Assembly (NCBI GenBank): GCA_014360825.1
Contig: JACIWT010000001.1
Coordinates: 186,001 to 250,000, forward strand
From: Chloroflexota bacterium
Lineage (GTDB): Bacteria > Chloroflexota > Anaerolineae > UBA2200 > JACIWT01
Direction: 5' to 3'
Length of the DNA stretch: 64,000 nt
Shown: piece after piece, positions 1 to 64,000 of the stretch
Numbering within the stretch: the first letter of the stretch is position 1
Layout: the number at the start of each line of letters is the position of its first letter
Translations under genes and position numbers: made by a program
The notes under the pieces: model-generated
Told to the model about the DNA's origin: nothing
Database searches by the model: none
The model's input: only the letters and a program-made list of their open reading frames with translations

Positions 1-1379
1 AAATCGTCCTGCACCGCGCCATCCTCCCGCGCCGCCAAGAGTTGCAGGGCCGTGTAAATGGGCATATTCATTTCTGCGGCCCAACGCTCGAGGCCGTGGA
101 TTGTGGTTTGCCCAATCCCTCGCGGCGGAACGTTGATGACCCGCTCCAGGCTGACCCCATCGAAGGGGTTGGCGAGCAGCCGCAAGTAGGCCAGCACGTC
201 CTTAATTTCTCGGCGCTCGTAGAAGCGCGTCGCCCCCACCAGTTTGTAGGGCAGGTTGTGTCGCACAAAGGCATCCTCGATCACCCGGGATTGGGCGTTG
301 GTGCGGTACATCACGGCGCAATCTTTGAGCCGACATTCGCCCTGTTTCACTAGTTCCTCGATCTGGCTCACCACATAGTCCGCTTCTTCCTGCTCGTCGT
401 AGGCCTCGAAGATGGTGAGTTGTGGCCCCTCGGGGTTTTCTGTCCATAGTTTTTTGTCTGTGCGCTGAGTGTTCAGCGAAATTACGTACCGCGCTGCATC
501 CAAGATGACTTGGCTGGAGCGGTAGTTCTGTTCCAACAAGATCACCCGGGCCTGTGGATAATCTTGTTGGAAGCGGTGCACGTTGCGGAAGTCCGCGCCG
601 CGCCAGGAATATACAGATTGGTCTTCGTCGCCAACCACGAACAGGTTACCACTCTGAGTGGCAATCATGCGCAAGATGGTATATTGGCAAGCGTCCGTAT
701 CCTGGAATTCGTCCACCAGGAGGTACTGGTAACGGCGGCGGTACTTTGCCAAGATATCTTCATGACGCTGGAACGTGCGCGCGGTGAGCATCAACAGGTC
801 ATCGAAGTCCAGGGCATTGTTCTGGGAGAGCAGTTCCTGGTAGCGACGATAGACACGCCCGGCGATCTCGTGCCAATAGGTGGGCGGGCTATATTCCTCT
901 GGCAGCACCAGCGCGCTCTTCGCCTTTGAAATGGCGTTTTGAATCGCCCGGGGGCGGTACATTTTTTCGTCTAAGTTCAGGTCTTTGAGTGCTTGCCGGA
1001 TGAGGCGCAACTGATCGTCGTCATCATAGATGACGAAACTACTCTTGAGCCCGATACGGTCCGCCTCCCGGCGCAGAATGCGAGCGCAAATGGCATGGAA
1101 CGTGCCGATGGTTAACCGCCCCAATGGCCCTGGCCCGATGAGATCCACCAAGCGCGTCTTCATTTCGCGGGCCGCTTTGTTCGTGAAGGTAACGGCCATA
1201 ATATGATAGGGGTCAATACCGCACACCGAGATAAGGTAAGCCACACGATGAGTGAGCACACGGGTCTTGCCGGAGCCTGGGCCAGCCAGGACCAGCACGG
1301 GCCCATCCGTGGCTTGTACGGCCTCGCGCTGGGGCGGATTCAGGTTGCGCAGGAGAGCGTGAACACGTTCTTCGGGCAT
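1..1379 (-). CDS. pcrA: ATP-dependent DNA helicase PcrA/UvrD (5' part, runs off window)
   Basis: Reading the minus strand from the ATG at 1379 gives 459 codons of a superfamily I helicase before the window edge; the C-terminus is missing. Visible motifs in order: the Q-motif region with NPPQREAV, Walker A GPGSGKT near residue 29, motif Ia FTNKAAREMK, motif II as VDEFQDT, motif III GDEDQSVYSWRGAD and motif IV QNYRSS. These are typical of the PcrA/UvrD/Rep group, which unwinds DNA 3' to 5' in nucleotide excision and mismatch repair and removes recombinase filaments. Motif order and spacing fit PcrA/UvrD better than RecB. A TATAAT box lies only 13 nt before the start codon, so the mRNA may have almost no leader. 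No ribosome site is visible. Confidence 0.93.
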   Translation of the reverse strand, partial: MPEERVHALLRNLNPPQREAVQATDGPVLVLAGPGSGKTRVLTHRVAYLISVCGIDPYHIMAVTFTNKAAREMKTRLVDLIGPGPLGRLTIGTFHAICARILRREADRIGLKSSFVIYDDDDQLRLIRQALKDLNLDEKMYRPRAIQNAISKAKSALVLPEEYSPPTYWHEIAGRVYRRYQELLSQNNALDFDDLLMLTARTFQRHEDILAKYRRRYQYLLVDEFQDTDACQYTILRMIATQSGNLFVVGDEDQSVYSWRGADFRNVHRFQQDYPQARVILLEQNYRSSQVILDAARYVISLNTQRTDKKLWTENPEGPQLTIFEAYDEQEEADYVVSQIEELVKQGECRLKDCAVMYRTNAQSRVIEDAFVRHNLPYKLVGATRFYERREIKDVLAYLRLLANPFDGVSLERVINVPPRGIGQTTIHGLERWAAEMNMPIYTALQLLAAREDGAVQDD

Positions 1380-1392
1380 AGTAATTGAAAAT

Positions 1393-1422
1393 ATTATAGC
1401 CGATTTGAGACCGACTTAGCAA
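1393..1422 (-). promoter_or_regulatory. Predicted promoter of pcrA, near-leaderless
   Basis: On the minus strand a TTGCTA (1417-1422), an 18-nt spacer and a perfect TATAAT (1393-1398) precede the pcrA ATG at 1379. Transcription would begin roughly six nucleotides before the start codon, leaving no room for a Shine-Dalgarno site. This is inferred from sequence only. Confidence 0.55.
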
Positions 1423-1463
1423 AGCGAGGGCGCACTTTGGGGAGGATTCTTTTGTAGCCTTGG

Positions 1464-2072
1464 CTAAGTGGAGACAGCCTGCGGCATCGGGGTGGAGCGA
1501 AGCCGCTCGTACAATGCTTGGCGCAGAGAAGCCAAACGTCGCTGGAAGACCAGCGAACCAAGGGGTTCACTGGTCATGATCAAAGCATCCTCGTTGTTGT
1601 CCGAGTAGTAAGCCTTACGCAGACCTACCGTGGCGAAACCGTATTTTCGGTACAGGCTCTGGGCTGCCAGGTTGGAAACACGCACTTCTAACGTCGCCAC
1701 TTCGGCTCCCCGTTCGGTGGCCTGTTCCAGCAGTTTCACCAGTGTTAACTCGCCCAGACCCCGACCTCGCCAATCGGGGTGTACAGCCAACGTGCAGATA
1801 TGTGCCTCATCCACCATCTGCCAGAAGCCACCGTATGCCACCAGCGGTCCGTGGCTTACCGGTCCCCGTGCAAACCCCGGGTGTGATTTCGCCTGCACAA
1901 CGGGGCGCACGACCAAATAACACGACGATGGGTTGTGCTTCAGTTCGTATTCGTAGGCTCGGGCCGGCCATGGAGCGGGGAAGACGCGGCGTTCGATCTC
2001 CATCACCTCGGGTATATCTTGCAGGCTCATTGGCCGCACTACGTAGGGCAAGTCAAGGCTTGGCGATAACAT
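1464..2072 (-). CDS. rimI: Ribosomal protein S18-alanine N-acetyltransferase-like GNAT (RimI)
   Basis: A 202-residue GNAT acetyltransferase. The acetyl-CoA loop is visible as VHPDWRGRGLGELTL, followed by LEVRVSNLAAQSLYRKYGF, which is the RimI signature (V-R-x-S-N-x-x-A-x-x-L-Y-x-K-x-G-F). The family acetylates the N-terminal alanine of ribosomal protein S18 and is often encoded with the tsa genes, as here. The ATG at 2072 is preferred over one at 2090 because GGAGGGTAGGG directly precedes it. It overlaps the end of tsaB by 20 nt, which suggests translational coupling. A C-terminal tail of about 40 residues extends beyond the usual RimI core. Confidence 0.88.
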   Translation of the reverse strand: MLSPSLDLPYVVRPMSLQDIPEVMEIERRVFPAPWPARAYEYELKHNPSSCYLVVRPVVQAKSHPGFARGPVSHGPLVAYGGFWQMVDEAHICTLAVHPDWRGRGLGELTLVKLLEQATERGAEVATLEVRVSNLAAQSLYRKYGFATVGLRKAYYSDNNEDALIMTSEPLGSLVFQRRLASLRQALYERLRSTPMPQAVST

Positions 2073-2754
2073 CCCTACCCTCCGGCCCATGCAGGTAAAT
2101 AGGCGCCAATGTTACAAGGTCATCCCGCTCCCCTGCCTGCAGGCGCAACCAACCTAATTCAGCCAGGTAACCGGCGCGACGCAGGCTCTCCGCCGGATCT
2201 GCAATGACGGCGCGCTCTCCCAAGTTATGGCGGAGAAGTCTATCCAATGTCGAATCTATCTCGCCGCAAAAAAAGGTGCGCCTCTCTATCAAAGCGAGCA
2301 GTTGTTTAGGCGCCAGGAGGCGTATCTCGCCCGTTCTCTCCCATTTTCTGCGCTGAGTGGCGTAGTTGGCTACGGCCAGTCGCCCTCGTCCAGCCTGTAT
2401 CACCGCGCAGATGGGGAGGGGTTGTCGGCGATGCGCATAGGCTATGATGTCCAGGGTCGGTACACCCACTAAGGCTATGCCCAGCGATAGCGCCAACCCC
2501 TTGGCCACACTGAGACCGATACGCAGTCCTGTGAACGACCCTGGGCCAATCGCAACCGCCACGCCTGTGAGCCTCTCCGGGGTAATGTGTTGCCTCTCGA
2601 AAGCACTGGCAATGTAGGGCATTAGTTCGACCGTGTGATGATCGGCTGAATGCCAGGAGATTTCGACACAGACCGACTGGCCGTCATAGAGGGCGACTCC
2701 CGCCGTACGCGTGGAGGTGTCCAGGGCGAGGATTAGTCCATCTGGCTCAACCAC
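2053..2754 (-). CDS. tsaB: tRNA threonylcarbamoyladenosine biosynthesis protein TsaB
   Basis: A 233-residue ASKHA-fold protein starting LILALDTSTRTAGVALY and carrying the GPGSFTGLRIGL motif typical of TsaB (YeaZ). TsaB is the scaffold partner of TsaD in making the t6A37 modification on ANN-decoding tRNAs and has no catalytic site of its own. The open frame extends 93 codons further upstream, but that part lies inside tsaE in another frame. The GTG at 2754 is the likely start because it overlaps the tsaE stop by 8 nt and begins the family homology two residues later. TsaD and TsaC are not in this window. Confidence 0.9.
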   Translation of the reverse strand: MVEPDGLILALDTSTRTAGVALYDGQSVCVEISWHSADHHTVELMPYIASAFERQHITPERLTGVAVAIGPGSFTGLRIGLSVAKGLALSLGIALVGVPTLDIIAYAHRRQPLPICAVIQAGRGRLAVANYATQRRKWERTGEIRLLAPKQLLALIERRTFFCGEIDSTLDRLLRHNLGERAVIADPAESLRRAGYLAELGWLRLQAGERDDLVTLAPIYLHGPEGRDVIAKP

Positions 2755-3250
2755 CGAACGTTTCCTCTCGGAATCGCTTGAGCAGGGTCTGGTATCGCTT
2801 TCCTCGAGCCTCGAAGGTGAGGACGCGTTTGAATTCTCCCAAATGTCGCAGGGTAATCCAAAGGCGCTTTCTGGGCATGAGGCTGGTTGCCTTCTCAGCC
2901 CATTCCACAGCGCACACCCCCTGGCCGTAGAGATATTCTTCCAGGCCCAATGTCCATACTCCTGCTTTGTCCTCCAACCGGTAAAGGTCAATGTGGTAGA
3001 AAAACAAGCCGGACTCGGGGATTCGATACTCACTCACCATGATGAAAGAAGGGCTGGCAATAGGGTCGGCTATACCCAACCCCCGCCCGATTCCTTGCAC
3101 CATGCAAGTTTTGCCCGTGCCTAGTTCGCCTTCCAGGCACACCACATCACCCGGCTGAAGCAGGCGGCCAAGGCGCTCACCAAAGCGACGCGTCTGCTCA
3201 GCGCTGCCACTGAAGCATTCTAACTGGCGCTGGGTGAGGATGGGGCACAT
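2747..3250 (-). CDS. tsaE: tRNA threonylcarbamoyladenosine biosynthesis ATPase TsaE
   Basis: A 167-residue P-loop ATPase with Walker A GELGTGKT near residue 44, then SPSFIMVSEY and the HIDLYRLED segment characteristic of TsaE (YjeE). TsaE binds TsaB-TsaD and drives turnover of t6A synthesis. The switch-like region VCAVEWAEKA matches the family. Length is slightly above the usual 150 residues. It lies 6 nt downstream of a flavin reductase-like gene and overlaps tsaB, so these are probably one transcript: flavin reductase, tsaE, tsaB, rimI. Confidence 0.93.
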   Translation of the reverse strand: MCPILTQRQLECFSGSAEQTRRFGERLGRLLQPGDVVCLEGELGTGKTCMVQGIGRGLGIADPIASPSFIMVSEYRIPESGLFFYHIDLYRLEDKAGVWTLGLEEYLYGQGVCAVEWAEKATSLMPRKRLWITLRHLGEFKRVLTFEARGKRYQTLLKRFREETFGG

Positions 3251-3256
3251 CCAACC

Positions 3257-3802
3257 TTAGACCTTCAGTTGTTTCTCTAAGATGGCGTAGACACGCCCAC
3301 CAAGATGATGCAGCGGCTTGAGTGCTTCCTCTTTCAGCACCCAATAAGTATCGAATGCCTTTTCATCAGCCCAGGCAGCCACTATCTGACCGACAAAAAA
3401 GGAGTGGTCGCCTGTGGTTACCCTATCTACCACGTGACATTCCAGGTGGGCCAGACACTCGGCTATCCACGGTGCGTGCACCACCCGCGCCTCCACCGCC
3501 GTCAATCCAGCGGCGGCGAACTTGTTGGTGTCTGCGCCCGAAATTGTCCCACACAACTGCACCTTCTCGGCGAGGGGGCGGCCAGGGATATTCAGTGTGA
3601 ATTCGCCGCTATGGGCAATAAGGTCGTGGGTGAATCGAGTGGGGTGAATGGCCGCACCAACTAGCGCGGGCCGCTGGCTGAGGGGCACAAGCCAAGCCGC
3701 CGTCATCACGTTGGCTTTTCCTTCGTGCGCAGCGGTTACCAGTGCCACCGTGCCTGGGTTGATGAGACGGTGCGCATTTGAGAGAGGGATCTCCACCTTC
3801 AT
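3257..3802 (-). CDS. Flavin reductase-like domain protein (flavoredoxin family)
   Basis: A 181-residue FMN-binding split-barrel protein. The N-terminal NPGTVALVTAA and NVMTAAWLVPLS segments, the HPTRFTHDLI motif and the FTLNIP strand match the flavin reductase-like/flavoredoxin family, whose members bind FMN and transfer electrons or reduce flavin. The ATG at 3802 is chosen because AGGAG lies seven bases before it; a start eight codons earlier lacks such a site. It is the first gene of a tight unit with tsaE, although no functional tie to tRNA modification is evident. The electron partner cannot be told from sequence. Confidence 0.8.
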   Translation of the reverse strand: MKVEIPLSNAHRLINPGTVALVTAAHEGKANVMTAAWLVPLSQRPALVGAAIHPTRFTHDLIAHSGEFTLNIPGRPLAEKVQLCGTISGADTNKFAAAGLTAVEARVVHAPWIAECLAHLECHVVDRVTTGDHSFFVGQIVAAWADEKAFDTYWVLKEEALKPLHHLGGRVYAILEKQLKV

Positions 3803-3869
3803 TCTCGAACTCCTGCGAAGATACAAAGTCCATTCACAAATCCATTATACTCCAAATACAGCGACACGT

Positions 3870-6392
3870 CTATTCTGTCGAGTTACGCAGCCGGCGCACC
3901 ACGCCGGCCAATCCGTCCACTAACACCTCATCACCGTCGTGCAACGCTGTGGTCGCTCCAGCGACACCGGCTACAGCCGGGAGTCCGTACTCGCGGGCCA
4001 CCACAGCCCCGTGGGAAAGTTGTCCACCGCGTTCCATTACCAATCCACCGAGCAACCCGAAGATAGGCGTCCAGCCGGGGTCTGGGCTAATGGTCACTAA
4101 AATATCACCAGGAGACACCTTGTCAAATTGACCTGGCTGGAGTACAACCACTGCTCGCCCACGAGCCACTCCTGGGCTCACCGCTCGGCCTATCCATTCC
4201 TCATGCGTTGCTTCCAGACGCTCGTAAAGCGGGCGGTTGCCGCGCAAGAAGGCGGGGTATGCCCGATCGGGCGCTATCTCGTACTCGCGATTCAAGGTCT
4301 CGAAGCGGGACTTGCGCTCTGCCACTAGTGCCACGTGGGATTGCTGAATATCACCTTCCACCCATTGCCTCACCTCGTCTTTGGACAAGAAGAATATATC
4401 GTCCGGCGCTTTCAGGGCTCCCGATGCTCTCATACACTCACCCAATAGGAGAAACAAGGCGCGCATGATAGCAAGTGCCCGTTGCCAATAAAAGCGCTGG
4501 TCCTCTCGCAGGCACATATACCGGCGAACCAGGCTCAGGAGATGGTCAAACAACCACACGCGGAACCTGCCTCCGGGCAAGGATCGCAACGCATTGCGGC
4601 AGGAGCGATAGGCCGCTTCGCTTGCCCTCTGGCTTGACAATGGTTTGCCTGTCATTTGCATCTCAGTGATTAGACATAACACTTGGTGTGGTTGCTCGGC
4701 AAAGGTTGGGCGGTAGATGTCCAGGCTGAAGGAGCGATGGCCAAAGTGTTCCAGGAAAGCGGTGAAGGCAGGGTCTGAGGCAAGTGCTTCGACATTCTTT
4801 GACGAATGAGCCGCTTGCGCTGCCAGTTCCCATAGTGCTTGATCCGTTTCTACTGATTTATTAGACTGGCCTGCTGCCAATAGCGCAGTCCATGCGCGCC
4901 CTTGTTCCGTACCCACCCAGGCGGCGAGCAGCCGTTGTAATAGTGTGTACGTCAGTTCCGCGTGTATCAGGCTCCAGCGATGGAGAGAGAGCAACCGCCG
5001 ATTCAGTCGTTGCACTCGTTCTACGAGCGCCCAGATAGCAGCAGTTTCGGGGAGTTCTTGTCGCATCTGCACCACTTGGGCGCGAATTGCCCTTATTTCC
5101 GCTTCGTGCTCTGCCGTGAACTCTTGCCAGACGCGATAGTTATGCCAGGGCGACCAAATCTGCGGCTCGTGAATAAAGTGGAGGAACATGGAAACGAGGA
5201 AAGAGGGGTCGAACAAGCCTCGGGGATAAGCGACGGTGCGACGCAAGGACGTGTCACCGCCAGGGAAAAAGCGATACGCATCCTCTGGCAGAAGGAAAGC
5301 GGGAAATACTTTGTAGAGCGTCCAATAGATCTGAGCATTCACATAGGGGTGCCCGCGATAGAGTTTTGTGATGGGGAAGTCTTTCGGTAGCGAGGTACCC
5401 AAATAGTGTAGTGGATCGCAGAAGGCCAGTGGCTCTAATACCTCTCGGATCACAGACCAGCCCAGCGGCGAAACTGGCGCAGGGAAACGCTCGTTCAGAA
5501 AACCTGCCGTCCACACGTAATTGTCGCCAGGGATAACGTCAGTGAAAAAATCGCCCGCTTGTGTAGTTATGGGCCTCGCCTGCAGGAAGTAGAACTCTCC
5601 TCCGGCCATAGCCCACTCTACGTCCACTGCATGTCCCCAATTCGCTTCCAGTGCCTGTACTGTCTGGGCTAGTGTGCGTACCTGGGTTGGGTCCAACACT
5701 CGTTGGGTTCGGTATTCTGCGCTTATCTCCTGCGATGAGGTTTTGTCGAAAGCATAGCGGTCGCCCTCGACTGCGCCAGCGAGAAGAGCCTCGCCCGACC
5801 CTCGCACCGCCTCGATGACTATCACTTCTTCGCCGCTCACCGGGTCCACAGAGAAGACAACGCCTGCGGCCTCGGCCGGCACCATGCGTTGCACCAACAC
5901 GGCCATCGCTGGTTGGCTGCCATCCGCCCATGCCCGCCTGTATTCTATTGCCCGCGGACTCCATAGAGAGGCCCAACAGGCCTGAATGGCTTCCAGCAGG
6001 CGTCTCTCACCACGCACGTTCAGGATTGTGTCCTGTTGTCCGGCAAAAGAGGCGTAGGCCAGGTCTTCAGTTGTGGCGGAGGAACGGACAGCCACGTCAG
6101 GTTCTGGCTCATCGTCACTCGCTAGCGCGCGGTAAGCCCTCAGGATGGCGCGTTGTAGGTCTTGGCTTAGAGGTATCTTTGGGATAGCCTTTTGCAGTTG
6201 CTGGGGGTCTACCTCGTCTAGGCCAGCGCTTGCCAGGGCGTGTTGATAAGCGGCCACAGTGACTACAAAACCTTCCGGCACTGTTAACCCTGCCTGCCGG
6301 AGGGCGGCCAGACTTGCTGCTTTCCCGCCGACCAGTCTGATGTCTTCCGGATTCACTGCTGAGAGAGGAATCACGAACCGCATGGCATTCAT
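3870..6392 (-). CDS. PEP synthase / rifampicin phosphotransferase-like dikinase
   Basis: An 840-residue protein. Residues 1-280 form the PEP/pyruvate dikinase ATP-binding domain (LVGGKAASLAALRQAG; DVAVRSSATTEDL; SFAGQQDT; QARPIT). About 430 residues of a middle domain follow, starting with NERFPAPVSPLGWS. The C-terminal 90 residues are the swivelling phosphohistidine domain with GGQLSHGAVVAREYGLPAV, where the His would carry phosphate. The PEP-binding TIM barrel of true PEP synthase is absent. The order ATP-grasp, substrate domain, His domain is that of rifampicin phosphotransferases and related dikinases, so ATP may phosphorylate an unknown small molecule. The gene stands alone and is divergent from the next gene. 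RPH activity cannot be claimed. Confidence 0.75.
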   Translation of the reverse strand: MNAMRFVIPLSAVNPEDIRLVGGKAASLAALRQAGLTVPEGFVVTVAAYQHALASAGLDEVDPQQLQKAIPKIPLSQDLQRAILRAYRALASDDEPEPDVAVRSSATTEDLAYASFAGQQDTILNVRGERRLLEAIQACWASLWSPRAIEYRRAWADGSQPAMAVLVQRMVPAEAAGVVFSVDPVSGEEVIVIEAVRGSGEALLAGAVEGDRYAFDKTSSQEISAEYRTQRVLDPTQVRTLAQTVQALEANWGHAVDVEWAMAGGEFYFLQARPITTQAGDFFTDVIPGDNYVWTAGFLNERFPAPVSPLGWSVIREVLEPLAFCDPLHYLGTSLPKDFPITKLYRGHPYVNAQIYWTLYKVFPAFLLPEDAYRFFPGGDTSLRRTVAYPRGLFDPSFLVSMFLHFIHEPQIWSPWHNYRVWQEFTAEHEAEIRAIRAQVVQMRQELPETAAIWALVERVQRLNRRLLSLHRWSLIHAELTYTLLQRLLAAWVGTEQGRAWTALLAAGQSNKSVETDQALWELAAQAAHSSKNVEALASDPAFTAFLEHFGHRSFSLDIYRPTFAEQPHQVLCLITEMQMTGKPLSSQRASEAAYRSCRNALRSLPGGRFRVWLFDHLLSLVRRYMCLREDQRFYWQRALAIMRALFLLLGECMRASGALKAPDDIFFLSKDEVRQWVEGDIQQSHVALVAERKSRFETLNREYEIAPDRAYPAFLRGNRPLYERLEATHEEWIGRAVSPGVARGRAVVVLQPGQFDKVSPGDILVTISPDPGWTPIFGLLGGLVMERGGQLSHGAVVAREYGLPAVAGVAGATTALHDGDEVLVDGLAGVVRRLRNSTE

Positions 6393-6410
6393 TGTCCTTC
6401 ACATCGCACT

Positions 6411-6422
6411 TATTGTACAATA
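6411..6422. promoter_or_regulatory. 12-bp palindrome in the shared divergent promoter region
   Basis: TATTGTACAATA is a perfect inverted repeat in the 42 nt between two divergent start codons (6392 minus, 6435 plus). It supplies a TACAAT -10 element in both directions; for the plus strand a TTGTCC lies 18 nt upstream (6392-6397). It may be a shared core promoter, an operator, or both. Confidence 0.4.
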
Positions 6423-6434
6423 GGGCTCTAGATC

Positions 6435-7283
6435 GTGACCGAATGGGGGATAGCCTTGGGCCTCTTCACTAGAATCCTTAGCCACCTCGATCGGCATATT
6501 GCTCTTGGCTTTCGAACGTGGGACTTCTCAGCCCGCAGCCTCAGCCACGAGTATGGTCGAGTCTTTCTGGCACAGGCCGTACTTCGCCATCCTCTGCATG
6601 CCATTCGCGGAGCACTCGCCTACCGCCATTTCGCTCGCGGCGACCTGGATATCGGAAATATACGCCATCTCTACACGGGAGACGAGGAGGCGTTTTTGTA
6701 TTCTGTTGCCGGTGAGCCCGAAACCTTCCTGGTTGGGTTAGGCTTTTGTCTGAAGCCAATGACCGTGCCACATAGCAATCCCGGCTGTCCCTCGGGCCGC
6801 TTCAACCACGATTGCGAGTACCTGTCCAGCCTCGAGATTAGTGAGAGCACCCCTAGCCCTCGACACCCTGCTTGCCAGGGGTGTCTCATTGGCGAAGTGG
6901 GGGTGGCGGCTCTGCAGGCAGGGGTCAATATGCATGTCCTCACCTCAGCAGCAGAAATCGCGCACGATATTTTGTTCCCTTCTTTGGAACGACGCCGCTT
7001 CCGCCATGTATTCTTTGCCATCTGCCCGTACTCGGTCGAACCCATGAGTCTGGCACTGAGCATCTGTGGGTTGGATGGTTACATCGCGCGCTACAGCGCA
7101 GGAAACTGTGTGGACTTCGAGATGTGGATTCGAGCCGACCGTGGGATAAAGAAGGAACGGACACTACTGGATCCCCCGACTTACGCCAAATTGCTTGATA
7201 CCCTTGCTGAGATCTCGCGTCTCCGAAGTAAGCCAGCCCGATGCTTCCGGCGCGAAGGTAATATCTACATTCCGTACACGTAA
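6435..7283 (+). CDS. Cysteine-rich conserved-looking protein, function unknown
   Basis: A 282-residue protein with a GTG start and no clear ribosome site. It has no recognisable enzyme motif. Its cysteines are clustered: NPGCPSGRFNHDC, then HPACQGC, then single Cys in FAICPYS, SICGLDG and GNCVDF. The second half (HPACQGCLIGE, FAICPYSVEP, GNCVDFEM) faintly resembles the spacing of DUF116-type cysteine proteins, but I would not assign it. The arrangement suggests a metal or iron-sulfur site. No signal peptide or membrane segment is seen. It is divergent from the dikinase-like gene. The reading frame is open over its full length with composition like its neighbours, so it is probably real. Confidence 0.6.
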   Translation: MTEWGIALGLFTRILSHLDRHIALGFRTWDFSARSLSHEYGRVFLAQAVLRHPLHAIRGALAYRHFARGDLDIGNIRHLYTGDEEAFLYSVAGEPETFLVGLGFCLKPMTVPHSNPGCPSGRFNHDCEYLSSLEISESTPSPRHPACQGCLIGEVGVAALQAGVNMHVLTSAAEIAHDILFPSLERRRFRHVFFAICPYSVEPMSLALSICGLDGYIARYSAGNCVDFEMWIRADRGIKKERTLLDPPTYAKLLDTLAEISRLRSKPARCFRREGNIYIPYT

Positions 7284-7406
7284 TATTCTACTACCGACCA
7301 GCCTGAGGTAATAAACGGAATGGGGCCGCCTTTATAAGGTATGGTAATGGTCCCTAATGCCGTGCTCGATCTCTTTGGCTGTTTCAGTGCTCTCCAAGTT
7401 ACACCT

Positions 7407-7435
7407 TTGCCAAGACTGGACGACCATGATAAAAT
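7407..7435 (+). promoter_or_regulatory. Predicted promoter of the pdtaS-pdtaR-like pair
   Basis: TTGCCA (7407-7412), a 17-nt spacer and TAAAAT (7430-7435) lie 92 nt before the kinase start. The leader would be about 85 nt and contains an imperfect stem (GGCG near 7460 with CGCC near 7479). I see no convincing paired-hairpin ANTAR target in it. Confidence 0.55.
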
Positions 7436-7527
7436 AGAAGATAGAACGGTTGAAGAGGCGGTGAAAAGCATTCCTCGCCTTCGAAGTCACAGCGATGAGG
7501 AGTTCCGCAATCCAGAGAGAAGAACGT

Positions 7528-9045
7528 ATGTCAGACAAAGTCGTCTGTTTGGATCAATCCTACGCTGCGCTAAATGAGACAGAGAAGCAGCTTCTCCATC
7601 GGGTACGCGAGGCATTGCCGATTTTGGCGGACTTGAGCCGCTCGGACCTGCTTCTATATTCTGCATTGAATCCAGATACTTTGCTCATCCTTGATCAAGT
7701 GCAGCCCCATTCCATTCCCTCCATCTACTCCCATCGCAATGTGGGTCAAACTGTACCGGCAATTGCAGTGCCCAGCATAACCCGTGCTCTTTGTAATGCA
7801 GTGCCTCGCTCTCCCTGGCAACCAGGGCTCGTGAATGGCGTTTCGATGATGCGCCAAATACTGACCGTTCGCAATAATACCGGGCGGGCCCTTGCAGCTC
7901 TTAGTATCGAGACCACTCTACTGGCTTACGAGCGCCATCGCCGTCGTAATCGCGCTTTTCAGCAGGCCTTGCGGCTGCTTCAAGACATGGTTGTGCGCGG
8001 CGAACTCAGAGGCGCAGCCAGCCTATCGCCTTTTGGTGAACACGACGGCATCCTGTTCGTAGATGCACAACGGCGCATACAATACATCAGCGGTATCGCC
8101 ACCAATATCTATCGCCGGTTGGGATTCCCGTGGGAATTGTTGCACACGAGGATCTATCGCCTGGATACCGTTGATGCGGCTTTATTCGCGGAGGCGATCA
8201 ATCGTCAAGCCTGTATTGAGAGAGAAGTCGAAGAGCATGGTCGGGTCCTCATCCGTAAGGCCATCCCAATTTTCTCTCCCGATCAAGGTCCCCTTCGGAA
8301 TCGGCTGCGACGGTTTCTCTCCAGTCCATCTGCAGAGACCATAGCGGGCGTTCTCATCACTGTCCACGATGCTACCGAAGCGCGACGCAAAGAGCATGAA
8401 TTGAAGGTCAAGACAGCGATGATTCAGGAGATCCACCACCGGGTGAAAAACAATCTCCAAACGATCGCTTCGCTCCTGCGGATGCAATCCCGCCGATTGC
8501 TGTTGCCAGAAGCGAGGGACGCCATCGAGGAAGGTGTGAACCGGATCCTGAGTGTGGCTGTGGTACATGAGTTTCTATCGCAGCGAGAGGCCAGCGCAAT
8601 TAGCGTGCGCGAGATCGTTCAGCGCATCATCAACCAGATGGAGGCAGGCACACTGGATCCAGCCAAAGACATTCGCTTTGTTTTGACGGGGATTGACGTA
8701 CTCCTGCCAGCCCAACAGGCGACAGCCTGTGCACTTATTGTGAATGAATTACTACAAAACGCAGCCGAACACGGGTATCGGAACCGTAGTGGCGGTGTTG
8801 TAACAATCAATATTGAAGACGATGGTGAGTTCGTAACTATAGCCGTCCAGGACGATGGCGGGGGATTACCGGAAGAATTCGACCTGGAACACAGCACTAC
8901 TCTCGGTCTTCACATCGTGCAAAGTTTGGTGCACGAGGACCTCAGAGGCACTTTCTGTCTAACCCGAGAAGGTGGGACGAAAGCAACGATGACTTTCCCC
9001 AAAACACCTTTAGGAGGAGCGAAGAGTTGGAGCGACGGAGAATAG
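7528..9045 (+). CDS. pdtaS: PdtaS-like sensor histidine kinase (GAF-like, PAS, HisKA_2, HATPase)
   Basis: A 505-residue soluble kinase. Residues 1-150 resemble the H_kinase_N/GAF-like sensor, about 165-280 a PAS domain, and about 290-370 the HisKA_2 dimerisation domain with EIHHRVKNNLQTIASLLR (His at 303/304). An ATPase domain follows with N box NELLQNAAEHGY and DDGGGLPEEF. The layout and length match mycobacterial PdtaS, a cytosolic kinase acting on the RNA-binding regulator PdtaR. There are no membrane segments, so the signal is probably intracellular. The ATG at 7528 (MSDKVVCL) is preferred over one 33 nt upstream because it follows GAGAGAAG. The regulator gene overlaps its last 19 nt. Confidence 0.88.
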   Translation: MSDKVVCLDQSYAALNETEKQLLHRVREALPILADLSRSDLLLYSALNPDTLLILDQVQPHSIPSIYSHRNVGQTVPAIAVPSITRALCNAVPRSPWQPGLVNGVSMMRQILTVRNNTGRALAALSIETTLLAYERHRRRNRAFQQALRLLQDMVVRGELRGAASLSPFGEHDGILFVDAQRRIQYISGIATNIYRRLGFPWELLHTRIYRLDTVDAALFAEAINRQACIEREVEEHGRVLIRKAIPIFSPDQGPLRNRLRRFLSSPSAETIAGVLITVHDATEARRKEHELKVKTAMIQEIHHRVKNNLQTIASLLRMQSRRLLLPEARDAIEEGVNRILSVAVVHEFLSQREASAISVREIVQRIINQMEAGTLDPAKDIRFVLTGIDVLLPAQQATACALIVNELLQNAAEHGYRNRSGGVVTINIEDDGEFVTIAVQDDGGGLPEEFDLEHSTTLGLHIVQSLVHEDLRGTFCLTREGGTKATMTFPKTPLGGAKSWSDGE

Positions 9046-9656
9046 TGATTGCCGATGATGAATCTATCATCCGCATGGACTTGCGGGAAATGCTCACCTC
9101 GATGGGCTATCTCGTTGTGGGCGAGGCAGTGGATGGCCAAAGCGCCGTCAATTTGGCCCGTGAATTGCGCCCGGACATCGTCATTATGGATATAAAGATG
9201 CCCGACCTAGACGGCATCGAAGCAGCGCGTATCCTGACGCAAGAGCGAATAGCGCCTGTTTTGTTGCTCACTGCCTACAGCCAGCGGGAATTGGTGGAAC
9301 GGGCCAAGGAAGCAGGCGTGGCCGGATACCTGGTCAAACCGTTTCGTGAAAACGAACTGGGGCCGGCTATCGAGGTGACATTGGCCCGGTTTGATGAATT
9401 TCGTGCTTTAGAAAGAGAGGTTGCGGATCTCAAGGAGGCCCTGGAGACACGCAAGGTGGTAGAGCGGGCTAAAGGTATTTTGATGGACACACAGGGCCTT
9501 ACGGAACAGGAGGCATTCCGCCGCATTCAGAAAATGAGCATGAACACGCGTCGGCCGATGAAGGAGATCGCCGAGGCCATCATCCTGGCCCGCAAGGTAG
9601 AGAGCGAAGAACCCTCAAACACGACCTTGCCGCGAGAGAAACCATCGCGCTCGTGA
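9027..9656 (+). CDS. pdtaR: PdtaR-like response regulator with ANTAR RNA-binding domain
   Basis: A 209-residue protein: a receiver domain (ADDE at the acidic pocket, phospho-acceptor Asp55 in VIMDIKMPD, Thr in LLLTAYS, Lys in YLVKPF), then a helical linker and an ANTAR domain (about 130-192; KVVERAKGILMDTQGLTEQEAF with MKEIAEAIILAR). ANTAR domains bind pairs of small RNA hairpins and block transcription terminators when phosphorylated. The start is TTG with AGGAGGAG nine bases before it, inside the 3' end of the kinase gene, so the pair is translationally coupled. Targets are not evident near the gene. Length agrees with PdtaR (about 205 residues). Confidence 0.9.
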   Translation: MERRRIVIADDESIIRMDLREMLTSMGYLVVGEAVDGQSAVNLARELRPDIVIMDIKMPDLDGIEAARILTQERIAPVLLLTAYSQRELVERAKEAGVAGYLVKPFRENELGPAIEVTLARFDEFRALEREVADLKEALETRKVVERAKGILMDTQGLTEQEAFRRIQKMSMNTRRPMKEIAEAIILARKVESEEPSNTTLPREKPSRS

Positions 9657-9807
9657 TAACGTTACCATCAACTTGGTTTTCCGAAGGGATACAACACCTA
9701 AAACAAAGGCCAGGTTGGATGGGGGCGAAAACGCAATAAGAGGGATCCTTTCGACAAAAGGAGCTGGAGACATAGCCGGTTCCTCTTTGATTCCCTGTTG
9801 TGGCTTC

Positions 9808-10845
9808 TTATCGCGTCTTCGTCACTTTACGTAAACCGCGCGGGTGATCGGGGTCGAAGCCCTTCGCCGATGTCAGATGTAGGGCAAAAAGTTGTCCGGG
9901 CACAATGCAGGTAATGGGAGAGAGCCACTCTGGCACGCTCACCGGCAAAGCAAATGGCGTTGTTGCCAGATCCAGGCATTCTTCGCCGTCAGAGATGTTA
10001 ATCAACTCAGCCCCCTGTTGGTGAAGTTGCCGAGCAAACTGCAAAACATCGTCATACAAACGACCACGAGGCGCTACGATAAAGACAGGGAAACCGTGCT
10101 CGACAATGGCGATGGGACCGTGCATAAAGTCAGCCGGGGAATACGGCTCGGCCATCACGTAAGTCAATTCCTTAATCTTTAGGGCGATCTCATACGCAGT
10201 GGCGTAATTATACCCTCGCCCGATGACCACGCAGGCGTTCATGTAGCGGTAACGTTGAGCGTGGCTGGCAATCGTCTCCTCGAGGGTCAGCGTCTTCTCA
10301 ACTGCTGCGGGCAGGCTCTCGAGTTCCTTGACGCGCTCCCGATCCCCCGCCAGCATCGAAGCGAAAAGCGCCAATGCTGTCAGTTGGGCAGTGTAGGTCT
10401 TGGTGGCAGCGATGCTGTGCTCTTCCCCGGCGCGGCAAAGGATGGTATAGTCCGCCACTTGGGTGATGGGTGAACCGGCGATGTTGGTCAACGCCAGTGA
10501 AGGCACTCCCTGGCGTCGAGCCTCGGCTAACACCGCAACGATATCGGGCGACTCACCCGATTGTGAAATCCCCATCACCAGTGCCCTTTCCATGCGGGGC
10601 GGCCGCTCATAGATGGTATAAAGTGAAGGGGCAGCCAGAGCCACTGGTAAGCTGTTCACAATAGCGAAGAGATATTTGCCGTAAGTGGCCGCGTTGTCGG
10701 AAGTCCCGCGGGCGGCGATGATGATGTACTGTATCCCGCGATTGCGCACCTCTGTAGCCACTCTCGCGACATTCTCGCTTTCCTCGGCAATGAATCTTGC
10801 CAAAACACCAGGCTGTTCGTGGATTTCATCTTGGAGATGTGACAT
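9808..10845 (-). CDS. nagB-II: SIS-domain glucosamine-6-phosphate deaminase (NagB-II type)
   Basis: A 345-residue protein with two SIS sugar-isomerase domains, like the C-terminal half of GlmS but lacking the glutaminase domain. Features: IIIAARGTSDNAATYGKYL, the phosphosugar loop GISQSGESPD, EEHSIAATKTYTAQL and the conserved Glu/Lys region AYEIALKIKELTYVMAEPYS. The family deaminates or isomerises glucosamine-6-phosphate to fructose-6-phosphate. It is the last gene of an operon with a GlcNAc-type PTS and nagA, which makes the deaminase role the most likely. An AgaS-like galactosamine role is an alternative. No classical NagB is seen here. Confidence 0.82.
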   Translation of the reverse strand: MSHLQDEIHEQPGVLARFIAEESENVARVATEVRNRGIQYIIIAARGTSDNAATYGKYLFAIVNSLPVALAAPSLYTIYERPPRMERALVMGISQSGESPDIVAVLAEARRQGVPSLALTNIAGSPITQVADYTILCRAGEEHSIAATKTYTAQLTALALFASMLAGDRERVKELESLPAAVEKTLTLEETIASHAQRYRYMNACVVIGRGYNYATAYEIALKIKELTYVMAEPYSPADFMHGPIAIVEHGFPVFIVAPRGRLYDDVLQFARQLHQQGAELINISDGEECLDLATTPFALPVSVPEWLSPITCIVPGQLFALHLTSAKGFDPDHPRGLRKVTKTR

Positions 10846-10855
10846 CTATTCTCCT

Positions 10856-11578
10856 CTACTCGAGGAGCGGTCGCAGGTACGCGCCGTCCAGCCAATTGCC
10901 CATAGCGGCGACGGTATCGAACAGGTAATCTGGCTTGCAGGCTATAACTTCATCGCGGAAGCGCGAATGCCACAGCGCCCCAGCAGTGCGCACCCCGGCT
11001 GCATGACCTGCCTCTATGTCCGCTGGCATGTCGCCCACATAGGCGGCTCGCTTGGCTTCTACACCTAGTTCCCGTAGCGCCAACCAGATGCCCTGGGGAT
11101 GAGGCTTGTTGAACTCTATGTCATCGCCAGTGATGACCACGGGAAAATATTTCTCCAATCCAGTAGCACGGATGGTGAACCAAGCACTGCGATGATTTTT
11201 GCCCGTGAAAAGTGCAAGCCGGTAGCCGTGGTGCAGTGCTTGGTCTAACAGACGGACTATCCCTTCATACACGCTGACGTACTGAGCGTGATGGCGTTCA
11301 TAATAGTCATAGTAAGCATGCTCGGCGACCGAATACCGTACGGGCCCTACAGCCGTGTGAAGGATGTCTTGTTCAGTGGGGCCGAACATAGTGACTACCT
11401 CTGCCTCACTGTGGCGACGCCCTGTTGCAACTTCACACGCGTGCTGGAGACTGGCAATGATCAGTGGAAAGGTATCCACCAGCGTACCATCGAGGTCGAA
11501 GATGAGGGCGTCCAAAGTTCGTGAAGCGGACTTATTGCCCTCATTCAGTCGTGGTGGAAGTGCCTTTCGAGCACTCAC
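10856..11578 (-). CDS. HAD-superfamily phosphatase (phosphoglycolate phosphatase-like)
   Basis: A 240-residue HAD hydrolase. Motif I is FDLDGTLVDT, motif II LFTGKN, motif III the Lys in NKPHPQ, motif IV YVGDMPADIEAG. The cap is the small alpha-helical type found in Gph/PpaX/beta-phosphoglucomutase relatives. The substrate is unknown. It lies inside the N-acetylglucosamine operon, so it may dephosphorylate a sugar phosphate. The GTG at 11578 overlaps the upstream gene by 38 nt; a TTG at 11515, just before DALIFDLDG, is an alternative start giving a more usual N-terminus. Confidence 0.8.
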   Translation of the reverse strand: MSARKALPPRLNEGNKSASRTLDALIFDLDGTLVDTFPLIIASLQHACEVATGRRHSEAEVVTMFGPTEQDILHTAVGPVRYSVAEHAYYDYYERHHAQYVSVYEGIVRLLDQALHHGYRLALFTGKNHRSAWFTIRATGLEKYFPVVITGDDIEFNKPHPQGIWLALRELGVEAKRAAYVGDMPADIEAGHAAGVRTAGALWHSRFRDEVIACKPDYLFDTVAAMGNWLDGAYLRPLLE

Positions 11579-12248
11579 TTTCCAACTCCTTCAGACGCTG
11601 TTCCACTTCAGGCCACAGGCGAATGATATCGACGAAACCATCGTAACGAAAATAGGGTATTCCTTCTCTTTCGCAGTACTTCGCTAGTATTTCCTTGCCT
11701 AGAACCGCGTCTGCCACGTCCGCGACGTACCGGTCATTGCGTCCATCGCCGATGAAAACGACGGCATACCCTCGCGCCTTGAAATCGAGGACGATGTCGC
11801 GCTTGCAGGTCGCGCACAGTCCACCACAGGTCTGGCAATTGGGGTTCGCATAGGGGAAATCAAAGATATAGCGGCCGTTCTCATAGCGCACATCCCCTGC
11901 GATGATGTCCAGGCCTTGGAGACCACTTTTGCGTAGAAGAATCTCAATGTACCAGCGAAGGCCCTCGCTGACGATGCAGAACTTGTAGCCTTTCTTCTTG
12001 AGCAGTGTGAGAAACTCTGGGAATGCTGGATCTAGGGACAAGGTGGCCACGAATGACCCAATTTCCTCTGGCCTGGCTTTGATCGTGGCAAAGGACCCCT
12101 CGTACTCCTGCTGCGTCGAGATCTCGCCGCGCAGCCACTGTTCGGTGTATTTTCTCTGCCCAGGGCCGCCAAATCGTTGGTAGATGGATTCAGTAACGTC
12201 TACAGTTGCGAGCGTACCATCGAAATCACTGAGGACAATAACTTTCAA
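11541..12248 (-). CDS. MtnX-like HAD-IB family phosphatase
   Basis: A 235-residue HAD-IB phosphatase starting VIVLSDFDGTLA (motif I D-F-D-G-T), with the motif II Ser in FCIVSEGL and motif IV FIGDGRNDRYVADVAD. Length and the DFDGT form match the MtnX-like group (2-hydroxy-3-keto-5-methylthiopentenyl-1-phosphate phosphatase superfamily). An unusual insert NCQTCGGLCATCKRD holds four cysteines in two C-x2-C pairs, probably a small zinc site. No other methionine-salvage gene is nearby, so the mtnX function is not supported by context. It lies between nagA and another HAD phosphatase. Confidence 0.75.
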   Translation of the reverse strand: MKVIVLSDFDGTLATVDVTESIYQRFGGPGQRKYTEQWLRGEISTQQEYEGSFATIKARPEEIGSFVATLSLDPAFPEFLTLLKKKGYKFCIVSEGLRWYIEILLRKSGLQGLDIIAGDVRYENGRYIFDFPYANPNCQTCGGLCATCKRDIVLDFKARGYAVVFIGDGRNDRYVADVADAVLGKEILAKYCEREGIPYFRYDGFVDIIRLWPEVEQRLKELESECSKGTSTTTE

Positions 12249-12252
12249 TTGC

Positions 12253-13428
12253 CTAGACTCCGCCCTCCCTTTGATAAACGAACTCCCCTCTCACCATCGT
12301 CCACACCGTCTCACCTGCCGCATCCAACACGGCGAGGTCGGCTTGCTTGCCCACGGCAATGCTGCCCAGCCGATCTGCCAAACCCAGCACTCGCGCTGGG
12401 TTCAGAGAGGCCATCTTTACCGCCTCACCGAAGGGCACATTCAGCCACGCTGCGACGTTGCACACTGCCTGGTTCATCGTTAGGACGCTGCCAGCAATGG
12501 TGCCATCGGAGAGCGTAGCCTTGCCCTGCCGAACCCGAACGGTCTGGCCGAACAGTGAATATTCGCCGTCGCCCAACCCCGCGGCGGCCATGGCATCTGT
12601 GACCAATATCACGCGGTCGGTGCCCAGGCAGCGCAGAAGCAGTTGCATCGCGCCGGGGTGGACGTGCACGCCATCGGGAATAAGTTCCGCTGTTACTCGC
12701 TCAGAGGTAAGTACCGCTCCCACGGTGCCGGGGTCGCGGTGCTGGAAGCCGCGCATCGCGTTGAAAGCATGCGTTACATGAGTGAAATCGCCTTGCAACG
12801 CCGCCTGCGCTACCTCAAAGGAGGCATTGGTATGGCCTAGTGCCACCACAACCCCTGCTGCGTGTAGCCGTTGTGCGACCAGGTCGCTACCTGTCAGATC
12901 GGGGGCAATCGTGATCACCTTAAGTTGTCCGTGACATGCGGCTAAGTACTCTTCGGCTTCCTCGACGTCTGGAGGGCGCAGCCAATCGGGAGAGAAAGCG
13001 CCTTTGCGCTGGGGGTTGAGGAAGGGCCCTTCCATGTGCACCCCTAGGACTCGCGCGCCGGACGTGCCGCGCACTGCTGCTGCGCCTACGATGTCGCCAA
13101 GGGCAGCCAATTCTTCATGGGTGGGCGCGGCGATGGACAGGAGAAACCCCGTGGTTGCTCCACGAGGCAACCAGCGGGCATAACTTTCTAGTTCGGTGAG
13201 AAATGTATCGCGGCGGGCAAAACAGTAACCACCACCGCCGTTGACATGGATGTCAATCAACCCGGGTATCAGGCGTTCACCTTCCGCCAGGCGAATGATC
13301 TCTGCCCCGAAGGGGACAGTTATATCCACTGCCAGGCCCACCGCACGGATGTGTCCCTCAGCCACGATCACCGCGCCATCGAGGAGATGCTCGGTGGCAG
13401 TATAGATTTCACCGCGAATATACTTCAC
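12253..13428 (-). CDS. nagA: N-acetylglucosamine-6-phosphate deacetylase NagA
   Basis: A 391-residue amidohydrolase. Visible motifs: LIPGLIDIHVNGGGGYCF, the metal Glu in HMEGPFLNP, GHTNASFEVA, the His pair in THVTHAFNAM, IPDGVHVHP and the catalytic Asp in VTDAMAAAGL. These match NagA, which converts GlcNAc-6-phosphate to glucosamine-6-phosphate and acetate. It fits between PTS uptake and the downstream deaminase. The GTG at 13428 is favoured because GAGGGGG lies six bases before it; an in-frame GTG at 13443 overlaps that ribosome site. Four nucleotides separate it from the MtnX-like gene, so both are on one transcript. Confidence 0.95.
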   Translation of the reverse strand: MKYIRGEIYTATEHLLDGAVIVAEGHIRAVGLAVDITVPFGAEIIRLAEGERLIPGLIDIHVNGGGGYCFARRDTFLTELESYARWLPRGATTGFLLSIAAPTHEELAALGDIVGAAAVRGTSGARVLGVHMEGPFLNPQRKGAFSPDWLRPPDVEEAEEYLAACHGQLKVITIAPDLTGSDLVAQRLHAAGVVVALGHTNASFEVAQAALQGDFTHVTHAFNAMRGFQHRDPGTVGAVLTSERVTAELIPDGVHVHPGAMQLLLRCLGTDRVILVTDAMAAAGLGDGEYSLFGQTVRVRQGKATLSDGTIAGSVLTMNQAVCNVAAWLNVPFGEAVKMASLNPARVLGLADRLGSIAVGKQADLAVLDAAGETVWTMVRGEFVYQREGGV

Positions 13429-13450
13429 AGTCAACCCCCTCACTTGGAAC

Positions 13451-13876
13451 CTAAGCCCTTCTTAGTGTGAGCAACGTATCTATACCGGCCCTTACCCGTT
13501 TCGCTTTGGTCTTCACTAATTGCCAACCCTCTGGTATATTGCTCACCACGACCGGCGAAGCCAACGCATGACCGCGTTCTTTGATCAACCCAATGTCGAA
13601 GCGCAGCAGTTGTTGGCCTGCCTTAACTGGGGTGCCCGCCTCGACCAGTTTCGTAAACCCCTCACCTCTCAGCCGAACCGTCTCCAGACCAGCGTGCACA
13701 ATGATTTCCGTGCCCTCTGGTCCAGTCATGGCGAGGGCGTGGCCCCCGCCTACGATGACTGCTACCACCCCATCGATGGGCGCGACGGCCACGCCCTCCG
13801 TTGGTACAACCGCCAAGCCATCTCCAACCATCTTTTGTGAAAAAACTGGATCAGGCACCTCTTCGATAGGTATCAC
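13451..13876 (-). CDS. PTS glucose-family EIIA component, 5' end apparently frameshifted
   Basis: Encodes a Crr-like EIIA domain with the phospho-acceptor His in EIIVHAGLETVRL. The formal GTG start at 13876 gives 141 residues but begins inside conserved homology. In the same frame upstream to about 13918 the codons read STKYRLLSPFTGQV, the usual EIIA beginning, yet no ATG/GTG/TTG exists there. The ATG at 13920, which overlaps the EIIB stop as ATGA, is in another frame and stops after 15 codons at a GTGA overlapping this GTG. One missing base just after the ATG explains this. Expression may still occur from the GTG as a shortened protein. Confidence 0.8.
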   Translation of the reverse strand: MIPIEEVPDPVFSQKMVGDGLAVVPTEGVAVAPIDGVVAVIVGGGHALAMTGPEGTEIIVHAGLETVRLRGEGFTKLVEAGTPVKAGQQLLRFDIGLIKERGHALASPVVVSNIPEGWQLVKTKAKRVRAGIDTLLTLRRA

Positions 13877-13916
13877 TTGACCAGTGAATGGCGATAACAG
13901 GCGATATTTCGTGCTC

Positions 13917-14162
13917 TCATCCCTCTTTCATGATCTTGCTGATCTCAGTGGCGATGATTTCTGCATAGGTGCCCACTACTACTTGAATGCCGGTGCCCAT
14001 CTTGAGAATGCCACCTATGGCGCCTGCCGCTTTCAATTTGCGCTCATCCACCAGTGAGGGGTCTTTAACCGTCGCACGAATTCGAGTGATGCAACCATCG
14101 ATGTAAGTAATATTGTCTTTGCCCCCTAAGGCTTCGAGGATCTTCAGTGCTTTCTCTCGCAT
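13917..14162 (-). CDS. PTS glucose/N-acetylglucosamine EIIB component
   Basis: An 81-residue EIIB domain starting MREKALKILEALGGKDNI. The phosphocysteine is in YIDGCITRIRATV, and KAAGAIGGILKMG is the usual second signature. EIIB takes phosphate from EIIA and passes it to the incoming sugar at EIIC. Here the three domains are separate genes, whereas they are often fused (NagE, PtsG). The ATG at 14162 is chosen because family homology begins there; an in-frame start 27 codons upstream adds an unrelated tail. Its stop codon overlaps an ATG as ATGA, the junction where the EIIA frame is broken. Confidence 0.9.
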   Translation of the reverse strand: MREKALKILEALGGKDNITYIDGCITRIRATVKDPSLVDERKLKAAGAIGGILKMGTGIQVVVGTYAEIIATEISKIMKEG

Positions 14163-14301
14163 GTCTGTTTCATCCTTCCTACGCACAGTGAAGGGGGTGG
14201 TCGGGCTCGTCAGGCCAGACTGACCCCCCTCACCCGTTATCAAGACCTAAGCGATGTGCTGGCTGTGGTTTGAACAGCCCGAGGCATCACTGGATCAGGG
14301 T

Positions 14302-15426
14302 TTACACCTCACCCGCTTCTACCTTCTCGCGGCCGGGGGTAGGCAGGTCCATTCTCTCGATGATGTTGACGAACAGGAAGTAATAGACCACGCCGAACAC
14401 CAGGCCCACGGGGATGACGAGAATGGGATTGACCGAGATGCCCCAGTTCAGAAGGTAGTCAATGACGCCCGCGGAGAAAGTGAAGCCGCAATGGATGTTG
14501 AGCAGGTTGCAAATGGCCAGCGATAGGCCGGAGAGAGTAGCGTGCAGAACGTAGAGCACGGGCGCTACGAACATGAAGGAGAATTCGACTGGTTCCGTGA
14601 TGCCGGTGACAAAACTGGTGAGAGCTGCGCTCCATAGAACACCAGCGGCTACCTTGCGGCCCTCGCCCTTGGCGGTTTTCCACATAGCCAGGCAGGCGGC
14701 CGGTAAGGCGAACATCATGATCGGGAACCAGCCGGTCATGAACAGGCCCGCGCTTCTATCTCCGGCGAAGAAGCGGTTGAGGTCGCCGAAGATCTCCTTG
14801 CCGCTGGCATCATAGAATGGTGTGGGCCCGGGTAACTGGAACCAGATCAGGCTATTGCCGACGTGGTGCAGACCGAATGGGATCAGCAGGCGATTCTGCA
14901 AACCGAAGACAAAACCACCGGCAATAGGCTGTCCATTTGACCAGCGGCCGATGACGGCGATGACGTTCTGAATTGGCGGCCAGATCACGCCGAAGACCAG
15001 GCCTAGGACCACGGCGGCAAAGGCAGTGATGATAGGAACGAAGCGCCTGCCACCGAAGAAGGCCAGGAACTCCGGCAGCACTTGGGTGTGGTAGCGGTTA
15101 TAAAGGAAAGCACCCAGCAAACCCATGATGATGCCGGCGAGCACACCCATATTAATAGTAGGGTTGATGTCGGTGGCCACCTTGGTCATCACCCAGTAGC
15201 CGACTGCGCCGGCCAAACCTGCCACACCAGCGCCCTCGGAAAAGCCGATGGCCACGCCGATGGCGAATAGCAATGGCAGGTTGCCAAATATGGCCCCACC
15301 CGCATCCGCCAGCCAGGGAATGTTCAGAAGGTCCGGCTGACCGAAGCGGAGCAGGATACCGGCTGCGGGGAGCACAGCGATGGGAAGCATCAAAGAGCGA
15401 CCAATTTTCTGAAGAGTAGCAAACAT
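14302..15426 (-). CDS. nagE: PTS N-acetylglucosamine/glucose EIIC permease
   Basis: A 374-residue polytopic membrane protein of the glucose-GlcNAc EIIC family: MLPIAVLPAAGILLRFG at the start, HHVGNSLIWFQLPG in the central loop, and the GITEPVEFSFMF signature, which contains the sugar-contacting Glu. About ten hydrophobic segments are apparent. The N-terminus follows a strong AAAGGAGGGG. nagA and a deaminase downstream make GlcNAc the likely substrate. EI and HPr genes are not in the window, so general PTS proteins must come from elsewhere. No clear promoter was found in the 120 nt upstream. Confidence 0.9.
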   Translation of the reverse strand: MFATLQKIGRSLMLPIAVLPAAGILLRFGQPDLLNIPWLADAGGAIFGNLPLLFAIGVAIGFSEGAGVAGLAGAVGYWVMTKVATDINPTINMGVLAGIIMGLLGAFLYNRYHTQVLPEFLAFFGGRRFVPIITAFAAVVLGLVFGVIWPPIQNVIAVIGRWSNGQPIAGGFVFGLQNRLLIPFGLHHVGNSLIWFQLPGPTPFYDASGKEIFGDLNRFFAGDRSAGLFMTGWFPIMMFALPAACLAMWKTAKGEGRKVAAGVLWSAALTSFVTGITEPVEFSFMFVAPVLYVLHATLSGLSLAICNLLNIHCGFTFSAGVIDYLLNWGISVNPILVIPVGLVFGVVYYFLFVNIIERMDLPTPGREKVEAGEV

Positions 15427-15547
15427 TTTTCCCCTCCTTTAGGAGAAATCTTTCGAGATAAATAGGTCCTTTGAATGATATTACGTATTAACGACGCGCA
15501 TCACCTCCTTCAAGCTTGGTTTCACATCATTCCTGGCTTGAGATATC

Positions 15548-16813
15548 TTACGCGCCTATTCGGCGCTGTAGTCTGCCGAAGACAGAGCGGACAGACGCCA
15601 GGCCGAGTTCACCCAGAAACTCATCCCGGGGGTTCTCGATCTTCATGATAAAAGGCAGGTTGTCAAGAAGTTCACGAGTGCTGAGCGAGGTTCCTTTGAG
15701 CCGTACCACCCGGCCGAAGCCACGATAGCGTGAGACATGCGCACTATTGCCGAGCAGGACGAGAGCACTCGTGTCGGTTTGGCCGATTAGTTCCTCATCC
15801 ACTCTACCGATCACCAAGGTAGTCTCGCGAGCGCCCTTAAGGGCAACGTTGCTTTGTTCGAGGATATAGAACAGTTCGCGCAAGGCGCCGGCCGTACCCG
15901 TGGGGTAGTAAGGTTCGCCTTTTACAACCCGCACGTGAGGTGGAAGTTTCACATTGCCGAGATCCACATCAGGCCGATCAATGATCGCCCCTGCCTCCAT
16001 CAGTTCCGTTAGGGAAAGATCGCCAATGATTTCAATTGAGGCTGGGTCTATGGATCCGTAGCCTCGCTCAGCGGCCAAACGCAGGTACTCTACCTCGCCG
16101 GGGTTCAAGCCAAACGCCTGGGCACACACTACATCCACAGCGAGCGGATCGGTGCCGATAATCAGCGCGCCTACGGGCCGCGGCCGACAGGTGAGGGAAC
16201 TGCCGCCTTCACCGACGTGGATGGCGTCCACAATGATCAGGTCGGGATGGGGTAGTTCGAGCAAGTCCACCAATTTATCGGCTAGTTTGTAGTGTTGGAA
16301 GCCCATTTCTTCACTTTGTAACAGGCCCAGATTGAGTTTGACGGCGGCAGTGAAGCCGGTATAAACACTGGTTTTAAGTTTCGGCAGTGCGACACGGAAA
16401 TCAGCGGTGACAAATTCACGGGGCAGCCTAATCTCTGTATGGATAACGCCTCGTGAGAAGGAGATGGGTTGGGTAACTGCTTCGTCAATTGGTAGCAGGC
16501 GGAAACCCTCTTTCTTCGCCAGTTCTGTGTAGCCCGCTTTGCTGAACGACAAATTGGTAGGAAAACCGATGAGGCCGTGTTCACCGAGGATGATCTCATT
16601 ATCATGGAGGAGGCGGGCGACGGCACGCAGCACTTCGGGGTGGGTGTAGGCAGAGGGAGCGTATTTGGGATGAGCCCAAACACAGTTCGGCTTGAGAAAC
16701 ACTCGTTGCCTTTGTGGCCAGGTAATTCCAAGCGCCTTCGCTGCAGTGCGGACGCATTCTTGGATTATCTCCGCTTTGTAATCCGGGCAACGAGCCAAAT
16801 AAACGGTGCTCAT
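15548..16813 (-). CDS. DUF362 domain protein
   Basis: A 421-residue protein with the DUF362 core: FLKPNCVWAH, the LPKLKTSVYTGFTAAVKLNLG stretch, IIVDAIHVGEG, GTDPLAVDVVCAQAFGL. DUF362 proteins are widespread in anaerobes; some carry ferredoxin-type clusters, but no C-x2-C-x2-C motif is present here. Molecular function is not known. The ATG at 16813 is chosen because AAGGGGACCA precedes it and because a strong promoter with its predicted start site near 16865 excludes longer versions. The C-terminal 130 residues are not clearly part of the domain. Confidence 0.8.
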   Translation of the reverse strand: MSTVYLARCPDYKAEIIQECVRTAAKALGITWPQRQRVFLKPNCVWAHPKYAPSAYTHPEVLRAVARLLHDNEIILGEHGLIGFPTNLSFSKAGYTELAKKEGFRLLPIDEAVTQPISFSRGVIHTEIRLPREFVTADFRVALPKLKTSVYTGFTAAVKLNLGLLQSEEMGFQHYKLADKLVDLLELPHPDLIIVDAIHVGEGGSSLTCRPRPVGALIIGTDPLAVDVVCAQAFGLNPGEVEYLRLAAERGYGSIDPASIEIIGDLSLTELMEAGAIIDRPDVDLGNVKLPPHVRVVKGEPYYPTGTAGALRELFYILEQSNVALKGARETTLVIGRVDEELIGQTDTSALVLLGNSAHVSRYRGFGRVVRLKGTSLSTRELLDNLPFIMKIENPRDEFLGELGLASVRSVFGRLQRRIGA

Positions 16814-16871
16814 TGGTCCCCTTCCGCTCAGCCTGTGAAACAAACTCACAAACAGACCGAAATCTATATAC

Positions 16872-16900
16872 AGTTTATCACAAAAAGGCGCCTTTGTCAA
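16872..16900 (-). promoter_or_regulatory. Strong promoter of the DUF362 gene with a 12-bp palindrome
   Basis: On the minus strand TTGACA (16895-16900), a 17-nt spacer and TAAACT (16872-16877). A perfect palindrome AAAGGCGCCTTT (16884-16895 on plus) covers the spacer and the edge of the -35 box, a position where a bound protein would block RNA polymerase. The leader is about 50 nt. Confidence 0.65.
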
Positions 16901-17049
16901 CGAGCCGCTGCGATTTGCGATTGTCACATGCTTTGCGTTTGTCAATGGTTTCTCTGACTCGGTTGGGAGACACAGGTCGTTTGAAAACGGCGTTTATATC
17001 TTGTGGCCATAAGGAGAGCCGTTATACCTTGTTCCTTCGTCTACGTTAT

Positions 17050-17078
17050 TTGACAAATCGAACATTTGTTCGTATAAT
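17050..17078 (+). promoter_or_regulatory. Consensus sigma-70 promoter with embedded LexA (SOS) box
   Basis: Perfect TTGACA (17050-17055), exactly 17 nt, perfect TATAAT (17073-17078). The spacer holds CGAACATTTGTTCG (17059-17072), a 6-bp inverted repeat with a 2-bp centre. It matches the CGAAC-N4-GTTCG box recognised by Gram-positive-type LexA. LexA bound here would shut the promoter completely. Confidence 0.82.
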
Positions 17079-17109
17079 GAGCTGGCGATAGGTCATATTT
17101 GGAGATCCG

Positions 17110-18264
17110 GTGGAAACAGAAGTGGATATCTTCCAAAAAGCCGAAGCCTTAGGCCGGGCAGCCCAATACGATCTTTGCGGCGAAGCGTGTGGTACCGCTG
17201 CAGCGCGAGTTCGCGACAACCTTGGCCGTTGGATATATCCCGTCGCGCTGCCCGATGGCACGCGGGTTATGCTTCTCAAAGTCCTTTTCACCAATGCCTG
17301 CGATAACGACTGCCGATACTGTGCTAACCGTGCTGGGCGTGATACTCCCCGTTTCACTTTCGAATGCGAGGAACTGGCACGGCTCTTCGACCAACTCTGG
17401 CGATCTAAACGGGTGACAGGTCTTTTCCTCAGCTCAGCCGTACGTAGGGGCGGGACACAGACAATGGAGCGCATGATCACCACAGTGGAGATACTGCGCA
17501 ATAGGTACCAGTTTCGTGGTTACATCCATTTGAAAATCCTGCCCGGGGCTGAGAAAGCATGCGTGGAGCGAGCAGTGCAATTGGCCACCCGCGTTTCGCT
17601 GAACTTAGAAGCGCCTAACTCGACGCGTCTGGCCCACCTGAGCGGCGCGAAAGATTTTGAGAATGATCTACTCATCCCTATGCGCTGGGTTCACGAATTT
17701 CGTCAGCGCGGTCTGGGTGCACCGGCAGGCCAAACCACCCAGTTCGTCGTTGGGGCGGCGGGCGAATCTGACCGTGAGATCCTGACCACTACGGATCGCC
17801 TTTACCGTGAAGTAGAGTTGCGACGGGCATATTTCAGTGCTTTCCAGCCTATCCCGGACACCCCACTCGAGAATCAGGCCGCTACATCGTTGTTGCGCGA
17901 ACACCGCCTTTATCAGTCCGATTACCTGCGACGCCTCTACGGTTTCGAGTTTGATGAATTGATATATGATGAGAATGGTAACTTGCTCCAGAGCGAAGAC
18001 CCCAAGATGGCCTGGGCACACCACAACCCTCAGAGGTTCCCCATTGAGATCAATCGCGCCAGCCGAGAGGAATTGCTTCGCATACCGGGTATTGGGCCAC
18101 GCTCAGCGCGCCGGATCATTCATCTGCGCAAGGAAGCAAAGTTCCGCTATTTGGAAGATCTGACAAAGATCGGCATCCTGGCGAATCGAGCAGCCCCATT
18201 CATCTTGTTGGACGGGAGGCGTCCTCCCTACCAGATGCATCTCTGGGACCCGTTGTCCCTGTAA
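17110..18264 (+). CDS. Radical SAM protein with C-terminal HhH, putative DNA modification/repair family
   Basis: A 384-residue protein. The radical SAM cluster motif is CDNDCRYC (C-x3-C-x2-C) near residue 62, and the partial TIM barrel runs to about residue 280. A ComEA-like helix-hairpin-helix domain follows (about 315-375; INRASREELLRIPGIGPRSARRII), which normally binds DNA backbone. This combination matches the family named putative DNA modification/repair radical SAM protein (rSAM_link_UDG), often encoded beside a uracil-DNA-glycosylase-like partner; no such partner is in this window. It starts at GTG with GGAG six bases upstream. The SOS-type promoter independently supports a DNA-damage role. 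The chemical reaction is unknown. Confidence 0.85.
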   Translation: METEVDIFQKAEALGRAAQYDLCGEACGTAAARVRDNLGRWIYPVALPDGTRVMLLKVLFTNACDNDCRYCANRAGRDTPRFTFECEELARLFDQLWRSKRVTGLFLSSAVRRGGTQTMERMITTVEILRNRYQFRGYIHLKILPGAEKACVERAVQLATRVSLNLEAPNSTRLAHLSGAKDFENDLLIPMRWVHEFRQRGLGAPAGQTTQFVVGAAGESDREILTTTDRLYREVELRRAYFSAFQPIPDTPLENQAATSLLREHRLYQSDYLRRLYGFEFDELIYDENGNLLQSEDPKMAWAHHNPQRFPIEINRASREELLRIPGIGPRSARRIIHLRKEAKFRYLEDLTKIGILANRAAPFILLDGRRPPYQMHLWDPLSL

Positions 18265-18391
18265 GGCATTTCACGAGACATTCTACCCGGATGTGCTAGC
18301 AAACACTGCGTTGGCATTTTGTGTTACAATTCGCGACGCAACCTTACGCAAGCCATTGCGTATACATAGTGCATATGAGAGGAACCCCAAT

Positions 18392-19027
18392 ATGGACCAG
18401 GAGAAGGTCTGGGTCTCCCAAATCTTGGCTGGGGACCAGGCCGTCTTCGCCCAACTCATTGAGGCCTATAAGAATCCGGTTTACAACCTCTGTTACCGAA
18501 TGCTCGGTACACCCATGGAAGCCGAGGACGCTGCTCAGGAGACATTTCTGCGAGTTTACAGCCGATTGCATTCCTATGATCCGAAGCGGAAACTTTCTTC
18601 GTGGGTGCTCTCTATCGCCTCCCACTACTGTATAGATCGGCTACGTCGGCGGCGCATGCACACGCTCTCTTGGGATGAAATCGCGAGATGGGGGCCGACG
18701 ACGTGTGAGTCTACACATCCAGAGGAAGGAATGAGGGCCCAGGAGGAACGCGACCAGATCGCGCGTTTACTGAGTATCTTGCCTGCCAACTATCGATTGG
18801 TTTTGGTATTGCGTTATTGGGAGGACCTATCCTACACAGAAATCGCTGAGATTACGGGTTCGACCGAAAGTGCTGTGAAATCACGATTACACCGTGCCAG
18901 AGAAATGCTGGCCCAGAGAATAATCGCCGAAGTACCAGATTACCATGAGGATAGCAAGGAGGAGCACCTCTTGTCAGGGATATCGAGAATGCGAGAAGAG
19001 GAGGTGGTCCGCAATGCATTGCCATAG
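18392..19027 (+). CDS. ECF-type RNA polymerase sigma factor
   Basis: A 211-residue sigma-70 family protein of the extracytoplasmic-function type. Region 2 is YKNPVYNLCYRMLG with AEDAAQETFLRVY and WVLSIASHYCIDRLRRRR; region 4 is LPANYRLVLVLRYWEDLSYTEIAEI followed by the helix-turn-helix TESAVKSRLHRAREML. The ATG at 18392 follows GAGAGGA; a longer version would add an unrelated 33-codon tail. The downstream gene encodes a zinc anti-sigma factor and overlaps by 14 nt, so the pair is expressed together. The C-terminal 30 residues are acidic and charged, beyond the usual end. Confidence 0.92.
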   Translation: MDQEKVWVSQILAGDQAVFAQLIEAYKNPVYNLCYRMLGTPMEAEDAAQETFLRVYSRLHSYDPKRKLSSWVLSIASHYCIDRLRRRRMHTLSWDEIARWGPTTCESTHPEEGMRAQEERDQIARLLSILPANYRLVLVLRYWEDLSYTEIAEITGSTESAVKSRLHRAREMLAQRIIAEVPDYHEDSKEEHLLSGISRMREEEVVRNALP

Positions 19028-19592
19028 AGCAAGAGAGTATATGTCGCTCTATTTGGACCATCTGCTGGACCCACCACAAGCGGAGGTCCTGCATGCACAC
19101 CTCGCGGAGTGCCCACAGTGTGGACAGATGTGGCTGGCCCTGCAGCGCGTATCCGTTTTCCTTGAGTCCACACCTAAGGCGACACCTGCAGCAGGATTCA
19201 CGACTCACGTTATGCATCGCCTTCTCCGGTACGAAATTCGGCGAAAACGCTTCCAGGGTCTGATTAGGGCAGGGCTTGCATGGGCTGTGCTTTGGACTAT
19301 CGTGCTCTTTGCATCAGGTGTCATATTCGTTCTACTGGGACGCCCAGGTCCTGTGTCTCCTCTTCCTTTAGTCCGCCTAATATCTCACTTGGGGGACCAA
19401 GCGGCAACGGTTTTCGAAGTGCTAGAGGTTTTGAGCAGGGCGGTGCTTCTTTTGATCACTGGGTTATGGTCAGAGAAAGTGGCTCTGTTGTTGGGCATCT
19501 ACAGCCTGATAGCCTTCGGATTAGTCGCCCTCTGGGCACGCTTGGTAACGGGGTATCAAAGCAAGATCCGAACGGATGAGGCAATAGGTTGA
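19014..19592 (+). CDS. Zinc-containing anti-sigma factor (membrane protein)
   Basis: A 192-residue protein. The N-terminal 45 residues form a zinc anti-sigma domain: MHCHRAREYMSLYLD then HLAECPQC, the H-x3-C-x2-C signature. Three or so hydrophobic segments follow (about 82-103, 125-145, 150-175), so the protein is anchored in the membrane with the sigma-binding part in the cytoplasm. It should hold the upstream ECF sigma factor inactive until an envelope signal arrives. The ATG at 19014 has GAGGAGGTGG before it and lies within the 3' end of the sigma gene. No obvious intramembrane-protease site could be judged. Confidence 0.88.
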   Translation: MHCHRAREYMSLYLDHLLDPPQAEVLHAHLAECPQCGQMWLALQRVSVFLESTPKATPAAGFTTHVMHRLLRYEIRRKRFQGLIRAGLAWAVLWTIVLFASGVIFVLLGRPGPVSPLPLVRLISHLGDQAATVFEVLEVLSRAVLLLITGLWSEKVALLLGIYSLIAFGLVALWARLVTGYQSKIRTDEAIG

Positions 19593-19646
19593 TATCGTGG
19601 GCGATAAGCACGCAGGTATTCCCGATAACTATCAAGGAGGGGAGTA

Positions 19647-20639
19647 ATGGCCAAGATAAAGGTTGCGTTGTTGACCGCTCTTCTGGCAACCGCTCTTGTA
19701 ATCACATCGGCCTCCGCAGACGATGGCACTGGAGGTAAAGTCCTCTTCGGCCAGAATTACACGCTGCGCTCCGGCGAGGTCCTAGAAGGCGACCTGACTG
19801 TTTTTGGTGGGAACGTATTGTTGGAAGAAAACTCCCTCGTTAGAGGAGACGTGTTTGTGATGGGGGGCAAGGTAGATGCCGCAGGCCATATTACAGGCAG
19901 TCTGAGCGCGATTGGCGGTGATGTGATCCTGCGAAGTTCTGCAGAAGTGGACACGGATGTAATTGTGCTCGGCGGGGCTCTGGAGCAGCAAGAAGGTGCC
20001 CTCGTGCGTGGCCACGTTGTGGAAGGGATGCGATTAGGTTCCTTCGGTTGGCGCTATATGCCTGGCTGGACATGGGGGCCAGAACGCCAACGTGATCAGT
20101 TTTGGGCAAGTTCGCTGTTCTCTTTAATACGCGGTATTTTCTGGAGCATCGTCACATTGCTCGCAATGATGGCCTTGGCAGTGGTGGTTGTGGTTTTTGT
20201 ACCCCAGCAGGTACGCGTAGTAAGCGATGCGATATCGGCCGCTGTTCCAACTGATTTCGGGATTGGATTGCTCACTCTCGCCGCCCTGTTGATCGTGGTG
20301 CCCCTGCTTGTTATTGTCTGTATCGGTATTCCCATTGCCTTCGTCCTTGTTTTGGCTTCAGCAGCGGCGTGGCTGTTCGGTTGGGTGGCTACGGGCTACG
20401 TTGTGGGGCAGCGAGTATTCGAATCCTTGCGCCTGAGCGACCAAGCCGCGTTGCTGCGTGCGGTAGTTGGCGTAGCGATCATAACCTTGTTGGCCCAAGT
20501 CCCATGCCTAGGCTGGTTGTTCAACCTGGTCCTAGGGATAATCGGCCTGGGCGCGGTGGTGCTCACCCGTTGTGGAACGATGCCTTACCCACCTATGCCA
20601 TTATCCTCCGCACCCACCCAAACAGGACTAGTAGAATAA
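19647..20639 (+). CDS. Bactofilin-like (polymer-forming) exported membrane protein
   Basis: A 330-residue protein with a signal peptide (about residues 1-24, ending SASADD). A right-handed beta-helix region (about 35-130) follows with repeated short strands such as VLEGDLTVFGG, LVRGDVFVMGG, HITGSLSAIGG and VDTDVIVLGG, the pattern of bactofilins. Four or five membrane segments occupy about 165-305. Placing a polymer-forming beta-helix outside the membrane differs from classical cytosolic bactofilins. It is the third gene after the sigma and anti-sigma genes, preceded by AAGGAGGGG, and is probably their regulon member. The cargo or surface it scaffolds is unknown. Confidence 0.75.
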   Translation: MAKIKVALLTALLATALVITSASADDGTGGKVLFGQNYTLRSGEVLEGDLTVFGGNVLLEENSLVRGDVFVMGGKVDAAGHITGSLSAIGGDVILRSSAEVDTDVIVLGGALEQQEGALVRGHVVEGMRLGSFGWRYMPGWTWGPERQRDQFWASSLFSLIRGIFWSIVTLLAMMALAVVVVVFVPQQVRVVSDAISAAVPTDFGIGLLTLAALLIVVPLLVIVCIGIPIAFVLVLASAAAWLFGWVATGYVVGQRVFESLRLSDQAALLRAVVGVAIITLLAQVPCLGWLFNLVLGIIGLGAVVLTRCGTMPYPPMPLSSAPTQTGLVE

Positions 20640-20721
20640 CCAAAACCCAGCACCAGGATGGGCCTCTCCGTCCACTTGGGGAAGCCCTCTCTCCCTCCCG
20701 CAGCGTGAAAAAATTGTAAGC

Positions 20722-20746
20722 CTCCAATCTGGAGTTTTCATCTTTT
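20722..20746 (+). terminator. Possible intrinsic terminator of the sigma/anti-sigma operon
   Basis: A short hairpin CTCCA-ATC-TGGAG (20722-20734) is followed by TTTTCATCTTTT. The stem is only 5 bp, so the call is tentative. Confidence 0.4.
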
Positions 20747-20772
20747 ATTCATAATATGGTGTTATATTTTTA

Positions 20773-20938
20773 GCGAAGACAGGAATTTCCTGTCTCGCTT
20801 GGGTATGTTAACCCAAGCCTCCTTTGAGACGGGTGGATGGGCTCCGTCGCTTCAATCCGAAGGGCGGCGGAGAGGAGATGACGGGGCTCGTCACCACCCG
20901 GACAACGAGGGGCTCGGCCAGGATGTAGGCTGAGCCTC
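20773..20938 (+). ncRNA. Candidate structured RNA or long 5' leader of unknown class
   Basis: This stretch lies in a 442-nt non-coding gap (20640-21081). Pairings read by hand: hairpin A 20773-20798 (AGACAGGAA with TTTCCTGTCT); hairpin B 20797-20818 (GCTTGGGT with ACCCAAGC); stem P1 20830-20836 with 20894-20900 (7 bp) closing a three-way junction; P2 20842-20849 with 20865-20872 topped by 20850-20853 with 20859-20862; P3 20879-20883 with 20889-20893, flush against P1; hairpin P4 20911-20919 with 20928-20936. I compared it mentally with c-di-GMP, TPP, SAM, cobalamin, glycine, fluoride and ZTP riboswitches and found none of their conserved cores. No clear promoter precedes it. It could be the leader of the sugar transferase gene or a free RNA. 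The rest of the gap, 20939-21081, shows nothing definite. Confidence 0.4.
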
Positions 20939-21081
20939 ACAATATATCTGAAAGACGTTTTGCAGCGAGGCAGGTGAATAAATCTTAACGTGTGGGGAAA
21001 GAGTTTTCATTGGGTTTTCACTTTGATTTGTTAGGATAGTGGTGAGTTAGATCACAGTGAGGAGGATTTGGAAAAGGGCCG

Positions 21082-21825
21082 ATGATCGACGTCAAGACTG
21101 AAATGCTACCATGGCAGCCAACCCATCCTTTAGCAAAGGCCACCTCTTCTAATAATGTGCGATCCATTTCCTGGCTTACCTCTGTCCGGAGTGCCGATGA
21201 TTGGCCCTATCGGTGGGCTAAGCGCATACTGGACGTGGTCATTGCCTCTATTGCATTGTTGCTGCTTTGGCCCGTGCTCTTACTCATTGCTGTGGCGGTT
21301 CGCCTCGACTCTCCAGGGCCGGCGCTGTTCCGACAAAAGCGCGTCGGGCGATGGGGTCGTGAGTTCGTGTTGTACAAGTTCCGCTCCATGCGCCAGAACG
21401 TGGACGAGAATGAACTGCGGGCCTTTGCTAAACAGTATATCAATGGACATGGTGGACCAAATGGTCAAAGTCTTTTCAAGCCCCACAATGACCGCCACAT
21501 CACACGCCTGGGCCGTTTCTTGCGCCGTACCAGCCTGGATGAACTGCCACAACTTCTTAATGTTCTGAAGGGCGAGATGAGTCTGGTGGGTCCTCGGCCA
21601 GTAGTGGCATACGAGGTCGCTGAGTATGATTCTTGGCATCTGCGCCGGTTGGATGTGCTACCCGGGATCACGGGCTTAGCGCAGATTAACGGGCGCAGCA
21701 AACTCCCGTGGAAAGAGGTCGTGAGGCTCGACATCGAATACGTAGAAAAGTGTTCGTTCTGGCTCGACCTCCTCATTTTGATTAAGACGATCCCTGTTGT
21801 CTTCTCTACTCGGTCTGCTGGGTAA
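21082..21825 (+). CDS. Undecaprenyl-phosphate sugar phosphotransferase (bacterial sugar transferase)
   Basis: A 247-residue membrane-associated enzyme of the WcaJ/PglC/EpsL family that attaches the first sugar-1-phosphate to the lipid carrier for exopolysaccharide or glycan synthesis. One hydrophobic segment (about 47-70, [19 protein letters not shown]) precedes the catalytic core: [24 protein letters not shown], the [20 protein letters not shown] stretch with the Asp-Glu pair, VGPRP and [13 protein letters not shown]. It is short, lacking the extra N-terminal membrane domain of WcaJ. A long structured leader lies upstream and a strong terminator downstream, so it is likely monocistronic. Confidence 0.92.
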
Positions 21826-21859
21826 TCAAACGGTATACCCTTTCGGGCCAGAGAACGAT

Positions 21860-21890
21860 AATGGGCCTGGCGCATTGTACCAGGCCCATT
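21860..21890. terminator. Bidirectional intrinsic terminator
   Basis: An 11-bp perfect stem AATGGGCCTGG / CCAGGCCCATT with a 9-nt loop, followed by TTGTTGTCC on plus. It sits between the convergent sugar transferase and HerA-like genes and can serve both. Confidence 0.85.
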
Positions 21891-21906
21891 TTGTTGTCCT
21901 GTGTAG

Positions 21907-24417
21907 TTATGTCCCAACCCGATAGGCCGCTACTGCCAGCGTCTCAGTTGTCCCCGCCTCGGTAGTGCAGATCACATGCCAAAACGGCACCCACGCGATA
22001 CCAAAAAGGTCAACTGTAACCCCTCGCTTCTTGGGGCCGATGCGAACCTCTTCGATAGCCTCCACGAGTTCTGCCAGTTTGCTGGCAATAGCGCCTTCCT
22101 CCTCTTGGAGGCTCTTCTCTAAATCCTCAATCTGGGCTTTTAGATCTTGGATAGCCGCTTGCGACTCCGATACCTTTGCTTCAGCCTGTTGGGTTAGCCT
22201 TCGCTTGGTGCTGGCTACCGAAAGGGAACGAATCGCGCGCCGACCCAAGAACACGCCCAATATTGACTCGCCGGCAGAAATCGTTTCGTCTCGCTTACGT
22301 TGTGCCAGTTCTGCTTGGTTTCGCTGGAGTTCACGCTCTTTGCGGCGCAGCCGTTCCTGCACTCGCTCGATCTGTTTGTCGTATCGGGCGTGCAAGGCAT
22401 CGATCTGCTCCCCGCGCAACTGTTGGGCCTTCGCCTCACAGCGGGTTTTGAATGCCTCGAGCGTTTCGCCTGGCTCGGAAAGCAGGCCCAAGGAACGGTT
22501 CTGGAAGAGGTTAAGCGAGGTGCCACGAAGAAGATAGATGCTGAAACTATCCCGCAGCGCTCGCAGTTTGCGGGGATCGCTTAAGGTAGGCGGCACATCC
22601 CAATAGAGGGCCTCTGCCGGTGGTTTGGAAGACAAGTCATCTCGACTGAGCACGGGCTGCGCGTTATCCCAGTCCACCAGGGCCATATCCTCGGGTGGCT
22701 CTATCAAAGCAGATCGTTCGATGGTTTGTGCAATGCCTGCGGGGGCGTGCTCAATGTGCACCGTGGCCCAACCAATTGCGTGAGGCTTGTATACCAATTG
22801 CCTTGATTGGACGTTGAAACGCCCGCGCCGCTCCTCCTCCTTTTGTGCTACTCGCTCCCAGGGCACATTCGGGAGGAGAAAATACTGGCTGATTTCGGCG
22901 GCTAACGTGGGAGGAACGGGCAAAAAGTCGGATGAGATCTGCGCAGAGGGTTGGATTTGCTCGGTTGGCAGAACCTGGGTGACTTGTTCGCGGATCTCCT
23001 TCCTCGTTGGCGCCATAAGTGTTTGCACCTGGCTCTTGGTCAAAGGGCCACGCAGGTACGACATAGCCCAGCGGGTCATGAAGGCGATCGGCTGGGCTTG
23101 GTTGATGTTATGCAGAATGAAAACACGAGACTGAAGCGACGTGATAGCCCGATCGAGATAGTTGCGGTCTAGGAGCGTCCCCGTTTCTGCGCCAATGCCC
23201 TCTAACCCCTCTAGGACGCGCATCTTGTCTCGGTCGGTCTGAAGTTTACCGATGAACCAGGTCCCTATGTTGGTGAGGCCCTTATAATCGAGATCCACGG
23301 GGTTCTGGGTGGTGAGCAACAGACCAACGCCGTAGGCGCGAGCCGTTTTGAGTAGGGAAAGGATGGGCTGTTTGCTGGGCGGGTTGGCGGGGTAAGGCGG
23401 AAAATAGCCGTATAACTCATCAAAGTACACGATACAACGCAGGCTGGTGGTGCCAGACTGCTTACGCATCCAAGTCTGTATCTGCTGAAGTAGCAAGGTG
23501 ACGAAGAACATGCGCTCGGCATCGCTCAAGTGAGCGATATAGAATATGGCTACGCGGGGTTGTCTCTGCTCTGTCCACAAGATGCTTTCGATATCCAGAG
23601 GGTGCCCCTTGATCCAGTTCTGAAAACTGGGTGCAGCGATGATGTTGTTGAGCGCCACCGCCAAACCAAAGCGCTCTTTGGGAGGGAAGAAAGTATCCAT
23701 ATCGAACACCCCTATTCTGCGGACAGGAGGGTTCTGTACCCACAAGATGAGTTTGGCGATATCCAAGTTCTCGCCCCGGCGCCAGGCATGTTCGAACAAG
23801 GTTGCCAGGAGGATATGCTCACGGCCAGTGATGGGATCCGAAGTGATGCCCGCCAGGCCCAGGGTAGCCGAGACTGTGCCGCGTATCTGCTCGCGCAGCG
23901 TTTCCTCTTCATTTTCCCAGGAGAGGCCGGGTGCATCGAGGGAATGGAGAATACTAACCGGCATACCGGCGTCGCTTCCTGGTGTGTAAATCGCAAACTC
24001 GGCGCTTTCTCTCAATTTCCGGATGCGGTCAGGAGTCTGACCCCACTTGGCCAGGCCCTCCCGCCACAGATTGGCTACCTCTGTTGCATACTGGCTGATA
24101 GTCAAACCTTTGCGGCGTGCATCATCCGGATTGACCCAGGGCTCAAAATCCTCGGGTCGTAATTCCGGGAAGGTGAGCAACATATTGGTGATGTCGCCCT
24201 TGGGGTCAATAAGGATGCTGGGTACACCGTCCAAGGTGGCCTCCTCGAGTAGGTCAATGCACAGGCCGGTTTTTCCACTACCAGTCATCCCCAGGCACAC
24301 CCCGTGAGTGGTCAGGTCACGGGCATCATAGAACACTGGCTCATCTAACAATTGGTTGGCTGCAATGTCGAATCGCTTGCCCAGATAAAAAGCCACAGGT
24401 TTTTCTATCTCTACCAT
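21907..24417 (-). CDS. HerA/FtsK-superfamily ATPase with C-terminal coiled coil
   Basis: An 836-residue protein. Walker A is [10 protein letters not shown] (about 43-52), Walker [13 protein letters not shown] (about 330), and the sensor region is [16 protein letters not shown], as in HerA-like/DUF87-DUF853 ATPases. These form hexameric motors that move DNA or remodel complexes. The last third (about 640-790) is rich in Glu, Arg, Gln and Lys with heptad character, a long coiled coil unusual for HerA. No NurA nuclease gene is adjacent, so a role in end resection is not supported. It starts at an ATG with CAAGGAGGG before it. Target and partners are unknown. Confidence 0.78.
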
Positions 24418-24471
24418 AAATTCCCTCCTTGCAAACTGAGAGAACCTTCACCATGGGGTCAAGTTGCTGAC

Positions 24472-24500
24472 ATTTTACACCAAAAGACCGTCGAAAACAA
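24472..24500 (-). promoter_or_regulatory. Possible promoter of the HerA-like gene
   Basis: TTGTTT (24495-24500), a 17-nt spacer and TAAAAT (24472-24477) on the minus strand, directly after the ino1 terminator. The -35 match is weak. Confidence 0.4.
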
Positions 24501-24504
24501 GAAA

Positions 24505-24532
24505 AGCGGCCGGCAATCTTTCGTCGGCCGCT
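24505..24532 (-). terminator. Intrinsic terminator after ino1
   Basis: An 8-bp perfect stem AGCGGCCG / CGGCCGCT with a 12-nt loop; on the minus strand it is followed by TTTTCTTGTTTTC. It lies 58 nt past the ino1 stop codon. Confidence 0.8.
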
Positions 24533-24589
24533 AAGTGATGGTCTCGTTACCTTTGATTCTCACAAACTTGGCTTTTCTGCAGAGTGCCC

Positions 24590-25699
24590 TCAGCCTTTCT
24601 CCTCACGAGTATTAGCCGTCTCTTGAGTATCCACACCAGAAATGAAAGCCTCGACCATGGCCCGGGCCTCTTCATCAGTGTATTGTACCGGCGGCGACTT
24701 CATGAAATAGGCCGAAGGACCGAGCAGGGTGCCGCTCAGGCCACGATCCATTGCGATCTTGCAGCAACGGATAGCATCGATGACCACGCCCGCAGAGTTA
24801 GGTGAGTCCCACACCTCTAATTTGCATTCCAGATACAATGGGACATTGCCAAACGTGGTGCCTTCCATTCGAATGTAACACCATTTGCGGTCGGTAAGCC
24901 AAGGCACATAATCGCTGGGGCCAACATGCACGTTCTCAGGACCCAGGTCATAATCCAACTGGCTAGTGACCGCATTGGTTTTGGAAATCTTCTTCGATTC
25001 CAGCCGCTCGCGCTCTAGCATATTGTAGAAATCGGTATTGCCGCCGAAATTGAGTTGGTAAGTGCGGTCCAGTCGAACTCCGCGCTCGCGGAACAGGCGC
25101 GTTAGCACGCGGTGGGTGATAGTCGCCCCTACCTGGGATTTGATGTCGTCCCCAATCATGGGCAGGCCTCGTTCTCTGAAACGCCGTTGCCAGTACGCCT
25201 CCCGGGCGATGAAAACGGGGATGCAGTTGACGAAGCCGCAACCCGCGTCGAGAACTTGCTCAACATACCATTTGGTGGCCATTTCGCTGCCCACTGGGAG
25301 GTAATTAACCACCACATCGGTCTTCGTTTCCTTTAGGATGCCCACGATATCGGAAGTCGCCCCAGGCGCTTTTTTGATAATCTGGCTGAGATACTTGCCC
25401 AAGCCGTCATGGGTCATACCGCGGTATACGGGCACGTTCAGGTGAGGGACGTCGCAAAAACGATAGGTGTTGTTAGGCGGTATGTAGATAGCCTCCGACA
25501 GATCTTTGCCCACTTTATTGACATCAATGTCGAATGCGGCGCTGAACTCGATATCACGAATGTGATAGCCGCCAACGTTTACATGCATTAGCCCGGGCAC
25601 GAATTCACTCTCGTGTGCATCTTTGTAAAAGTGCACACCCTGTACCAGAGATGAGGCACAATTGCCCACCCCAATGATTGCCACTCGAACTTTAGCCAA
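24590..25699 (-). CDS. ino1: Inositol-3-phosphate synthase
   Basis: A 369-residue NAD-dependent enzyme that converts glucose-6-phosphate to myo-inositol-3-phosphate. Visible: the Rossmann motif [15 protein letters not shown], the [10 protein letters not shown] segment, IPVFIA, the [17 protein letters not shown] stretch with the active-site Lys, and LNFGGNTDF. Length and motifs match the compact actinobacterial/archaeal type rather than the 500-residue eukaryotic type. It points to inositol lipids or inositol-derived solutes. A strong promoter lies about 85 nt upstream and a terminator follows, so it is a single-gene unit. Confidence 0.95.
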
Positions 25700-25782
25700 T
25701 TTCTATGCCCCCTTCCTCGCTCACGCTTTGCGTCTTCAAGCGGTAAAAAGAATTTCCGTTGTGTAAAAACGGATCGCAGTTT

Positions 25783-25811
25783 ATGATAGGCACGAATGGG
25801 GGTTTTGTCAA
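25783..25811 (-). promoter_or_regulatory. Strong promoter of ino1
   Basis: Minus strand: perfect TTGACA (25806-25811), a 17-nt spacer and TATCAT (25783-25788). The leader would be about 75 nt. Confidence 0.75.
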
Positions 25812-25824
25812 AACAAATGCCCTC

Positions 25825-25854
25825 TTGCCAAAATTACCTACGAGGCTATATAAT
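25825..25854 (+). promoter_or_regulatory. Promoter of the nitrilase-nadE unit
   Basis: TTGCCA (25825-25830), an 18-nt spacer and a perfect TATAAT (25849-25854), 29 nt before the nitrilase ATG. It is back to back with the ino1 promoter, 13 nt apart. Confidence 0.65.
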
Positions 25855-25883
25855 AAAGTCAAACCACAGGAGGCTTTACATCA

Positions 25884-26744
25884 ATGCACTTCACAATCGG
25901 CTTGGCCCAGATCGCCCCCCGCCTGGGAAATCTTTCGGCGAATCTACAACGCCACATAGAAGTAATCCAAGAAGCCAGGGCGCAGGGCGTGGATTTGCTC
26001 TGCTTCCCTGAGCTTTCGCTTACTGGCTATACGCTTCGCGACCAGGTACCCGACTTGGCACTGACGCTGGAGCCGACAGAAAGCGTCTGGCATGCGTTGT
26101 TCAGCGCCGCAGGAGAGATGGATGTGGTGGTCGGATTTGTCGAAAGAGATAGGCGACACCGCTTTTATATTGCGGCTGCCTACTTAAGTGGCGGGCAGAT
26201 CCTTCACGTTCACCGCAAAGTCTACTTATGCACGTACACGCTCTTTGAAGAGGGGCGCTTCCTGGCGGCAGGGGATGAATTCCGCGCTTTCGACACCCGC
26301 TTTGGACGCATCGGCATGCTCATCTGTGAGGACTTCTGGCATATTAGTTCCCCCTATATTATGTGGCTCGATGGCGCCGATCTGCTACTCATGATGTCTT
26401 CCAGCCCTGGGCGTGGGTTAGGCAAAGGGTCGGTGCTTGGGAGTTCCGAATCGGTAGAGAATGTCAATCGAAGTTATGCTACATTCCTGACCACTTATGT
26501 AGCTCACTGCAATCGAGTAGGCTTTGAAGACGGCATCAATTTCTGGGGTGGCTCGACGGTTTTCGGCCCGGACGGAGATTTGGTAGCGCACGGACCATAC
26601 TTCGAAGAAGCCTTGCTTACAGCGACGATAGACCTGGCCCAGATTCGCCGGACACGCCAGCGGCTACCACTCCTGCGCGACGAGAAGCATTGGCTGGTGC
26701 TGGATTCCTTGCGCCGCTTGCATGATGCTGACGAGGTGAAGTGA
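25884..26744 (+). CDS. Carbon-nitrogen hydrolase, probable glutaminase partner of NadE
   Basis: A 286-residue nitrilase-superfamily amidase with the Glu-Lys-Cys triad visible: Glu in FPELSLTGY, Lys in VHRKVYL and Cys in LICEDFWH. In many bacteria this domain is the N-terminal half of glutamine-dependent NAD synthetase and feeds ammonia to the synthetase half. Here it is a separate gene ending four bases before nadE, so the two may form a split enzyme. That is inference; a free-standing amidase role is possible. The ATG follows CACAGGAGG. Confidence 0.82.
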   Translation: MHFTIGLAQIAPRLGNLSANLQRHIEVIQEARAQGVDLLCFPELSLTGYTLRDQVPDLALTLEPTESVWHALFSAAGEMDVVVGFVERDRRHRFYIAAAYLSGGQILHVHRKVYLCTYTLFEEGRFLAAGDEFRAFDTRFGRIGMLICEDFWHISSPYIMWLDGADLLLMMSSSPGRGLGKGSVLGSSESVENVNRSYATFLTTYVAHCNRVGFEDGINFWGGSTVFGPDGDLVAHGPYFEEALLTATIDLAQIRRTRQRLPLLRDEKHWLVLDSLRRLHDADEVK

Positions 26745-26747
26745 AAC

Positions 26748-27578
26748 GTGGACATTGAAAAAGCATTGCGCATCAACGAGGACTTAACGAGGAAGGTGCT
26801 CACGACCTTTATCCGCACCGAACTGAACCGCAGCGGGTTCCAGCGGGCGGTAGTGGGTCTTTCGGGTGGGGTGGATTCCTCGGTTGCTTGCGTGCTGGCT
26901 GCGGAGGCATTAGGACCGGAGAATGTTCTGGCGATGCAGATGCCCTATCGCACTAGTTCACCCGACTCCGCTGCCCATGCGCGGTTGATTGTTGATCAAT
27001 GGGGTGTACGTACCGTAGTAGAAGACATCACGCCTATGGTGGAGCCATATTTTGAGCGCCACCCCGAGATGAGCAACATTCGGCGTGGAAACGTGATGTC
27101 CCGTGCCCGGATGATTGTGCTCTACGACAAATCCGTCGAGTTCAATGCCCTGGTGGTTGGCACGAGCAACAAGACCGAGTTGCTATTAGGTTACGGCACG
27201 ATTTTCGGCGATATGGCCTCAGCAGTAAACCCTATTGGCGATCTGTACAAAACCCAGGTGCGTCAATTGGCACAAGCGTTGGGCATCCCGAAGGTCATTA
27301 TTGCCAAACCGCCGTCGGCGGACTTGTGGGACGGACAGACCGACGAAGGGGAATTGGGCTTCACCTACGCCGAGGTGGATAAACTACTCTACCTTTTGGT
27401 GGACGAGCGCTATTCTGCCGATGAGGCTATTGCCGCTGGCTTCGATGCTGATTTCGTGCACAAAGTGATTGCTCTGATGCGCCGCAATCAGTTCAAGCGC
27501 CTGCCACCGATCATTGCCAAAGTAAGCCGGCGAACAATTGGAACGGACTTTCTGTATCCAAGAGACTGGGGTACGTAG
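26748..27578 (+). CDS. nadE: NAD(+) synthetase
   Basis: A 276-residue ATP-pyrophosphatase: the PP-loop is [11 protein letters not shown] near residue 40, followed by [14 protein letters not shown] and [18 protein letters not shown], which hold deamido-NAD and ATP contacts. It catalyses the last step of NAD synthesis, amidating nicotinate adenine dinucleotide. Length matches ammonia-dependent NadE; the adjacent nitrilase-type gene may supply ammonia from glutamine. It starts at GTG, three bases after the previous stop. The quinolinate genes nadCA and nadB lie downstream on the same strand; nadD is not in the window. Confidence 0.95.
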
Positions 27579-27632
27579 CGAGTTAGAATTAACAATGAGT
27601 GCTGAATAGCGTACAGTAAGTTCGGAGAACAT

Positions 27633-28628
27633 TTGGAGTCAACGGATCTGATCGCTCAACTATCTGCACTCACCGGCGTGCGAGTGCTTGTGGTAGGGGA
27701 CCTGTTCCTCGACGAATACGTTGTTGGACAGGCCACGCGCCTTTCGCGTGAAGCACCTATCCCGGTGCTGGAATTCCTGCGCCGTTTCTATGTGCCTGGT
27801 GGCGCAGCCAATCCCGCTCACAACATCTGCGCTCTGGGCGGGCTGGCTGAGGTCGTCGGAGTGATCGGGCAAGATGAGGCCGGCGAGCGGCTGCTGGATG
27901 AACTGCGGAAGCGCAGCATTGGTGTGGGTGGCATCGTGACTGACCCTAACCGGCCCACCACCACCAAGATGCGCATCGTAGCCGAGGGCTCGCTGCGCTT
28001 TCCACAGCAGTTGGCGCGAGTAGATTACCTCGATCGCCGTCCGGTTGCGGGGAGTGTCCAGACGGCACTGCTGACGCAATTAGAGCGCCTGACGCCCACA
28101 GTGGATGCCGTGTTGTTCTCCGACTACCGCACTGGTGTTGCCAGCGCTGAAATGGTCGAGGCCGGGCTTCGATTGGCGCGACAACACGGCAAACTCATCA
28201 CTGTGGATTCTCAAGGGGATTGGCGGAAGTATCGCGGCTTTGACCTGGTGCGCGGCAACCGAGGCGAAGCAGAGGCTGTAGTTGGGCATACCCTGGAGAG
28301 CGAAGAAGACTATCGCCTGGCAGGTGAAATGCTTCAGCGCGAGTTGGGTGCACAGGTTGTGGTCATCACCCGGGGGCCAGAGGGCATGTCGCTGATCTCA
28401 GCCAAAGAGGGCTATTTACATCTGCCTGCCGCGAACCGCACTGAGGTTTTCGATGTGACGGGAGCGGGCGATACGGTCATTGCAGTGCTTACCCAGGCAT
28501 TGGCTGGTGGTCTCGATGTAGTATCCGCGGCACGTCTGGCAAATTATGCGGCGGGGCTAGTCATCCGCAAATTGGGCAACGCCGTGCCCAGTATAGACGA
28601 ATTGAGCTGGGCCATCCAGCATTGGTAG
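27633..28628 (+). CDS. PfkB-family carbohydrate kinase, HldE/RfaE kinase-domain-like
   Basis: A 331-residue ribokinase-fold kinase. The N-terminus VLVVGDLFLDEYVVGQATRLSREAPIPVL is characteristic of the kinase half of HldE (heptose-7-phosphate kinase). GGAANPAHNICALGG and the anion-hole/base motif DVTGAGDTVIAVL complete the active site. The nucleotidyltransferase half of HldE is absent. In this probably LPS-free lineage the substrate may be a heptose or another sugar phosphate for surface glycans. It starts at TTG with GGAGA six bases before. It stands between nadE and a small membrane protein, with no obvious tie to NAD. Confidence 0.82.
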   Translation: MESTDLIAQLSALTGVRVLVVGDLFLDEYVVGQATRLSREAPIPVLEFLRRFYVPGGAANPAHNICALGGLAEVVGVIGQDEAGERLLDELRKRSIGVGGIVTDPNRPTTTKMRIVAEGSLRFPQQLARVDYLDRRPVAGSVQTALLTQLERLTPTVDAVLFSDYRTGVASAEMVEAGLRLARQHGKLITVDSQGDWRKYRGFDLVRGNRGEAEAVVGHTLESEEDYRLAGEMLQRELGAQVVVITRGPEGMSLISAKEGYLHLPAANRTEVFDVTGAGDTVIAVLTQALAGGLDVVSAARLANYAAGLVIRKLGNAVPSIDELSWAIQHW

Positions 28629-28635
28629 GGGTGTT

Positions 28636-28962
28636 ATGCTCAAGGGGATGCTCAATTGGCGGATTCTAATCGGTGGCCTGCTGGGCGCATTTCTCGGAAG
28701 GGCGTTGGAATCACTGTTAGCGCAGGTGGGTGGACCGATCCTAATCTCTGATGGGATGGTCTGGGGAGCAGTAATAGGATTGTTTGTCATCTCATTGCCA
28801 AATTTTGAGCGTATGGGTACGCTGATCCTTGGTCATCAACAGCGGGGCATCAATGTGCTTGTCGGGATATTCGCCTTTATCGCTATTTCCATCGTCATCC
28901 TCGTGATTTTCATGGTGATAATATGGGCGGTTGGGGTGGCCTTTGGACCATTGGTGCGATGA
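28636..28962 (+). CDS. Small integral membrane protein, function unknown
   Basis: A 108-residue protein with three hydrophobic segments (about 9-30, 37-54 and 74-104) and glycine-rich turns (GGLLGAFLGRALE). It resembles no family I can name. It begins at an ATG seven bases after the kinase stop, with AGGGGTG before it, so it is probably co-transcribed with the upstream kinase. Confidence 0.6.
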   Translation: MLKGMLNWRILIGGLLGAFLGRALESLLAQVGGPILISDGMVWGAVIGLFVISLPNFERMGTLILGHQQRGINVLVGIFAFIAISIVILVIFMVIIWAVGVAFGPLVR

Positions 28963-29025
28963 CCGGGCTAGCCCAGCCTTGTCGTCGCAGCGATTAGATA
29001 AAAGGTGTAGGAAAAGGGGTATCCA

Positions 29026-30975
29026 TTGACAGCAGGAGCGAGGCAGTATCCAATAGATCAGGTCGAACATAGAGAACTACTCAAGATCGTCCGCCATGCG
29101 ATACGTGAGGACGTTGGCCGTGGGGATGTAACGAGCAAATGGACGATACCGGCTGACTTGTGTGTGCGAGGACAGATTATCGCCAAGGCAAACGGCATTG
29201 TCGCCGGGTTGGAAGTGGCAGCGTTGGTTTTCTCTGTTGTTGACAAGAACATCTCCTTTGTGCCTCTGGTGGCTGATGGCGACGTGATAGTCCCCGGCGA
29301 CATACTGGCAGAAGTACGCGGTCCTGCCCGCAGTATTCTATCCGCCGAGCGCGTGGCTCTCAATTTCCTGCAGCGTATGTCGGGCATCGCCACAACTACG
29401 CGGCGCTACGTCGAAGCGGTGAAGGGCACGCGAGCGCGCATTCTCGACACCCGCAAGACAGCCCCTGGCCTGCGTTTGATAGACAAAATGGCTGTCCGCG
29501 CTGGTGGGGGACAAAACCACCGCTTCGGCCTTTCTGATATGGTGCTGATTAAGGACAACCATATTATCGCGGCGGGGAGCATCACAGCAGCAGTGGAGCG
29601 GGTGCGAACACGCAACCGTAAAGGCCTACCGATTGAGGTAGAGGTCAGGAACTTGGACGAACTGCACGAGGCTCTGGCCCTGGGTGTGGACCGCATCATG
29701 CTCGATAATATGTCCCTCGAGGACATGTACCGCGCAGTCGCCATTACTGCTGGGCGAGCAGAACTGGAGGCCTCGGGGAATGTGAGGCTGGAGAATGTTG
29801 CCGCCATCGCCGCGACTGGCGTGGACTGCATCTCCGTTGGTGCGCTCACTCATTCCGTATCCGCGCTCGACATGAGCCTGGAAATAGAGGGCGAAGAGAG
29901 AAAGCCTTCTATAACGTTGCCCGAGAAATATGAAAGGTTGACTTGGGAAGAGATCGAACCTCGCCTTTGGCGAGCGAAAGCAAAATTGGGTGCTGACCTG
30001 GTTATCTTAGGTCATCATTACCAGCGCGATGAGATCATCCGGTTCGCAGACTACCGCGGCGACTCACTGGAACTGTCACGCCAGGCTGCGAGTGCAAAAC
30101 GAGCCAAGTACATCGTCTTCTGCGGTGTGAACTTCATGGCGGAGACAGCCGCGATGCTTTGTTCGCCAGAGCAATTGGTCATTATCCCCGATTCGACCTC
30201 CGCTTGCCCCATGGCTGCTATGGCCGATGCCGATGACGCCGAAGTGGCTTGGGAACACCTGAGCACGCTCTGGCCAGATGATATCATACCCATTACCTAT
30301 CAGAATTCCCTTGCACCACTGAAGGCGTTCTGTGGGCGCCGGGGTGGGGCTGTATGCACGTCTGCCAACGCAAAAGAACTCTTCCGCTGGGCTTTCGCTC
30401 AAAAAGGGCATCTCCTCTTTTTCCCGGATGAATTTCTGGGTCGTAATACGGCACTGGCCTTGGGTATCCCGCCGCATGAAATCTCCCTCTGGGACCCTGC
30501 AACGCCTGAGGCGAGCCGAGAGATGGCGCAAGGGGCTAGGGTAGTAGTGTGGAAAGGTTATTGCCACGTTCACACCCATTTTAAGGTAGAGCATGTGCTT
30601 GCTGTGCGCACCCAGTACCCGGACATCCAGGTTATTGTGCACCCGGAATGCCCTGTCGAGGTAGTGCAAGCAGCAGATCTGAATGGCTCCACCAGTTTCA
30701 TTGTGCGCACTATCGAGAATGCGCCTTCAGGCTCATCTTGGGCTGTTGGAACAGAGATCAACTTGGTGGCTCGGCTGGCCAAGGAGAACCCAGATAAAAC
30801 CATCGTGCCCTTGGCACGCTCCCTCTGCGGTGCGATGTACCGCATCAATCCCCACAATTTGCTCTGGATACTGGAAGAACTGGTCGCCGGACGTCCTCAC
30901 AACGTGGTGCACGTGGATACCGAGACCACCTATTGGGCCAATCTGGCCTTAGAAAAGATGCTGGCGGCAAAATGA
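29026..30975 (+). CDS. nadCA: Fused nicotinate-nucleotide pyrophosphorylase and quinolinate synthase (NadC-NadA)
   Basis: A 649-residue fusion. Residues 1-290 are NadC (quinolinate phosphoribosyltransferase): REDVGRGDVTS, SAERVALNFLQRMSGIAT, ILDTRKTAPGLR and VLIKDNHI. Residues 300-649 are NadA, the 4Fe-4S quinolinate synthase: ILGHHYQRDEI, DSLELSRQAA, CTSANA (Cys444), GYCHVHTHF (Cys513) and SLCGAMY (Cys601), the likely cluster ligands. NadA makes quinolinate from iminoaspartate and dihydroxyacetone phosphate; NadC consumes it. No stop or frameshift separates them; the linker is about 12 residues. It starts at TTG with AAAAGGGG upstream. The nadB ATG overlaps its stop as ATGA, so all three steps are co-expressed. 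Confidence 0.95.
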   Translation: MTAGARQYPIDQVEHRELLKIVRHAIREDVGRGDVTSKWTIPADLCVRGQIIAKANGIVAGLEVAALVFSVVDKNISFVPLVADGDVIVPGDILAEVRGPARSILSAERVALNFLQRMSGIATTTRRYVEAVKGTRARILDTRKTAPGLRLIDKMAVRAGGGQNHRFGLSDMVLIKDNHIIAAGSITAAVERVRTRNRKGLPIEVEVRNLDELHEALALGVDRIMLDNMSLEDMYRAVAITAGRAELEASGNVRLENVAAIAATGVDCISVGALTHSVSALDMSLEIEGEERKPSITLPEKYERLTWEEIEPRLWRAKAKLGADLVILGHHYQRDEIIRFADYRGDSLELSRQAASAKRAKYIVFCGVNFMAETAAMLCSPEQLVIIPDSTSACPMAAMADADDAEVAWEHLSTLWPDDIIPITYQNSLAPLKAFCGRRGGAVCTSANAKELFRWAFAQKGHLLFFPDEFLGRNTALALGIPPHEISLWDPATPEASREMAQGARVVVWKGYCHVHTHFKVEHVLAVRTQYPDIQVIVHPECPVEVVQAADLNGSTSFIVRTIENAPSGSSWAVGTEINLVARLAKENPDKTIVPLARSLCGAMYRINPHNLLWILEELVAGRPHNVVHVDTETTYWANLALEKMLAAK

Positions 30976-32543
30976 GTGAACATTATGTAGAAACCGATGT
31001 GCTGGTAATTGGTTGCGGCATCGCAGGGGGCATAGCAGCCCTACGCCTGGCGGATGCGGGTTTACAGGTAACGGTAATTACTGCAGCCCAAGAAGCACAA
31101 GAATCCAATACTCTCTACGCCCAAGGCGGAATCATCTATCGAGGCTCACAGGATTCAGCCGAACTTCTGGCCCAAGACCTGATCCAAGCCGGCGATGGCC
31201 TGAACAACCGCGAAGCGGTGCGCCTTCTGGCAGAAGAGGGGCCGCCGTTGTTGCGGGCTATGCTCATCGAACGGCTTGGGGTGCCCTTTGAGCGCCAGGA
31301 TGGGGAGCTCCTATTCACCCGAGAGGCTGCCCATTCGACGGCGCGGATCTTGCATGTAGGCGATGCCACTGGCCACGCCATTGAGTCTCATATCATCCGT
31401 GCATTGCGTGAACAGCCTCATATCACACTCCTGACCTCGCATACGGCAGTGGACCTGCTTACTCCAGCGCACCACTCACTCAACCGCTTGGCGGTCTACG
31501 ACCCGCCGTCCTGCGTTGGGGCCTACGTGTACGACCAGGTGCGGGACCGTGTGATTGCCTACATCGCTCGCAAAACCATTTTGGCGACCGGCGGCTTAGG
31601 CCAGATTTTCCTGCACACTACAAACCCACCAGGTGCTCGTGGCGACGGTATTGCTATGGCGTACCATGCGGGAGCGCGCATCATCAATGCGGAGTATGTA
31701 CAGTTCCATCCCACAGCCTTTTATTATCGCGACGCAGCACGTTTCCTGGTGACCGAGGCGGTGCGTGGTGAAGGTGGGCGCTTAGTCAATGAGAATGGGG
31801 AGCCATTCATGCACAAGTATGCGCCCAAGTGGAAGGACTTGGCTCCCCGCGACGTGGTGGCACGCAGCATACATTTAGAGATGCTGGCCGCTGGAAGCAA
31901 GTGTGTGTACCTGGATCTAGCCTCCCACATGAGCGCTGACCAGATCCGAGAACGTTTCCCTACCATCTACGAGAAATGTCGAGAGTATGGAGTGGACATC
32001 ACCAGGGATCTCATCCCCGTCGTTCCGGCAGCCCATTATTTCTGTGGTGGCGTGTGGGCCGACATATGGGGACGTACTAACATTCACAATCTATATGCGG
32101 TGGGTGAGGTATCCTGTACTGGAGTGCACGGTGCGAACCGTCTGGGCAGCGCTTCACTGCTGGAGGGGTTGGTTTGGGGCTGGCGGGCGGGTGAGGACGC
32201 AGCACGCACGATAGCCGAGGCCCCCCGCTTCAACCCCAATGACATTCCGCCTTGGTATGACGCTGGTCTTGCTCCCGCCGACCCGGCACTGATCCAACAA
32301 GATATGACTAGCATCAAGCATATCATGTGGAATTATGTCGGTTTAGTGCGCAGCAAACGGCGTCTGCAACGTGCCTACCGTGATCTGCGCAATCTACAGT
32401 ACGACATCGAGGAGTTCTATGGCACCTCGAAGTTAAGTGATGCTCTGATTGGGCTTCGCAATATGGTGCGTGCGGCGATCATTGTGCAGCGCGCTGCTTG
32501 GGAGAATCGGCAAAGTCGCGGGTGTCATTACCGAGAAGACTGA
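30972..32543 (+). CDS. nadB: L-aspartate oxidase
   Basis: A 523-residue flavoprotein of the succinate dehydrogenase/fumarate reductase family. FAD-binding motif GCGIAGGIAALRLADAG near residue 13; NTLYAQGGI; AVRGEGGRLVNENGEPFM; PAAHYFCGGVW and GVHGANRLGSASLLEGLVWG. It oxidises aspartate to iminoaspartate, which NadA uses. In anaerobes fumarate can serve as acceptor. The ATG lies in the ATGA junction with nadCA, which excludes a start 13 codons upstream. The C-terminal helical domain is present in full. It completes de novo quinolinate synthesis together with the fused gene. Confidence 0.95.
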   Translation: MSEHYVETDVLVIGCGIAGGIAALRLADAGLQVTVITAAQEAQESNTLYAQGGIIYRGSQDSAELLAQDLIQAGDGLNNREAVRLLAEEGPPLLRAMLIERLGVPFERQDGELLFTREAAHSTARILHVGDATGHAIESHIIRALREQPHITLLTSHTAVDLLTPAHHSLNRLAVYDPPSCVGAYVYDQVRDRVIAYIARKTILATGGLGQIFLHTTNPPGARGDGIAMAYHAGARIINAEYVQFHPTAFYYRDAARFLVTEAVRGEGGRLVNENGEPFMHKYAPKWKDLAPRDVVARSIHLEMLAAGSKCVYLDLASHMSADQIRERFPTIYEKCREYGVDITRDLIPVVPAAHYFCGGVWADIWGRTNIHNLYAVGEVSCTGVHGANRLGSASLLEGLVWGWRAGEDAARTIAEAPRFNPNDIPPWYDAGLAPADPALIQQDMTSIKHIMWNYVGLVRSKRRLQRAYRDLRNLQYDIEEFYGTSKLSDALIGLRNMVRAAIIVQRAAWENRQSRGCHYRED

Positions 32544-32573
32544 TCACGAACGTAGAAACAGGAGGAAAAACCA

Positions 32574-33644
32574 TTGGACCGCACAGAGACGCTTTTTAAG
32601 GAATTGACTGAAGCCTCCGGTGTACCCGGCTACGAATCCGAAGTGCGCGAAGTGATCCGTAAGCACGTAGCAGGTGTAGCCCGGATCGAAGAAGATAAAC
32701 TGGGGAGCATTATTGCTGTGAAGAATGGGACCTCAGCAAGTCCCAAGGTGATGCTGGCTGGGCACATGGACGAAGTAGGTTTTATGGTGAAGTTGATCAC
32801 TGAAGAGGGATTCATTAAATTTGTGCCCCTGGGCGGCTGGTGGGAACAAGTGATGCTAGCCCACCAAGTGGTGATCAAAACAAGCAAGGGCGACGTGGTG
32901 GGCATTCTGGGTGCGAAGCCACCCCACCTTCTCCCCGCGGAAGAGCGCAAGAAGATGGTCGAGAAGAAGGATATGTATATAGATATTGGGGCGCGCAGCG
33001 CGGCGGAGGTGAAAGAGGCTGGCGTGCGTGTGGGCGACCCGATTGTGCCCATCTGTCCGTTCACACCGCTTGCCGGCGGCAAAACCTATCTGGCGAAAGC
33101 CTGGGACGATCGAGTAGGCTGTGCTTTGTTCATTCAAGCTCTCTGGCGCCTGCAAGACGAACAGCACCCCAATACTGTATACGCAGTAGGAACAGTGCAG
33201 GAAGAAGTAGGTGTGCGCGGCGCAACCACCAGCAGTTGGGCCGTCCATCCCGACGTAGCGATCATCTTGGAGGTGGACATTGCCGGGGATGTGCCGGGCA
33301 TCAAACCCGAGGAATCGGCTACCAAATTGGGCGGTGGTCCAAGCCTACTGGTTTTTGATGCGCGCATGATACCCAACCTCAAATTGCGCGATCTCGTTAT
33401 CACCACGGCGGAAGAACTGGAGATACCGCTGCAATACGCAGCGGTGGAGGGCGGAGCCACCGATGGCTCGGTAATCCATCTGCATCAGACAGGGGTGCCC
33501 ACTGTGGTTTTGGGTGTGCCCACACGGCACATTCACAGCCACGCCGGCATTTTACGCCGAGATGACTATGATCGTTGCCTCCACCTGCTGGTGGCACTCA
33601 TTCGCAAACTGGATGCCGAGACGGTGGCCGGTTTACAACCTTAG
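32574..33644 (+). CDS. M42-family metallo-aminopeptidase
   Basis: A 356-residue di-metal peptidase of the M42 (glutamyl aminopeptidase / FrvX / TET) family. Metal ligands are seen in LAGHMDEVGFMV, KAWDDRVGCAL, the catalytic Glu pair in VQEEVGVRGA, and VPTRHIHSHAGI. The family forms large tetrahedral complexes that trim peptides in the cytoplasm. It starts at TTG with AGGAGGAAAAA before it, 30 nt after nadB. It may be read from the same transcript but has no link to NAD synthesis. Confidence 0.92.
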   Translation: MDRTETLFKELTEASGVPGYESEVREVIRKHVAGVARIEEDKLGSIIAVKNGTSASPKVMLAGHMDEVGFMVKLITEEGFIKFVPLGGWWEQVMLAHQVVIKTSKGDVVGILGAKPPHLLPAEERKKMVEKKDMYIDIGARSAAEVKEAGVRVGDPIVPICPFTPLAGGKTYLAKAWDDRVGCALFIQALWRLQDEQHPNTVYAVGTVQEEVGVRGATTSSWAVHPDVAIILEVDIAGDVPGIKPEESATKLGGGPSLLVFDARMIPNLKLRDLVITTAEELEIPLQYAAVEGGATDGSVIHLHQTGVPTVVLGVPTRHIHSHAGILRRDDYDRCLHLLVALIRKLDAETVAGLQP

Positions 33645-33647
33645 ATA

Positions 33648-33863
33648 TCATCGCTGCGTTAACCTCACGGCGATCACCATTCCCATCATGATGAGAGCAC
33701 CGACCGTGGCGAAGGCGAACACTGTGCTTGGGCGTAGTCCCTGTTTGTGTGTGCCTTCCAACGTGTAGTCTACCGCTGGGCCCGCGGCAGCAATGAAACT
33801 GCCGGCCAGAGCCCCTCCAATGGCTGCCCAAAACAACTGCCAGAGCCAGTCCCGTGCATTCAC
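33648..33863 (-). CDS. Small membrane protein coupled to DUF1786 gene
   Basis: A 71-residue protein with two hydrophobic segments (about 8-30 and 46-66; LFWAAIGGALAGSFIAAAG and FAFATVGALIMMGMVIAV). The GTG start overlaps the stop of the upstream DUF1786 gene as GTGA, a usual sign of translational coupling. I recognise no family. It ends four bases before the convergent M42 gene. Confidence 0.55.
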   Translation of the reverse strand: MNARDWLWQLFWAAIGGALAGSFIAAAGPAVDYTLEGTHKQGLRPSTVFAFATVGALIMMGMVIAVRLTQR

Positions 33864-34915
33864 AGCATCCCCTCGCCTATGCTCAGCAATCGCCTGGTCG
33901 CTGCCACTAAACCGAAGGCACCGGAAAGCATCATATCACCATAGGGCACAGCCATGTAATAGCCTAGGCCGCGCGCCATTGCCCGGTTGGGGCCGGTGAC
34001 AGCGACGCGATTGAAGCCACCTGGGTATTCCTCATGTATGAAAGCACCGTGCCCGCCATCAGTGTAAACCTCTTCGTTCGTGAGCGCTCCCTCTTGCAGA
34101 CGTGCTACTAAATTGGCCAATTTCTCCGGTTTCACCAATACGGTATGGTGCTCGAAAAGGCCCCATATTCGTTCTCTCTGAACCAGTGCACCTAACACGT
34201 GTTGGTTTCCGACATTGAGAATTACCAAGCCCTCGTCTCGGTGAGCGGAAACCTGTTCGTCACACAGCGCTCCCCAGATGGCAGCGGCGCCCGTATCCAT
34301 TACGATGGCGCCAGGTGCATCTTCTTGGACGGCGCACATACGCGTGAACTGGGCGGGTGGTTTGCGGTAAGCCAGTTTCTCTAACCGGCCGCCACCCTCT
34401 ATGAATTCACGCCAGAGTTGGAAACGAAATCGGCGATTGCTGCCGCTTAAACATTCGCCATGATCCTGCACGGCAATCGCGATGGTGTCCGGCAATGTTA
34501 CATCGAAGGGAGTCAACACTGTCTGCAAAAGGGAGAGATCCACATCGCGGGTTTCCAACACAACCACGTTACCTGGTGGCGGCGCATCCACAATCTCTAT
34601 GCCGTAGGCACGCACTTGTTCGGGGTTATTGCGGATCGTCTTGGCAGCGCGAGGTGTAGCAAAGGCACGGAACCCGGCGCGGATGTGGCGCTTCAGGGCA
34701 CTGACACAAGGCCCGCCACCCATCAGGTTGCCTGTCAGGAAAACGTCACATCCCTCGCGGGTGGCCCTTTCGATACGCCGCGCCAAAAGGGTGGTCGGCG
34801 AAGGCAGAACCAATTTGATGTTATTCTCCATGGGCTGCCTTGCTTGGTATAACAAGATATCCTGTGTTCCCGCACCTATATCTATAGCCAGAATGGTATC
34901 GGCTGCCCCGGTCAT
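33860..34915 (-). CDS. DUF1786 family protein
   Basis: A 351-residue protein with an ASKHA-like beginning, ILAIDIGAGTQDILLY, and phosphate-loop-like segments VMDTGAAAIWGAL and VAVTGPNRAMARGLGYY. These match DUF1786, sometimes labelled putative pyruvate formate-lyase activating enzyme; there is no radical SAM motif here, so that label is not supported. The fold suggests an actin/Hsp70-type ATPase or pseudo-ATPase. The ATG at 34915 follows GAAGGAC; a start 21 codons upstream lies in the flavodiiron gene and lacks a site. It follows a flavodiiron protein gene by 31 nt and is probably in its operon. Function unknown. Confidence 0.75.
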   Translation of the reverse strand: MTGAADTILAIDIGAGTQDILLYQARQPMENNIKLVLPSPTTLLARRIERATREGCDVFLTGNLMGGGPCVSALKRHIRAGFRAFATPRAAKTIRNNPEQVRAYGIEIVDAPPPGNVVVLETRDVDLSLLQTVLTPFDVTLPDTIAIAVQDHGECLSGSNRRFRFQLWREFIEGGGRLEKLAYRKPPAQFTRMCAVQEDAPGAIVMDTGAAAIWGALCDEQVSAHRDEGLVILNVGNQHVLGALVQRERIWGLFEHHTVLVKPEKLANLVARLQEGALTNEEVYTDGGHGAFIHEEYPGGFNRVAVTGPNRAMARGLGYYMAVPYGDMMLSGAFGLVAATRRLLSIGEGML

Positions 34916-34946
34916 ATTTAGTCCTTCTCCATTTGGTCCTGCCGAA

Positions 34947-36128
34947 CTACTGGATTTCAGCGGCGATCTGGCGCCCAAACTGGCGGGCTTTCTCTAGTTC
35001 TGCAGCGCTTGGTACTAATTTGGCTCGCACGGCTTCCACAGGCACCTTGAGTCGGAGGCTACTAAGGCGATCCTCGATCATTTTCGTTGCTTCACCACTC
35101 CAGCCATAGGAGCCGAAAGCCCCGCCGATCTTGCCACGTAATCTGATAGTCGCCAGGCTCGCCAGGAAGCGCCACACTGGTGCGACTGCGTCACCATTGA
35201 TAGTGGGTGAGCCAACAAGCAAAGCCTGGGCCTGCTCCACCATGTCCGTCAGCAGGCTCATATTCAGATCCTTTGCTGCTAAGTCCACTAGGTTAACCAT
35301 TACCCCGCTTTCTCTTAGTCCCTCTGCGATGGCCTCTGCCAAGGACCTGGTGTTACCATAGGCACTCACAAATGCAATGACAGCACGCTTGCCGTCCAGT
35401 GGCTCGGTGGCCCACTGAACGTACCTTTCGTAGTATGACCAGGGGTCTTTTCGCAACACGGGCCCGTGCGATGGGGCAATGATTTTGATATCGAAACCCT
35501 TGATTTTGGCTAACGCGTCGCGCATCTTCTCTTTGAAAGGGCGCATGATAGTTTGAAAATAGTACTCGAACTCACCATTGAAGTCGTCTACCAGGTCGTT
35601 GAATAGACGCGGGTCGTAGAAATGACAGCCAAAAACGTCGCAGGGGAAAAGGACACCCTCTTCTACCAAGTAGGTGAACATAGTATCGGGCCAGTGTAGG
35701 AAGGGAGCGAAAACGAAGCGCAGCGTCTTGCCACCCAGATCAATAGTGTCGCCATCGTCCATTTTTAGTGGGTTCAACTCGCGATTGACAATATTGTTGA
35801 CATATTGCTCGCCAGTTTTGGATACTACAACCTTTGCCTGAGGCGCGCTCTCGAGGAGAGTTGCCAATGCACCGGTGTGGTCTGGTTCCATGTGGTTGAG
35901 AATGATATAGTCAATGGATGCCGGGTCTATGAGGGAACGAACGTTGTCAAGATACTCTTGGGCAAAAGGGGCTTTGACAGCCTCGATGATGGCTGTTTTC
36001 TCCCCGCGCACCAGGTAGGAGTTATAACTCGTGCCCCGCTTGGTTTCCATAATGATATCGAACACGCGCAGGTCTGGATCAAAGACGCCGATCCAATCCA
36101 CACTATCCGTAATCCTTATCGTGCTCAT
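34947..36128 (-). CDS. Flavodiiron protein (FprA family, O2/NO reductase)
   Basis: A 393-residue A-type flavoprotein. The metallo-beta-lactamase-like domain (1-245) carries the diiron ligands in NHMEPDHTGAL (H-x-E-x-D-H), the Asp in FPCDVFGCH and the His in APSHGPVLR. The flavodoxin domain (about 250-390) has AFVSAYGNTRSLAE and GSPTINGDAV for FMN. These enzymes reduce O2 to water or NO to N2O with electrons from rubredoxin, which is encoded next door. ATG 36128 is preceded by GGAGGATGGTC; a start 16 codons upstream is less likely. Confidence 0.95.
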   Translation of the reverse strand: MSTIRITDSVDWIGVFDPDLRVFDIIMETKRGTSYNSYLVRGEKTAIIEAVKAPFAQEYLDNVRSLIDPASIDYIILNHMEPDHTGALATLLESAPQAKVVVSKTGEQYVNNIVNRELNPLKMDDGDTIDLGGKTLRFVFAPFLHWPDTMFTYLVEEGVLFPCDVFGCHFYDPRLFNDLVDDFNGEFEYYFQTIMRPFKEKMRDALAKIKGFDIKIIAPSHGPVLRKDPWSYYERYVQWATEPLDGKRAVIAFVSAYGNTRSLAEAIAEGLRESGVMVNLVDLAAKDLNMSLLTDMVEQAQALLVGSPTINGDAVAPVWRFLASLATIRLRGKIGGAFGSYGWSGEATKMIEDRLSSLRLKVPVEAVRAKLVPSAAELEKARQFGRQIAAEIQ

Positions 36129-36254
36129 TGACCATCCTCCGTCTCGAATAATACCGTGTTCCTTCTCTGCAAGCAAGATTGGCGCGACGGGTATTGCAAC
36201 TTGTCGCGCCAGATCGTGGGATCTATTAGATTGTTCTCTGCAGCGATGCAGATG

Positions 36255-36422
36255 TTACTTCACCTTCTCGAACATATCCTTGCTGGCACCGCACTGAGGG
36301 CATACCCAATCGTCAGGTAGTGCCTCGAAAGGCGTGCCGGGCGCTACCCCATTCTCCGGGTCGCCCTTGGCCGGGTCGTAGATATACCCGCAGGCCAGAC
36401 ATTCCCACTTCTCCATTGCCAT
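36255..36422 (-). CDS. rub: Rubredoxin
   Basis: A 55-residue protein, too short for many gene finders, starting [15 protein letters not shown]. The four iron-ligand cysteines form CLAC and CPQC pairs (C-x2-C at residues 8-11 and 41-44), with the usual [18 protein letters not shown] segment between. Rubredoxin carries single electrons to flavodiiron proteins and rubrerythrin, whose genes flank it. GGAGGAATTCAAG precedes the ATG. It lies between the flavodiiron and ferritin-like genes on the same strand. Confidence 0.95.
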
Positions 36423-36494
36423 CTTGAATTCCTCCAGAATTGGTTTCGTGGGCGGATTGAATACCTATTGGCAGTTTGGTCCGCTCCGCTTTGC

Positions 36495-36962
36495 TCAGAA
36501 TTCCTTGTAGACGATCTCTTCATACAAGGTCTCGACCTTGTTCTTGTGTTTCATCTCCTCGTTCGCCAACCAAGTAAAGAGGTTCCTGACCGCCTGATCT
36601 TGTGCGACCTCGCTCATAGCAGTGTAGAAATCATAGGCGTTCTTCTCGCGTTTCGCTGCTACTGTCAGCACGTCTTGGAAGTCTGCGTCTTCTCGCAGCG
36701 GCTGGGGCACCAAATAATCACTGATCTTAAGGTCGGTTACCTTCTCCTTGTGTCCACGTACTACCCAGGTGACACCCCTGGCGAGCAGGTCTTCGAGTTT
36801 GGCTTTGTGGGTTAGTTCCTCACCTGCTAATTCCTCTAACAGTACCCGTGACGGGGTGGATTTCACCATCTTCGCCGCTTGGGTATAAAGGGCGTTGGAT
36901 TCCTCCTCTCGCTTAATGGCAGTTCGCAGTAGTTCCTCTATGTTCCTGATATCCCCTTGCAT
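36495..36962 (-). CDS. Ferritin-like diiron protein (rubrerythrin-related)
   Basis: A 155-residue four-helix protein. Candidate metal ligands lie in IKREEESNALY, ELAGEELTHKAKL, AAKREKNAYDFY and LANEEMKHKNKVE, two E-x-x-H-type pairs as in rubrerythrin-like ferritins. The C-terminal rubredoxin domain of true rubrerythrin is missing. It may act as a peroxidase or in iron handling. It is within the oxygen-defence cluster, between rubredoxin and rubrerythrin, and AAAGGAGAAAGGCC precedes the ATG. Confidence 0.85.
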   Translation of the reverse strand: MQGDIRNIEELLRTAIKREEESNALYTQAAKMVKSTPSRVLLEELAGEELTHKAKLEDLLARGVTWVVRGHKEKVTDLKISDYLVPQPLREDADFQDVLTVAAKREKNAYDFYTAMSEVAQDQAVRNLFTWLANEEMKHKNKVETLYEEIVYKEF

Positions 36963-37077
36963 GTTGGCCTTTCTCCTTTCTTGTACAAAAGCGTTTTGGC
37001 GTCCGCCTCCGGGGCAGGCTGGAGCTTAGGTCTATAGCCCAGCCTACTAAAAGAACGCACTTTCACAACTCAGCCGC

Positions 37078-37584
37078 TTAGAAGCCGACGAATTTCTCCC
37101 TTCTTGCCTTGCAGATAGGGCATACCTCCGGTGCTTCGTCGCCCTCGGCAGTATGTCCGCAAACACTGCAGATCCAGATTTTTCCGATGGCGTGATCCTT
37201 ACCGCCCTGCACTGCCTTTTTTGCCTCGCTGTACCAGACAGCATGGATCTTCTCTGCCTCCCAGGCCCACCTGGTTGATCGTTCGGCCTCGCCTTCGCCT
37301 TGGAACTTGGCTATCTTGTTGAACACGGGGTACATTTCGTTGATTTCGTAAATCTCGCCGTCAACACCAGCCTGGAGATTATCAGTGGTGGTCTGAATGC
37401 CTCCCAAGGCGCGGTAATGGTTAGTGGCATGTACTTGTTCGGCATAGGCAATGGCGCGGAACATCCGGGCCACATTGGGCAGGCCTTCACGCTCGGCTTT
37501 GTCGGCGAAGATTAGGTAACGCATATGGGCTTGACTCTCACCGGCAAAAGCCTCCCTCAAATAATGCTCTGTCATTTGACGCAT
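37078..37584 (-). CDS. rbr: Rubrerythrin
   Basis: A 168-residue peroxide-reducing protein. The ferritin-like domain (REAFAGESQAHMRYLIFADKA; AYAEQVHATNHY; AERSTRWAWEAEKIHA) is followed by a C-terminal rubredoxin domain with ICSVCG and VCPICKA (two C-x2-C). Rubrerythrin reduces H2O2 with electrons from rubredoxin. The ATG at 37584 is spaced 9 nt from AGGAGG; an ATG 24 nt upstream would overlap that site. It lies 29 nt downstream of the Fur-family regulator gene and is probably co-transcribed with it. Confidence 0.95.
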   Translation of the reverse strand: MRQMTEHYLREAFAGESQAHMRYLIFADKAEREGLPNVARMFRAIAYAEQVHATNHYRALGGIQTTTDNLQAGVDGEIYEINEMYPVFNKIAKFQGEGEAERSTRWAWEAEKIHAVWYSEAKKAVQGGKDHAIGKIWICSVCGHTAEGDEAPEVCPICKARREKFVGF

Positions 37585-37613
37585 AGGTATGTTCCTCCTT
37601 TCAGCCAAAATGG

Positions 37614-38030
37614 TTATTTATTGTCGCTGGCCTTTTGCTCTGTCAACTGACAGGACGGACAAAGGCCGAGGAAAATGACATCGTGGTCATCAACTGTGAA
37701 ATCTGTATTTTGGGCTGCACGTGCTTCCAACCCGGTGAACCGGGCGCAATCTACATCACCGATGGCCCCACAGCGGTGGCAGACGACGTGGTAATGCTGC
37801 TCCGTACGAGCGTCATAGTGCGCTATGCTTGGATCACAGCGCAACTCACGGACCAGGCCCGCGTTGCATAATAGTCTCAGGTTGCGGTACACCGTGGCGA
37901 TGCTGATGCGAGGTAATGTGTGACGCACGTGCTCGAATATCCAATTGGCATCGGGATGGTTCTCCGTGCCTCGCAGCACATCCAAGATAGCACGGCGTTG
38001 AGAGGTCATACGGAGCTCGCCGCGCTGCAA
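37614..38030 (-). CDS. Fur/PerR-family metalloregulator
   Basis: A 138-residue regulator: winged helix with MTSQRRAILDVLRG and ISIATVYRNLRLL, the metal segment HYDARTEQHYHVVC, and two zinc C-x2-C pairs (CHRCG, CPSCQ). PerR-type peroxide sensing is suggested by the rubrerythrin neighbour, Fur-type iron sensing by the operator sequence; the residues seen do not decide. The TTG at 38030, with AAAGGA nine bases before, is the preferred start. The frame is open to 38105, but that stretch is the promoter and Fur box, so an ATG start there would fall upstream of the transcription start. Confidence 0.88.
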   Translation of the reverse strand: MQRGELRMTSQRRAILDVLRGTENHPDANWIFEHVRHTLPRISIATVYRNLRLLCNAGLVRELRCDPSIAHYDARTEQHYHVVCHRCGAIGDVDCARFTGLEARAAQNTDFTVDDHDVIFLGLCPSCQLTEQKASDNK

Positions 38031-38056
38031 TTTGTCTGATCCTTTGTCATTGAAAA

Positions 38057-38105
38057 TGATAATCATTATCATTCTTATGATAGCACAAGATGCGAAAAAT
38101 GTCAA
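38057..38105 (-). promoter_or_regulatory. Consensus promoter with a perfect Fur box over the start site
   Basis: Minus strand: TTGACA (38100-38105), a 17-nt spacer and TATCAT (38077-38082). Just downstream lies TGATAATCATTATCA on plus (38057-38071), an exact 7-1-7 Fur-family operator covering the predicted start of transcription. This fits autoregulation of the fur/perR gene and control of rubrerythrin and perhaps the rest of the block. Confidence 0.85.
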
Positions 38106-38152
38106 ATGCCGCTGGTGTTCCGTTTGGATGATAACGCGAGGAGAGATCGGTT

Positions 38153-39433
38153 ATGACATCCGCTGTCCTTGAGCCTGCTTCGGCTGGGTTGGCTTTGACA
38201 AATCTTCGGAAGCAGGATTATAATCGTTTCACCTGGGCAAGGCAGTTGTTGAGGGCAAGGAGGATCGTGAGCACCAATGAAGTGTGGGTGCTGATTATGG
38301 CTGGCATCCACAGTGGCGATGAAGCCGTGAATATGGTCGCCGGGGCTCGACAGGCCATCACTCTCGACTTAGTGGAGCGCGCTTTGGCCATCCCCGGCGT
38401 CGATCACGTATTAGTCAGCACCAACTCCCCCGCGCTGGCCGAGCGACTGAGTACTTATCCCGTTATCATAGAAATGGATAGCGCAGGCGAAACTTTCCAC
38501 TTCGGTAAACGCCTGCGCGATTTGGTGTGCCGCCACCACATGAAACGGGTATTTTACCTGGGCGGCGGCAGTGGTGCACTGCTTAATCCAGGACAGATGA
38601 CGCACATTATAGATGACCTGCGCCGTGGTGAGCAGGTGCTCATCACCAACAATTTCTATTCCACAGATTTTGCTGCCTTCGCCCCAGCGACAGTGTTGGA
38701 GTCCGTTGCCCCTCCTGCTAACGACAACGATTTAGGCTGGACGCTGGGTGAGCATGCCGGATTGCCTAACCGTTCGCTCCCCCGTTGTGCTGCTACATTG
38801 CTGGACGTGGATACACCGACTGACTTGATGACCATAGCCTCTCATCCTGGAGTTGGCCCTCACACCCGCGCGTATTTGGACTCTCTCGCCCTGGACCTAA
38901 GCCATATCCAACGAGCGATGGCCGTTTTTGTGGATCGAGAGGCCGAGGCCATCATAGCTGGGCGGGTTGGAGCAGAGACATGGGCTTATCTGGAACGCGA
39001 GACGGCCTGTCGCACCCGCATCTTTGCTGAGGAACGCGGTATGCGTGCCAGTGGGAGATTGGCGCAGGAGAGGGTTCGCTCCCTTCTGGGGGAATATCTG
39101 CGGTTGGTGGGGGCAGAGCGCTTTTTCGAAGCATTGGCTTGGATGGGCCAGGCTGCGTTTATTGATAGCCGCGTGATTTTCGCCCACTTGGGAGTGTGGC
39201 CCCCCGCCGCCGACCGTTACAACTCTGATCTGTTGCGCCCAGAGCGCATTGCTGACCCGTTCGTTCGTGAATTCACGGCAGCGGCAATCACAGCCCCGAT
39301 TCCTGTGGTGTTGGGAGGACATTCGCTCGTGTCGGGGGGGCTCTACGCACTGGTTGAGGCAGCATGGGCGCATTCCGGGGTGAATGTGCCGCGCTACGTG
39401 GACCACACTATTTGGGAACAACCGGGGCACTGA
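38153..39433 (+). CDS. Unknown protein with nucleotidyltransferase-like N-terminus
   Basis: A 426-residue soluble protein. Residues about 45-230 have the feel of a nucleotidyltransferase/GT-A fold (VLIMAGIHSGDEAVNMVAGARQA, VDHVLVSTNSPALAERL, VFYLGGGSGALLNPGQM, ATLLDVDTPTDLMTIA), reminiscent of MobA/CofC-type enzymes in layout but without their GGxSxRMG signature. The C-terminal half is helical (WAYLERETACRTRIFAEERG), then PVVLGGHSLVSGGLY. I cannot assign a function. The ATG follows GAGGAGAG. It ends 57 nt before the SHMT-GcvT fusion on the same strand, so they may be co-transcribed. Confidence 0.6.
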   Translation: MTSAVLEPASAGLALTNLRKQDYNRFTWARQLLRARRIVSTNEVWVLIMAGIHSGDEAVNMVAGARQAITLDLVERALAIPGVDHVLVSTNSPALAERLSTYPVIIEMDSAGETFHFGKRLRDLVCRHHMKRVFYLGGGSGALLNPGQMTHIIDDLRRGEQVLITNNFYSTDFAAFAPATVLESVAPPANDNDLGWTLGEHAGLPNRSLPRCAATLLDVDTPTDLMTIASHPGVGPHTRAYLDSLALDLSHIQRAMAVFVDREAEAIIAGRVGAETWAYLERETACRTRIFAEERGMRASGRLAQERVRSLLGEYLRLVGAERFFEALAWMGQAAFIDSRVIFAHLGVWPPAADRYNSDLLRPERIADPFVREFTAAAITAPIPVVLGGHSLVSGGLYALVEAAWAHSGVNVPRYVDHTIWEQPGH

Positions 39434-39490
39434 TCGAATTACCGTATTCTCGGAGCCTTGGACTAAACACTTTAGGAGGTGAGTTTGCTC

Positions 39491-42400
39491 ATGGCTGAAG
39501 GTGATTACACCGATTTTTTCAATCTGGACATTTCTGAAGCGGATCCGGCGACAGATCTTATCATTGGCTTTGAGGAGGAGCGCCAAGCACGGCAGATCAT
39601 CCTCATCCCCAGTGAAAGCCTGTGCCCGTTGGCTGTGCGTCAGGCTCTGGGCTCGGTCTTCAACAATGTTTATGCAGAGGGCTATCCGCCCTTGCGCATG
39701 ACCCGCGACGATGAAGACCTTCTTTTGGACTTCGGTCACCAATTGGCCTACTATCGTCGCTATGCGGACCGGCGTTTCTACAAGGGCGTGAATTACGTAC
39801 ATTTCGTAGAAACGCTGGCGGGACGCCGCGCCGCCGAGGCCTTTGCCACACGCACTGTCCCCGCAGACCGCATCTATGCCAACGTACAACCGCTCTCCGG
39901 TGCGGCAGCCAACTTGGCTGTGTACAACGCTTTCTTGCAGGACGGCGATACCCTTATGGGGATGGATCTTTTCCAGGGTGGGCACCTAACCCATGGTAGC
40001 CCGTTCAATCTGTCAGGCCAACGCTACCGCGTCGTCTCCTATGGTGTGGACCGGCGTATAGAGCGGCTGGACTATGATGCTATCCTGGACTTGGCGAAGG
40101 CTCACCGACCCAAAATGATCGTCGCTGGCTACACCTCTTACCCTTGGGCTCCTGATTGGGCAGCCTTTCGGCAGATCGCCGACGCAGTGGGAGCATTACT
40201 TATGGCCGACATCGCTCACACTGCGGGGATGGCCATCGCCGGTGTGTATCCCAACCCCATTGGTTATGCTGACATCGTTACCTTTACCACGCACAAGACG
40301 CTGATGGGCCCCCGCGGCGCGATTATCTTGACCACGGACGAGGAGAAAGCCAAACGGATTGATGCTGCGGTCTTCCCTGGGGAGCAAGGCGGCCCACACA
40401 CCAATAAATTCGCTGCGATGTGCGTCATGTTTGCCATCGCCCGTACTGAGAAATTCCGGCGCCTTCAGAAGCGTATCGTGGAGAACGCAGTGGCCCTAGC
40501 CGAAGCGTTCCAAAAACGAGGGATACGGGTTCCCTATGGGGGGACAAACACGCATCTGCTCTTAGTAGACGTCAGCGCTGTGCCGAGCAAGACTGGCTTC
40601 CCTTTGCGCGGCGAGATCGCAGCCCGCATCTTGGAACTGGCGGGCATCATCGTGAACAAAAACACCATCCCAGGTGACGAACTCACCGCTTTGGGCAGCG
40701 GTATCCGCATGGGTACACCCTGGGTATCGCAGCGAGGCATGACCCCCGCGCACATGGATCGTCTAGCTGGGATCATCACTGAGGTGGTAACAAATATCCA
40801 GCCTTTCTCTTATCGCGGGCTCTTGGGTGAACTTCCGCGTGGTAAGATTGACCTCGATCTACTGGAGCAGGCCAAGCGTGACGTGGACGCCTTGGTCGCC
40901 GAAGTCAAAGCCGAAACCCAAAACCGTGGTACCGGTTACCCTCACTACACTATCACCTCAACGGATTCAGAACGCGCTCGTCTGTTCTTTTCAGGAGAGG
41001 GAGATGAAGAGCAAGCCATCCAGGCAACAAAGATGGGTGCTGCAATCATTGACACCAGCGACGCTGGCGTGTTGCTGCTAAGCGGGTGGCGTGCACAACC
41101 TTTTGTTCAACAAATTACGACTGCCAGTGTGGCGGTTCTCGAACCCGGTCAGGCGCTTGAGAGTTTCATGTTGAAGGGCAACGGCGCGGTGTTGGATGAT
41201 ATTACAATCATTCGCTTAACTCGTGATGAGCGAGGTCGCGATCGTTACCTCGTTGTTACGAACCCGGAAAATACAACCCGGGTAACTGCTTGGTTGCGTG
41301 GCCTGGCCGATGGCTACACCTTGTTCGACCCCGACGATCTCTTCCGCAAGGTAGATGGTCCCGTTGTGGTCTGGGATATGGGCACTTCTGAAGTTAAAGA
41401 CGAGGCCCGGTTGGTCACCTTGCAGTTGGTGGGACCGAAGTCAGCGGAGGTGCTGCACAGGCTATGCCCTCATTGCCCTGCTATCGGGAAGGGTCAAGTC
41501 TGGCATGGGGAACTGGCCGAAACACCGGTTATTATTGTGGGACAGAGCCATGGATATCTCCTACTTGGCCATCCAGACTTGTTAGATCAAGTATGGAACG
41601 CGTTCATCGGTGCTGGGGCAGAGCCTGGGGGACCTATTACGCGCAAGATGTTGCGCACAGCTGCGGGTTTGCCAATCTACACGCTGCGAGGTGAAGACAA
41701 TAGGCCCTCTGGGAGAGACATGCACCGCAACGGCTTTGCCAGTCGTTTTTCGCTAACAAAGCCTTATTTCATTGGCCAGAGTACTCTGCGTGAATTGGCG
41801 TCGCCCGCTAACAAAGAGGTATTTGTCTGGAATGCTCCGCAAGATGTGCCACTCAAGCGTACGCCGCTTTACGAGTGGCACAGTGCCCACACCCGCAAGA
41901 TCATCCCATTCGCCGGGTGGGAGATGCCAATCTGGTATAGCAGCCTGGCTGAGGAGCACGAGGCAGTACGCAATGCTGCTGGCCTATTCGATGTCGCCCA
42001 CATGGGTGTGTTGGAGGTGAGTGGCCCCCATGCGGCGAGTTTCTTGGACACTGTTTTCACTAACTATGTCCGTTGGATTGAAGATGGCCAGTCGCTCTAC
42101 GGTTACCTGATGGATCCCGACGGGCGGTGCATGGACGATGTCATGATCTATCGCCGCGCTTCAGATCGCTTTCTCCTTGTGGTGAATGCTGTCAACGCCG
42201 AAAAGGATTTGGCTTGGCTGCAGGCGGTGAACTCTCGGCATTACCTGATTGACCGCGAATACCCAGCCCGCGAGGTCGAGGCGCAAGTGACCATCCGTGA
42301 TCTCAAGGATCCCGCCTCTAACACCGCTCGGCGCATAGATATCGCACTCCAAGGACCGAATTCATTGGCTATCTTGCAGCGCTTGGCCTCTAATGCCAGC

Positions 42401-43111
42401 GCCAGGCGCGATCTAGCGACTATCGCCCGGACAGAATTCGTGGAAATGCCCCTGGCGGGTATGGATCTAATCATAGCGCGCACGGGCTACACTGGCGAAG
42501 AGATAGGATATGAACTCTTTGTTCATCCCGATGAGGCCCTGCACCTATGGGAACTGCTCCTGGAGAAAGGTGCTTCGTTGGGTATCCGACCCTGTGGCCT
42601 GGCAGCACGCGACTCAACGCGTATCGAGGCGGGGTTGCCGCTCTACGGCCATGAACTTGCCGGTGACTATGGCATCGTGCCCGCTGAGGCTGGCTTCGCA
42701 CCCTATGTCAAGTTCCATAAGCCCTTTTTCATCGGGCGCGCCCACTGCATTCGCCAAGAGATGGAAAAGACCATGGAGGTCGTTCGCTTCCGGGTGAGCG
42801 AAGCCGGGGTCCCCGCGGTGCGCCCAGGGGACCCGGTAGTCAATAAGCGTGGCCACTATATTGGGCGCGTGACAAGTGCGACGTTGGTGCGAGGTTACCA
42901 GATTGGCATGGCCTACGTAGAAAAGCGCTACAACCAGGCCGGGACGCCACTCGCTATCTTCCCTCAATCGCTGAGTAAAGGCAGCGGCGGAAAGCCAGTG
43001 GAGGCTTTGACAGTAGGCGATCGCGTGGCTTTGCCGGTCGAGGCTACCGTGCTGGAGCGCTTCCCACAGCCGGAAGAAAAGTTGACCTGGCGTTTGCCAG
43101 GTGAAGAGTGA
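39491..43111 (+). CDS. glyA-gcvT: Triple fusion: serine hydroxymethyltransferase, degenerate GcvT-like domain, aminomethyltransferase GcvT
   Basis: A 1206-residue single frame. Residues 1-470 are SHMT (VQPLSGAAANLAVYNAF, MGMDLFQGGHLTHG, PLP Lys269 in TTHKTLMGPRG, NKNTIPGDE). Residues about 490-780 resemble a GcvT/YgfZ fold (IIDTSDAGVLLLSG, LQLVGPKSAEVL, LRTAAGLPIYTLRGED, KPYFIGQSTLRE) but lack most folate-site residues. Residues 785-1206 are a full GcvT (PLYEWHSAH, IPFAGWEMPIWY, LFDVAHMGVLEVSG, RTGYTGEEIGYELF, ARDSTRIEAGLPLYGHEL). SHMT and GcvT both make 5,10-methylene-THF, so the fusion may couple glycine cleavage to serine synthesis. The ATG at 39491 lies ten bases after AGGAGG; a GTG at 39479 overlaps that site. 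Confidence 0.93.
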   Translation: MAEGDYTDFFNLDISEADPATDLIIGFEEERQARQIILIPSESLCPLAVRQALGSVFNNVYAEGYPPLRMTRDDEDLLLDFGHQLAYYRRYADRRFYKGVNYVHFVETLAGRRAAEAFATRTVPADRIYANVQPLSGAAANLAVYNAFLQDGDTLMGMDLFQGGHLTHGSPFNLSGQRYRVVSYGVDRRIERLDYDAILDLAKAHRPKMIVAGYTSYPWAPDWAAFRQIADAVGALLMADIAHTAGMAIAGVYPNPIGYADIVTFTTHKTLMGPRGAIILTTDEEKAKRIDAAVFPGEQGGPHTNKFAAMCVMFAIARTEKFRRLQKRIVENAVALAEAFQKRGIRVPYGGTNTHLLLVDVSAVPSKTGFPLRGEIAARILELAGIIVNKNTIPGDELTALGSGIRMGTPWVSQRGMTPAHMDRLAGIITEVVTNIQPFSYRGLLGELPRGKIDLDLLEQAKRDVDALVAEVKAETQNRGTGYPHYTITSTDSERARLFFSGEGDEEQAIQATKMGAAIIDTSDAGVLLLSGWRAQPFVQQITTASVAVLEPGQALESFMLKGNGAVLDDITIIRLTRDERGRDRYLVVTNPENTTRVTAWLRGLADGYTLFDPDDLFRKVDGPVVVWDMGTSEVKDEARLVTLQLVGPKSAEVLHRLCPHCPAIGKGQVWHGELAETPVIIVGQSHGYLLLGHPDLLDQVWNAFIGAGAEPGGPITRKMLRTAAGLPIYTLRGEDNRPSGRDMHRNGFASRFSLTKPYFIGQSTLRELASPANKEVFVWNAPQDVPLKRTPLYEWHSAHTRKIIPFAGWEMPIWYSSLAEEHEAVRNAAGLFDVAHMGVLEVSGPHAASFLDTVFTNYVRWIEDGQSLYGYLMDPDGRCMDDVMIYRRASDRFLLVVNAVNAEKDLAWLQAVNSRHYLIDREYPAREVEAQVTIRDLKDPASNTARRIDIALQGPNSLAILQRLASNASARRDLATIARTEFVEMPLAGMDLIIARTGYTGEEIGYELFVHPDEALHLWELLLEKGASLGIRPCGLAARDSTRIEAGLPLYGHELAGDYGIVPAEAGFAPYVKFHKPFFIGRAHCIRQEMEKTMEVVRFRVSEAGVPAVRPGDPVVNKRGHYIGRVTSATLVRGYQIGMAYVEKRYNQAGTPLAIFPQSLSKGSGGKPVEALTVGDRVALPVEATVLERFPQPEEKLTWRLPGEE

Positions 43112-43123
43112 AGATAGAACAGG

Positions 43124-43155
43124 AGTCGAGGGGCACCGAAAGGTGCCCCCCGACT
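43124..43155. terminator. Strong hairpin between convergent gcvT fusion and gcvPB
   Basis: AGTCG plus GGGGCACC pair with GGTGCCCC plus CGACT around a GAAA loop, 13 bp with one mismatch. No clear T-run follows on plus; a mixed TCT-rich stretch follows on minus. Confidence 0.6.
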
Positions 43156-43186
43156 GTTGAGGCCCGCACGAACAGGCTAATGCAAC

Positions 43187-44665
43187 TCATTCTCCCGGCT
43201 TCCAGCGGAGGATTGGCTGGCGTGCTGCCCGTACCTCGTCTAAACGCGAAACCGGGGTGACATGAGGCGCAGATCGAAGCAACTCTGGCTCTTCTTTGGC
43301 TTCCCGCGCGATCTCAATCAGTGCCTTGGCGAAAGCATCCAATGTTTCGATGCTCTCGGTCTCCGTCGGCTCAATCATCAGCGCTTCGGGCACGATGAGC
43401 GGGAAGTAAATTGTGGGCGGGTGGAAGCCGTAATCTATTAGTCGTTTGGCGATGTCCACCGTGTGTATGTCTGGGGCATCGGGTAATCTGCCGGATAGGA
43501 CAAATTCATGCATACACACTCGGTCGAATGGCAGCGGATAAACTGCCTTAAGTTTGGTCCGCAGATAGTTGGCGTTAATAACGGCGTTCTCGCTGACTTC
43601 ACGCAGGCCTTCTGCACCCATCATGCGGATGTAGGTATAGGCTCGCACTAAAACGCCGAAGTTGCCGTAGAACGATTTCACCCGCCCGATGCTCTGCTCA
43701 GGTTCCCTGAAGAAGTAGTGCCAGTATTCTTCTGTCTCGCCACCCTCTTCCTCTTTTACCTCCACCTTTTCGCGGTCCACGATCGGCCCTGGCAGAAAAG
43801 GTTGGAGCGCCTTCGAGACGCCGACAGGCCCTGCTCCAGGCCCACCCCCACCATGGGGCGTAGAGAAAGTCTTGTGCAGATTGAAATGCATTACGTCAAA
43901 GCCCAAGTCGCCTGGCTTGACGATACCCATAGTGGCGTTCAAGTTGGCCCCATCACCGTAGAGCAATCCACCGCAGCCATGCACCAATTCGACGATCTCT
44001 TGCACGTGTTCGTCGAAGAGCCCAAGGGTGTTGGGGTTGGTGAGCATCAACCCGGCTACCCGTTCATCGCAGTGAGCCCGCAGGTGACGCAGATCGACAT
44101 TCCCCCGTTTATCGGACCTGATTTCCACGCATTCATAGCCGCTCATAGTGGTGGAGGCGGGGTTCGTGCCATGAGCCGAATCTGGGATGAGCATGATGGT
44201 GCGGTGTCCCTCGCCCCGGGAACGGTGATAGGCACGGATCATCAGCACGCCCGTTAGTTCTCCATGCGCTCCGGCGGCCGGTTGCAATGACACTGCCGCG
44301 AATCCGGCGATCTCTTTCAGAAACTCTTGGAGCAGATACATTAGATGCAGGTTCCCCTGCACTGTCCAATGATCCTGGTAAGGGTGGGTGCGAGTGAAAC
44401 CGGGAAAACGGGCTGCCACCTCGTTCACCTTGGGGTTGTATTTCATTGTGCATGAACCAAGCGGGTAGAAACCGGTGTCCACGCCGTAGTTCAGTTGCGA
44501 GAGCCGGATGTAATGGCGAATGAGATCCACTTCACTCACTTCGGGGAGTGGCAAATCTTCGCGCAGATATTCGTCTGGAAGTTCGGTCTCTGGCACATCC
44601 AGCTCGGGTAGCGAGAAAGCCTTGCGCCCTGGGCGGCTGATTTCGAAGATCAATGGTTCAGTCAT
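43187..44665 (-). CDS. gcvPB: Glycine dehydrogenase (decarboxylating) subunit 2
   Basis: A 492-residue PLP protein, the second half of the P-protein. Motifs: [36 protein letters not shown] and the PLP Lys in [18 protein letters not shown]. With GcvPA it decarboxylates glycine and loads the aminomethyl group onto lipoylated GcvH. The ATG at 44665 overlaps the gcvPA stop as ATGA, with GGAGGAGG upstream; a start 23 codons earlier is therefore rejected. It is the last gene of the minus-strand operon, convergent with the GcvT fusion. Confidence 0.96.
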
Positions 44666-46014
44666 GAGCCCACCTCCTCCAATGCGGTGACCAGGTCCTC
44701 GATTTCCTCCATGGAGTTCATTTCTGTCACGCACAGGAGCATGGAATCTTGCCAGTTTGGATTTAGCGAACCCAGGTCATAACCGCCGATAATGCTATAC
44801 ACGTCTAGCAGATAGTTGTTGATCTCGGCTGCTGGCAGCGGGCAACGCACGACGAACTCTTTGAAGAAGGGCTTGTGGCCCTGTATTTCATAACCCTCGA
44901 TCTGGGCGATACGCCGGGCTGCGTAATGGGCCTTGTGGTAACACAGTTCCGCTACCAACCGCAAGCCGGAGCGGCCCAACGTGGCGAGATAGACACCTGC
45001 AGCCAGTGCCATCAATGCTTCGTTGGAGCAGATATTAGACGAAGCTTTCTCGCGGCGAATGTGTTGCTCGCGCGCGGAGAGTGTGAGCACGAAGCCGCGC
45101 CGCCCCTGAGTGTCTACGGTCTGGCCTACCAGTCGTCCAGCCATTTTGTGCACGTATTTCTCGCGGCAGGCGAAGTAGCCCAAATAGGGTCCGCCAAAAT
45201 TTAGGCCACCGCCCAACGATTGCCCCTCGCCCACTACGATATCTGCGCCGTAATCGCCTGGTGCTTTGAAGAGACCCAAAGCGATGGGGTCAGCGCTAAC
45301 TACAAACAGGCCGCCCGCAGCATGGACCGCATCGGCAACTGCCTGCAGGTCGGCCGGGTTCTCCAGGGCCCCAAAGAAATCTGGCACCTGCACGATCAGA
45401 CAGCAGGTGTTCTCGTCAACTAAAGCCGCTAGATCAGCCAGAGAATGGTCGTAGTCATCATCGCCCACAATATCCAGTTCCATGCCTTGGGTGTAGGTGC
45501 GCACCACGGCCCGATACTCGGGATGGATACTAGGCGAGAGGATGACTTTGCGGCGCTTGCCTCGCCCTACATTCACCGCCATAATCACTGCCTCGGCCAT
45601 AGATGTCGCCCCATCGTAGTGCGAGGCATTGGCTACTTCCATGCCGGTGAGGACGCAAATCATGCTCTGATACTCGAAAATGGTCTGCAATGTTCCTTGG
45701 CTGACCTCGGGCTGGTAAGGGGTGTAAGCGGTCAGAAACTCGGAGCGAGAAAGGACGTGGTTCACCGTGCTGGGCACGAAATGGTTGTAGGCCCCTGCGC
45801 CCAGGAAACAAGCAAAATGGTCCAAATCAGCATTCATTTCGCTGATGGACTGCAATTCTTGTAAGATCTCCATCTCGGAGAGCGGCGGAGGCAGATTCAG
45901 TGATGGATAGCGCAGCTCTTTGGGGATGTCGGCGAAGAGCCTGCCGACATCCCTTACGCCGATGGCGTGCAGCATGGCTTTGCGGTCAGCATCGGTGTTT
46001 GGAATATATGGCAT
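44662..46014 (-). CDS. gcvPA: Glycine dehydrogenase (decarboxylating) subunit 1
   Basis: A 450-residue first half of the split P-protein, beginning [19 protein letters not shown] with [29 protein letters not shown] and [19 protein letters not shown], all characteristic of GcvPA. Split GcvPA/GcvPB is common in Gram-positive and thermophilic lineages. It starts immediately after the gcvH stop and overlaps gcvPB by 4 nt, so the three are tightly coupled. Confidence 0.96.
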
Positions 46015-46419
46015 CTAATGCCCTCCCTTCGCGGCCTGCTCCTCACAGATTTTGCGATAGGCCTCGGCGTCGAGAAGGTCGTCGTACTCGCTGGGGTTGG
46101 ATACCTCGATCTTAACGAACCAGCCTGCGCCGTATGGGTCCTGGTTCACAAGTTGGGGAGAATCGGCTAGCGCTCCATTCACAGCGATGATCGTCCCGCT
46201 CATGGGCATATACACATCCGAAGCAGCCTTGACCGATTCAACGGTGGCGAAAACCTCGCCTTTCTGGAAGGTATCACCAACTTCCGGCAACTCGACATAG
46301 ACCACATCGTTGAGTTCTTCCTGAGCGTAGTCGCTGATGCCAATGGTGCCCTCCTTGCCTTCCAGTCGGATCCATTCATGGGATTCGAGATACTTCACGT
46401 CTTTGGGATATTCGGCCAT
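46015..46419 (-). CDS. gcvH: Glycine cleavage system H protein
   Basis: A 134-residue lipoyl carrier. The lipoyl-attachment Lys64 lies in TVESVKAASDVYMP, preceded by TIGISDYAQEELNDVVYVELP. GcvH shuttles the aminomethyl group from GcvP to GcvT. It lies directly downstream of two radical SAM genes that resemble LipS1/LipS2, which could build its lipoyl group in place. AGGAGG precedes the ATG. Confidence 0.97.
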   Translation of the reverse strand: MAEYPKDVKYLESHEWIRLEGKEGTIGISDYAQEELNDVVYVELPEVGDTFQKGEVFATVESVKAASDVYMPMSGTIIAVNGALADSPQLVNQDPYGAGWFVKIEVSNPSEYDDLLDAEAYRKICEEQAAKGGH

Positions 46420-46479
46420 GTGACTGTTCCTCCTTCGTGTATCTTTGAGATATTATACCTCTATGTTCTCACTAACCGC

Positions 46480-47460
46480 TTATTGGTTGTTGCTTGCTGC
46501 CACTATCTCCACTGCCTCTTTTGCTTCGTCTGCTCTCAATGGGCGAGGGTAGTTGTAAGGTATATGGCCCGGTCGCTCATTGTAATAGGGACGGTTGCAG
46601 CCAGGACACCCAATGGTCTGGAATGCGAGCCCATCGGCCAGCCAATTTTGCAGTGTGTCACTGTCCACGCCGAACGAGACCACTCTCCCATCTGCGCTGA
46701 AACGATAGTCTTCCAAACGACGCAAACCACGCTGCAGGAGATGATACGCGGCTTGTATACGGCGATAACTCGCCAATGAGGGTGGCTCGCGGCCAGCCAT
46801 GGCCGTGCCCACCAGTGGGGTGAATGCGAATAGTCCCACCGTGACGCCCCAATCCACCATCTCTTGTAGTCTGGCGAGCATCTCTGCCTCTGTCTCGCCC
46901 AGACCCACGATCAAGTGGGTCCCAATGTGCCCTGGAAAGTTCTTAGCGGCGCTTTTCAACAGTGCTAGCTGTTTGGACCAGTTGCCCCCTCGGACGATGT
47001 GATACACTCGCCGGCAGGCTGCGTCCAATGCCAGGGTCACTCGCTCTGCTCCGGCATCTAATAGCGCTTGTACCTCCTCTAAGTCGTGCACGTGTATCGC
47101 CGTGCAAATGGGCGCAAGTGTGGATTCTCGGATGCTCTGCACTAGCACTATCGTTCGTTCCAGGTACCCTCGTTTGACCGGGACTTGTAGGCACACCCGC
47201 TTGACAGGCGCGTTAGCAAGGGCGGTGAGAACTTCGTGAGTCGGGTAGGATGGCCAGATCACCCGCGACAGGGCATCGGCGCGGGCAGTGCTCTCCCGTG
47301 CCTGAGCACAGAAAGCACAGTTCATGATACACCGATTACCTACCAGCAGGTACGCGGTGGTGGGCAATGTCTCGGTCCGCAGATGGCGCAGCCCCAACAC
47401 TGCTGCCGTGCCCAATGAAACGCCCACGCGCCCGTTTTCCCCTCTCACAACACACAACAC
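46480..47460 (-). CDS. Radical SAM protein, LipS1-like lipoyl synthase component
   Basis: A 326-residue radical SAM enzyme with CIMNCAFC (C-x3-C-x2-C) near residue 44. A C-terminal motif CPGCNRPYYNERP (about 286-298) could ligate an auxiliary cluster. It resembles the biotin synthase-like half of the two-protein lipoyl synthase LipS1/LipS2, described in archaea and some bacteria, in which two radical SAM proteins together insert sulfur into octanoyl carrier protein. Its position between a second radical SAM gene and gcvH supports this. No classical LipA is in the window. The GTG at 47460 overlaps its own ribosome site; a GTG at 47448 is an alternative start. Confidence 0.78.
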   Translation of the reverse strand: MLCVVRGENGRVGVSLGTAAVLGLRHLRTETLPTTAYLLVGNRCIMNCAFCAQARESTARADALSRVIWPSYPTHEVLTALANAPVKRVCLQVPVKRGYLERTIVLVQSIRESTLAPICTAIHVHDLEEVQALLDAGAERVTLALDAACRRVYHIVRGGNWSKQLALLKSAAKNFPGHIGTHLIVGLGETEAEMLARLQEMVDWGVTVGLFAFTPLVGTAMAGREPPSLASYRRIQAAYHLLQRGLRRLEDYRFSADGRVVSFGVDSDTLQNWLADGLAFQTIGCPGCNRPYYNERPGHIPYNYPRPLRADEAKEAVEIVAASNNQ

Positions 47461-48314
47461 TCCTCGGCCCAGCGCACGCGCAGACCTAGCCGTTCGGCTT
47501 CACGTTGTGCAGCGGGAGCAGGATTGACAATGCGGTTTATCCCCGCTCGCACGGCTAGAGGGTCCAATGCGCTACGGTAACGCCCGCCAGGTCGCATGCA
47601 ACCCAGGTAAATAGGCATCTCTGGGAACATCTCCCGCGCGGTCAAAAGCAATTTCACTACGTCCTCAATCGCAGGCGGCTGACGATTCGCATAGCGCGTG
47701 CCCGGCGTGGGAATGAAGACCAGGAAAACAATGGCCTCGGCCCCGAGTTTTTCCAAAGTCAACAGGGCCGGCAGTTCGTGACCCAACTGTCCACCACGCA
47801 AGCCTATTATGATGTGGGGTACTACGCGGACGTAGCGACACAGCATCTTGTAAGTGTGGAGGTAAGCCTCTACACCGCAATCGAGACCGTACACTTCCTG
47901 GATAGTCTCCTCGTCACCTATCAGATCGAAGGATACTATATCAACCAGGGGGGCGATTGCCTGTGCCTCCTCCTCGCCGATCAAGCCAACATGCCAGTTC
48001 AGGCGATGCCCTGGGCGCAAACGAGCAACGTCATCGAGATGATTCGCAACAGGCACCCGGCCCAAGTGGTCACACCCGCCAGAGATGAGAAAGCTCGTTG
48101 CGCCATTTGGTAGAACCCGGCTGATAGGCGTCATAGCGCGCAGGTAGTGTCCACCACAGTGGGCACAGTTTAGCGCACAATAGGCACCAGTCAGGCTCAC
48201 AGCGATAGTTCGCCTGGGTTGGTGGAAGATGATCTCAGTAGGAAGGGCCTTCGCGCGAGCGCGCCATGCATTTGCCCTTTGAGCCGCGCGATCTGCGTCT
48301 GCCGCTGAATCCAT
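47445..48314 (-). CDS. Radical SAM protein, LipS2-like lipoyl synthase component
   Basis: A 289-residue radical SAM enzyme with CALNCAHC (C-x3-C-x2-C) near residue 46, a glycine-rich SAM strand FLISGGCDHLGRVPV and a C-terminal Cys pair (EECCVL). It overlaps the next radical SAM gene by 16 nt, and the two precede gcvH. This pairing is what is expected of LipS2/LipS1. Which protein inserts which sulfur cannot be read here. It follows a 121-residue unknown gene by 13 nt. The start shown is the furthest ATG; the N-terminal 20 residues are alanine-rich and may be overextended. Confidence 0.76.
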   Translation of the reverse strand: MDSAADADRAAQRANAWRARAKALPTEIIFHQPRRTIAVSLTGAYCALNCAHCGGHYLRAMTPISRVLPNGATSFLISGGCDHLGRVPVANHLDDVARLRPGHRLNWHVGLIGEEEAQAIAPLVDIVSFDLIGDEETIQEVYGLDCGVEAYLHTYKMLCRYVRVVPHIIIGLRGGQLGHELPALLTLEKLGAEAIVFLVFIPTPGTRYANRQPPAIEDVVKLLLTAREMFPEMPIYLGCMRPGGRYRSALDPLAVRAGINRIVNPAPAAQREAERLGLRVRWAEECCVL

Positions 48315-48327
48315 CGTCTTCGATCGC

Positions 48328-48693
48328 CTATTGGATTACATCTGAGGCCGTGATATAGAGATCGCCGGCCTCCTTGGTTTGGGGAATGATAGTGAGTTGG
48401 TGTGTCCCAGAAGTGAGGGGTCCGGCGCTGACGCGGACAGTGACCACATCGTTGAGAGCGAAAGTGAGAGGATTCTTGGCAGAAATGTCGGAGATTGCGA
48501 TCTCGCCCTGTGGCCCAACCAGACGAATGGCGTCTGGGGGATACGCTGTATTGTCCACCTTGAGCCCCGCAAGGCCAATGATAGTGCCGGTAGCGAGAGT
48601 GTTCTTGAGTCGGAATTCGAATCCTCCCTCGACATTCGCCAGGCTACCAGACACATAGAGTTTCTTGAGTAGAAAGGAAGGTACGGTGGTCAC
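48328..48693 (-). CDS. Unknown small beta-rich protein heading the lip-gcv operon
   Basis: A 121-residue protein that I do not recognise. Predicted strands alternate with turns (FLLKKLYVSGSLANVEGGFEFRLKN, GTIIGLAGLKVDN, IRLVGPQGEIAISDI, VVTVRVSAG, HQLTIIPQT), suggesting a beta-sandwich. There is no signal peptide. The GTG at 48693 is chosen because AAAGGAGGAAAATCT precedes it. It is the first gene after a promoter and lies 13 nt before the LipS2-like gene, so its product may serve lipoyl assembly or glycine cleavage; that is inference from position only. Confidence 0.65.
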   Translation of the reverse strand: MTTVPSFLLKKLYVSGSLANVEGGFEFRLKNTLATGTIIGLAGLKVDNTAYPPDAIRLVGPQGEIAISDISAKNPLTFALNDVVTVRVSAGPLTSGTHQLTIIPQTKEAGDLYITASDVIQ

Positions 48694-48732
48694 AGATTTT
48701 CCTCCTTTTGTGTGCATAAGGCTCACGATTTA

Positions 48733-48761
48733 AGTATACCACATTGGCTTGATGAAAGCAA
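48733..48761 (-). promoter_or_regulatory. Predicted promoter of the lip-gcv operon
   Basis: Minus strand: TTGCTT (48756-48761), a 17-nt spacer and TATACT (48733-48738) with a TGG just before it, an extended -10. The start codon at 48693 is about 35 nt downstream of the expected transcription start. No glycine riboswitch is present. Confidence 0.55.
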
Positions 48762-48833
48762 GGGGGAGAACCGGAGGATGCAGACCTAATCATCTCCAGG
48801 TGGTTGAATCTGTGTTGTTCGTTCGCTTGGTCT

Positions 48834-48861
48834 TTGCCATTTTCCCACTCTGCGCTATAAT
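48834..48861 (+). promoter_or_regulatory. Predicted promoter of the PHP gene
   Basis: TTGCCA (48834-48839), a 16-nt spacer and a perfect TATAAT (48856-48861), 35 nt before the ATG. Confidence 0.6.
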
Positions 48862-48896
48862 CTCGGCGCATTCACAGAAAGGTTGACAAACGCGAC

Positions 48897-49601
48897 ATGG
48901 ATTGGGAAGGGAAACGCATAGACCTACATACCCACACCACTATTAGCGATGGGGTGCTGTTGCCCAGCGAGTTACTTCGTCGCGCTACCGTTCTGGGCTA
49001 CGGCGCGGTAGCTATCACCGACCACGCCGACAGTTCCAATTTAGAGGAGGTGCTGCGCGCCCTCTTGCGCCTTGCTGTTGAGCAGGGCGGGGATTACCCC
49101 CTCGTCTTCCTACCCGGTGTCGAACTCACTCATGTCGCCCCACCCAGTATCCCACGGCTGGCACACCGGGCCCGTGAACTGGGTGCTGCTGTAGTGGTTG
49201 TGCATGGCGAGACGCCTGCCGAACCCGTTGCTCCTGGCACGAACCGGGCTGCTGTTACCTGCCCAAATGTGGATGTACTGGCTCATCCTGGCCTGATCAG
49301 CATCGAAGAGGCGCGGTTGGCAGCGGAGAATGGCGTGTATTTGGAGATCACCTCGCGCCAAGGACATTGCCTGGGCAATGGTCATGTAGCCGCCTTGGCT
49401 CGCGCCACTGGAGCCAAGATAATTGTGAACACTGACACTCATCGTCCCAGTGATATGATGAGCCAGAACCAGATCCGCACCGTGGCCGAAGGGGCCGGGC
49501 TTTCTTCGGAGGAGATCACCGCTGCTTTAGTGACTAATCCATCTGAATTGATCGTTTCCGCATGCGCCCGCCTCAACGAAACACGAGTTAAAATTAAATA
49601 G
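48897..49601 (+). CDS. PHP-domain phosphoesterase (histidinol-phosphatase-like)
   Basis: A 234-residue PHP protein with metal-ligand motifs RIDLHTHTTISDG, AITDHADSS, PGVELTHV, VVVVHGET, VLAHPG and VNTDTHRPSD. These are the expected ligands of a trinuclear PHP site. The family hydrolyses phosphoesters such as histidinol phosphate, but no his genes are close, so the substrate is unassigned. It is followed after 22 nt by the CpXC gene on the same strand. Confidence 0.88.
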   Translation: MDWEGKRIDLHTHTTISDGVLLPSELLRRATVLGYGAVAITDHADSSNLEEVLRALLRLAVEQGGDYPLVFLPGVELTHVAPPSIPRLAHRARELGAAVVVVHGETPAEPVAPGTNRAAVTCPNVDVLAHPGLISIEEARLAAENGVYLEITSRQGHCLGNGHVAALARATGAKIIVNTDTHRPSDMMSQNQIRTVAEGAGLSSEEITAALVTNPSELIVSACARLNETRVKIK

Positions 49602-49623
49602 GGAAGAGAGGAAATCGTCTACA

Positions 49624-50955
49624 ATGAGCCCTGCTCTGCCGCTCCAGATCAATTGCCCACAATGCCGAGCACCCTTCACGGCATTGGTGCATAGCATAAT
49701 AGACGTTGGAAAGGAACCGCAACTTAAGCCCGTGCTCTTGCGCGGGCAAATCAATCTTGTGCGCTGCCCTCACTGTGGCATGACAGGGATGTTGAGTGTG
49801 CCTATCCTCTACCACGACCCACAGAAGGAATTACTGCTCATCTTTATTCCGCCACAAATGGGTCTCAATGCCCAGAATCGCGAGCGCATTATTGGTAATA
49901 TGGTACAAGCCCTTATGGCCGATACCCCAGCCGAACAACGGCGGGGCTATTTCCTCAACCCACGGCAAATGCTCACCATGCAGTCCTTGGTCGAGACCAT
50001 CCTGGAAGCCGATGGGATCACCAAGGAGATGTTGGAAGAGCAAGCCAAACGGGTGAGGCTTTTGCGCACTTTCCTGGAGGTTTCCGGCGACGAAGATAAA
50101 CTGAGGGCGGCAATTGAGGAGCACCGCTCAGAGATAGATTATCCTTTCTTTGTTTTACTCAGTGCGATGTTAGAAGACGCCATAGCCGGTGGGCAGCAAG
50201 AGTTAGCCGAACAGTTGGCCGACTTACGCGAAGTGCTTCTGAACATGACGGCCGTACCCATTCCCGAGCCTCTGCCCCCGGGTTCTACGCAAGAGGACTT
50301 GATTAACGCCTTGCTGGCTGCTACAGACGAAGAGACCCAACTGGGATTGGTGCTCGCCAACCAGCCGATGATAGACTACGCTTTCTTTCAGACACTAACA
50401 GGACGTATCGAGGCCGCGGTCCGTGCGGGTCAGGAGAGCGAGGCTGCTCGATTGCGTGCTCTCCGCGACGATGTCCTGGAGATCACGGAAGCGTTAGAGA
50501 GGCAGGCGCGCGCTGCCCAAGAACACGCGGCGGCGCTGCTGCGCGAGATATTGAATAGCCCCGAGCCGAAGACCGCTTTACGCCAGCATTTGAGCGAAAT
50601 AGACACGCTCTTCCTGGTTGTCCTGGCCTCAGCCCTACAGGCTGCAGAGCAGGCTAAAGACGAACCCCTCGTTGCTAAGTTACAAGCGCTGCAGGAAGAC
50701 GTGAGGCAGGTCATTCGCGAGAATATGCCGCCCGAGATCAACTTTGTCAACGAACTGCTGGACGCCGAGTACCCGGCAGAGACAGAAAAACTACTCCGCG
50801 AGAAAGCGGGTGAATTTGGCGACCGCTTGCCGGCTCTCCTGACAGCCTTGGCGGATGAATTGGAAGCGCATCGCCCCGAGACCGCGGCTCGTTTGCGCGA
50901 GTTGCACGTCCAGTTGACAAAGATAGGGAACGCAAATCACGGTTCGAAGCCGTAG
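49624..50955 (+). CDS. CpXC-domain protein with four helical repeats
   Basis: A 443-residue protein. The N-terminal domain (about 1-110) has INCPQC and VRCPHCGMTG, two C-P-x-C knuckles of the CpXC domain, probably binding zinc. The rest comprises four degenerate repeats of about 75 residues (about 140-213, 218-285, 292-370 and 375-440), each with an acidic helix, a PFF/YAFF/LFLVVL/LPALLT core and an A-E-x-L-x-x-L-R-x-x-V ending. No catalytic motif is seen. The repeats suggest a scaffold for protein binding. The stop codon lies 19 nt inside the convergent TolB-like gene. Confidence 0.7.
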   Translation: MSPALPLQINCPQCRAPFTALVHSIIDVGKEPQLKPVLLRGQINLVRCPHCGMTGMLSVPILYHDPQKELLLIFIPPQMGLNAQNRERIIGNMVQALMADTPAEQRRGYFLNPRQMLTMQSLVETILEADGITKEMLEEQAKRVRLLRTFLEVSGDEDKLRAAIEEHRSEIDYPFFVLLSAMLEDAIAGGQQELAEQLADLREVLLNMTAVPIPEPLPPGSTQEDLINALLAATDEETQLGLVLANQPMIDYAFFQTLTGRIEAAVRAGQESEAARLRALRDDVLEITEALERQARAAQEHAAALLREILNSPEPKTALRQHLSEIDTLFLVVLASALQAAEQAKDEPLVAKLQALQEDVRQVIRENMPPEINFVNELLDAEYPAETEKLLREKAGEFGDRLPALLTALADELEAHRPETAARLRELHVQLTKIGNANHGSKP

Positions 50956-52676
50956 TCGAAGCGTCCACCCCATGTGGTCCACCAAGGGAATGGCCATGGG
51001 TCAGGGGAGGATATCGCCTCGATCTGTTTGGGCGCGTATAGTTCTTCCATAGCCTGCTGCCAGGTGAGCCCGCCTCGGTTCTCGAAATGGCAAAACCCGA
51101 TCGCCTCCTGCTCATCAAGCCAGTCCAAACCAGGCATCCGAACGCTGGCCACACGCTGCCAGCCGTAATCCGCTGCCAGCGCCGTGAAATCCACGAAATA
51201 GCCTTCCCAAGCCAGTTGTCGTCTGCCTTCAGGGGTCCCGGCTACCGGATCTGGGGAGCCAGTGACAAAATCCCACGGTGCGTCTACTAACGGCTCGCCC
51301 AACGAGCCGTCATCCGTCGCTGTGCGGAGGTATAACCGCCAATACGTTTGGTTCCCAATATCCTCGCGCACAGCGAGTACAGGTGCCTTGTTATCCACCA
51401 CGCTGTATTCGGTTAGGATGTCTATAGCCCGCCCTGCTTTGTGCCAGTCTGGGTATGCTGGGTTACTCTTGGGCGATTCGATGGGAGAGAAGGCGCGACC
51501 GAGTTTGGCCAGATAGTCAAATCCAGTTTCGGCCAGCACTCTCCGTCGCAGGGCTATGAAGGAATCATCTACTCGATCACTGAGTTCTGGCTGCGGTGCT
51601 GTCACATCGGTCAAGCGCACGGTGCTATAAGATGGACCGACTTCGGGTGTCGGTTGCAGGTATTCCTGGAATAAGGGAAGATACTCCTGCTTTTTCCCCA
51701 GAGATGGTTGTACGTGCGCCACGCCGGACCAACGCAAGTTCCGCGGCCACTCTGCGCCGTGCCAGAGCACCTGTGGCACATCGCGGGGGCTTAACCCACG
51801 CCGAAGGATATAGGCACCATCGGCCAAAAGATAGGCGTAAATGAGCGAGCGGCCATCTGGCGTCCACGTTGGCGAGGAAAGTCGAGGAGCACCAATGACC
51901 ACGGGCAACGTGTATTTGTCCACACTTGCTCCGCTCAGCGCGGCCTGCACATCCAGCACATAGATACCGTTCGTGCCCTCGCGATTGGAAATGAAAGCCA
52001 GAAAACCGCCATCTGGTGACCAAGCAGGCTGGTCATCGTCAGCCGGGTGGTGAGTGAGGTTGATTGCCCCAGCCTCCGGGTGTTTGGGGTCGAGCAAATA
52101 GATCTCCTTGTTGCCGTCGCGCCAAGATACGAAAGCGATATGCCGTCCGTCTGGCGACCAGGCTGGGCTATAATCATCGGCTCTCTCGTCGGTCAGTCGG
52201 ACCATGTGCTCACCATCGTGGAGACGGGACGCTGGGTCTCCAAGCCGGACACAATAGATCTCCAAGTTGCCGTCGCGGTAGGATTCAAACGCAATAGAGG
52301 CGCCATCGGGGGACCAAGTAGGAGCACCGTCATAAGCCGAGTTCTCCGTAACACGCCATACCTGACCGTCGTGTAGATCCATCACATAGAGGTCCCAATT
52401 GCCGTCGCGATGAGACTGGAAGGCCAATCTCCAGCCCCCAGGAGACCAGGCAGGGGCGCGATCGGGTGCTGGGTCTGCAGTCAGCCGAACGAGGCCGCCT
52501 TCGCCGTCCATGGTGAGAGCGTAAATGTCCTCGTTGCCACTGCGGCGCAAGTCGAAGGCTAACCAGCCGGGAGATGGTGCAACATCAGTCTGGGCCGGGG
52601 AATGGCTTGCAAAGAGAATGGCCGCTGCCACTATTAGCGTAGCAATGACAGGCCATCGAAGGGATGTGGTATCCAA
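50937..52676 (-). CDS. Exported TolB-like (PD40) beta-propeller protein
   Basis: A 579-residue protein with an N-terminal signal or anchor (about 8-28, VIATLIVAAAILFASHS). At least five PD40 repeats follow, each with a W-S-P-D-G core and a NxDIY/NWDLY/NLEIY/NKEIY/TNGIY strand (about 45-330), forming a beta-propeller. The C-terminal 240 residues hold no motif I know but include FDYLAKLGRAFSPIES and a PGLDWLDEQEAIGFCHFENRG segment. It probably works outside the membrane. The start is TTG at 52676. The 3' end overlaps the CpXC gene by 19 nt on the opposite strand. Confidence 0.8.
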   Translation of the reverse strand: MDTTSLRWPVIATLIVAAAILFASHSPAQTDVAPSPGWLAFDLRRSGNEDIYALTMDGEGGLVRLTADPAPDRAPAWSPGGWRLAFQSHRDGNWDLYVMDLHDGQVWRVTENSAYDGAPTWSPDGASIAFESYRDGNLEIYCVRLGDPASRLHDGEHMVRLTDERADDYSPAWSPDGRHIAFVSWRDGNKEIYLLDPKHPEAGAINLTHHPADDDQPAWSPDGGFLAFISNREGTNGIYVLDVQAALSGASVDKYTLPVVIGAPRLSSPTWTPDGRSLIYAYLLADGAYILRRGLSPRDVPQVLWHGAEWPRNLRWSGVAHVQPSLGKKQEYLPLFQEYLQPTPEVGPSYSTVRLTDVTAPQPELSDRVDDSFIALRRRVLAETGFDYLAKLGRAFSPIESPKSNPAYPDWHKAGRAIDILTEYSVVDNKAPVLAVREDIGNQTYWRLYLRTATDDGSLGEPLVDAPWDFVTGSPDPVAGTPEGRRQLAWEGYFVDFTALAADYGWQRVASVRMPGLDWLDEQEAIGFCHFENRGGLTWQQAMEELYAPKQIEAISSPDPWPFPWWTTWGGRFDYGFEP

Positions 52677-52712
52677 TGAACTCCTTCGGAAAGAAGCGTC
52701 GTCCGAGAAGGA

Positions 52713-53927
52713 TTACACTCTTTCGCATATCCTGTCAGGCGGCAGGAAACGCTCGAAAACCTGGTTCCCGAGCAATCGCCCGCGGCGTGATAGCCGCACC
52801 GTCTCACCATCGGCGATGATTAAGCCAAGGGCCATCAAATCTGCGATCTGGGCCCCGTAGCGATCGGTCCATGACATCCCGAATCGCCGCACAAAGTCCG
52901 ACACCCGCACTCCATCTATCAAGCGCAGGCCTAAGAACATAAACTCCGCCATCTCTTCCTCTACGTCAATTATCTCGCGTGTGGCGACTGGGCTCCCTCC
53001 AGCCAATATGCGGGCAACATATTCTTGGGGGTCACACACGTTGGCTGTTCGTTCTCCACCATACCATGAATGTGCCCCTGCGCCCAATCCCCAATACGGA
53101 GCGAGGGTCCAATATTTGATATTATGGCGGCAGACGTGAAAAGCAGACCCAGTTGATTCTTCACTGTTGCAAATAGTAGTTGCTGATGCTGCCCAATTCG
53201 AGATTTCATAGTGATAATACCCCGCCGTGCTTAGGCAATCCTCGGCCAACAAGTACATATCTGCGGCCAGATCGTCGTCGGGAGGTGGTAATGCGTCGGT
53301 CGACACTTGGATCGCCAAAGGGGTCCCTTCTTCCAGCGATAGCGAGTAGAGGGACAGATGCTCCGGACACAGGGCTAACGCAGTATTAAGCGTGGCGATC
53401 CAGGTGGACATAGTTTGTCCTGGTAAAGCAAACATAAGATCGAGATTGAGATTGTCAAACCCTGCGGCCCGGGCCAGTCCAATTGCCTTCTTTGCCTCTG
53501 CTGAGTCGTGAATACGTCCTAAGAGGCGCAGCATTTTATCATCGAAACTCTGTACACCCAGGCTCAGCCGATTGACGCCCACGGCCCGGAGAGCCCGCAG
53601 AGACGTCTCGCTCACTGTGCCCGGGTTGGCTTCGATGGTGATTTCGGCGTCTTGAGGGAGGCACAAATCGTCGCATACTCTCTCTAACAGCCACTCTAGG
53701 AGTTCCGGGGGCAGCAGAGTGGGCGTACCCCCTCCGATATAAACCGTATCGGCTACCACGCCTGGCCACTGCGCAAGACGCCAAGCCAGTTCACGCTCCA
53801 GCGCTTGGATGTATGGCGTGAAAAGTTCATCACGTCCGGCATATGAGTTGAAGTCGCAGTAGGCGCACTTGGCGCGACAAAAGGGGATATGAACGTAGAG
53901 ACCTATTGGGTTCACCCTGTTATCCAT
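52713..53927 (-). CDS. hemW: Heme chaperone HemW (coproporphyrinogen III oxidase-like radical SAM)
   Basis: A 404-residue radical SAM protein starting with LYVHIPFCRAKCAYCDFNSY (C-x3-C-x2-C), YIGGGTPTLL, EANPGT and LGVQSFDD, plus the HNIKYW (H-N-x-x-Y-W) motif that marks heme-binding HemW rather than HemN. HemW delivers heme to membrane respiratory proteins. The C-terminal winged helix is present. Stop and start codons overlap with yqeB by 8 nt; the ATG at 53927 is preferred over a TTG one codon earlier. Confidence 0.92.
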   Translation of the reverse strand: MDNRVNPIGLYVHIPFCRAKCAYCDFNSYAGRDELFTPYIQALERELAWRLAQWPGVVADTVYIGGGTPTLLPPELLEWLLERVCDDLCLPQDAEITIEANPGTVSETSLRALRAVGVNRLSLGVQSFDDKMLRLLGRIHDSAEAKKAIGLARAAGFDNLNLDLMFALPGQTMSTWIATLNTALALCPEHLSLYSLSLEEGTPLAIQVSTDALPPPDDDLAADMYLLAEDCLSTAGYYHYEISNWAASATTICNSEESTGSAFHVCRHNIKYWTLAPYWGLGAGAHSWYGGERTANVCDPQEYVARILAGGSPVATREIIDVEEEMAEFMFLGLRLIDGVRVSDFVRRFGMSWTDRYGAQIADLMALGLIIADGETVRLSRRGRLLGNQVFERFLPPDRICERV

Positions 53928-54750
53928 CAAGCCGACCTAGGCCGCTTCCGCGAGAGAAGAGCACCGCACCAATGGCCTCCAATACTCCTCCACCGATTGC
54001 CCGGGCTTTGTCGGAAATCGAATAGCAATACTCTACCTTACCTCGGGGGTCCACGTCGCCCACTTTCTCGCCGCGCTGTACCTCCAGATCATCGTGCAAT
54101 AAGCCTCGTATCACACCGGAGACCCCGGCGACGACCGGCTGTCCTGCTACCTCACCCACGACATCTGATTTGGACACCTGGTCTCCAATGCGACGCACCG
54201 CACGGAAGATACCATCTGTTGGTGCCCAGATGACGCGCTCTCGTTCATAACCCATTACTGGTCGCGGCACGCCAGTGTTAGGCTCGGCTGTCCCTATGGT
54301 GATCACGCGACCCAGGTTATGCCCCCCTGCTGTCTCGATCACTGCGTGGACATCGCGCCCGGCTTCAAACCCGGGTCCCAGACCAATCACTACTGGCGCA
54401 TCGGTCATCGTTGTCCCTAAGTTGCGTTTCGCCATCCGTGCATCTACTAACACGTCAGGTTGTAGTACCGGGATGAGTGTTCCATCGGGATCCACAGCCA
54501 CCGGCACAATGTTTTCCACGAGCAGGTTTTGTATCTCTGACAAATCTTTGGCCTGTCGGGCTCGCACGCCCTCGACGGTGATCTCGCCCTCATAGACTGC
54601 CGAGGCAAAGGCCACAGCACGCCGAATAGCCCTTGGTTGTGGCAACTCTGTGATGACAACGCGCATACCGACACGGTACAAGCGGTGGGCCACACCAGTT
54701 GCCAAATCGCCCCCACCGCGGATCAGCACAAGTAGGCGATGGACTGACAT
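53920..54750 (-). CDS. yqeB: EF2563/YqeB-type selenium-dependent molybdenum hydroxylase system protein
   Basis: A 276-residue protein starting LVLIRGGGDLATGVAHRLYRVGMRVVITEL, a Rossmann-like nucleotide-binding beginning. DARMAKRNLGTTM and VIGLGPGFEAGRDVHAVIETARG-like segments match the EF2563/yqeB family, linked by genome context to selenium-dependent molybdenum hydroxylases. The C-terminal half (about 180-265) looks like a biotin/lipoyl-type barrel (ADGIFRAVRRIGDQVSKSDVVG-like). No xdh, selD or molybdopterin gene is in this window, so the context here does not confirm the role. It follows a 56-residue ORF and overlaps hemW. Confidence 0.82.
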   Translation of the reverse strand: MSVHRLLVLIRGGGDLATGVAHRLYRVGMRVVITELPQPRAIRRAVAFASAVYEGEITVEGVRARQAKDLSEIQNLLVENIVPVAVDPDGTLIPVLQPDVLVDARMAKRNLGTTMTDAPVVIGLGPGFEAGRDVHAVIETAGGHNLGRVITIGTAEPNTGVPRPVMGYERERVIWAPTDGIFRAVRRIGDQVSKSDVVGEVAGQPVVAGVSGVIRGLLHDDLEVQRGEKVGDVDPRGKVEYCYSISDKARAIGGGVLEAIGAVLFSRGSGLGRLDG

Positions 54751-54751
54751 A

Positions 54752-54922
54752 TCACGTTACCCCCTGTATCAGGGTCAGACCCCCTACAGAAATATTGGCT
54801 GCTTTATCGTAAAGCATTACCTCCATCTTGGCTGCAGTATCAGGGCCAAATGGTAGGTGGCACTGCCGCCAAAATTGTGGGTATACGACCTGTGCAGAAC
54901 CTTCTTTCTCCATTTGCGTCAT
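54752..54922 (-). CDS. Small ORF of 56 residues upstream of yqeB
   Basis: An open frame of 56 codons begins at an ATG eight bases after a TATAAT box and ends two bases before the yqeB ATG. The product starts MTQMEKEGSAQVVYPQFW and contains HLPFGPDTAAKMEVMLYD. It matches no family I know. The promoter position, the spacing to yqeB and normal codon use support a real small gene, possibly leaderless. It has no ribosome site. Confidence 0.5.
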   Translation of the reverse strand: MTQMEKEGSAQVVYPQFWRQCHLPFGPDTAAKMEVMLYDKAANISVGGLTLIQGVT

Positions 54923-54930
54923 CAGTAAAA

Positions 54931-54958
54931 ATTATAGCCATTGCGGTAGGTGCGGCAA
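54931..54958 (-). promoter_or_regulatory. Predicted promoter of the small ORF-yqeB-hemW unit
   Basis: Minus strand: TTGCCG (54953-54958), a 16-nt spacer and a perfect TATAAT (54931-54936), eight bases before the ATG of the small ORF. The mRNA would be essentially leaderless. Confidence 0.5.
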
Positions 54959-55129
54959 AACGTAGTCGGGGGTTGGGGAGAGAGTAACAAATGCAGCGTC
55001 TGATTGCCAATCCCTTTCTTTTGTGCTACTATTAAGTTAAGTGGTGAAGTGCTGAAAAGATTCAGGCGTGAAGAAAGCCGTGAGTTTTCGACTGTAACGG
55101 CGAAGGATGAGATCTGGGGCATATATACT

Positions 55130-55819
55130 ATGAAAGTTGTCGAACTGCACCGCTGGGATGTGACCCCGCAGGAGGCGATTGCTATCCAGAATGAACTTCG
55201 AGATCGCATTTCTCTGCGCGACGAATGGGGTTCTGTACACTATGTGGCTGGTGTAGATGTGAACACCGCCGGAAGCACAGCGCAAGCGGCGATTGTGGTG
55301 TTGCGCTACCCAGACCTACAACTGGTGGATTGGGCTACCTCGCAGGTGCCACTTTCTTTCCCTTATGTGCCCGGGCTTCTGGCCTTCCGCGAAGCGCCGG
55401 CGATTCTCGAGGCAGTGCGCCAATTGGGGGTAGAGCCAGATTTGCTTATTTTTGACGGCCAAGGTTACGCTCATCCACGTCGGCTGGGTATTGCCAGCCA
55501 CGTGGGTTTAGTGCTGGACAAGCCCTCCATCGGCTGTGCCAAATCGCGTCTGTGCGGAGTGTACACGGAACCTGGCCCACAGCGCGGCGAATACAGTTTC
55601 CTGACCGATCATGGCGAAACCATTGGTGTTGCTCTGCGCACCCGAGAGAACACGGCCCCGGTATTCGTTTCGGTAGGGCACAAAGTGAGCCTGGAGTCTG
55701 CTATCGCCTGGGTGCTGCGCTGTTGCACGGGCTACCGCCTGCCAGAGACGACGCGCTGGGCGCACAAAGTGGCTGGGGGTGAAAAACCACCTCAGGCAAG
55801 GCAAGAACGGCTATTGTGA
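55130..55819 (+). CDS. nfi: Endonuclease V (deoxyinosine-specific)
   Basis: A 229-residue nuclease with all family landmarks: the metal Asp in YVAGVDVNTAG, SFPYVPGLLAFREAPAILEA and FDGQGYAHPRRLGIASHVGL, whose Asp-Gly-x-Gly binds the strand near deoxyinosine. It cleaves one base 3' of deaminated adenine. The ATG at 55130 begins the homology; a longer frame upstream adds 42 unrelated codons. No good ribosome site is visible. Its stop overlaps the start of the sirtuin gene by 4 nt (GTGA), so the two are coupled. Confidence 0.93.
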   Translation: MKVVELHRWDVTPQEAIAIQNELRDRISLRDEWGSVHYVAGVDVNTAGSTAQAAIVVLRYPDLQLVDWATSQVPLSFPYVPGLLAFREAPAILEAVRQLGVEPDLLIFDGQGYAHPRRLGIASHVGLVLDKPSIGCAKSRLCGVYTEPGPQRGEYSFLTDHGETIGVALRTRENTAPVFVSVGHKVSLESAIAWVLRCCTGYRLPETTRWAHKVAGGEKPPQARQERLL

Positions 55820-56574
55820 TGACCCACGAACGAGATGTACAACGCGCTGCTGACCTCCTCCGCGCTGCCAATCATGTGGTGGCTCTTACTGGCGCGGGTA
55901 TGAGCACGCCTTCGGGACTTCCTGATTTCCGCAGCCCCCACTCTGGTCTGTGGGAGAAGGACGACCCGATGGTAGTTGCTTCTATCTACGGTTTCCGTGT
56001 CAACCCGCGTGCATTTTATGATTGGCTGCGCCCATTGGTTATGACCATGCGCCAGGCACAACCGAATCCCGCTCACCTGGCTTTGGCACGATTAGAAAGG
56101 GCTGGTCAACTAGCGGCCATTATCACCCAGAATATTGACGGCTTACATCAATCCGCTGGTTCACAGCGAGTGCTTGAACTTCATGGTTCTATGCGTACAG
56201 CGAGTTGTACGCGTTGCGGGCGAGGGATTTCTGGCGAACAACTAGCGGCACGTCTTCTTCAAAGCGAGGATGTCCCACGCTGTGAGAAATGTGGTGGTAT
56301 CTTGAAACCTGATGTGGTACTTTTCGGCGAATTGCTGCCCCAATGGGTGCTTCTCGAAGCCCAGGGGGAAGCGGAGAAGTGTGACGTGATGCTGGTTGTT
56401 GGATCCTCACTGACCGTGACGCCTGCCGCTGACCTGCCGTTCACGGCACGCCAGCATGGGGCAGAGATCATCATTGTGAACGCTCAGCCGACCTATATGG
56501 ATGCCCACTCCGCAGTGGTCATCCACGATGATTTAGCCACGGTAGTGCCACAAATTGTGGACCTAGCGATGTAG
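55816..56574 (+). CDS. cobB: NAD-dependent protein deacylase (sirtuin)
   Basis: A 252-residue sirtuin. Motifs: VVALTGAGMSTPSGLPDFRS, TQNIDGLHQSAG, the catalytic His in ELHGSM, zinc cysteines CTRC and CEKC, and VVGSSLTV. It removes acyl groups from lysines using NAD. In class terms it looks like bacterial class U/III; no clear Tyr/Arg desuccinylase pair is seen in FYDWLRP-type helix. The GTG start overlaps the endonuclease V stop; an ATG directly follows it. Confidence 0.93.
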   Translation: MMTHERDVQRAADLLRAANHVVALTGAGMSTPSGLPDFRSPHSGLWEKDDPMVVASIYGFRVNPRAFYDWLRPLVMTMRQAQPNPAHLALARLERAGQLAAIITQNIDGLHQSAGSQRVLELHGSMRTASCTRCGRGISGEQLAARLLQSEDVPRCEKCGGILKPDVVLFGELLPQWVLLEAQGEAEKCDVMLVVGSSLTVTPAADLPFTARQHGAEIIIVNAQPTYMDAHSAVVIHDDLATVVPQIVDLAM

Positions 56575-56611
56575 CCTTCTCTCTTTCATTTTCCACAAGT
56601 GAGGCGGCACC

Positions 56612-59600
56612 ATGACCATAAAAGACTGGCTGCGGGTGTGCGCTATCGTAATAGTCCTGACAGTGCTCGCCACTCGAATCGAACCCATAACGCTGGCTCA
56701 GGGGCAAGCCTGTGGAGCGACTGGTACCGTGCGCGACCTGACAACCGGTCAGATCATCGCAGGAGCCACGGTCTTTGTTGGTGGTGAGCAGGTTACGACC
56801 GATGCGGCAGGCCGGTATCGGCTGTTTCTCTCGCCTGGTGTCTATGAGATTCGCGCTCGAGCCAACGGCTACATCGGCATGTCGCAGACCCGCCAGCGGA
56901 TCGAGGCTGGGACGTTTACTGAAGTGAACTTTGATATGGTCCTCCAATCACCCTCTGCCGAGCAGCAGGCTCGTATTGACGAGATCCTGCGTCAGCAAAG
57001 CCAACAGGCTGGTCAAGACGAATTGGCAGTTGCCAGAGAGCGGGGGTTCGCCCTTTCCACAGCCACTCGGGTCCCAGAGACTATCCCCGTTCTGATGCCC
57101 GACGGAACAGTGGTAGTTATGCCGATGGACGAGTATCTCAAGGGCGTCGTGCCTTATGAGATCGGACCCTACGCCCCCATGGAGGCCTTGCGTGCCCAGG
57201 CTGTCGCCGCCCGAGGTTATGCTACCACCCGCGTGGAGGGCGGGGTGCCCATTTGCACCACAACGCTCTGCCAGGTGTGGAAACCAACACACTACGAAAC
57301 CACGGACGCCGCTGTGGATAGCACCCACGGGGTAGCCGCATTCTATGGTAGTAACATAATCCGGGCCTTTTTCTTTGGTCACTGTGACGGACACACCCGT
57401 AACGTGGAAACAGTGTGGGGAGGAAGCCCAATCCCTTATTTGCGCTCGGTGCAATGCCCCTGCGGGTTCACCCACCTGTGGGGACATGGCGTTGGCATGT
57501 GTCAAGAAGGGGCAAAGGTACTGGCCGACCAAGGTTGGAGTTATCAGGATATCCTGCGGCATTATTACACTGGTATCACGATCCCGCCGATCTATGCCCC
57601 TACTCTGAGTGAGGGGAGCGTCACCCCATCCATTGGTAGCCCGGAAACGCTTTTCACCTTCGCTGTGACCTATCGCGACGCCGATGGCGATCCGCCCGCC
57701 CGCGCCACGGTGTACATAAACGGCGTCTCCTATGCCATGACCAGAGAGTCCGGCACTTTCACAGGTGGAGCACGTTATGTGTATCGCACTACCCTCCCGG
57801 CGGGAGAACACAACTATTCATTTGGCTTTGAGGATGGCTATTCCGGTCCCGTGAATCTACCCGCCGCGGGCACATTCTCCGGCCCAAGCGTGCGCGACCA
57901 AGGACTAAACGATCCCACCCCTGTGCCTACCCCTACGCCTGGACCAAACCAGACCGTCGCTCGGCAGTGGAGTCAGACCAGTCTCGCAGATTGGGAGGGT
58001 GGTGACTTCATGAACGTTGCGCTGACCGATCATGAAGATGGTGCATTGGTGTTAACTCCGGGCTCTCTCCAAGGCAGTTACACCTCCGTTGCTCACCGGA
58101 CCGATATCACTTTCGTCGCCATCGGCTCGACTTGGTTGGGCGATTTTCCAGCGGAGACGACCTTCGCGCTGGAACTGCGGACTAGCACAGATAGCATCTC
58201 CTGGTCGCCATGGTATCCAGTAGCGATAGACGATGCCGAGGGTGCAGGCGGGGGCCCGCTTTACGGAAATCTCATTTTCACGGCAGGGCAATGGGTGCAA
58301 TATCGTGTCCGCCTTACGCGCGCGACACCGCAGACTACTTCTCCTCGGCTGCGTTCGCTGACGTTAGTATGTATTGATTCGACCCGTGGACCAACTTCCG
58401 CTGAGGCCGAGGCCCAAATGCGGGCCCGCATTGCTGCCAGTGAACTACCTATTATCTCACGTGCAGAGTGGGGCGCGGACGAAAGTCTGATGACATGGCC
58501 GCCGGAATATCGCATTCCTCGCGTATTCATCGTTCATCACACTGTTACCGCCAATAACGACCCTAATCCGGCAGCGACTGTGCGCGCTATTTATTACTAT
58601 CATGCTGTTACCCGGGGGTGGGGGGACATTGGCTACAACTACCTGATTGATCAGGACGGGCGTATCTATGAGGGCCGTTATGGTGGGGAGGGAGTAGTAG
58701 GCGCGCACGCCAAGCAATACAATTGGGGCAGTATCGGCGTGGCCATGATGGGCAACTACGACGAGGTTGCTGTGCCCAGTCTCTTGAAGTCAGCATTGGC
58801 GGAGCTGATCGCCTGGAAGGGCAATCACCATTTTATCAACCCCGTGGGTAGTACGTATTTCATTGATCGGACTTTTCCCAATGTCATGGGCCACCGCGAC
58901 TGTGCCGCGACCACCTGCCCAGGCTCCTATGGCTACGCCATCTTGCCTGAAGTACGCCAACGCGCCCTATCACGGATGCTGGAGTTGCCGCCCAACACGC
59001 GAGTCTCTGCACCCGTTGAAGGCGCATCGCTGAGCGGCGTGGTACAAGTCGAGGCTGACGGCAGTCCGGCGGTGACGGCGATCGACTTCTACATAGATGG
59101 GGAGTATCAGGCCAACGATAATACCGCGCCATTCACTTGGAAATGGAACACTGTCCGCCACAGTGAGGGCAACCACACTTTGGCTGTGTTGGCGCGGACG
59201 AATGCGGGGCTCACTGCCTGGCACGAAATTAACGTGCGCGTGGATCACACGCCGCCGTCTGGTTCTATCACCACACCGATGTTCAGCAATACCTCGTTCG
59301 TTACCCTGAACTTGGCAGCAAGTGGCGCGACGCAAATGATGTTCAGCAATGGCTGGCATTGGGAAGGCGAGGAACTCTCCCATCAGCCGGGTGCCGGGCA
59401 AGAGATCGCCGACCCTGCGGCGCGGAACGGACGAGCGTGGCAGGGACGGGCAGGAGTGGATGCTTCTGGCTGGTGGTATGGGCCGTACTACAAAACCTTG
59501 CCCACTGGCGCTTCCTACCGGACTTATTACCGGCTGAAGGTGGGGAATAATGCCAGTCCGCAAACGGTGGCGATAATAGATGTAACCGACGACTTCGGGC

Positions 59601-61222
59601 AACACACCTACGCAGAACAAGCCTTGACCGGTGACGATTTTTCTGCCCCGCTCACTTACGTGGAGCCGTACCTCGACTTCTGGTACTCCAGAGTGGACGA
59701 TTACGGCCTGGAGACGCGAACCTTTTTCTGTGGCGTGACCGATCTGTATCTGGACGACGTGTGGATTTTCCGTGCGCCGGTGGGTTATGCCACTACCTGG
59801 CAGTGGAGGCTTGGCGACGCTGATGGTCCCTACACCGTTTCGGCCCGCTTCGCCGATGAGGCGGGCAACCTCTCGTCTATCTATAGTGCCACGGTTACAC
59901 TGGACCAGACTGCGCCGGAGTGGGTGTCCTGGGATGGAACAAGTGCATTTGTCAGGGATGTCACGTCGGGTTTGCGCGTCGCCAGTGCTGAATACTCGCT
60001 CTCTGCTGATGGTGGAAGTACGTGGGGCGACTGGGCCAGGGCGATCATCACTGCCACCGAGGGAACCACAGCGACAGTGCCAGTGAGCGGCAATTATGGC
60101 ACCGCAAATCGAGTGCGCTTTCGCATCGAGGATCGGGCCGGCAATACCAGTGAGAGCCCGCCATATATGCTGGGGAGTGGTCCCACGCCCACCGCGACGG
60201 CAACACCACTATCCTCGCCTACACCGACCCCTACCACCCCGCGTACCGTAACCCCGACCCCAACGGTGAGTCCGACACCGACGCCTCTGGTGGGTGACGT
60301 GTGGGGATGGGTAACGCTGCAAGGGCGCATGAATCATGCTGGTACACATATAGAAGTGGGGGATCTGGCGACAGATGTCTCGGACCCGAGTGGCCTGTTC
60401 GTTTTACCTGGTGTGCCGGTCGGCTATTATACCGTGCGGGCCACTATGCCAGGGTATCTTGCTGCCTGGCGCGATCTCGAGGTGAGTGCGGGACAACTGG
60501 TGCGTTTACCCGATGTCATGCTCCTCGGCGGCGATGCCAACGGCGATTGTCGAGTCAACATCTTCGATTTAGTTATTGTGGCCAGTGACCCGGCTTGGAC
60601 GGGCGATTCATGCGAACCAAGAGACCCACATGCCGATATCAATGGCGATGGTTGCGTTAATATCTTTGATTTGGTGCTAGTAGGCCTCAACTACGACTGT
60701 GTCTGCCCCAGCCCTTGGGGCACTGGGGGTGAGGCCACGTCAGCTGCTCCTGAAATTGTTCACATCTCACTCCGTCCAGAGAGAACGCACGTGCGCCCAG
60801 GTGAAAGTGTCACAGTGGATGTAGTGGCGGAGGACGCTGTGGCTCTGTATGGGGCTGAGATGACCCTGCGCACCGACTCGACATCACTGCAGATGGTGAG
60901 CATCGAGCCCGGACGTAAAGATGCGTTTGTCGCGTATCAGATGTGCGGTGCAGACCGAGCGTCGCTGGTGTATACTTTGCTCGCGCCGGCCACACCAATG
61001 GATGGCGAAGTAGTGTTAGCGCGAGTTACCCTCGAGGCGTTGACAGAGGGAAACGTATCCGTAGCAGTAGAACGGATAGTGCTGGTGGATAGGAGCGCAC
61101 AGAAGGTGCCTGTTCAGGAGGATCTCTGGATCGGGCCACCATCGCCCCATGTAGTGTACCTGCCCATTCTGTTGCAGGATGCGGGGGAGGGATCTAACCC
61201 CATTTTATATATACGGCGTTAA
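56612..61222 (+). CDS. Large secreted SpoIID / PGRP-amidase / dockerin / cohesin-like protein
   Basis: A 1536-residue exported protein with a signal peptide (about 1-30). Then: a carboxypeptidase-regulatory-like beta domain (34-112); a SpoIID/LytB-type domain (about 165-320; MDEYLKGVVPYEIG, LRAQAVAARGYA, GHGVGMCQEGA); a Thr-Pro linker (435-449); a PGRP-type amidase (613-790; IVHHTVT, YNYLIDQDGRIYEGR, GHRDCAATTCPG zinc ligands); Ig-like and jelly-roll-like segments; a second Thr-Pro linker (about 1190-1228); another regulatory-like domain; two dockerin type I calcium repeats (about 1307-1365; GDANGDCRVNIFDL and DINGDGCVNIFDL); and a cohesin-like sandwich (about 1382-1500). It ends with VVYLPILLQ, a tail style common in Chloroflexota. 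It probably remodels the cell wall or binds the surface. Confidence 0.85.
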   Translation: MTIKDWLRVCAIVIVLTVLATRIEPITLAQGQACGATGTVRDLTTGQIIAGATVFVGGEQVTTDAAGRYRLFLSPGVYEIRARANGYIGMSQTRQRIEAGTFTEVNFDMVLQSPSAEQQARIDEILRQQSQQAGQDELAVARERGFALSTATRVPETIPVLMPDGTVVVMPMDEYLKGVVPYEIGPYAPMEALRAQAVAARGYATTRVEGGVPICTTTLCQVWKPTHYETTDAAVDSTHGVAAFYGSNIIRAFFFGHCDGHTRNVETVWGGSPIPYLRSVQCPCGFTHLWGHGVGMCQEGAKVLADQGWSYQDILRHYYTGITIPPIYAPTLSEGSVTPSIGSPETLFTFAVTYRDADGDPPARATVYINGVSYAMTRESGTFTGGARYVYRTTLPAGEHNYSFGFEDGYSGPVNLPAAGTFSGPSVRDQGLNDPTPVPTPTPGPNQTVARQWSQTSLADWEGGDFMNVALTDHEDGALVLTPGSLQGSYTSVAHRTDITFVAIGSTWLGDFPAETTFALELRTSTDSISWSPWYPVAIDDAEGAGGGPLYGNLIFTAGQWVQYRVRLTRATPQTTSPRLRSLTLVCIDSTRGPTSAEAEAQMRARIAASELPIISRAEWGADESLMTWPPEYRIPRVFIVHHTVTANNDPNPAATVRAIYYYHAVTRGWGDIGYNYLIDQDGRIYEGRYGGEGVVGAHAKQYNWGSIGVAMMGNYDEVAVPSLLKSALAELIAWKGNHHFINPVGSTYFIDRTFPNVMGHRDCAATTCPGSYGYAILPEVRQRALSRMLELPPNTRVSAPVEGASLSGVVQVEADGSPAVTAIDFYIDGEYQANDNTAPFTWKWNTVRHSEGNHTLAVLARTNAGLTAWHEINVRVDHTPPSGSITTPMFSNTSFVTLNLAASGATQMMFSNGWHWEGEELSHQPGAGQEIADPAARNGRAWQGRAGVDASGWWYGPYYKTLPTGASYRTYYRLKVGNNASPQTVAIIDVTDDFGQHTYAEQALTGDDFSAPLTYVEPYLDFWYSRVDDYGLETRTFFCGVTDLYLDDVWIFRAPVGYATTWQWRLGDADGPYTVSARFADEAGNLSSIYSATVTLDQTAPEWVSWDGTSAFVRDVTSGLRVASAEYSLSADGGSTWGDWARAIITATEGTTATVPVSGNYGTANRVRFRIEDRAGNTSESPPYMLGSGPTPTATATPLSSPTPTPTTPRTVTPTPTVSPTPTPLVGDVWGWVTLQGRMNHAGTHIEVGDLATDVSDPSGLFVLPGVPVGYYTVRATMPGYLAAWRDLEVSAGQLVRLPDVMLLGGDANGDCRVNIFDLVIVASDPAWTGDSCEPRDPHADINGDGCVNIFDLVLVGLNYDCVCPSPWGTGGEATSAAPEIVHISLRPERTHVRPGESVTVDVVAEDAVALYGAEMTLRTDSTSLQMVSIEPGRKDAFVAYQMCGADRASLVYTLLAPATPMDGEVVLARVTLEALTEGNVSVAVERIVLVDRSAQKVPVQEDLWIGPPSPHVVYLPILLQDAGEGSNPILYIRR
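60181..60295 (+). repeat. Thr-Pro-rich linker, low-complexity coding repeat
   Basis: Imperfect repeats of ACN-CCN codons encode PTPTATATP and SPTPTPTTP-like segments joining domains of the secreted protein. It is coding, not a separate element. Confidence 0.85.
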
Positions 61223-61261
61223 TACTGTCTCAAAAGGTCGGGACTGCAAACACGGACTTAG

Positions 61262-61624
61262 GTGGCGACTAAGACATTGTGGATCAAGGAAGAATATCTG
61301 GCGGAAATACTAGGTGGGCGCAAAACGGTGGAGGTTCGCGTCGGCTACCCTAATATCATGCGCCTGGTGCCAGGCGATACATTGCTTCTCAATGATCGGT
61401 ATGAAGCCCGCGTTCTACGCGTTGCCCACTACGCGAATTTCGCTGAACTCCTCGCCCATGAAGATGTGGAATCCATCGCTCCAGGCCTGACCAGCGAAGA
61501 ACTGGCAGCCATTCTCCATCAAATTTACCCGCCAGAGAAAGAGGCATTAGGCGCGGTGGCATTGGAATTGGCTGTGAACAAGCCAGAGGAACACGAACGA
61601 CAGCCATCTGATACAAACACATAG
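61262..61624 (+). CDS. ASCH-domain protein
   Basis: A 120-residue protein with an ASCH-like core: LWIKEEYLAEILGGRKTVEVRVGYPNIM then LVPGDTLLLNDRYEARVLRVAHYANF. ASCH domains are small PUA-like beta barrels that bind RNA or nucleosides. The K-T-V-E-V-R segment is the typical site. It starts at GTG with no strong ribosome site, 39 nt after the secreted-protein gene. Function is not assigned. Confidence 0.8.
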   Translation: MATKTLWIKEEYLAEILGGRKTVEVRVGYPNIMRLVPGDTLLLNDRYEARVLRVAHYANFAELLAHEDVESIAPGLTSEELAAILHQIYPPEKEALGAVALELAVNKPEEHERQPSDTNT

Positions 61625-61647
61625 GGCTTCTCAGAACAATGGTGATT

Positions 61648-62313
61648 CTACAGTCCTGCTTGTTTGATGATCTCCACTGCCTCGGCGGGCAATGTAGTAG
61701 GTATGCGCTGGAGTAGATGGCTGATCACCATAACATAGGCGATTTCCTCTAAGGCCTCTGCGCGTTCCACTGCCTGCTCGATCGTGCTGCCCACCGCCAC
61801 GGCACCGTGGTTGAGCAACAACAGAGCAGGTGCATTGCCAATGGCATCTGCAACCAAGAGCCCCATATCCACAAGACCCGAGGGGTCGTATTGCACACGA
61901 GGGATATCAGCGAAGGGAATAGAATCCATGGTGATGGGCAGGATTGGCACTTGACAAATGCCTGTGACAATGGTCATTGGACCGTGGCTTATCACGATGG
62001 ACTCTACATCAGGGCGGGCGGCATAGATTCTCAAATGAATGTTGGTGTCAAGTGGAGGTTTGCGGCGTTTACCCAGGATATCACCCCCAGGTGTGATCTG
62101 CCATACCGAATCGGGGGCGATTCTCATGCGGTTGAAACCCGGTGGCGTGATGAGAAAGCCTGCACCTTCGGGCAGACGGACGCTGATCGCACCACCGCCT
62201 GCACCGATGATCCCAGAGTCCACAAGTTCTCCAGCAGCAGCCATTAGTTTTTCATGCAATGTGTCCAAAGTACCTCCCATGAGGTAACGAAATGCGTCCG
62301 CATCTTTCTGCAC
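61648..62313 (-). CDS. Class II aldolase/adducin-family protein with altered metal site
   Basis: A 221-residue protein of the fuculose-phosphate aldolase/adducin fold: GIIGAGGGAISVRLPEG, LITPPGFNRMRI, NIHLRIYAARPDVESI, LLLNHGAVAVGSTIEQAVERAEALEEIAYV. In aldolases the acid/base Glu sits four residues before the His of the IHLxIY helix; here that place is Asp. The usual H-T-H zinc pair after the next strand reads VISHGP, keeping only the second His, while the third His (NHGAVAVG) is kept. So the zinc site is incomplete and another reaction, or loss of activity, is possible. The start is GTG. A strong promoter with an operator-like palindrome lies upstream. Confidence 0.8.
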   Translation of the reverse strand: MQKDADAFRYLMGGTLDTLHEKLMAAAGELVDSGIIGAGGGAISVRLPEGAGFLITPPGFNRMRIAPDSVWQITPGGDILGKRRKPPLDTNIHLRIYAARPDVESIVISHGPMTIVTGICQVPILPITMDSIPFADIPRVQYDPSGLVDMGLLVADAIGNAPALLLLNHGAVAVGSTIEQAVERAEALEEIAYVMVISHLLQRIPTTLPAEAVEIIKQAGL

Positions 62314-62338
62314 TGATGGTACTATTATGCGAAGGTTC

Positions 62339-62384
62339 GTACAGTGTACATTTACATTGTAACACTATTAGGCGGGCATGTCAA
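62339..62384 (-). promoter_or_regulatory. Strong promoter with palindromic operator before the aldolase-like gene
   Basis: Minus strand: perfect TTGACA (62379-62384), a 17-nt spacer and TACAAT (62356-62361). Directly downstream GTACAGTGTAC (62339-62349), a 5-bp inverted repeat with a 1-bp centre, covers the expected transcription start, as a repressor site would. Confidence 0.7.
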
Positions 62385-62523
62385 TCCCCTTTTCGGTGAA
62401 CAAATTGTATCCCTTCTTGTAACCCTCTTGTTCCTTTGCAGGCTACGGTTGTAACCAAGAAGATACCTTTTGGCAGCATCCGCTCGTTGTATATCGTTGT
62501 GCTGGTGTGAATCCAGCGCATCT

Positions 62524-62551
62524 TTGCGTTGTCCTCTAAGTCCACTATAAT
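62524..62551 (+). promoter_or_regulatory. Predicted promoter of the terminal radical SAM gene
   Basis: TTGCGT (62524-62529), a 16-nt spacer and a perfect TATAAT (62546-62551), 34 nt before the ATG at 62586. The stretch 62385-62523 shows no other feature I trust. Confidence 0.5.
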
Positions 62552-62585
62552 CTCGTCGCAGGCACACGAGGTGATCTCAGATAAG

Positions 62586-64000
62586 ATGATACCGTCACGG
62601 GTTCTCGATCGCATCTTGCCTGGTGTTTCCAAGCCAGGTCGGTACGTGGGACACGAATGGAATAGCGCCAACAAGGATTGGGACAGCGCGGCTGTGCACT
62701 TTGCTCTGGCTTACCCCGACATCTACGAGATTGGGATGTCCAATTTGGGTCTGGCCATCTTGTACGATGTGATCAATAGCCGCCCCGATGCTTTGGCCGA
62801 CCGTGTCTATGCCCCCTGGCCAGATATGGCCGCTGCGATGCGCGCCAGTGGTCTGCCTCTTTATGGCCTGGAATCTCGTCGCCCTCTGGCCGATTTCGAT
62901 CTGATTGGTTTCAGCCTGCAGTATGAACTTACCTACACCAATGTGCTCGAGATGCTTGATCTGGCCGGTCTTCCTGTGCGGGCTGCTGATCGGGCCCCTG
63001 ATGCGCCCTTGGTCATTGCTGGTGGCTCGGGTACTTATAGCCCCGAACCTGTCGCTGATTTCTTCGATTTATTCGTAATTGGCGAGGGCGAAGAGATCAT
63101 CGAAGAATTGATAGACGTATACCGTCAAGTCCACCCACCTGGCCATCCAAGAGATAAAGAGGCTTTCCTGCGCCGCGCTACTGGTATTGAGGGCGTGTAT
63201 GTTCCCGCTTTGTACGATGTGGTTGCTCATAATGGTGTAATGACAGTTTCTCCGCGAGAACCCGAGGCACGGCCAACCATTGCGAAGCGCCTCGTTCAAC
63301 GTTTGCCCCCACCACCCACACGGCCTGTCGTCCCTTACATTGAGGTGGTCCATGACCGAGCGATGATCGAAATCCAAAGGGGTTGTACTCATGGCTGTCG
63401 CTTCTGTCAGGCTGGGGTCTGCTATCGTCCGGTGCGCGAACGGCCGATGGCTGAAGTACTCGAAGGCATCGCCGCCATCTTGGCAAACACCGGCTACAAC
63501 GAAGTGGCACTGATCTCTCTCAGCAGCACAGACTACACCCACATCGAGCCATTGGTGGCCGAACTAGTGAAACGCTACCGTAATGAGCGGATATCAGTGT
63601 CGTTACCTTCATTGCGTATCGACGCCTTCTCCGTTCGTCTGGCGCAAATGCTCCACGAGACGCGCAAAACCGGACTTACATTCGCCCCTGAAGCGGGCAG
63701 TCAGCGACTGCGCGATGCCATCAACAAGCGCGTTACTCGGGAGGATCTCTTGCGCACTGCCGAGACCGCTTACAACAGTGGCTGGCAGCGCATAAAACTG
63801 TATTTCATGATCGGTCTGCCCACCGAAACTTTGGATGATGTGTCCGCCATCGCTGAATTAGTTCATGAAGTGCACGCAATAGGCCGACGAGTCCATGGCA
63901 GACGTGCCCAGGTGAGTGTGAGTGTCACGACCTTTGTGCCCAAACCACACACGCCGTATCAATGGCTGCCTTTGGAGGACGAGACAGTGTTGCAGGCCAA
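62586..64000 (+). CDS. B12-binding-like/radical SAM protein (TIGR03960-type), 3' end beyond window
   Basis: The frame runs 471 codons to the window edge without a stop. The N-terminal part (about 1-200) resembles the cobalamin-binding-like domain of uncharacterised tandem radical SAM proteins: LDRILPGVSKPGRYVGHEWN, YPDIYEIGMSNLGLAILYD, IAGGSGTYSPEPVADFFD. The radical SAM motif CTHGCRFC lies near residue 268, followed by CYRPVRERP, TFAPEAGSQRLRDAINK and FVPKPHTPYQW. This matches the TIGR03960 family, which in full length may be fused to a DUF2344 part; that region is outside the window. Function unknown. The ATG at 62586 follows GAGGTGAT; a GTG at 62571 is an alternative. Confidence 0.85.
   Translation, partial: MIPSRVLDRILPGVSKPGRYVGHEWNSANKDWDSAAVHFALAYPDIYEIGMSNLGLAILYDVINSRPDALADRVYAPWPDMAAAMRASGLPLYGLESRRPLADFDLIGFSLQYELTYTNVLEMLDLAGLPVRAADRAPDAPLVIAGGSGTYSPEPVADFFDLFVIGEGEEIIEELIDVYRQVHPPGHPRDKEAFLRRATGIEGVYVPALYDVVAHNGVMTVSPREPEARPTIAKRLVQRLPPPPTRPVVPYIEVVHDRAMIEIQRGCTHGCRFCQAGVCYRPVRERPMAEVLEGIAAILANTGYNEVALISLSSTDYTHIEPLVAELVKRYRNERISVSLPSLRIDAFSVRLAQMLHETRKTGLTFAPEAGSQRLRDAINKRVTREDLLRTAETAYNSGWQRIKLYFMIGLPTETLDDVSAIAELVHEVHAIGRRVHGRRAQVSVSVTTFVPKPHTPYQWLPLEDETVLQA

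Follow-up and report, generated by a model that had tools for sequence, protein, structure and literature searches.

Radical SAM proteins of the TIGR03916 family are present in most of the class Anaerolineae and in several phyla, yet the family is labelled only 'putative DNA modification/repair radical SAM protein'. A gene of this type lies in the 64-kb window (64,000 nt; the whole stretch of Chloroflexota DNA analysed here), and its promoter and protein raise the question of what controls such an enzyme and on what it acts. A sequence-only reading of the window had proposed an SOS-induced radical enzyme acting on DNA, perhaps by lesion reversal analogous to that of spore photoproduct lyase (SPL). 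Below, we examine the promoter, its conservation, the protein and its possible partners, and the reactions that are consistent with them.

Promoter and SOS box of the radical SAM gene

The features of the locus are collected in Table 1. The promoter, TTGACA-17-TATAAT at 17050-17078, matches the sigma-70 consensus at 12/12 positions, and CGAACATTTGTTCG abuts its -10 hexamer. It is the one perfect promoter in the window; three others match at 11/12, against 0.17 expected with at most one mismatch, and CGAACN4GTTCG occurs once, at this promoter, against 0.08 expected. The box-in-perfect-promoter layout is far beyond chance, and the earlier description of a LexA-type box inside the spacer of the window's sole perfect promoter was accurate as to sequence, with site and promoter counts above expectation. 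The coding sequence opens with GTG at 17110, GGAG lying 5 nt ahead, and is followed by an ECF sigma factor gene, a neighbour that is not conserved. Elsewhere in the window, an 11/12 promoter at 38077-38105 belongs to a minus-strand segment (36495-38105) with a gene for a Fur/PerR-type regulator and then rubrerythrin-like genes.

Table 1. Coordinates of the promoter, gene and protein features in the 64-kb window
Feature	Position	Strand	Remarks
-35 hexamer TTGACA	17050..17055	+	sequence
LexA-type SOS box CGAACATTTGTTCG, entirely inside the 17-nt spacer	17059..17072	+	sequence; layout shared with lexA and orthologues
-10 hexamer TATAAT	17073..17078	+	sequence
GGAG, likely ribosome-binding site	17101..17104	+	sequence
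Radical SAM and helix-hairpin-helix (HhH) gene, 384 aa, TIGR03916/COG4277-type, partner not adjacent	17110..18264	+	
CX3CX2C [4Fe-4S] motif, C64/C68/C71	17299..17322	+	invariant, 108/108 homologues
HhH domain (ComEA/HHH_3-like), residues 312-354	18043..18171	+	
C-terminal QMHLW, residues 375-379, near the QxxL[F/W] clamp-binding consensus	18232..18246	+	low-confidence, flexible end of the model

The 2.89-Mb genome contains five CGAACN4GTTCG sites, two of which lie in a 17-nt TTGACN-TATAAT spacer, namely that of the radical SAM gene and that at C1:72626. The remaining three were rejected as SOS targets: they fall outside promoter spacers and look incidental. At C1:72626 (L009 3627-3640), a perfect copy of the box lies in a TTGACT-17-TATAAT promoter that has a GC-rich hairpin directly after its -10 and faces a family 2 glycosyltransferase gene about 160 nt downstream, an odd SOS target. 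One lexA gene scores above the family cut-off in this genome, and in its promoter, TTGACA-aattaGAACACTTGTGC-TATACT, the arrangement seen at the radical SAM gene is repeated with a degenerate box, GAACACTTGTGC. The requirement of the sequence-only reading that the host lexA carry this box in its own promoter is thereby answered, and all 36 genomes read are alike in this respect. No clear box was found upstream of the genome's own recA. A likely third target is the gene for an FtsK-like translocase, which has two AGAACAWWTGTTCT boxes, one of them within a 12/12 promoter, in its spacer; the E. coli ftsK gene (dinH) is SOS-regulated. The boxes of this FtsK/SpoIIIE-like gene are at C12:6730-6776 (L024 1501-1547), with xseA divergent. 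A looser scan for promoter plus box, in which 2 mismatches were allowed, gave as many matches as its reversed control and is not used as evidence.

Conservation of the box in Anaerolineae and Chloroflexota

Orthologue promoters were compared in 46 class genomes, counted as unique genomes, and in 41 of them the orthologue has a near-consensus promoter with the box in its spacer, as the hypothesis of a conserved box had predicted. Four have no box (three from one family, and G010), and in G022 it is outside the spacer, further upstream. The lexA promoters were uniform, with the box in the spacer in 36/36 genomes read. When all 256 four-base palindromic half-sites were ranked, GAAC came first, with 75 of 107 non-redundant upstream regions (next best 26/107; median 4), in a set of loci where close relatives are over-represented because the loci were chosen by best match.

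The expectation that lexA, recA and other repair genes would share the box held for lexA and mostly not for recA, of which only about 7 of the 23 genes read have a clear one, the host's own not among them; the regulon is therefore small. In most Anaerolineae read, recA has no clear box, whereas a box is retained at lexA and at the radical SAM gene (L147-L172). Two further observations concern the SOS genes of relatives. Tandem duplicate lexA genes occur in G048, G059, G024, G087 and G001 (L118, L123, L124, L129, L137), each copy with its own box-carrying promoter and the second copy more divergent in some genomes. Also, relatives carry an ImuA-like and ImuB-like polymerase cassette (L303; neighbours of L174 and L175), which in G017 has the box in a 12/12 promoter.

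The Anaerolineae box shares its core palindrome and its promoter-overlapping position with the Gram-positive-type LexA box (GAAC-N4-GTTC), but differs from it in its constant place within the spacer, in promoters close to consensus. Dehalococcoidia differ from that type in another way, with GTAC-N4-GTTC-like variants (GTACNNNNGTTC-like).

Homologues and boxes in other phyla

Homologous loci were gathered with an alignment query, a single-sequence query having found none. Plasmid homologues are about 40% identical to the window protein (39-41% for paired members, described below). Upstream of the alphaproteobacterial homologues we observed GAAC-N7-GAAC in 9/9 copies, and upstream of the betaproteobacterial (Caballeronia) homologues a 20-bp CTGT-N8-ACAG box, TACTGTATAAAYATACAGTA, in 2/2 copies. 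The Pusillibacter operon is preceded by a GAAC-N4-GTTC box, GAACAAAAGTTC, and the Thermincola homologue has CGAACCTATGTTCG in its promoter. Homologues from Acinetobacter, Gemmatirosa, Subdoligranulum and Phocaeicola gave no match to the box patterns tried. The alphaproteobacterial, betaproteobacterial and Pusillibacter box types are established as the LexA boxes of their own groups. Judged by their sequences, the alphaproteobacterial and betaproteobacterial boxes are unrelated, the type switching to the putative local LexA box, and the presence of such different boxes ahead of one family argues that SOS control has been selected for repeatedly.

Family membership and the missing UDG-type partner

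The window protein scores 332.7 bits against the NCBIfam model TIGR03916, just under the curated cut-off of 343.5; matches to this model occur in 227/298 class genomes and exceed the cut-off in 13/298. Pfam matches to Radical_SAM (PF04055) and HHH_3 (PF12836) bear out the earlier description of a radical SAM core joined to an HhH domain. Presumably, COG4277 is this same TIGR03916-type family. The window protein has its radical SAM core, HhH domain and invariant residues in common with TIGR03916/COG4277, and departs from it in the shorter C-terminus, the score, and the lack of a TIGR03915/UdgX partner.

In paired loci labelled as plasmid or phage for which gene tables were available, the next gene was always of the UdgX or TIGR03915 type. 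The sequence-only reading had anticipated a UDG-like partner elsewhere in the host genome. None was found there or in the whole phylum sample: the TIGR03915 profile, whose search controls were positive, matched in 0/150 class genomes and exceeded the cut-off in 0/301 phylum genomes, with six weak matches, all in one genus. Clustering of neighbours at 109 loci also gave no conserved operon partner, no cluster being present in more than 11 loci; the largest cluster was rejected as a candidate since it looks like a repeat family.

Solo and paired forms do not differ in their core residues. Across 108 homologues there is no variation at C64, C68, C71, H140, K142, S163, N165, E167, Q211, D221, R239, R263, R266 and D297-P298-K299, and these positions hold in paired members too. 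The Chloroflexota solo form suggests that the radical enzyme needs no UDG-type partner, and its substrate can therefore be sought with one purified protein.

These observations bear on the reaction. The enzyme may modify a base or nucleotide, yielding a mark or a processed lesion, with general base-excision enzymes then handling the product; the second step would in other phyla fall to the fused UdgX/TIGR03915 protein. The constant next gene of the paired loci and the common core argue for such a division of labour, but most Chloroflexota class genomes keep the radical SAM gene without that partner, and we regard base modification as plausible, if short of probable.

Protein fold and comparison with spore photoproduct lyase

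The AlphaFold model has a pLDDT of 91.9 and a pTM of 0.89, with a flexible C-terminus. Among solved structures it is closest to HydE, biotin synthase and lipoyl synthase, at a TM of about 0.45, and we found none that covers the whole family. SPL was absent among the 50 best PDB structural matches, and no SPL model appeared among the NCBIfam or Pfam matches of the protein, so that the proposed analogy with SPL receives no specific support. SplB (COG1533) is SOS-regulated in several bacteria (PMC8565304), and it resembles the window protein in its radical SAM chemistry, its link to DNA damage and this regulation; the window protein differs in having an HhH domain and a clamp-type tail, and in its nearest folds (HydE/BioB/LipS).

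Direct reversal of a lesion in the SPL manner would follow SOS induction: the radical would take a hydrogen from a crosslink or a damaged base, and the original bases would be restored. Such a self-contained step fits the SOS control, the HhH domain and the absence of a partner, and a cysteine in region 20-29, present in 86/108 homologues, could be the hydrogen donor. However, this N-terminal cysteine is missing in a divergent clade, and together with the family and fold comparisons this makes SPL-like reversal rather unlikely. An auxiliary cluster at C23/C27 was also considered, but the second of these cysteines is absent from paired members, and the idea was given up for that reason.

C-terminal clamp-type tail

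The C-terminus of the protein carries a feature absent from the sequence-only reading. The homologues share a tail consensus, Q-[L/M]-x-[L/F]-[W/F] (QLxL[F/W]-type), with Q in 104/108 and W or F in 84/108. A strict form of the motif lies within the last 15 residues of 55/109 homologues and of 1/372 unrelated neighbours; a looser form was found in 100/109 homologues and in 7% of shuffled tails. Tails of the QL type occur in unpaired and paired members, the latter with QLSLF, QLALF and QLSLI, and DinB of the same genomes carries QLSLF, QLPLF and QLPLW. The window protein's own QMHLW is a less canonical version.

The sliding-clamp-binding consensus is QL[S/D]LF or QxxLF (PMC12309361), and the clamp-binding motif is often C-terminal (PMC4549789). 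A repair-type protein that has this short tail at its C-terminal end, or close to it, resembles the clamp clients PolC, DinB and transposases (QL[S/D]LF), and the QxxL[F/W]-type peptide of the window protein lies in a flexible terminus, as is expected of a clamp client. By this resemblance, it is quite probable that the tail docks the enzyme on the beta sliding clamp.

The tail also bears on the substrate. RNA is modified by many radical SAM enzymes and can be bound by HhH domains, so that the enzyme could act on tRNA or another RNA, with SOS control indirect to the main role. The clamp-type tail and, in other phyla, the UDG-type association point instead to DNA, and an RNA substrate is therefore disfavored, to the point of being very unlikely. 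From these sequence features, DNA may be taken as the substrate with good, though not full, confidence.

Proposed mechanism

The box in the lexA promoter, its class-wide conservation and the local LexA-type box in other phyla strongly support the SOS reading of the locus. They also leave hardly any room for some other repressor with a similar palindrome, even though the box was assigned to LexA by its sequence. LexA bound at the spacer box would almost certainly repress the gene, with damage relieving the repression.

SOS control as such is not new to the family: it has been reported for the COG1573-COG4277 pair in Bacteroidetes, UDG-type partner included (PMC8565304), and that paper cites SOS control of COG4277 in Verrucomicrobia and Alphaproteobacteria. 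In the literature searched, we found no mention of a solo Chloroflexota form or of the clamp tail, and no radical SAM clamp client. The partner-free Chloroflexota version and the near-invariant C-terminal tail look new.

We infer the following course of events. In the undamaged cell, LexA bound to CGAACATTTGTTCG, in the spacer that separates the -35 from the -10 hexamer, would block RNA polymerase; upon DNA damage LexA would be cleaved and the strong promoter would fire. The product would combine a radical SAM core of the BioB/HydE/LipS-like kind with an HhH domain that engages DNA and a flexible C-terminal QxxL[F/W] peptide that docks on the beta clamp, and this docking would bring the enzyme to replication sites that are stalled or gapped. 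There, 5'-deoxyadenosyl-radical chemistry may act on a damaged or mis-inserted nucleotide. The Chloroflexota enzyme would do so without the UDG-type partner used elsewhere, as a single-gene SOS effector. The locus as a whole is probably best explained by an SOS-induced radical SAM enzyme that acts on damaged DNA and is probably tethered to the clamp; as to the reaction, lesion reversal and base processing are both in play. More tentatively, and with considerable doubt on our part, this partner-free, clamp-delivered enzyme may alone reverse or process a replication-blocking lesion, an activity that would extend over many phyla and is so far undescribed.

If that were true, the family would supply the replication fork with a repair step based on radical chemistry. 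SOS control under differing LexA-type boxes, together with the conserved tail, would place these proteins among the replication-fork damage-response enzymes, and the solo form makes their long-open function directly testable.

Follow-up and report, generated by a model that had tools for sequence, protein, structure and literature searches.

A probable bifunctional serine hydroxymethyltransferase/T-protein of the glycine cleavage system, with a retired T-protein copy within the chain, in the Anaerolineae

Coupling of serine hydroxymethyltransferase (SHMT) with the T-protein (GcvT) by way of methylene-THF has long been discussed, in the contexts of serine formation from glycine, photorespiration and the reductive glycine pathway. 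In several multidomain enzymes (dimethylglycine oxidase, which is a known precedent for channelling, sarcosine oxidase alpha and TMAO demethylase) a GcvT domain lies behind another enzyme that makes C1 units, and these three were among the matches to the GcvT domain described here. Their N-terminal enzyme is not an SHMT, being flavin-dependent in the oxidases, and they have no decayed GcvT copy in between, unlike the chain encoded in the 64,000-nucleotide window that we analysed (positions 186,001 to 250,000 of contig JACIWT010000001.1, from a Chloroflexota bacterium of the class Anaerolineae). The component families of this chain are all known; the three-part arrangement, an insertion in its SHMT and an internal duplication of GcvT are apparently undescribed, and such chains are probably already present in sequence databases under the name of one or the other enzyme. 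No description of an SHMT-GcvT fusion was found in the literature searched, a body with most subscription journals outside its scope, nor was one found in PMC12827605.

The SHMT-pseudoGcvT-GcvT fusion gene occupies 39491..43111 on the forward strand and translates without interruption into 1206 residues, with a single stop at its end and a Shine-Dalgarno-like AGGAGGT (39474..39480, forward strand, read directly from the DNA) 10 nt 5' of its ATG. Pfam placed on the product an SHMT match of 4.1e-112 (PF00464, 375 bits, cut-off 27) and a GCV_T match of 5e-102 in two stretches. In NCBIfam the SHMT model PRK00011 scored 421 bits (cut-off 335), and the GcvT models PRK00389 and TIGR00528 scored 367 (cut-off 300) and 320 (cut-off 236), values obtained with the whole fusion protein as query and with the best stretch in the C-terminal domain. 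Translation and profiles together bear out a preliminary description of this DNA, in which a complete SHMT, a degenerate GcvT/YgfZ-like domain and a complete GcvT were proposed to share one frame; both terminal domains pass the profile cut-offs and keep their catalytic residues. A full-length AlphaFold2 model built on a 30-row alignment reached pLDDT 85 and pTM 0.85. Its SHMT part superposed poorly on SHMT crystal structures (19-20 A rmsd, not as one body), and for that reason the placement of domains in the model was left unused.

The SHMT domain comprises residues 1-480 (39491..40930, forward strand; Pfam, NCBIfam and residue check). It shares with ordinary SHMT (GlyA, PF00464) the fold family, the PLP lysine and the catalytic residues, and is about 40-47% identical to the bacterial SHMTs of known crystal structure. 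The PLP lysine K269 and the other catalytic residues, which in the numbering of the fusion protein are E63, Y61, Y97, H165, D240, H243 and R406, are conserved in every relative whose sequence extends over them. We also followed the positions probed in the structures of Bacillus stearothermophilus SHMT, as judged from the titles of those structures. In B. stearothermophilus numbering, Y51, E53, Y61, H122, D197, H200, K226, N341 and R357 are retained in essentially all relatives covering them, while at the other positions Phe mostly replaces Y60, Thr replaces S172, and Ala stands in most cases for F351, which we take to be a THF-contact residue. Because of the changes at F351 and Y60, the handling of THF may differ from that in an ordinary SHMT. 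The fused SHMT further departs from GlyA in a charged insertion of 26 residues next to its folate pocket, in its C-terminal segment and in the attachment of GcvT domains.

The C-terminal GcvT (T-protein) domain, residues 787-1206 (41849..43108, forward strand; NCBIfam, model match and residue check), likewise has the full-length fold, catalytic Asp and folate-site residues of GcvT (PF01571). Catalytic D883 and folate-site Y870, Y887, N899, Y1000, E1008 and R1040 are present, and across the relatives the corresponding set D96, Y83, Y100, N112, Y188, E195 and R227 (Thermotoga maritima numbering) is kept in essentially all that cover it. The model of this domain matched the T. maritima T-protein 1wos with Z 43.7 and an rmsd of 1.8 A over 356 residues. 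It differs from standalone GcvT in being carried on an SHMT chain and in an insertion of roughly 17 residues (about residues 914-936; 42230..42298, forward strand; hhalign) that recurs in the middle domain.

The middle domain (residues about 490-786; 40958..41848, forward strand), delimited by profile comparison, its GCV_T match and the alignment, had been thought YgfZ-like, a view that its profiles do not sustain. Taken alone, this part matched GCV_T (PF01571) at 4.8e-25 with 88.7 bits (cut-off 25.6), over positions 31-237 of the 255 in the profile, and fell below the curated GcvT cut-off (68.9 bits vs 300 for PRK00389); in the alignments it has neither the segment with which GcvT begins nor the barrel at the C-terminus. 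In hhalign it scored 337 over 270 columns with the fused GcvTs, as compared with 238 over 239 columns with standalone ones; the shared insertion falls at its residues 607-628 and is missing from the standalone GcvTs that were compared. By these comparisons the middle domain is a second copy of the fused GcvT, duplicated within the chain, and an origin from YgfZ is not supported. YgfZ/IBA57 has a remote GcvT-like fold in common with it, and the KPYFIGQ motif found in long and short forms (residues 757-763; 41759..41779, forward strand; alignment) resembles, as KPYFxGQ, the YgfZ signature KGCYxGQE; however, the Cys of the signature KGC[YF]xGQ(E) is missing and the nearest profile is that of the fused GcvT. 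Neither NCBIfam nor Pfam gave a match of the middle domain to a YgfZ model at E values up to 10, with filters that drop weak matches. We judged the origin of the middle domain by profile comparison instead of by a tree combining it with the GcvT domains, which was unfit for rooting: it had many long branches, and in several of its rows the GcvT domain stood in place of the middle domain, as in the zero-length pairs of L131, L130, L029, L113 and L122, among others. An alignment-free fold of the middle domain (pLDDT 35) was discarded.

Relatives of the fusion fall into long forms of about 1200 residues with a nearly complete middle domain, among them the protein described here, and short forms of about 1050-1130 residues that have lost some 120 residues of it, the stretch matching 640-750. 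Among long forms the mean pairwise identity is 65% for SHMT and 64% for the GcvT core, vs 44% and 29% for the first and second halves of the middle domain. The best-conserved part of that domain, residues 601-628 (WLRGLADGYTLFDPDDLFRKVDGPVVVW; 41291..41374, forward strand; alignment of relatives), includes most of the residues invariant in 39 of 39 relatives, which are W601, F612, D613, D616, K620, G623, P624 and G762; all of these lie outside the folate-site set. This pattern of conservation would fit a role in tethering or docking, and not the binding of folate.

The architecture, which the preliminary description had suggested seeking in related genomes, is present across the class, including genomes assembled as one contig. 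Whole-length relatives at 55-66% identity occur in other genera and families, and named public contigs with the same layout come from Anaerolineae, Thermoflexales and other Chloroflexi MAGs; in the single-contig genomes G032 and G159 the SHMT lies inside frames of 1070 and 1074 residues. Among 200 sampled genomes of the class, each at least 90% complete, about 118 belonged to the fused lineage by best E-value (counted where the best match fell below 1e-100), a figure that includes some split genes and copies broken at contig ends; the remainder had ordinary SHMT/GcvT only, or no match. The fusion is also present in other families of the phylum, and in many genomes it is accompanied by an ordinary SHMT, so that the housekeeping role does not always fall to the fused enzyme. 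Outside the phylum its occurrence is sporadic. Among Thermodesulfobacteriota it was found in 4 of 118 genomes, two of which were known beforehand. One copy, from a member of the Desulfarculaceae (L042), immediately follows gcvH-gcvPA-gcvPB on a contig of 51 kb, and the genome encodes an ordinary SHMT as well; for these reasons it looks like a real horizontal transfer. A contig assigned to Pirellulales (L045) is both short and placed among Anaerolineae by the SHMT and GcvT trees, and may therefore be mis-binned. No annotated fused copy occurred among the best plasmid matches.

The fused SHMT domains group in a single clade (SH-aLRT 100) that excludes ordinary SHMTs, those encoded in the same genomes among them, and the fused GcvT domains do likewise (SH-aLRT 100), which supports a common ancestry of both. 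A few fissions came later. The fusion is old and has been retained in most of its lineages. One family (f5) illustrates its loss: in several genomes a frame of 591-666 residues carries SHMT and the first half of the middle domain, the GcvT gene being directly next in one genome (G046) and on another contig in a second (G009), while in other genomes of the family the gene is still fused. Since the split SHMTs nest within the fused clade, they are best read as secondary fissions; a strict need for covalent linkage is accordingly not supported.

The other genes of glycine cleavage lie convergently next door on the reverse strand, as had been described: gcvPB, for glycine dehydrogenase subunit 2 (43187..44734; 752 bits, cut-off 441), gcvPA, for subunit 1 (44662..46014; 610 bits, cut-off 364), and gcvH, for the lipoyl carrier protein (46015..46419; TIGR00527, 165 bits, cut-off 116). 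Beyond them, on the same strand, are genes for the lipoyl synthase subunits LipS2 (46480..47460; 356 bits, cut-off 270) and LipS1 (47445..48314; 292 bits, cut-off 230). Genes gcvH-gcvPA-gcvPB are also near the fusion in L035, L040, L042, L043, L046 and L048, and gcvPB is near it in L056. Rfam detected no riboswitch or other RNA between 33000 and 52000. In this 98%-complete genome the fusion is the sole SHMT and the sole GCV_T protein, and must therefore supply both enzymes if the assembly is representative; one clear gene for dihydrolipoyl dehydrogenase (lpd) lies elsewhere. The genome also has a C1 gene cluster encoding a MetF-like reductase, FchA, FolD, FTHFS and CODH, followed by genes whose translations we take to be AcsB, AcsD, AcsC and MeTr. 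From this gene context, methylene-THF joins the methyl branch of the Wood-Ljungdahl pathway, glycine cleavage or synthesis, and serine formation. No serine deaminase (PF03313) was found in the genome, which leaves a reductive glycine route through that enzyme unsupported.

Given the domains observed, with their active sites intact, the lack of second copies in the genome, the linkage to gcv genes, the common ancestry and the internal duplication, the protein is probably an active bifunctional SHMT/T-protein of the glycine cleavage system, with a retired T-protein copy as tether, in a Wood-Ljungdahl anaerobe; the dual activity, the tether role and the net direction are what we infer. Both catalytic domains would draw on one 5,10-methylene-THF/THF pair, and by sharing it the chain would tie glycine cleavage, or its reverse, synthesis, to the interconversion of serine and glycine. 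Together with GcvP, GcvH and dihydrolipoyl dehydrogenase, the fusion could convert two glycines into serine, CO2 and NH3; alternatively it might run in reverse, fed by the C1 pool of the Wood-Ljungdahl methyl branch.

How the C1 unit would pass between the two sites admits several answers, of which a plain one, that nothing is channelled, comes close to an even proposition. Here the fusion would serve only to fix stoichiometry and co-expression, methylene-THF would exchange by way of the bulk pool, with the middle domain acting as a spacer. Separate glyA and gcvT genes already stand adjacent in other bacteria, as seen in plasmid examples, fission has been tolerated in one family, and conservation in the latter half of the middle domain is poor by comparison with SHMT, all of which agree with such an arrangement. 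However, the invariant motifs of the middle domain and the fixed length of the SHMT insertion point to something beyond a passive spacer, and the age and wide retention of the fusion also speak against it.

The SHMT insertion, a feature absent from the preliminary description, spans residues 67-92 (39689..39766, forward strand; alignment) and is confined to the fused SHMT lineage. It sits between catalytic E63, in YAEGYP, and the folate-side Tyr pair (F96/Y97 here), so that its flanks are the positions of a catalytic Glu and a folate-side Tyr. Its length is invariant in 50 of 50 fused-lineage SHMTs (46 fused, 4 split or broken) and it is missing from all 14 others aligned (13 from the phylum and that of B. 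stearothermophilus). The end of the insertion and the residues just after it are rich in Arg and Lys (R89, R90, R94, R95 and K98); R90, D93 and R95 are found in 50/50 of the lineage, R89 in 47/50 and K98 in 44/50, and nearly all members have 4-6 positive residues within 86-98. Position and charge make the insertion a candidate folate guide, which might hold the polyglutamate tail of the folate and favour transfer between GcvT and SHMT, by channelling or by electrostatic guiding. We consider this reading unlikely, as the insertion is also retained in secondarily split proteins, and its role could simply be dimer stabilisation in SHMT or binding of the middle domain. A fuller version, equally improbable in our estimation, is that of a channelling SHMT/T-protein in which the Arg-rich insertion, positioned by the retired T-protein duplicate, would pass polyglutamate-held methylene-THF from site to site.

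The preliminary description had instead suggested that the middle domain could be a folate-channelling or docking module. A docking role may apply; as a channelling module the domain would lead the C1 unit across from the T-protein to the active site of SHMT without its ever being released. Its placement between the two enzymes and its derivation from a folate-binding domain lend this idea some appeal, as does an Asp equivalent to the catalytic Asp of the T-protein, retained in 21 of 22 long forms; in the short forms, though, it persists in only 7 of 17. The description was correct that most folate-site residues have gone, and it is this decay that tells against a conduit. At positions which we assign to the folate site from T-protein structures, the equivalents of T. 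maritima Y83, Y100 and Y188 have disappeared from the middle domains of all relatives, and those of E195 and R227 are kept in 11/22 long forms only. The best-conserved motifs are elsewhere, and the split gene of family f5 is broken right after the first half of the domain. With the folate residues gone and the second half of the domain lost in short forms, it is no general folate conduit, and we hold the proposal to be highly improbable. A structural tether would be the likelier role; as a conduit the middle domain would be a poor candidate and the SHMT insertion a better one, with co-expression as the plain alternative. That an assembly join or missed stop codon explains the frame has virtually no chance of being correct, and such an artefact is ruled out by the recurrence of the architecture in dozens of assemblies made independently, single-contig genomes among them. 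The refuting conditions set in the preliminary description, a join or missed stop or an absence of the architecture from all relatives, thus fail.

A natural single-chain SHMT/T-protein makes the question of channelling testable with one protein, for which the long, short and naturally split versions are built-in controls, and it offers a ready-made part for engineered C1 assimilation through glycine and serine. The middle domain would exemplify how a copy arising by duplication inside a protein can be withdrawn from catalysis. The fusion is spread over a bacterial class and is the sole SHMT and sole T-protein of some of its genomes; if channelling of the kind outlined for the SHMT insertion were true, it would couple glycine cleavage and serine formation into one conversion in Wood-Ljungdahl anaerobes.

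The surroundings of the gene encoding the SHMT-GcvT fusion include further genes, some of which have relatives near it at other loci. Immediately on its upstream side, a protein of 426 residues (38153-39433, plus strand), which has no match in Pfam or NCBIfam, has relatives likewise placed upstream of the fusion at two other loci, L035 (51%) and L048 (37%). It is preceded by a minus-strand cluster of oxygen/peroxide-defence type (33860-38105), comprising a flavodiiron-like protein, two rubrerythrins and a Fur-family regulator; a DUF1786 protein adjoins this cluster. Between the fusion gene and the convergent gcvPB lies a perfect hairpin, GGGGCACCGAAAGGTGCCCC (43130-43149), possibly a terminator common to both. 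Directly behind gcvH-gcvPA-gcvPB, genes for the two-protein lipoyl synthase, LipS2 and LipS1, occupy 46480-48314 (minus strand), and at L035 gcvH is also adjoined by a LipS2 relative. Elsewhere in the same genome, contig C6 carries a Wood-Ljungdahl gene cluster (L136, 10222-19037, and L137, 24-9748) in which FchA, FolD, FTHFS and CODH are present, together with genes that from our reading we take to encode AcsB, AcsC, AcsD, RACo, CooC and MeTr.

The fusion itself also occurs in divided and in multiple form. At L104 and L105, the SHMT chain takes in the middle domain's first half and stops right after the GPVxV motif, an arrangement best taken as a secondary fission of the fusion; the GcvT of the split fusion is encoded by a neighbouring gene in L105 and on another contig in L107. 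Several genomes (G015, G050, G054, G036 and others) possess two different fusion copies, in some cases one long and one short form, which suggests that the gene was duplicated, or passed between members of the class, long ago.
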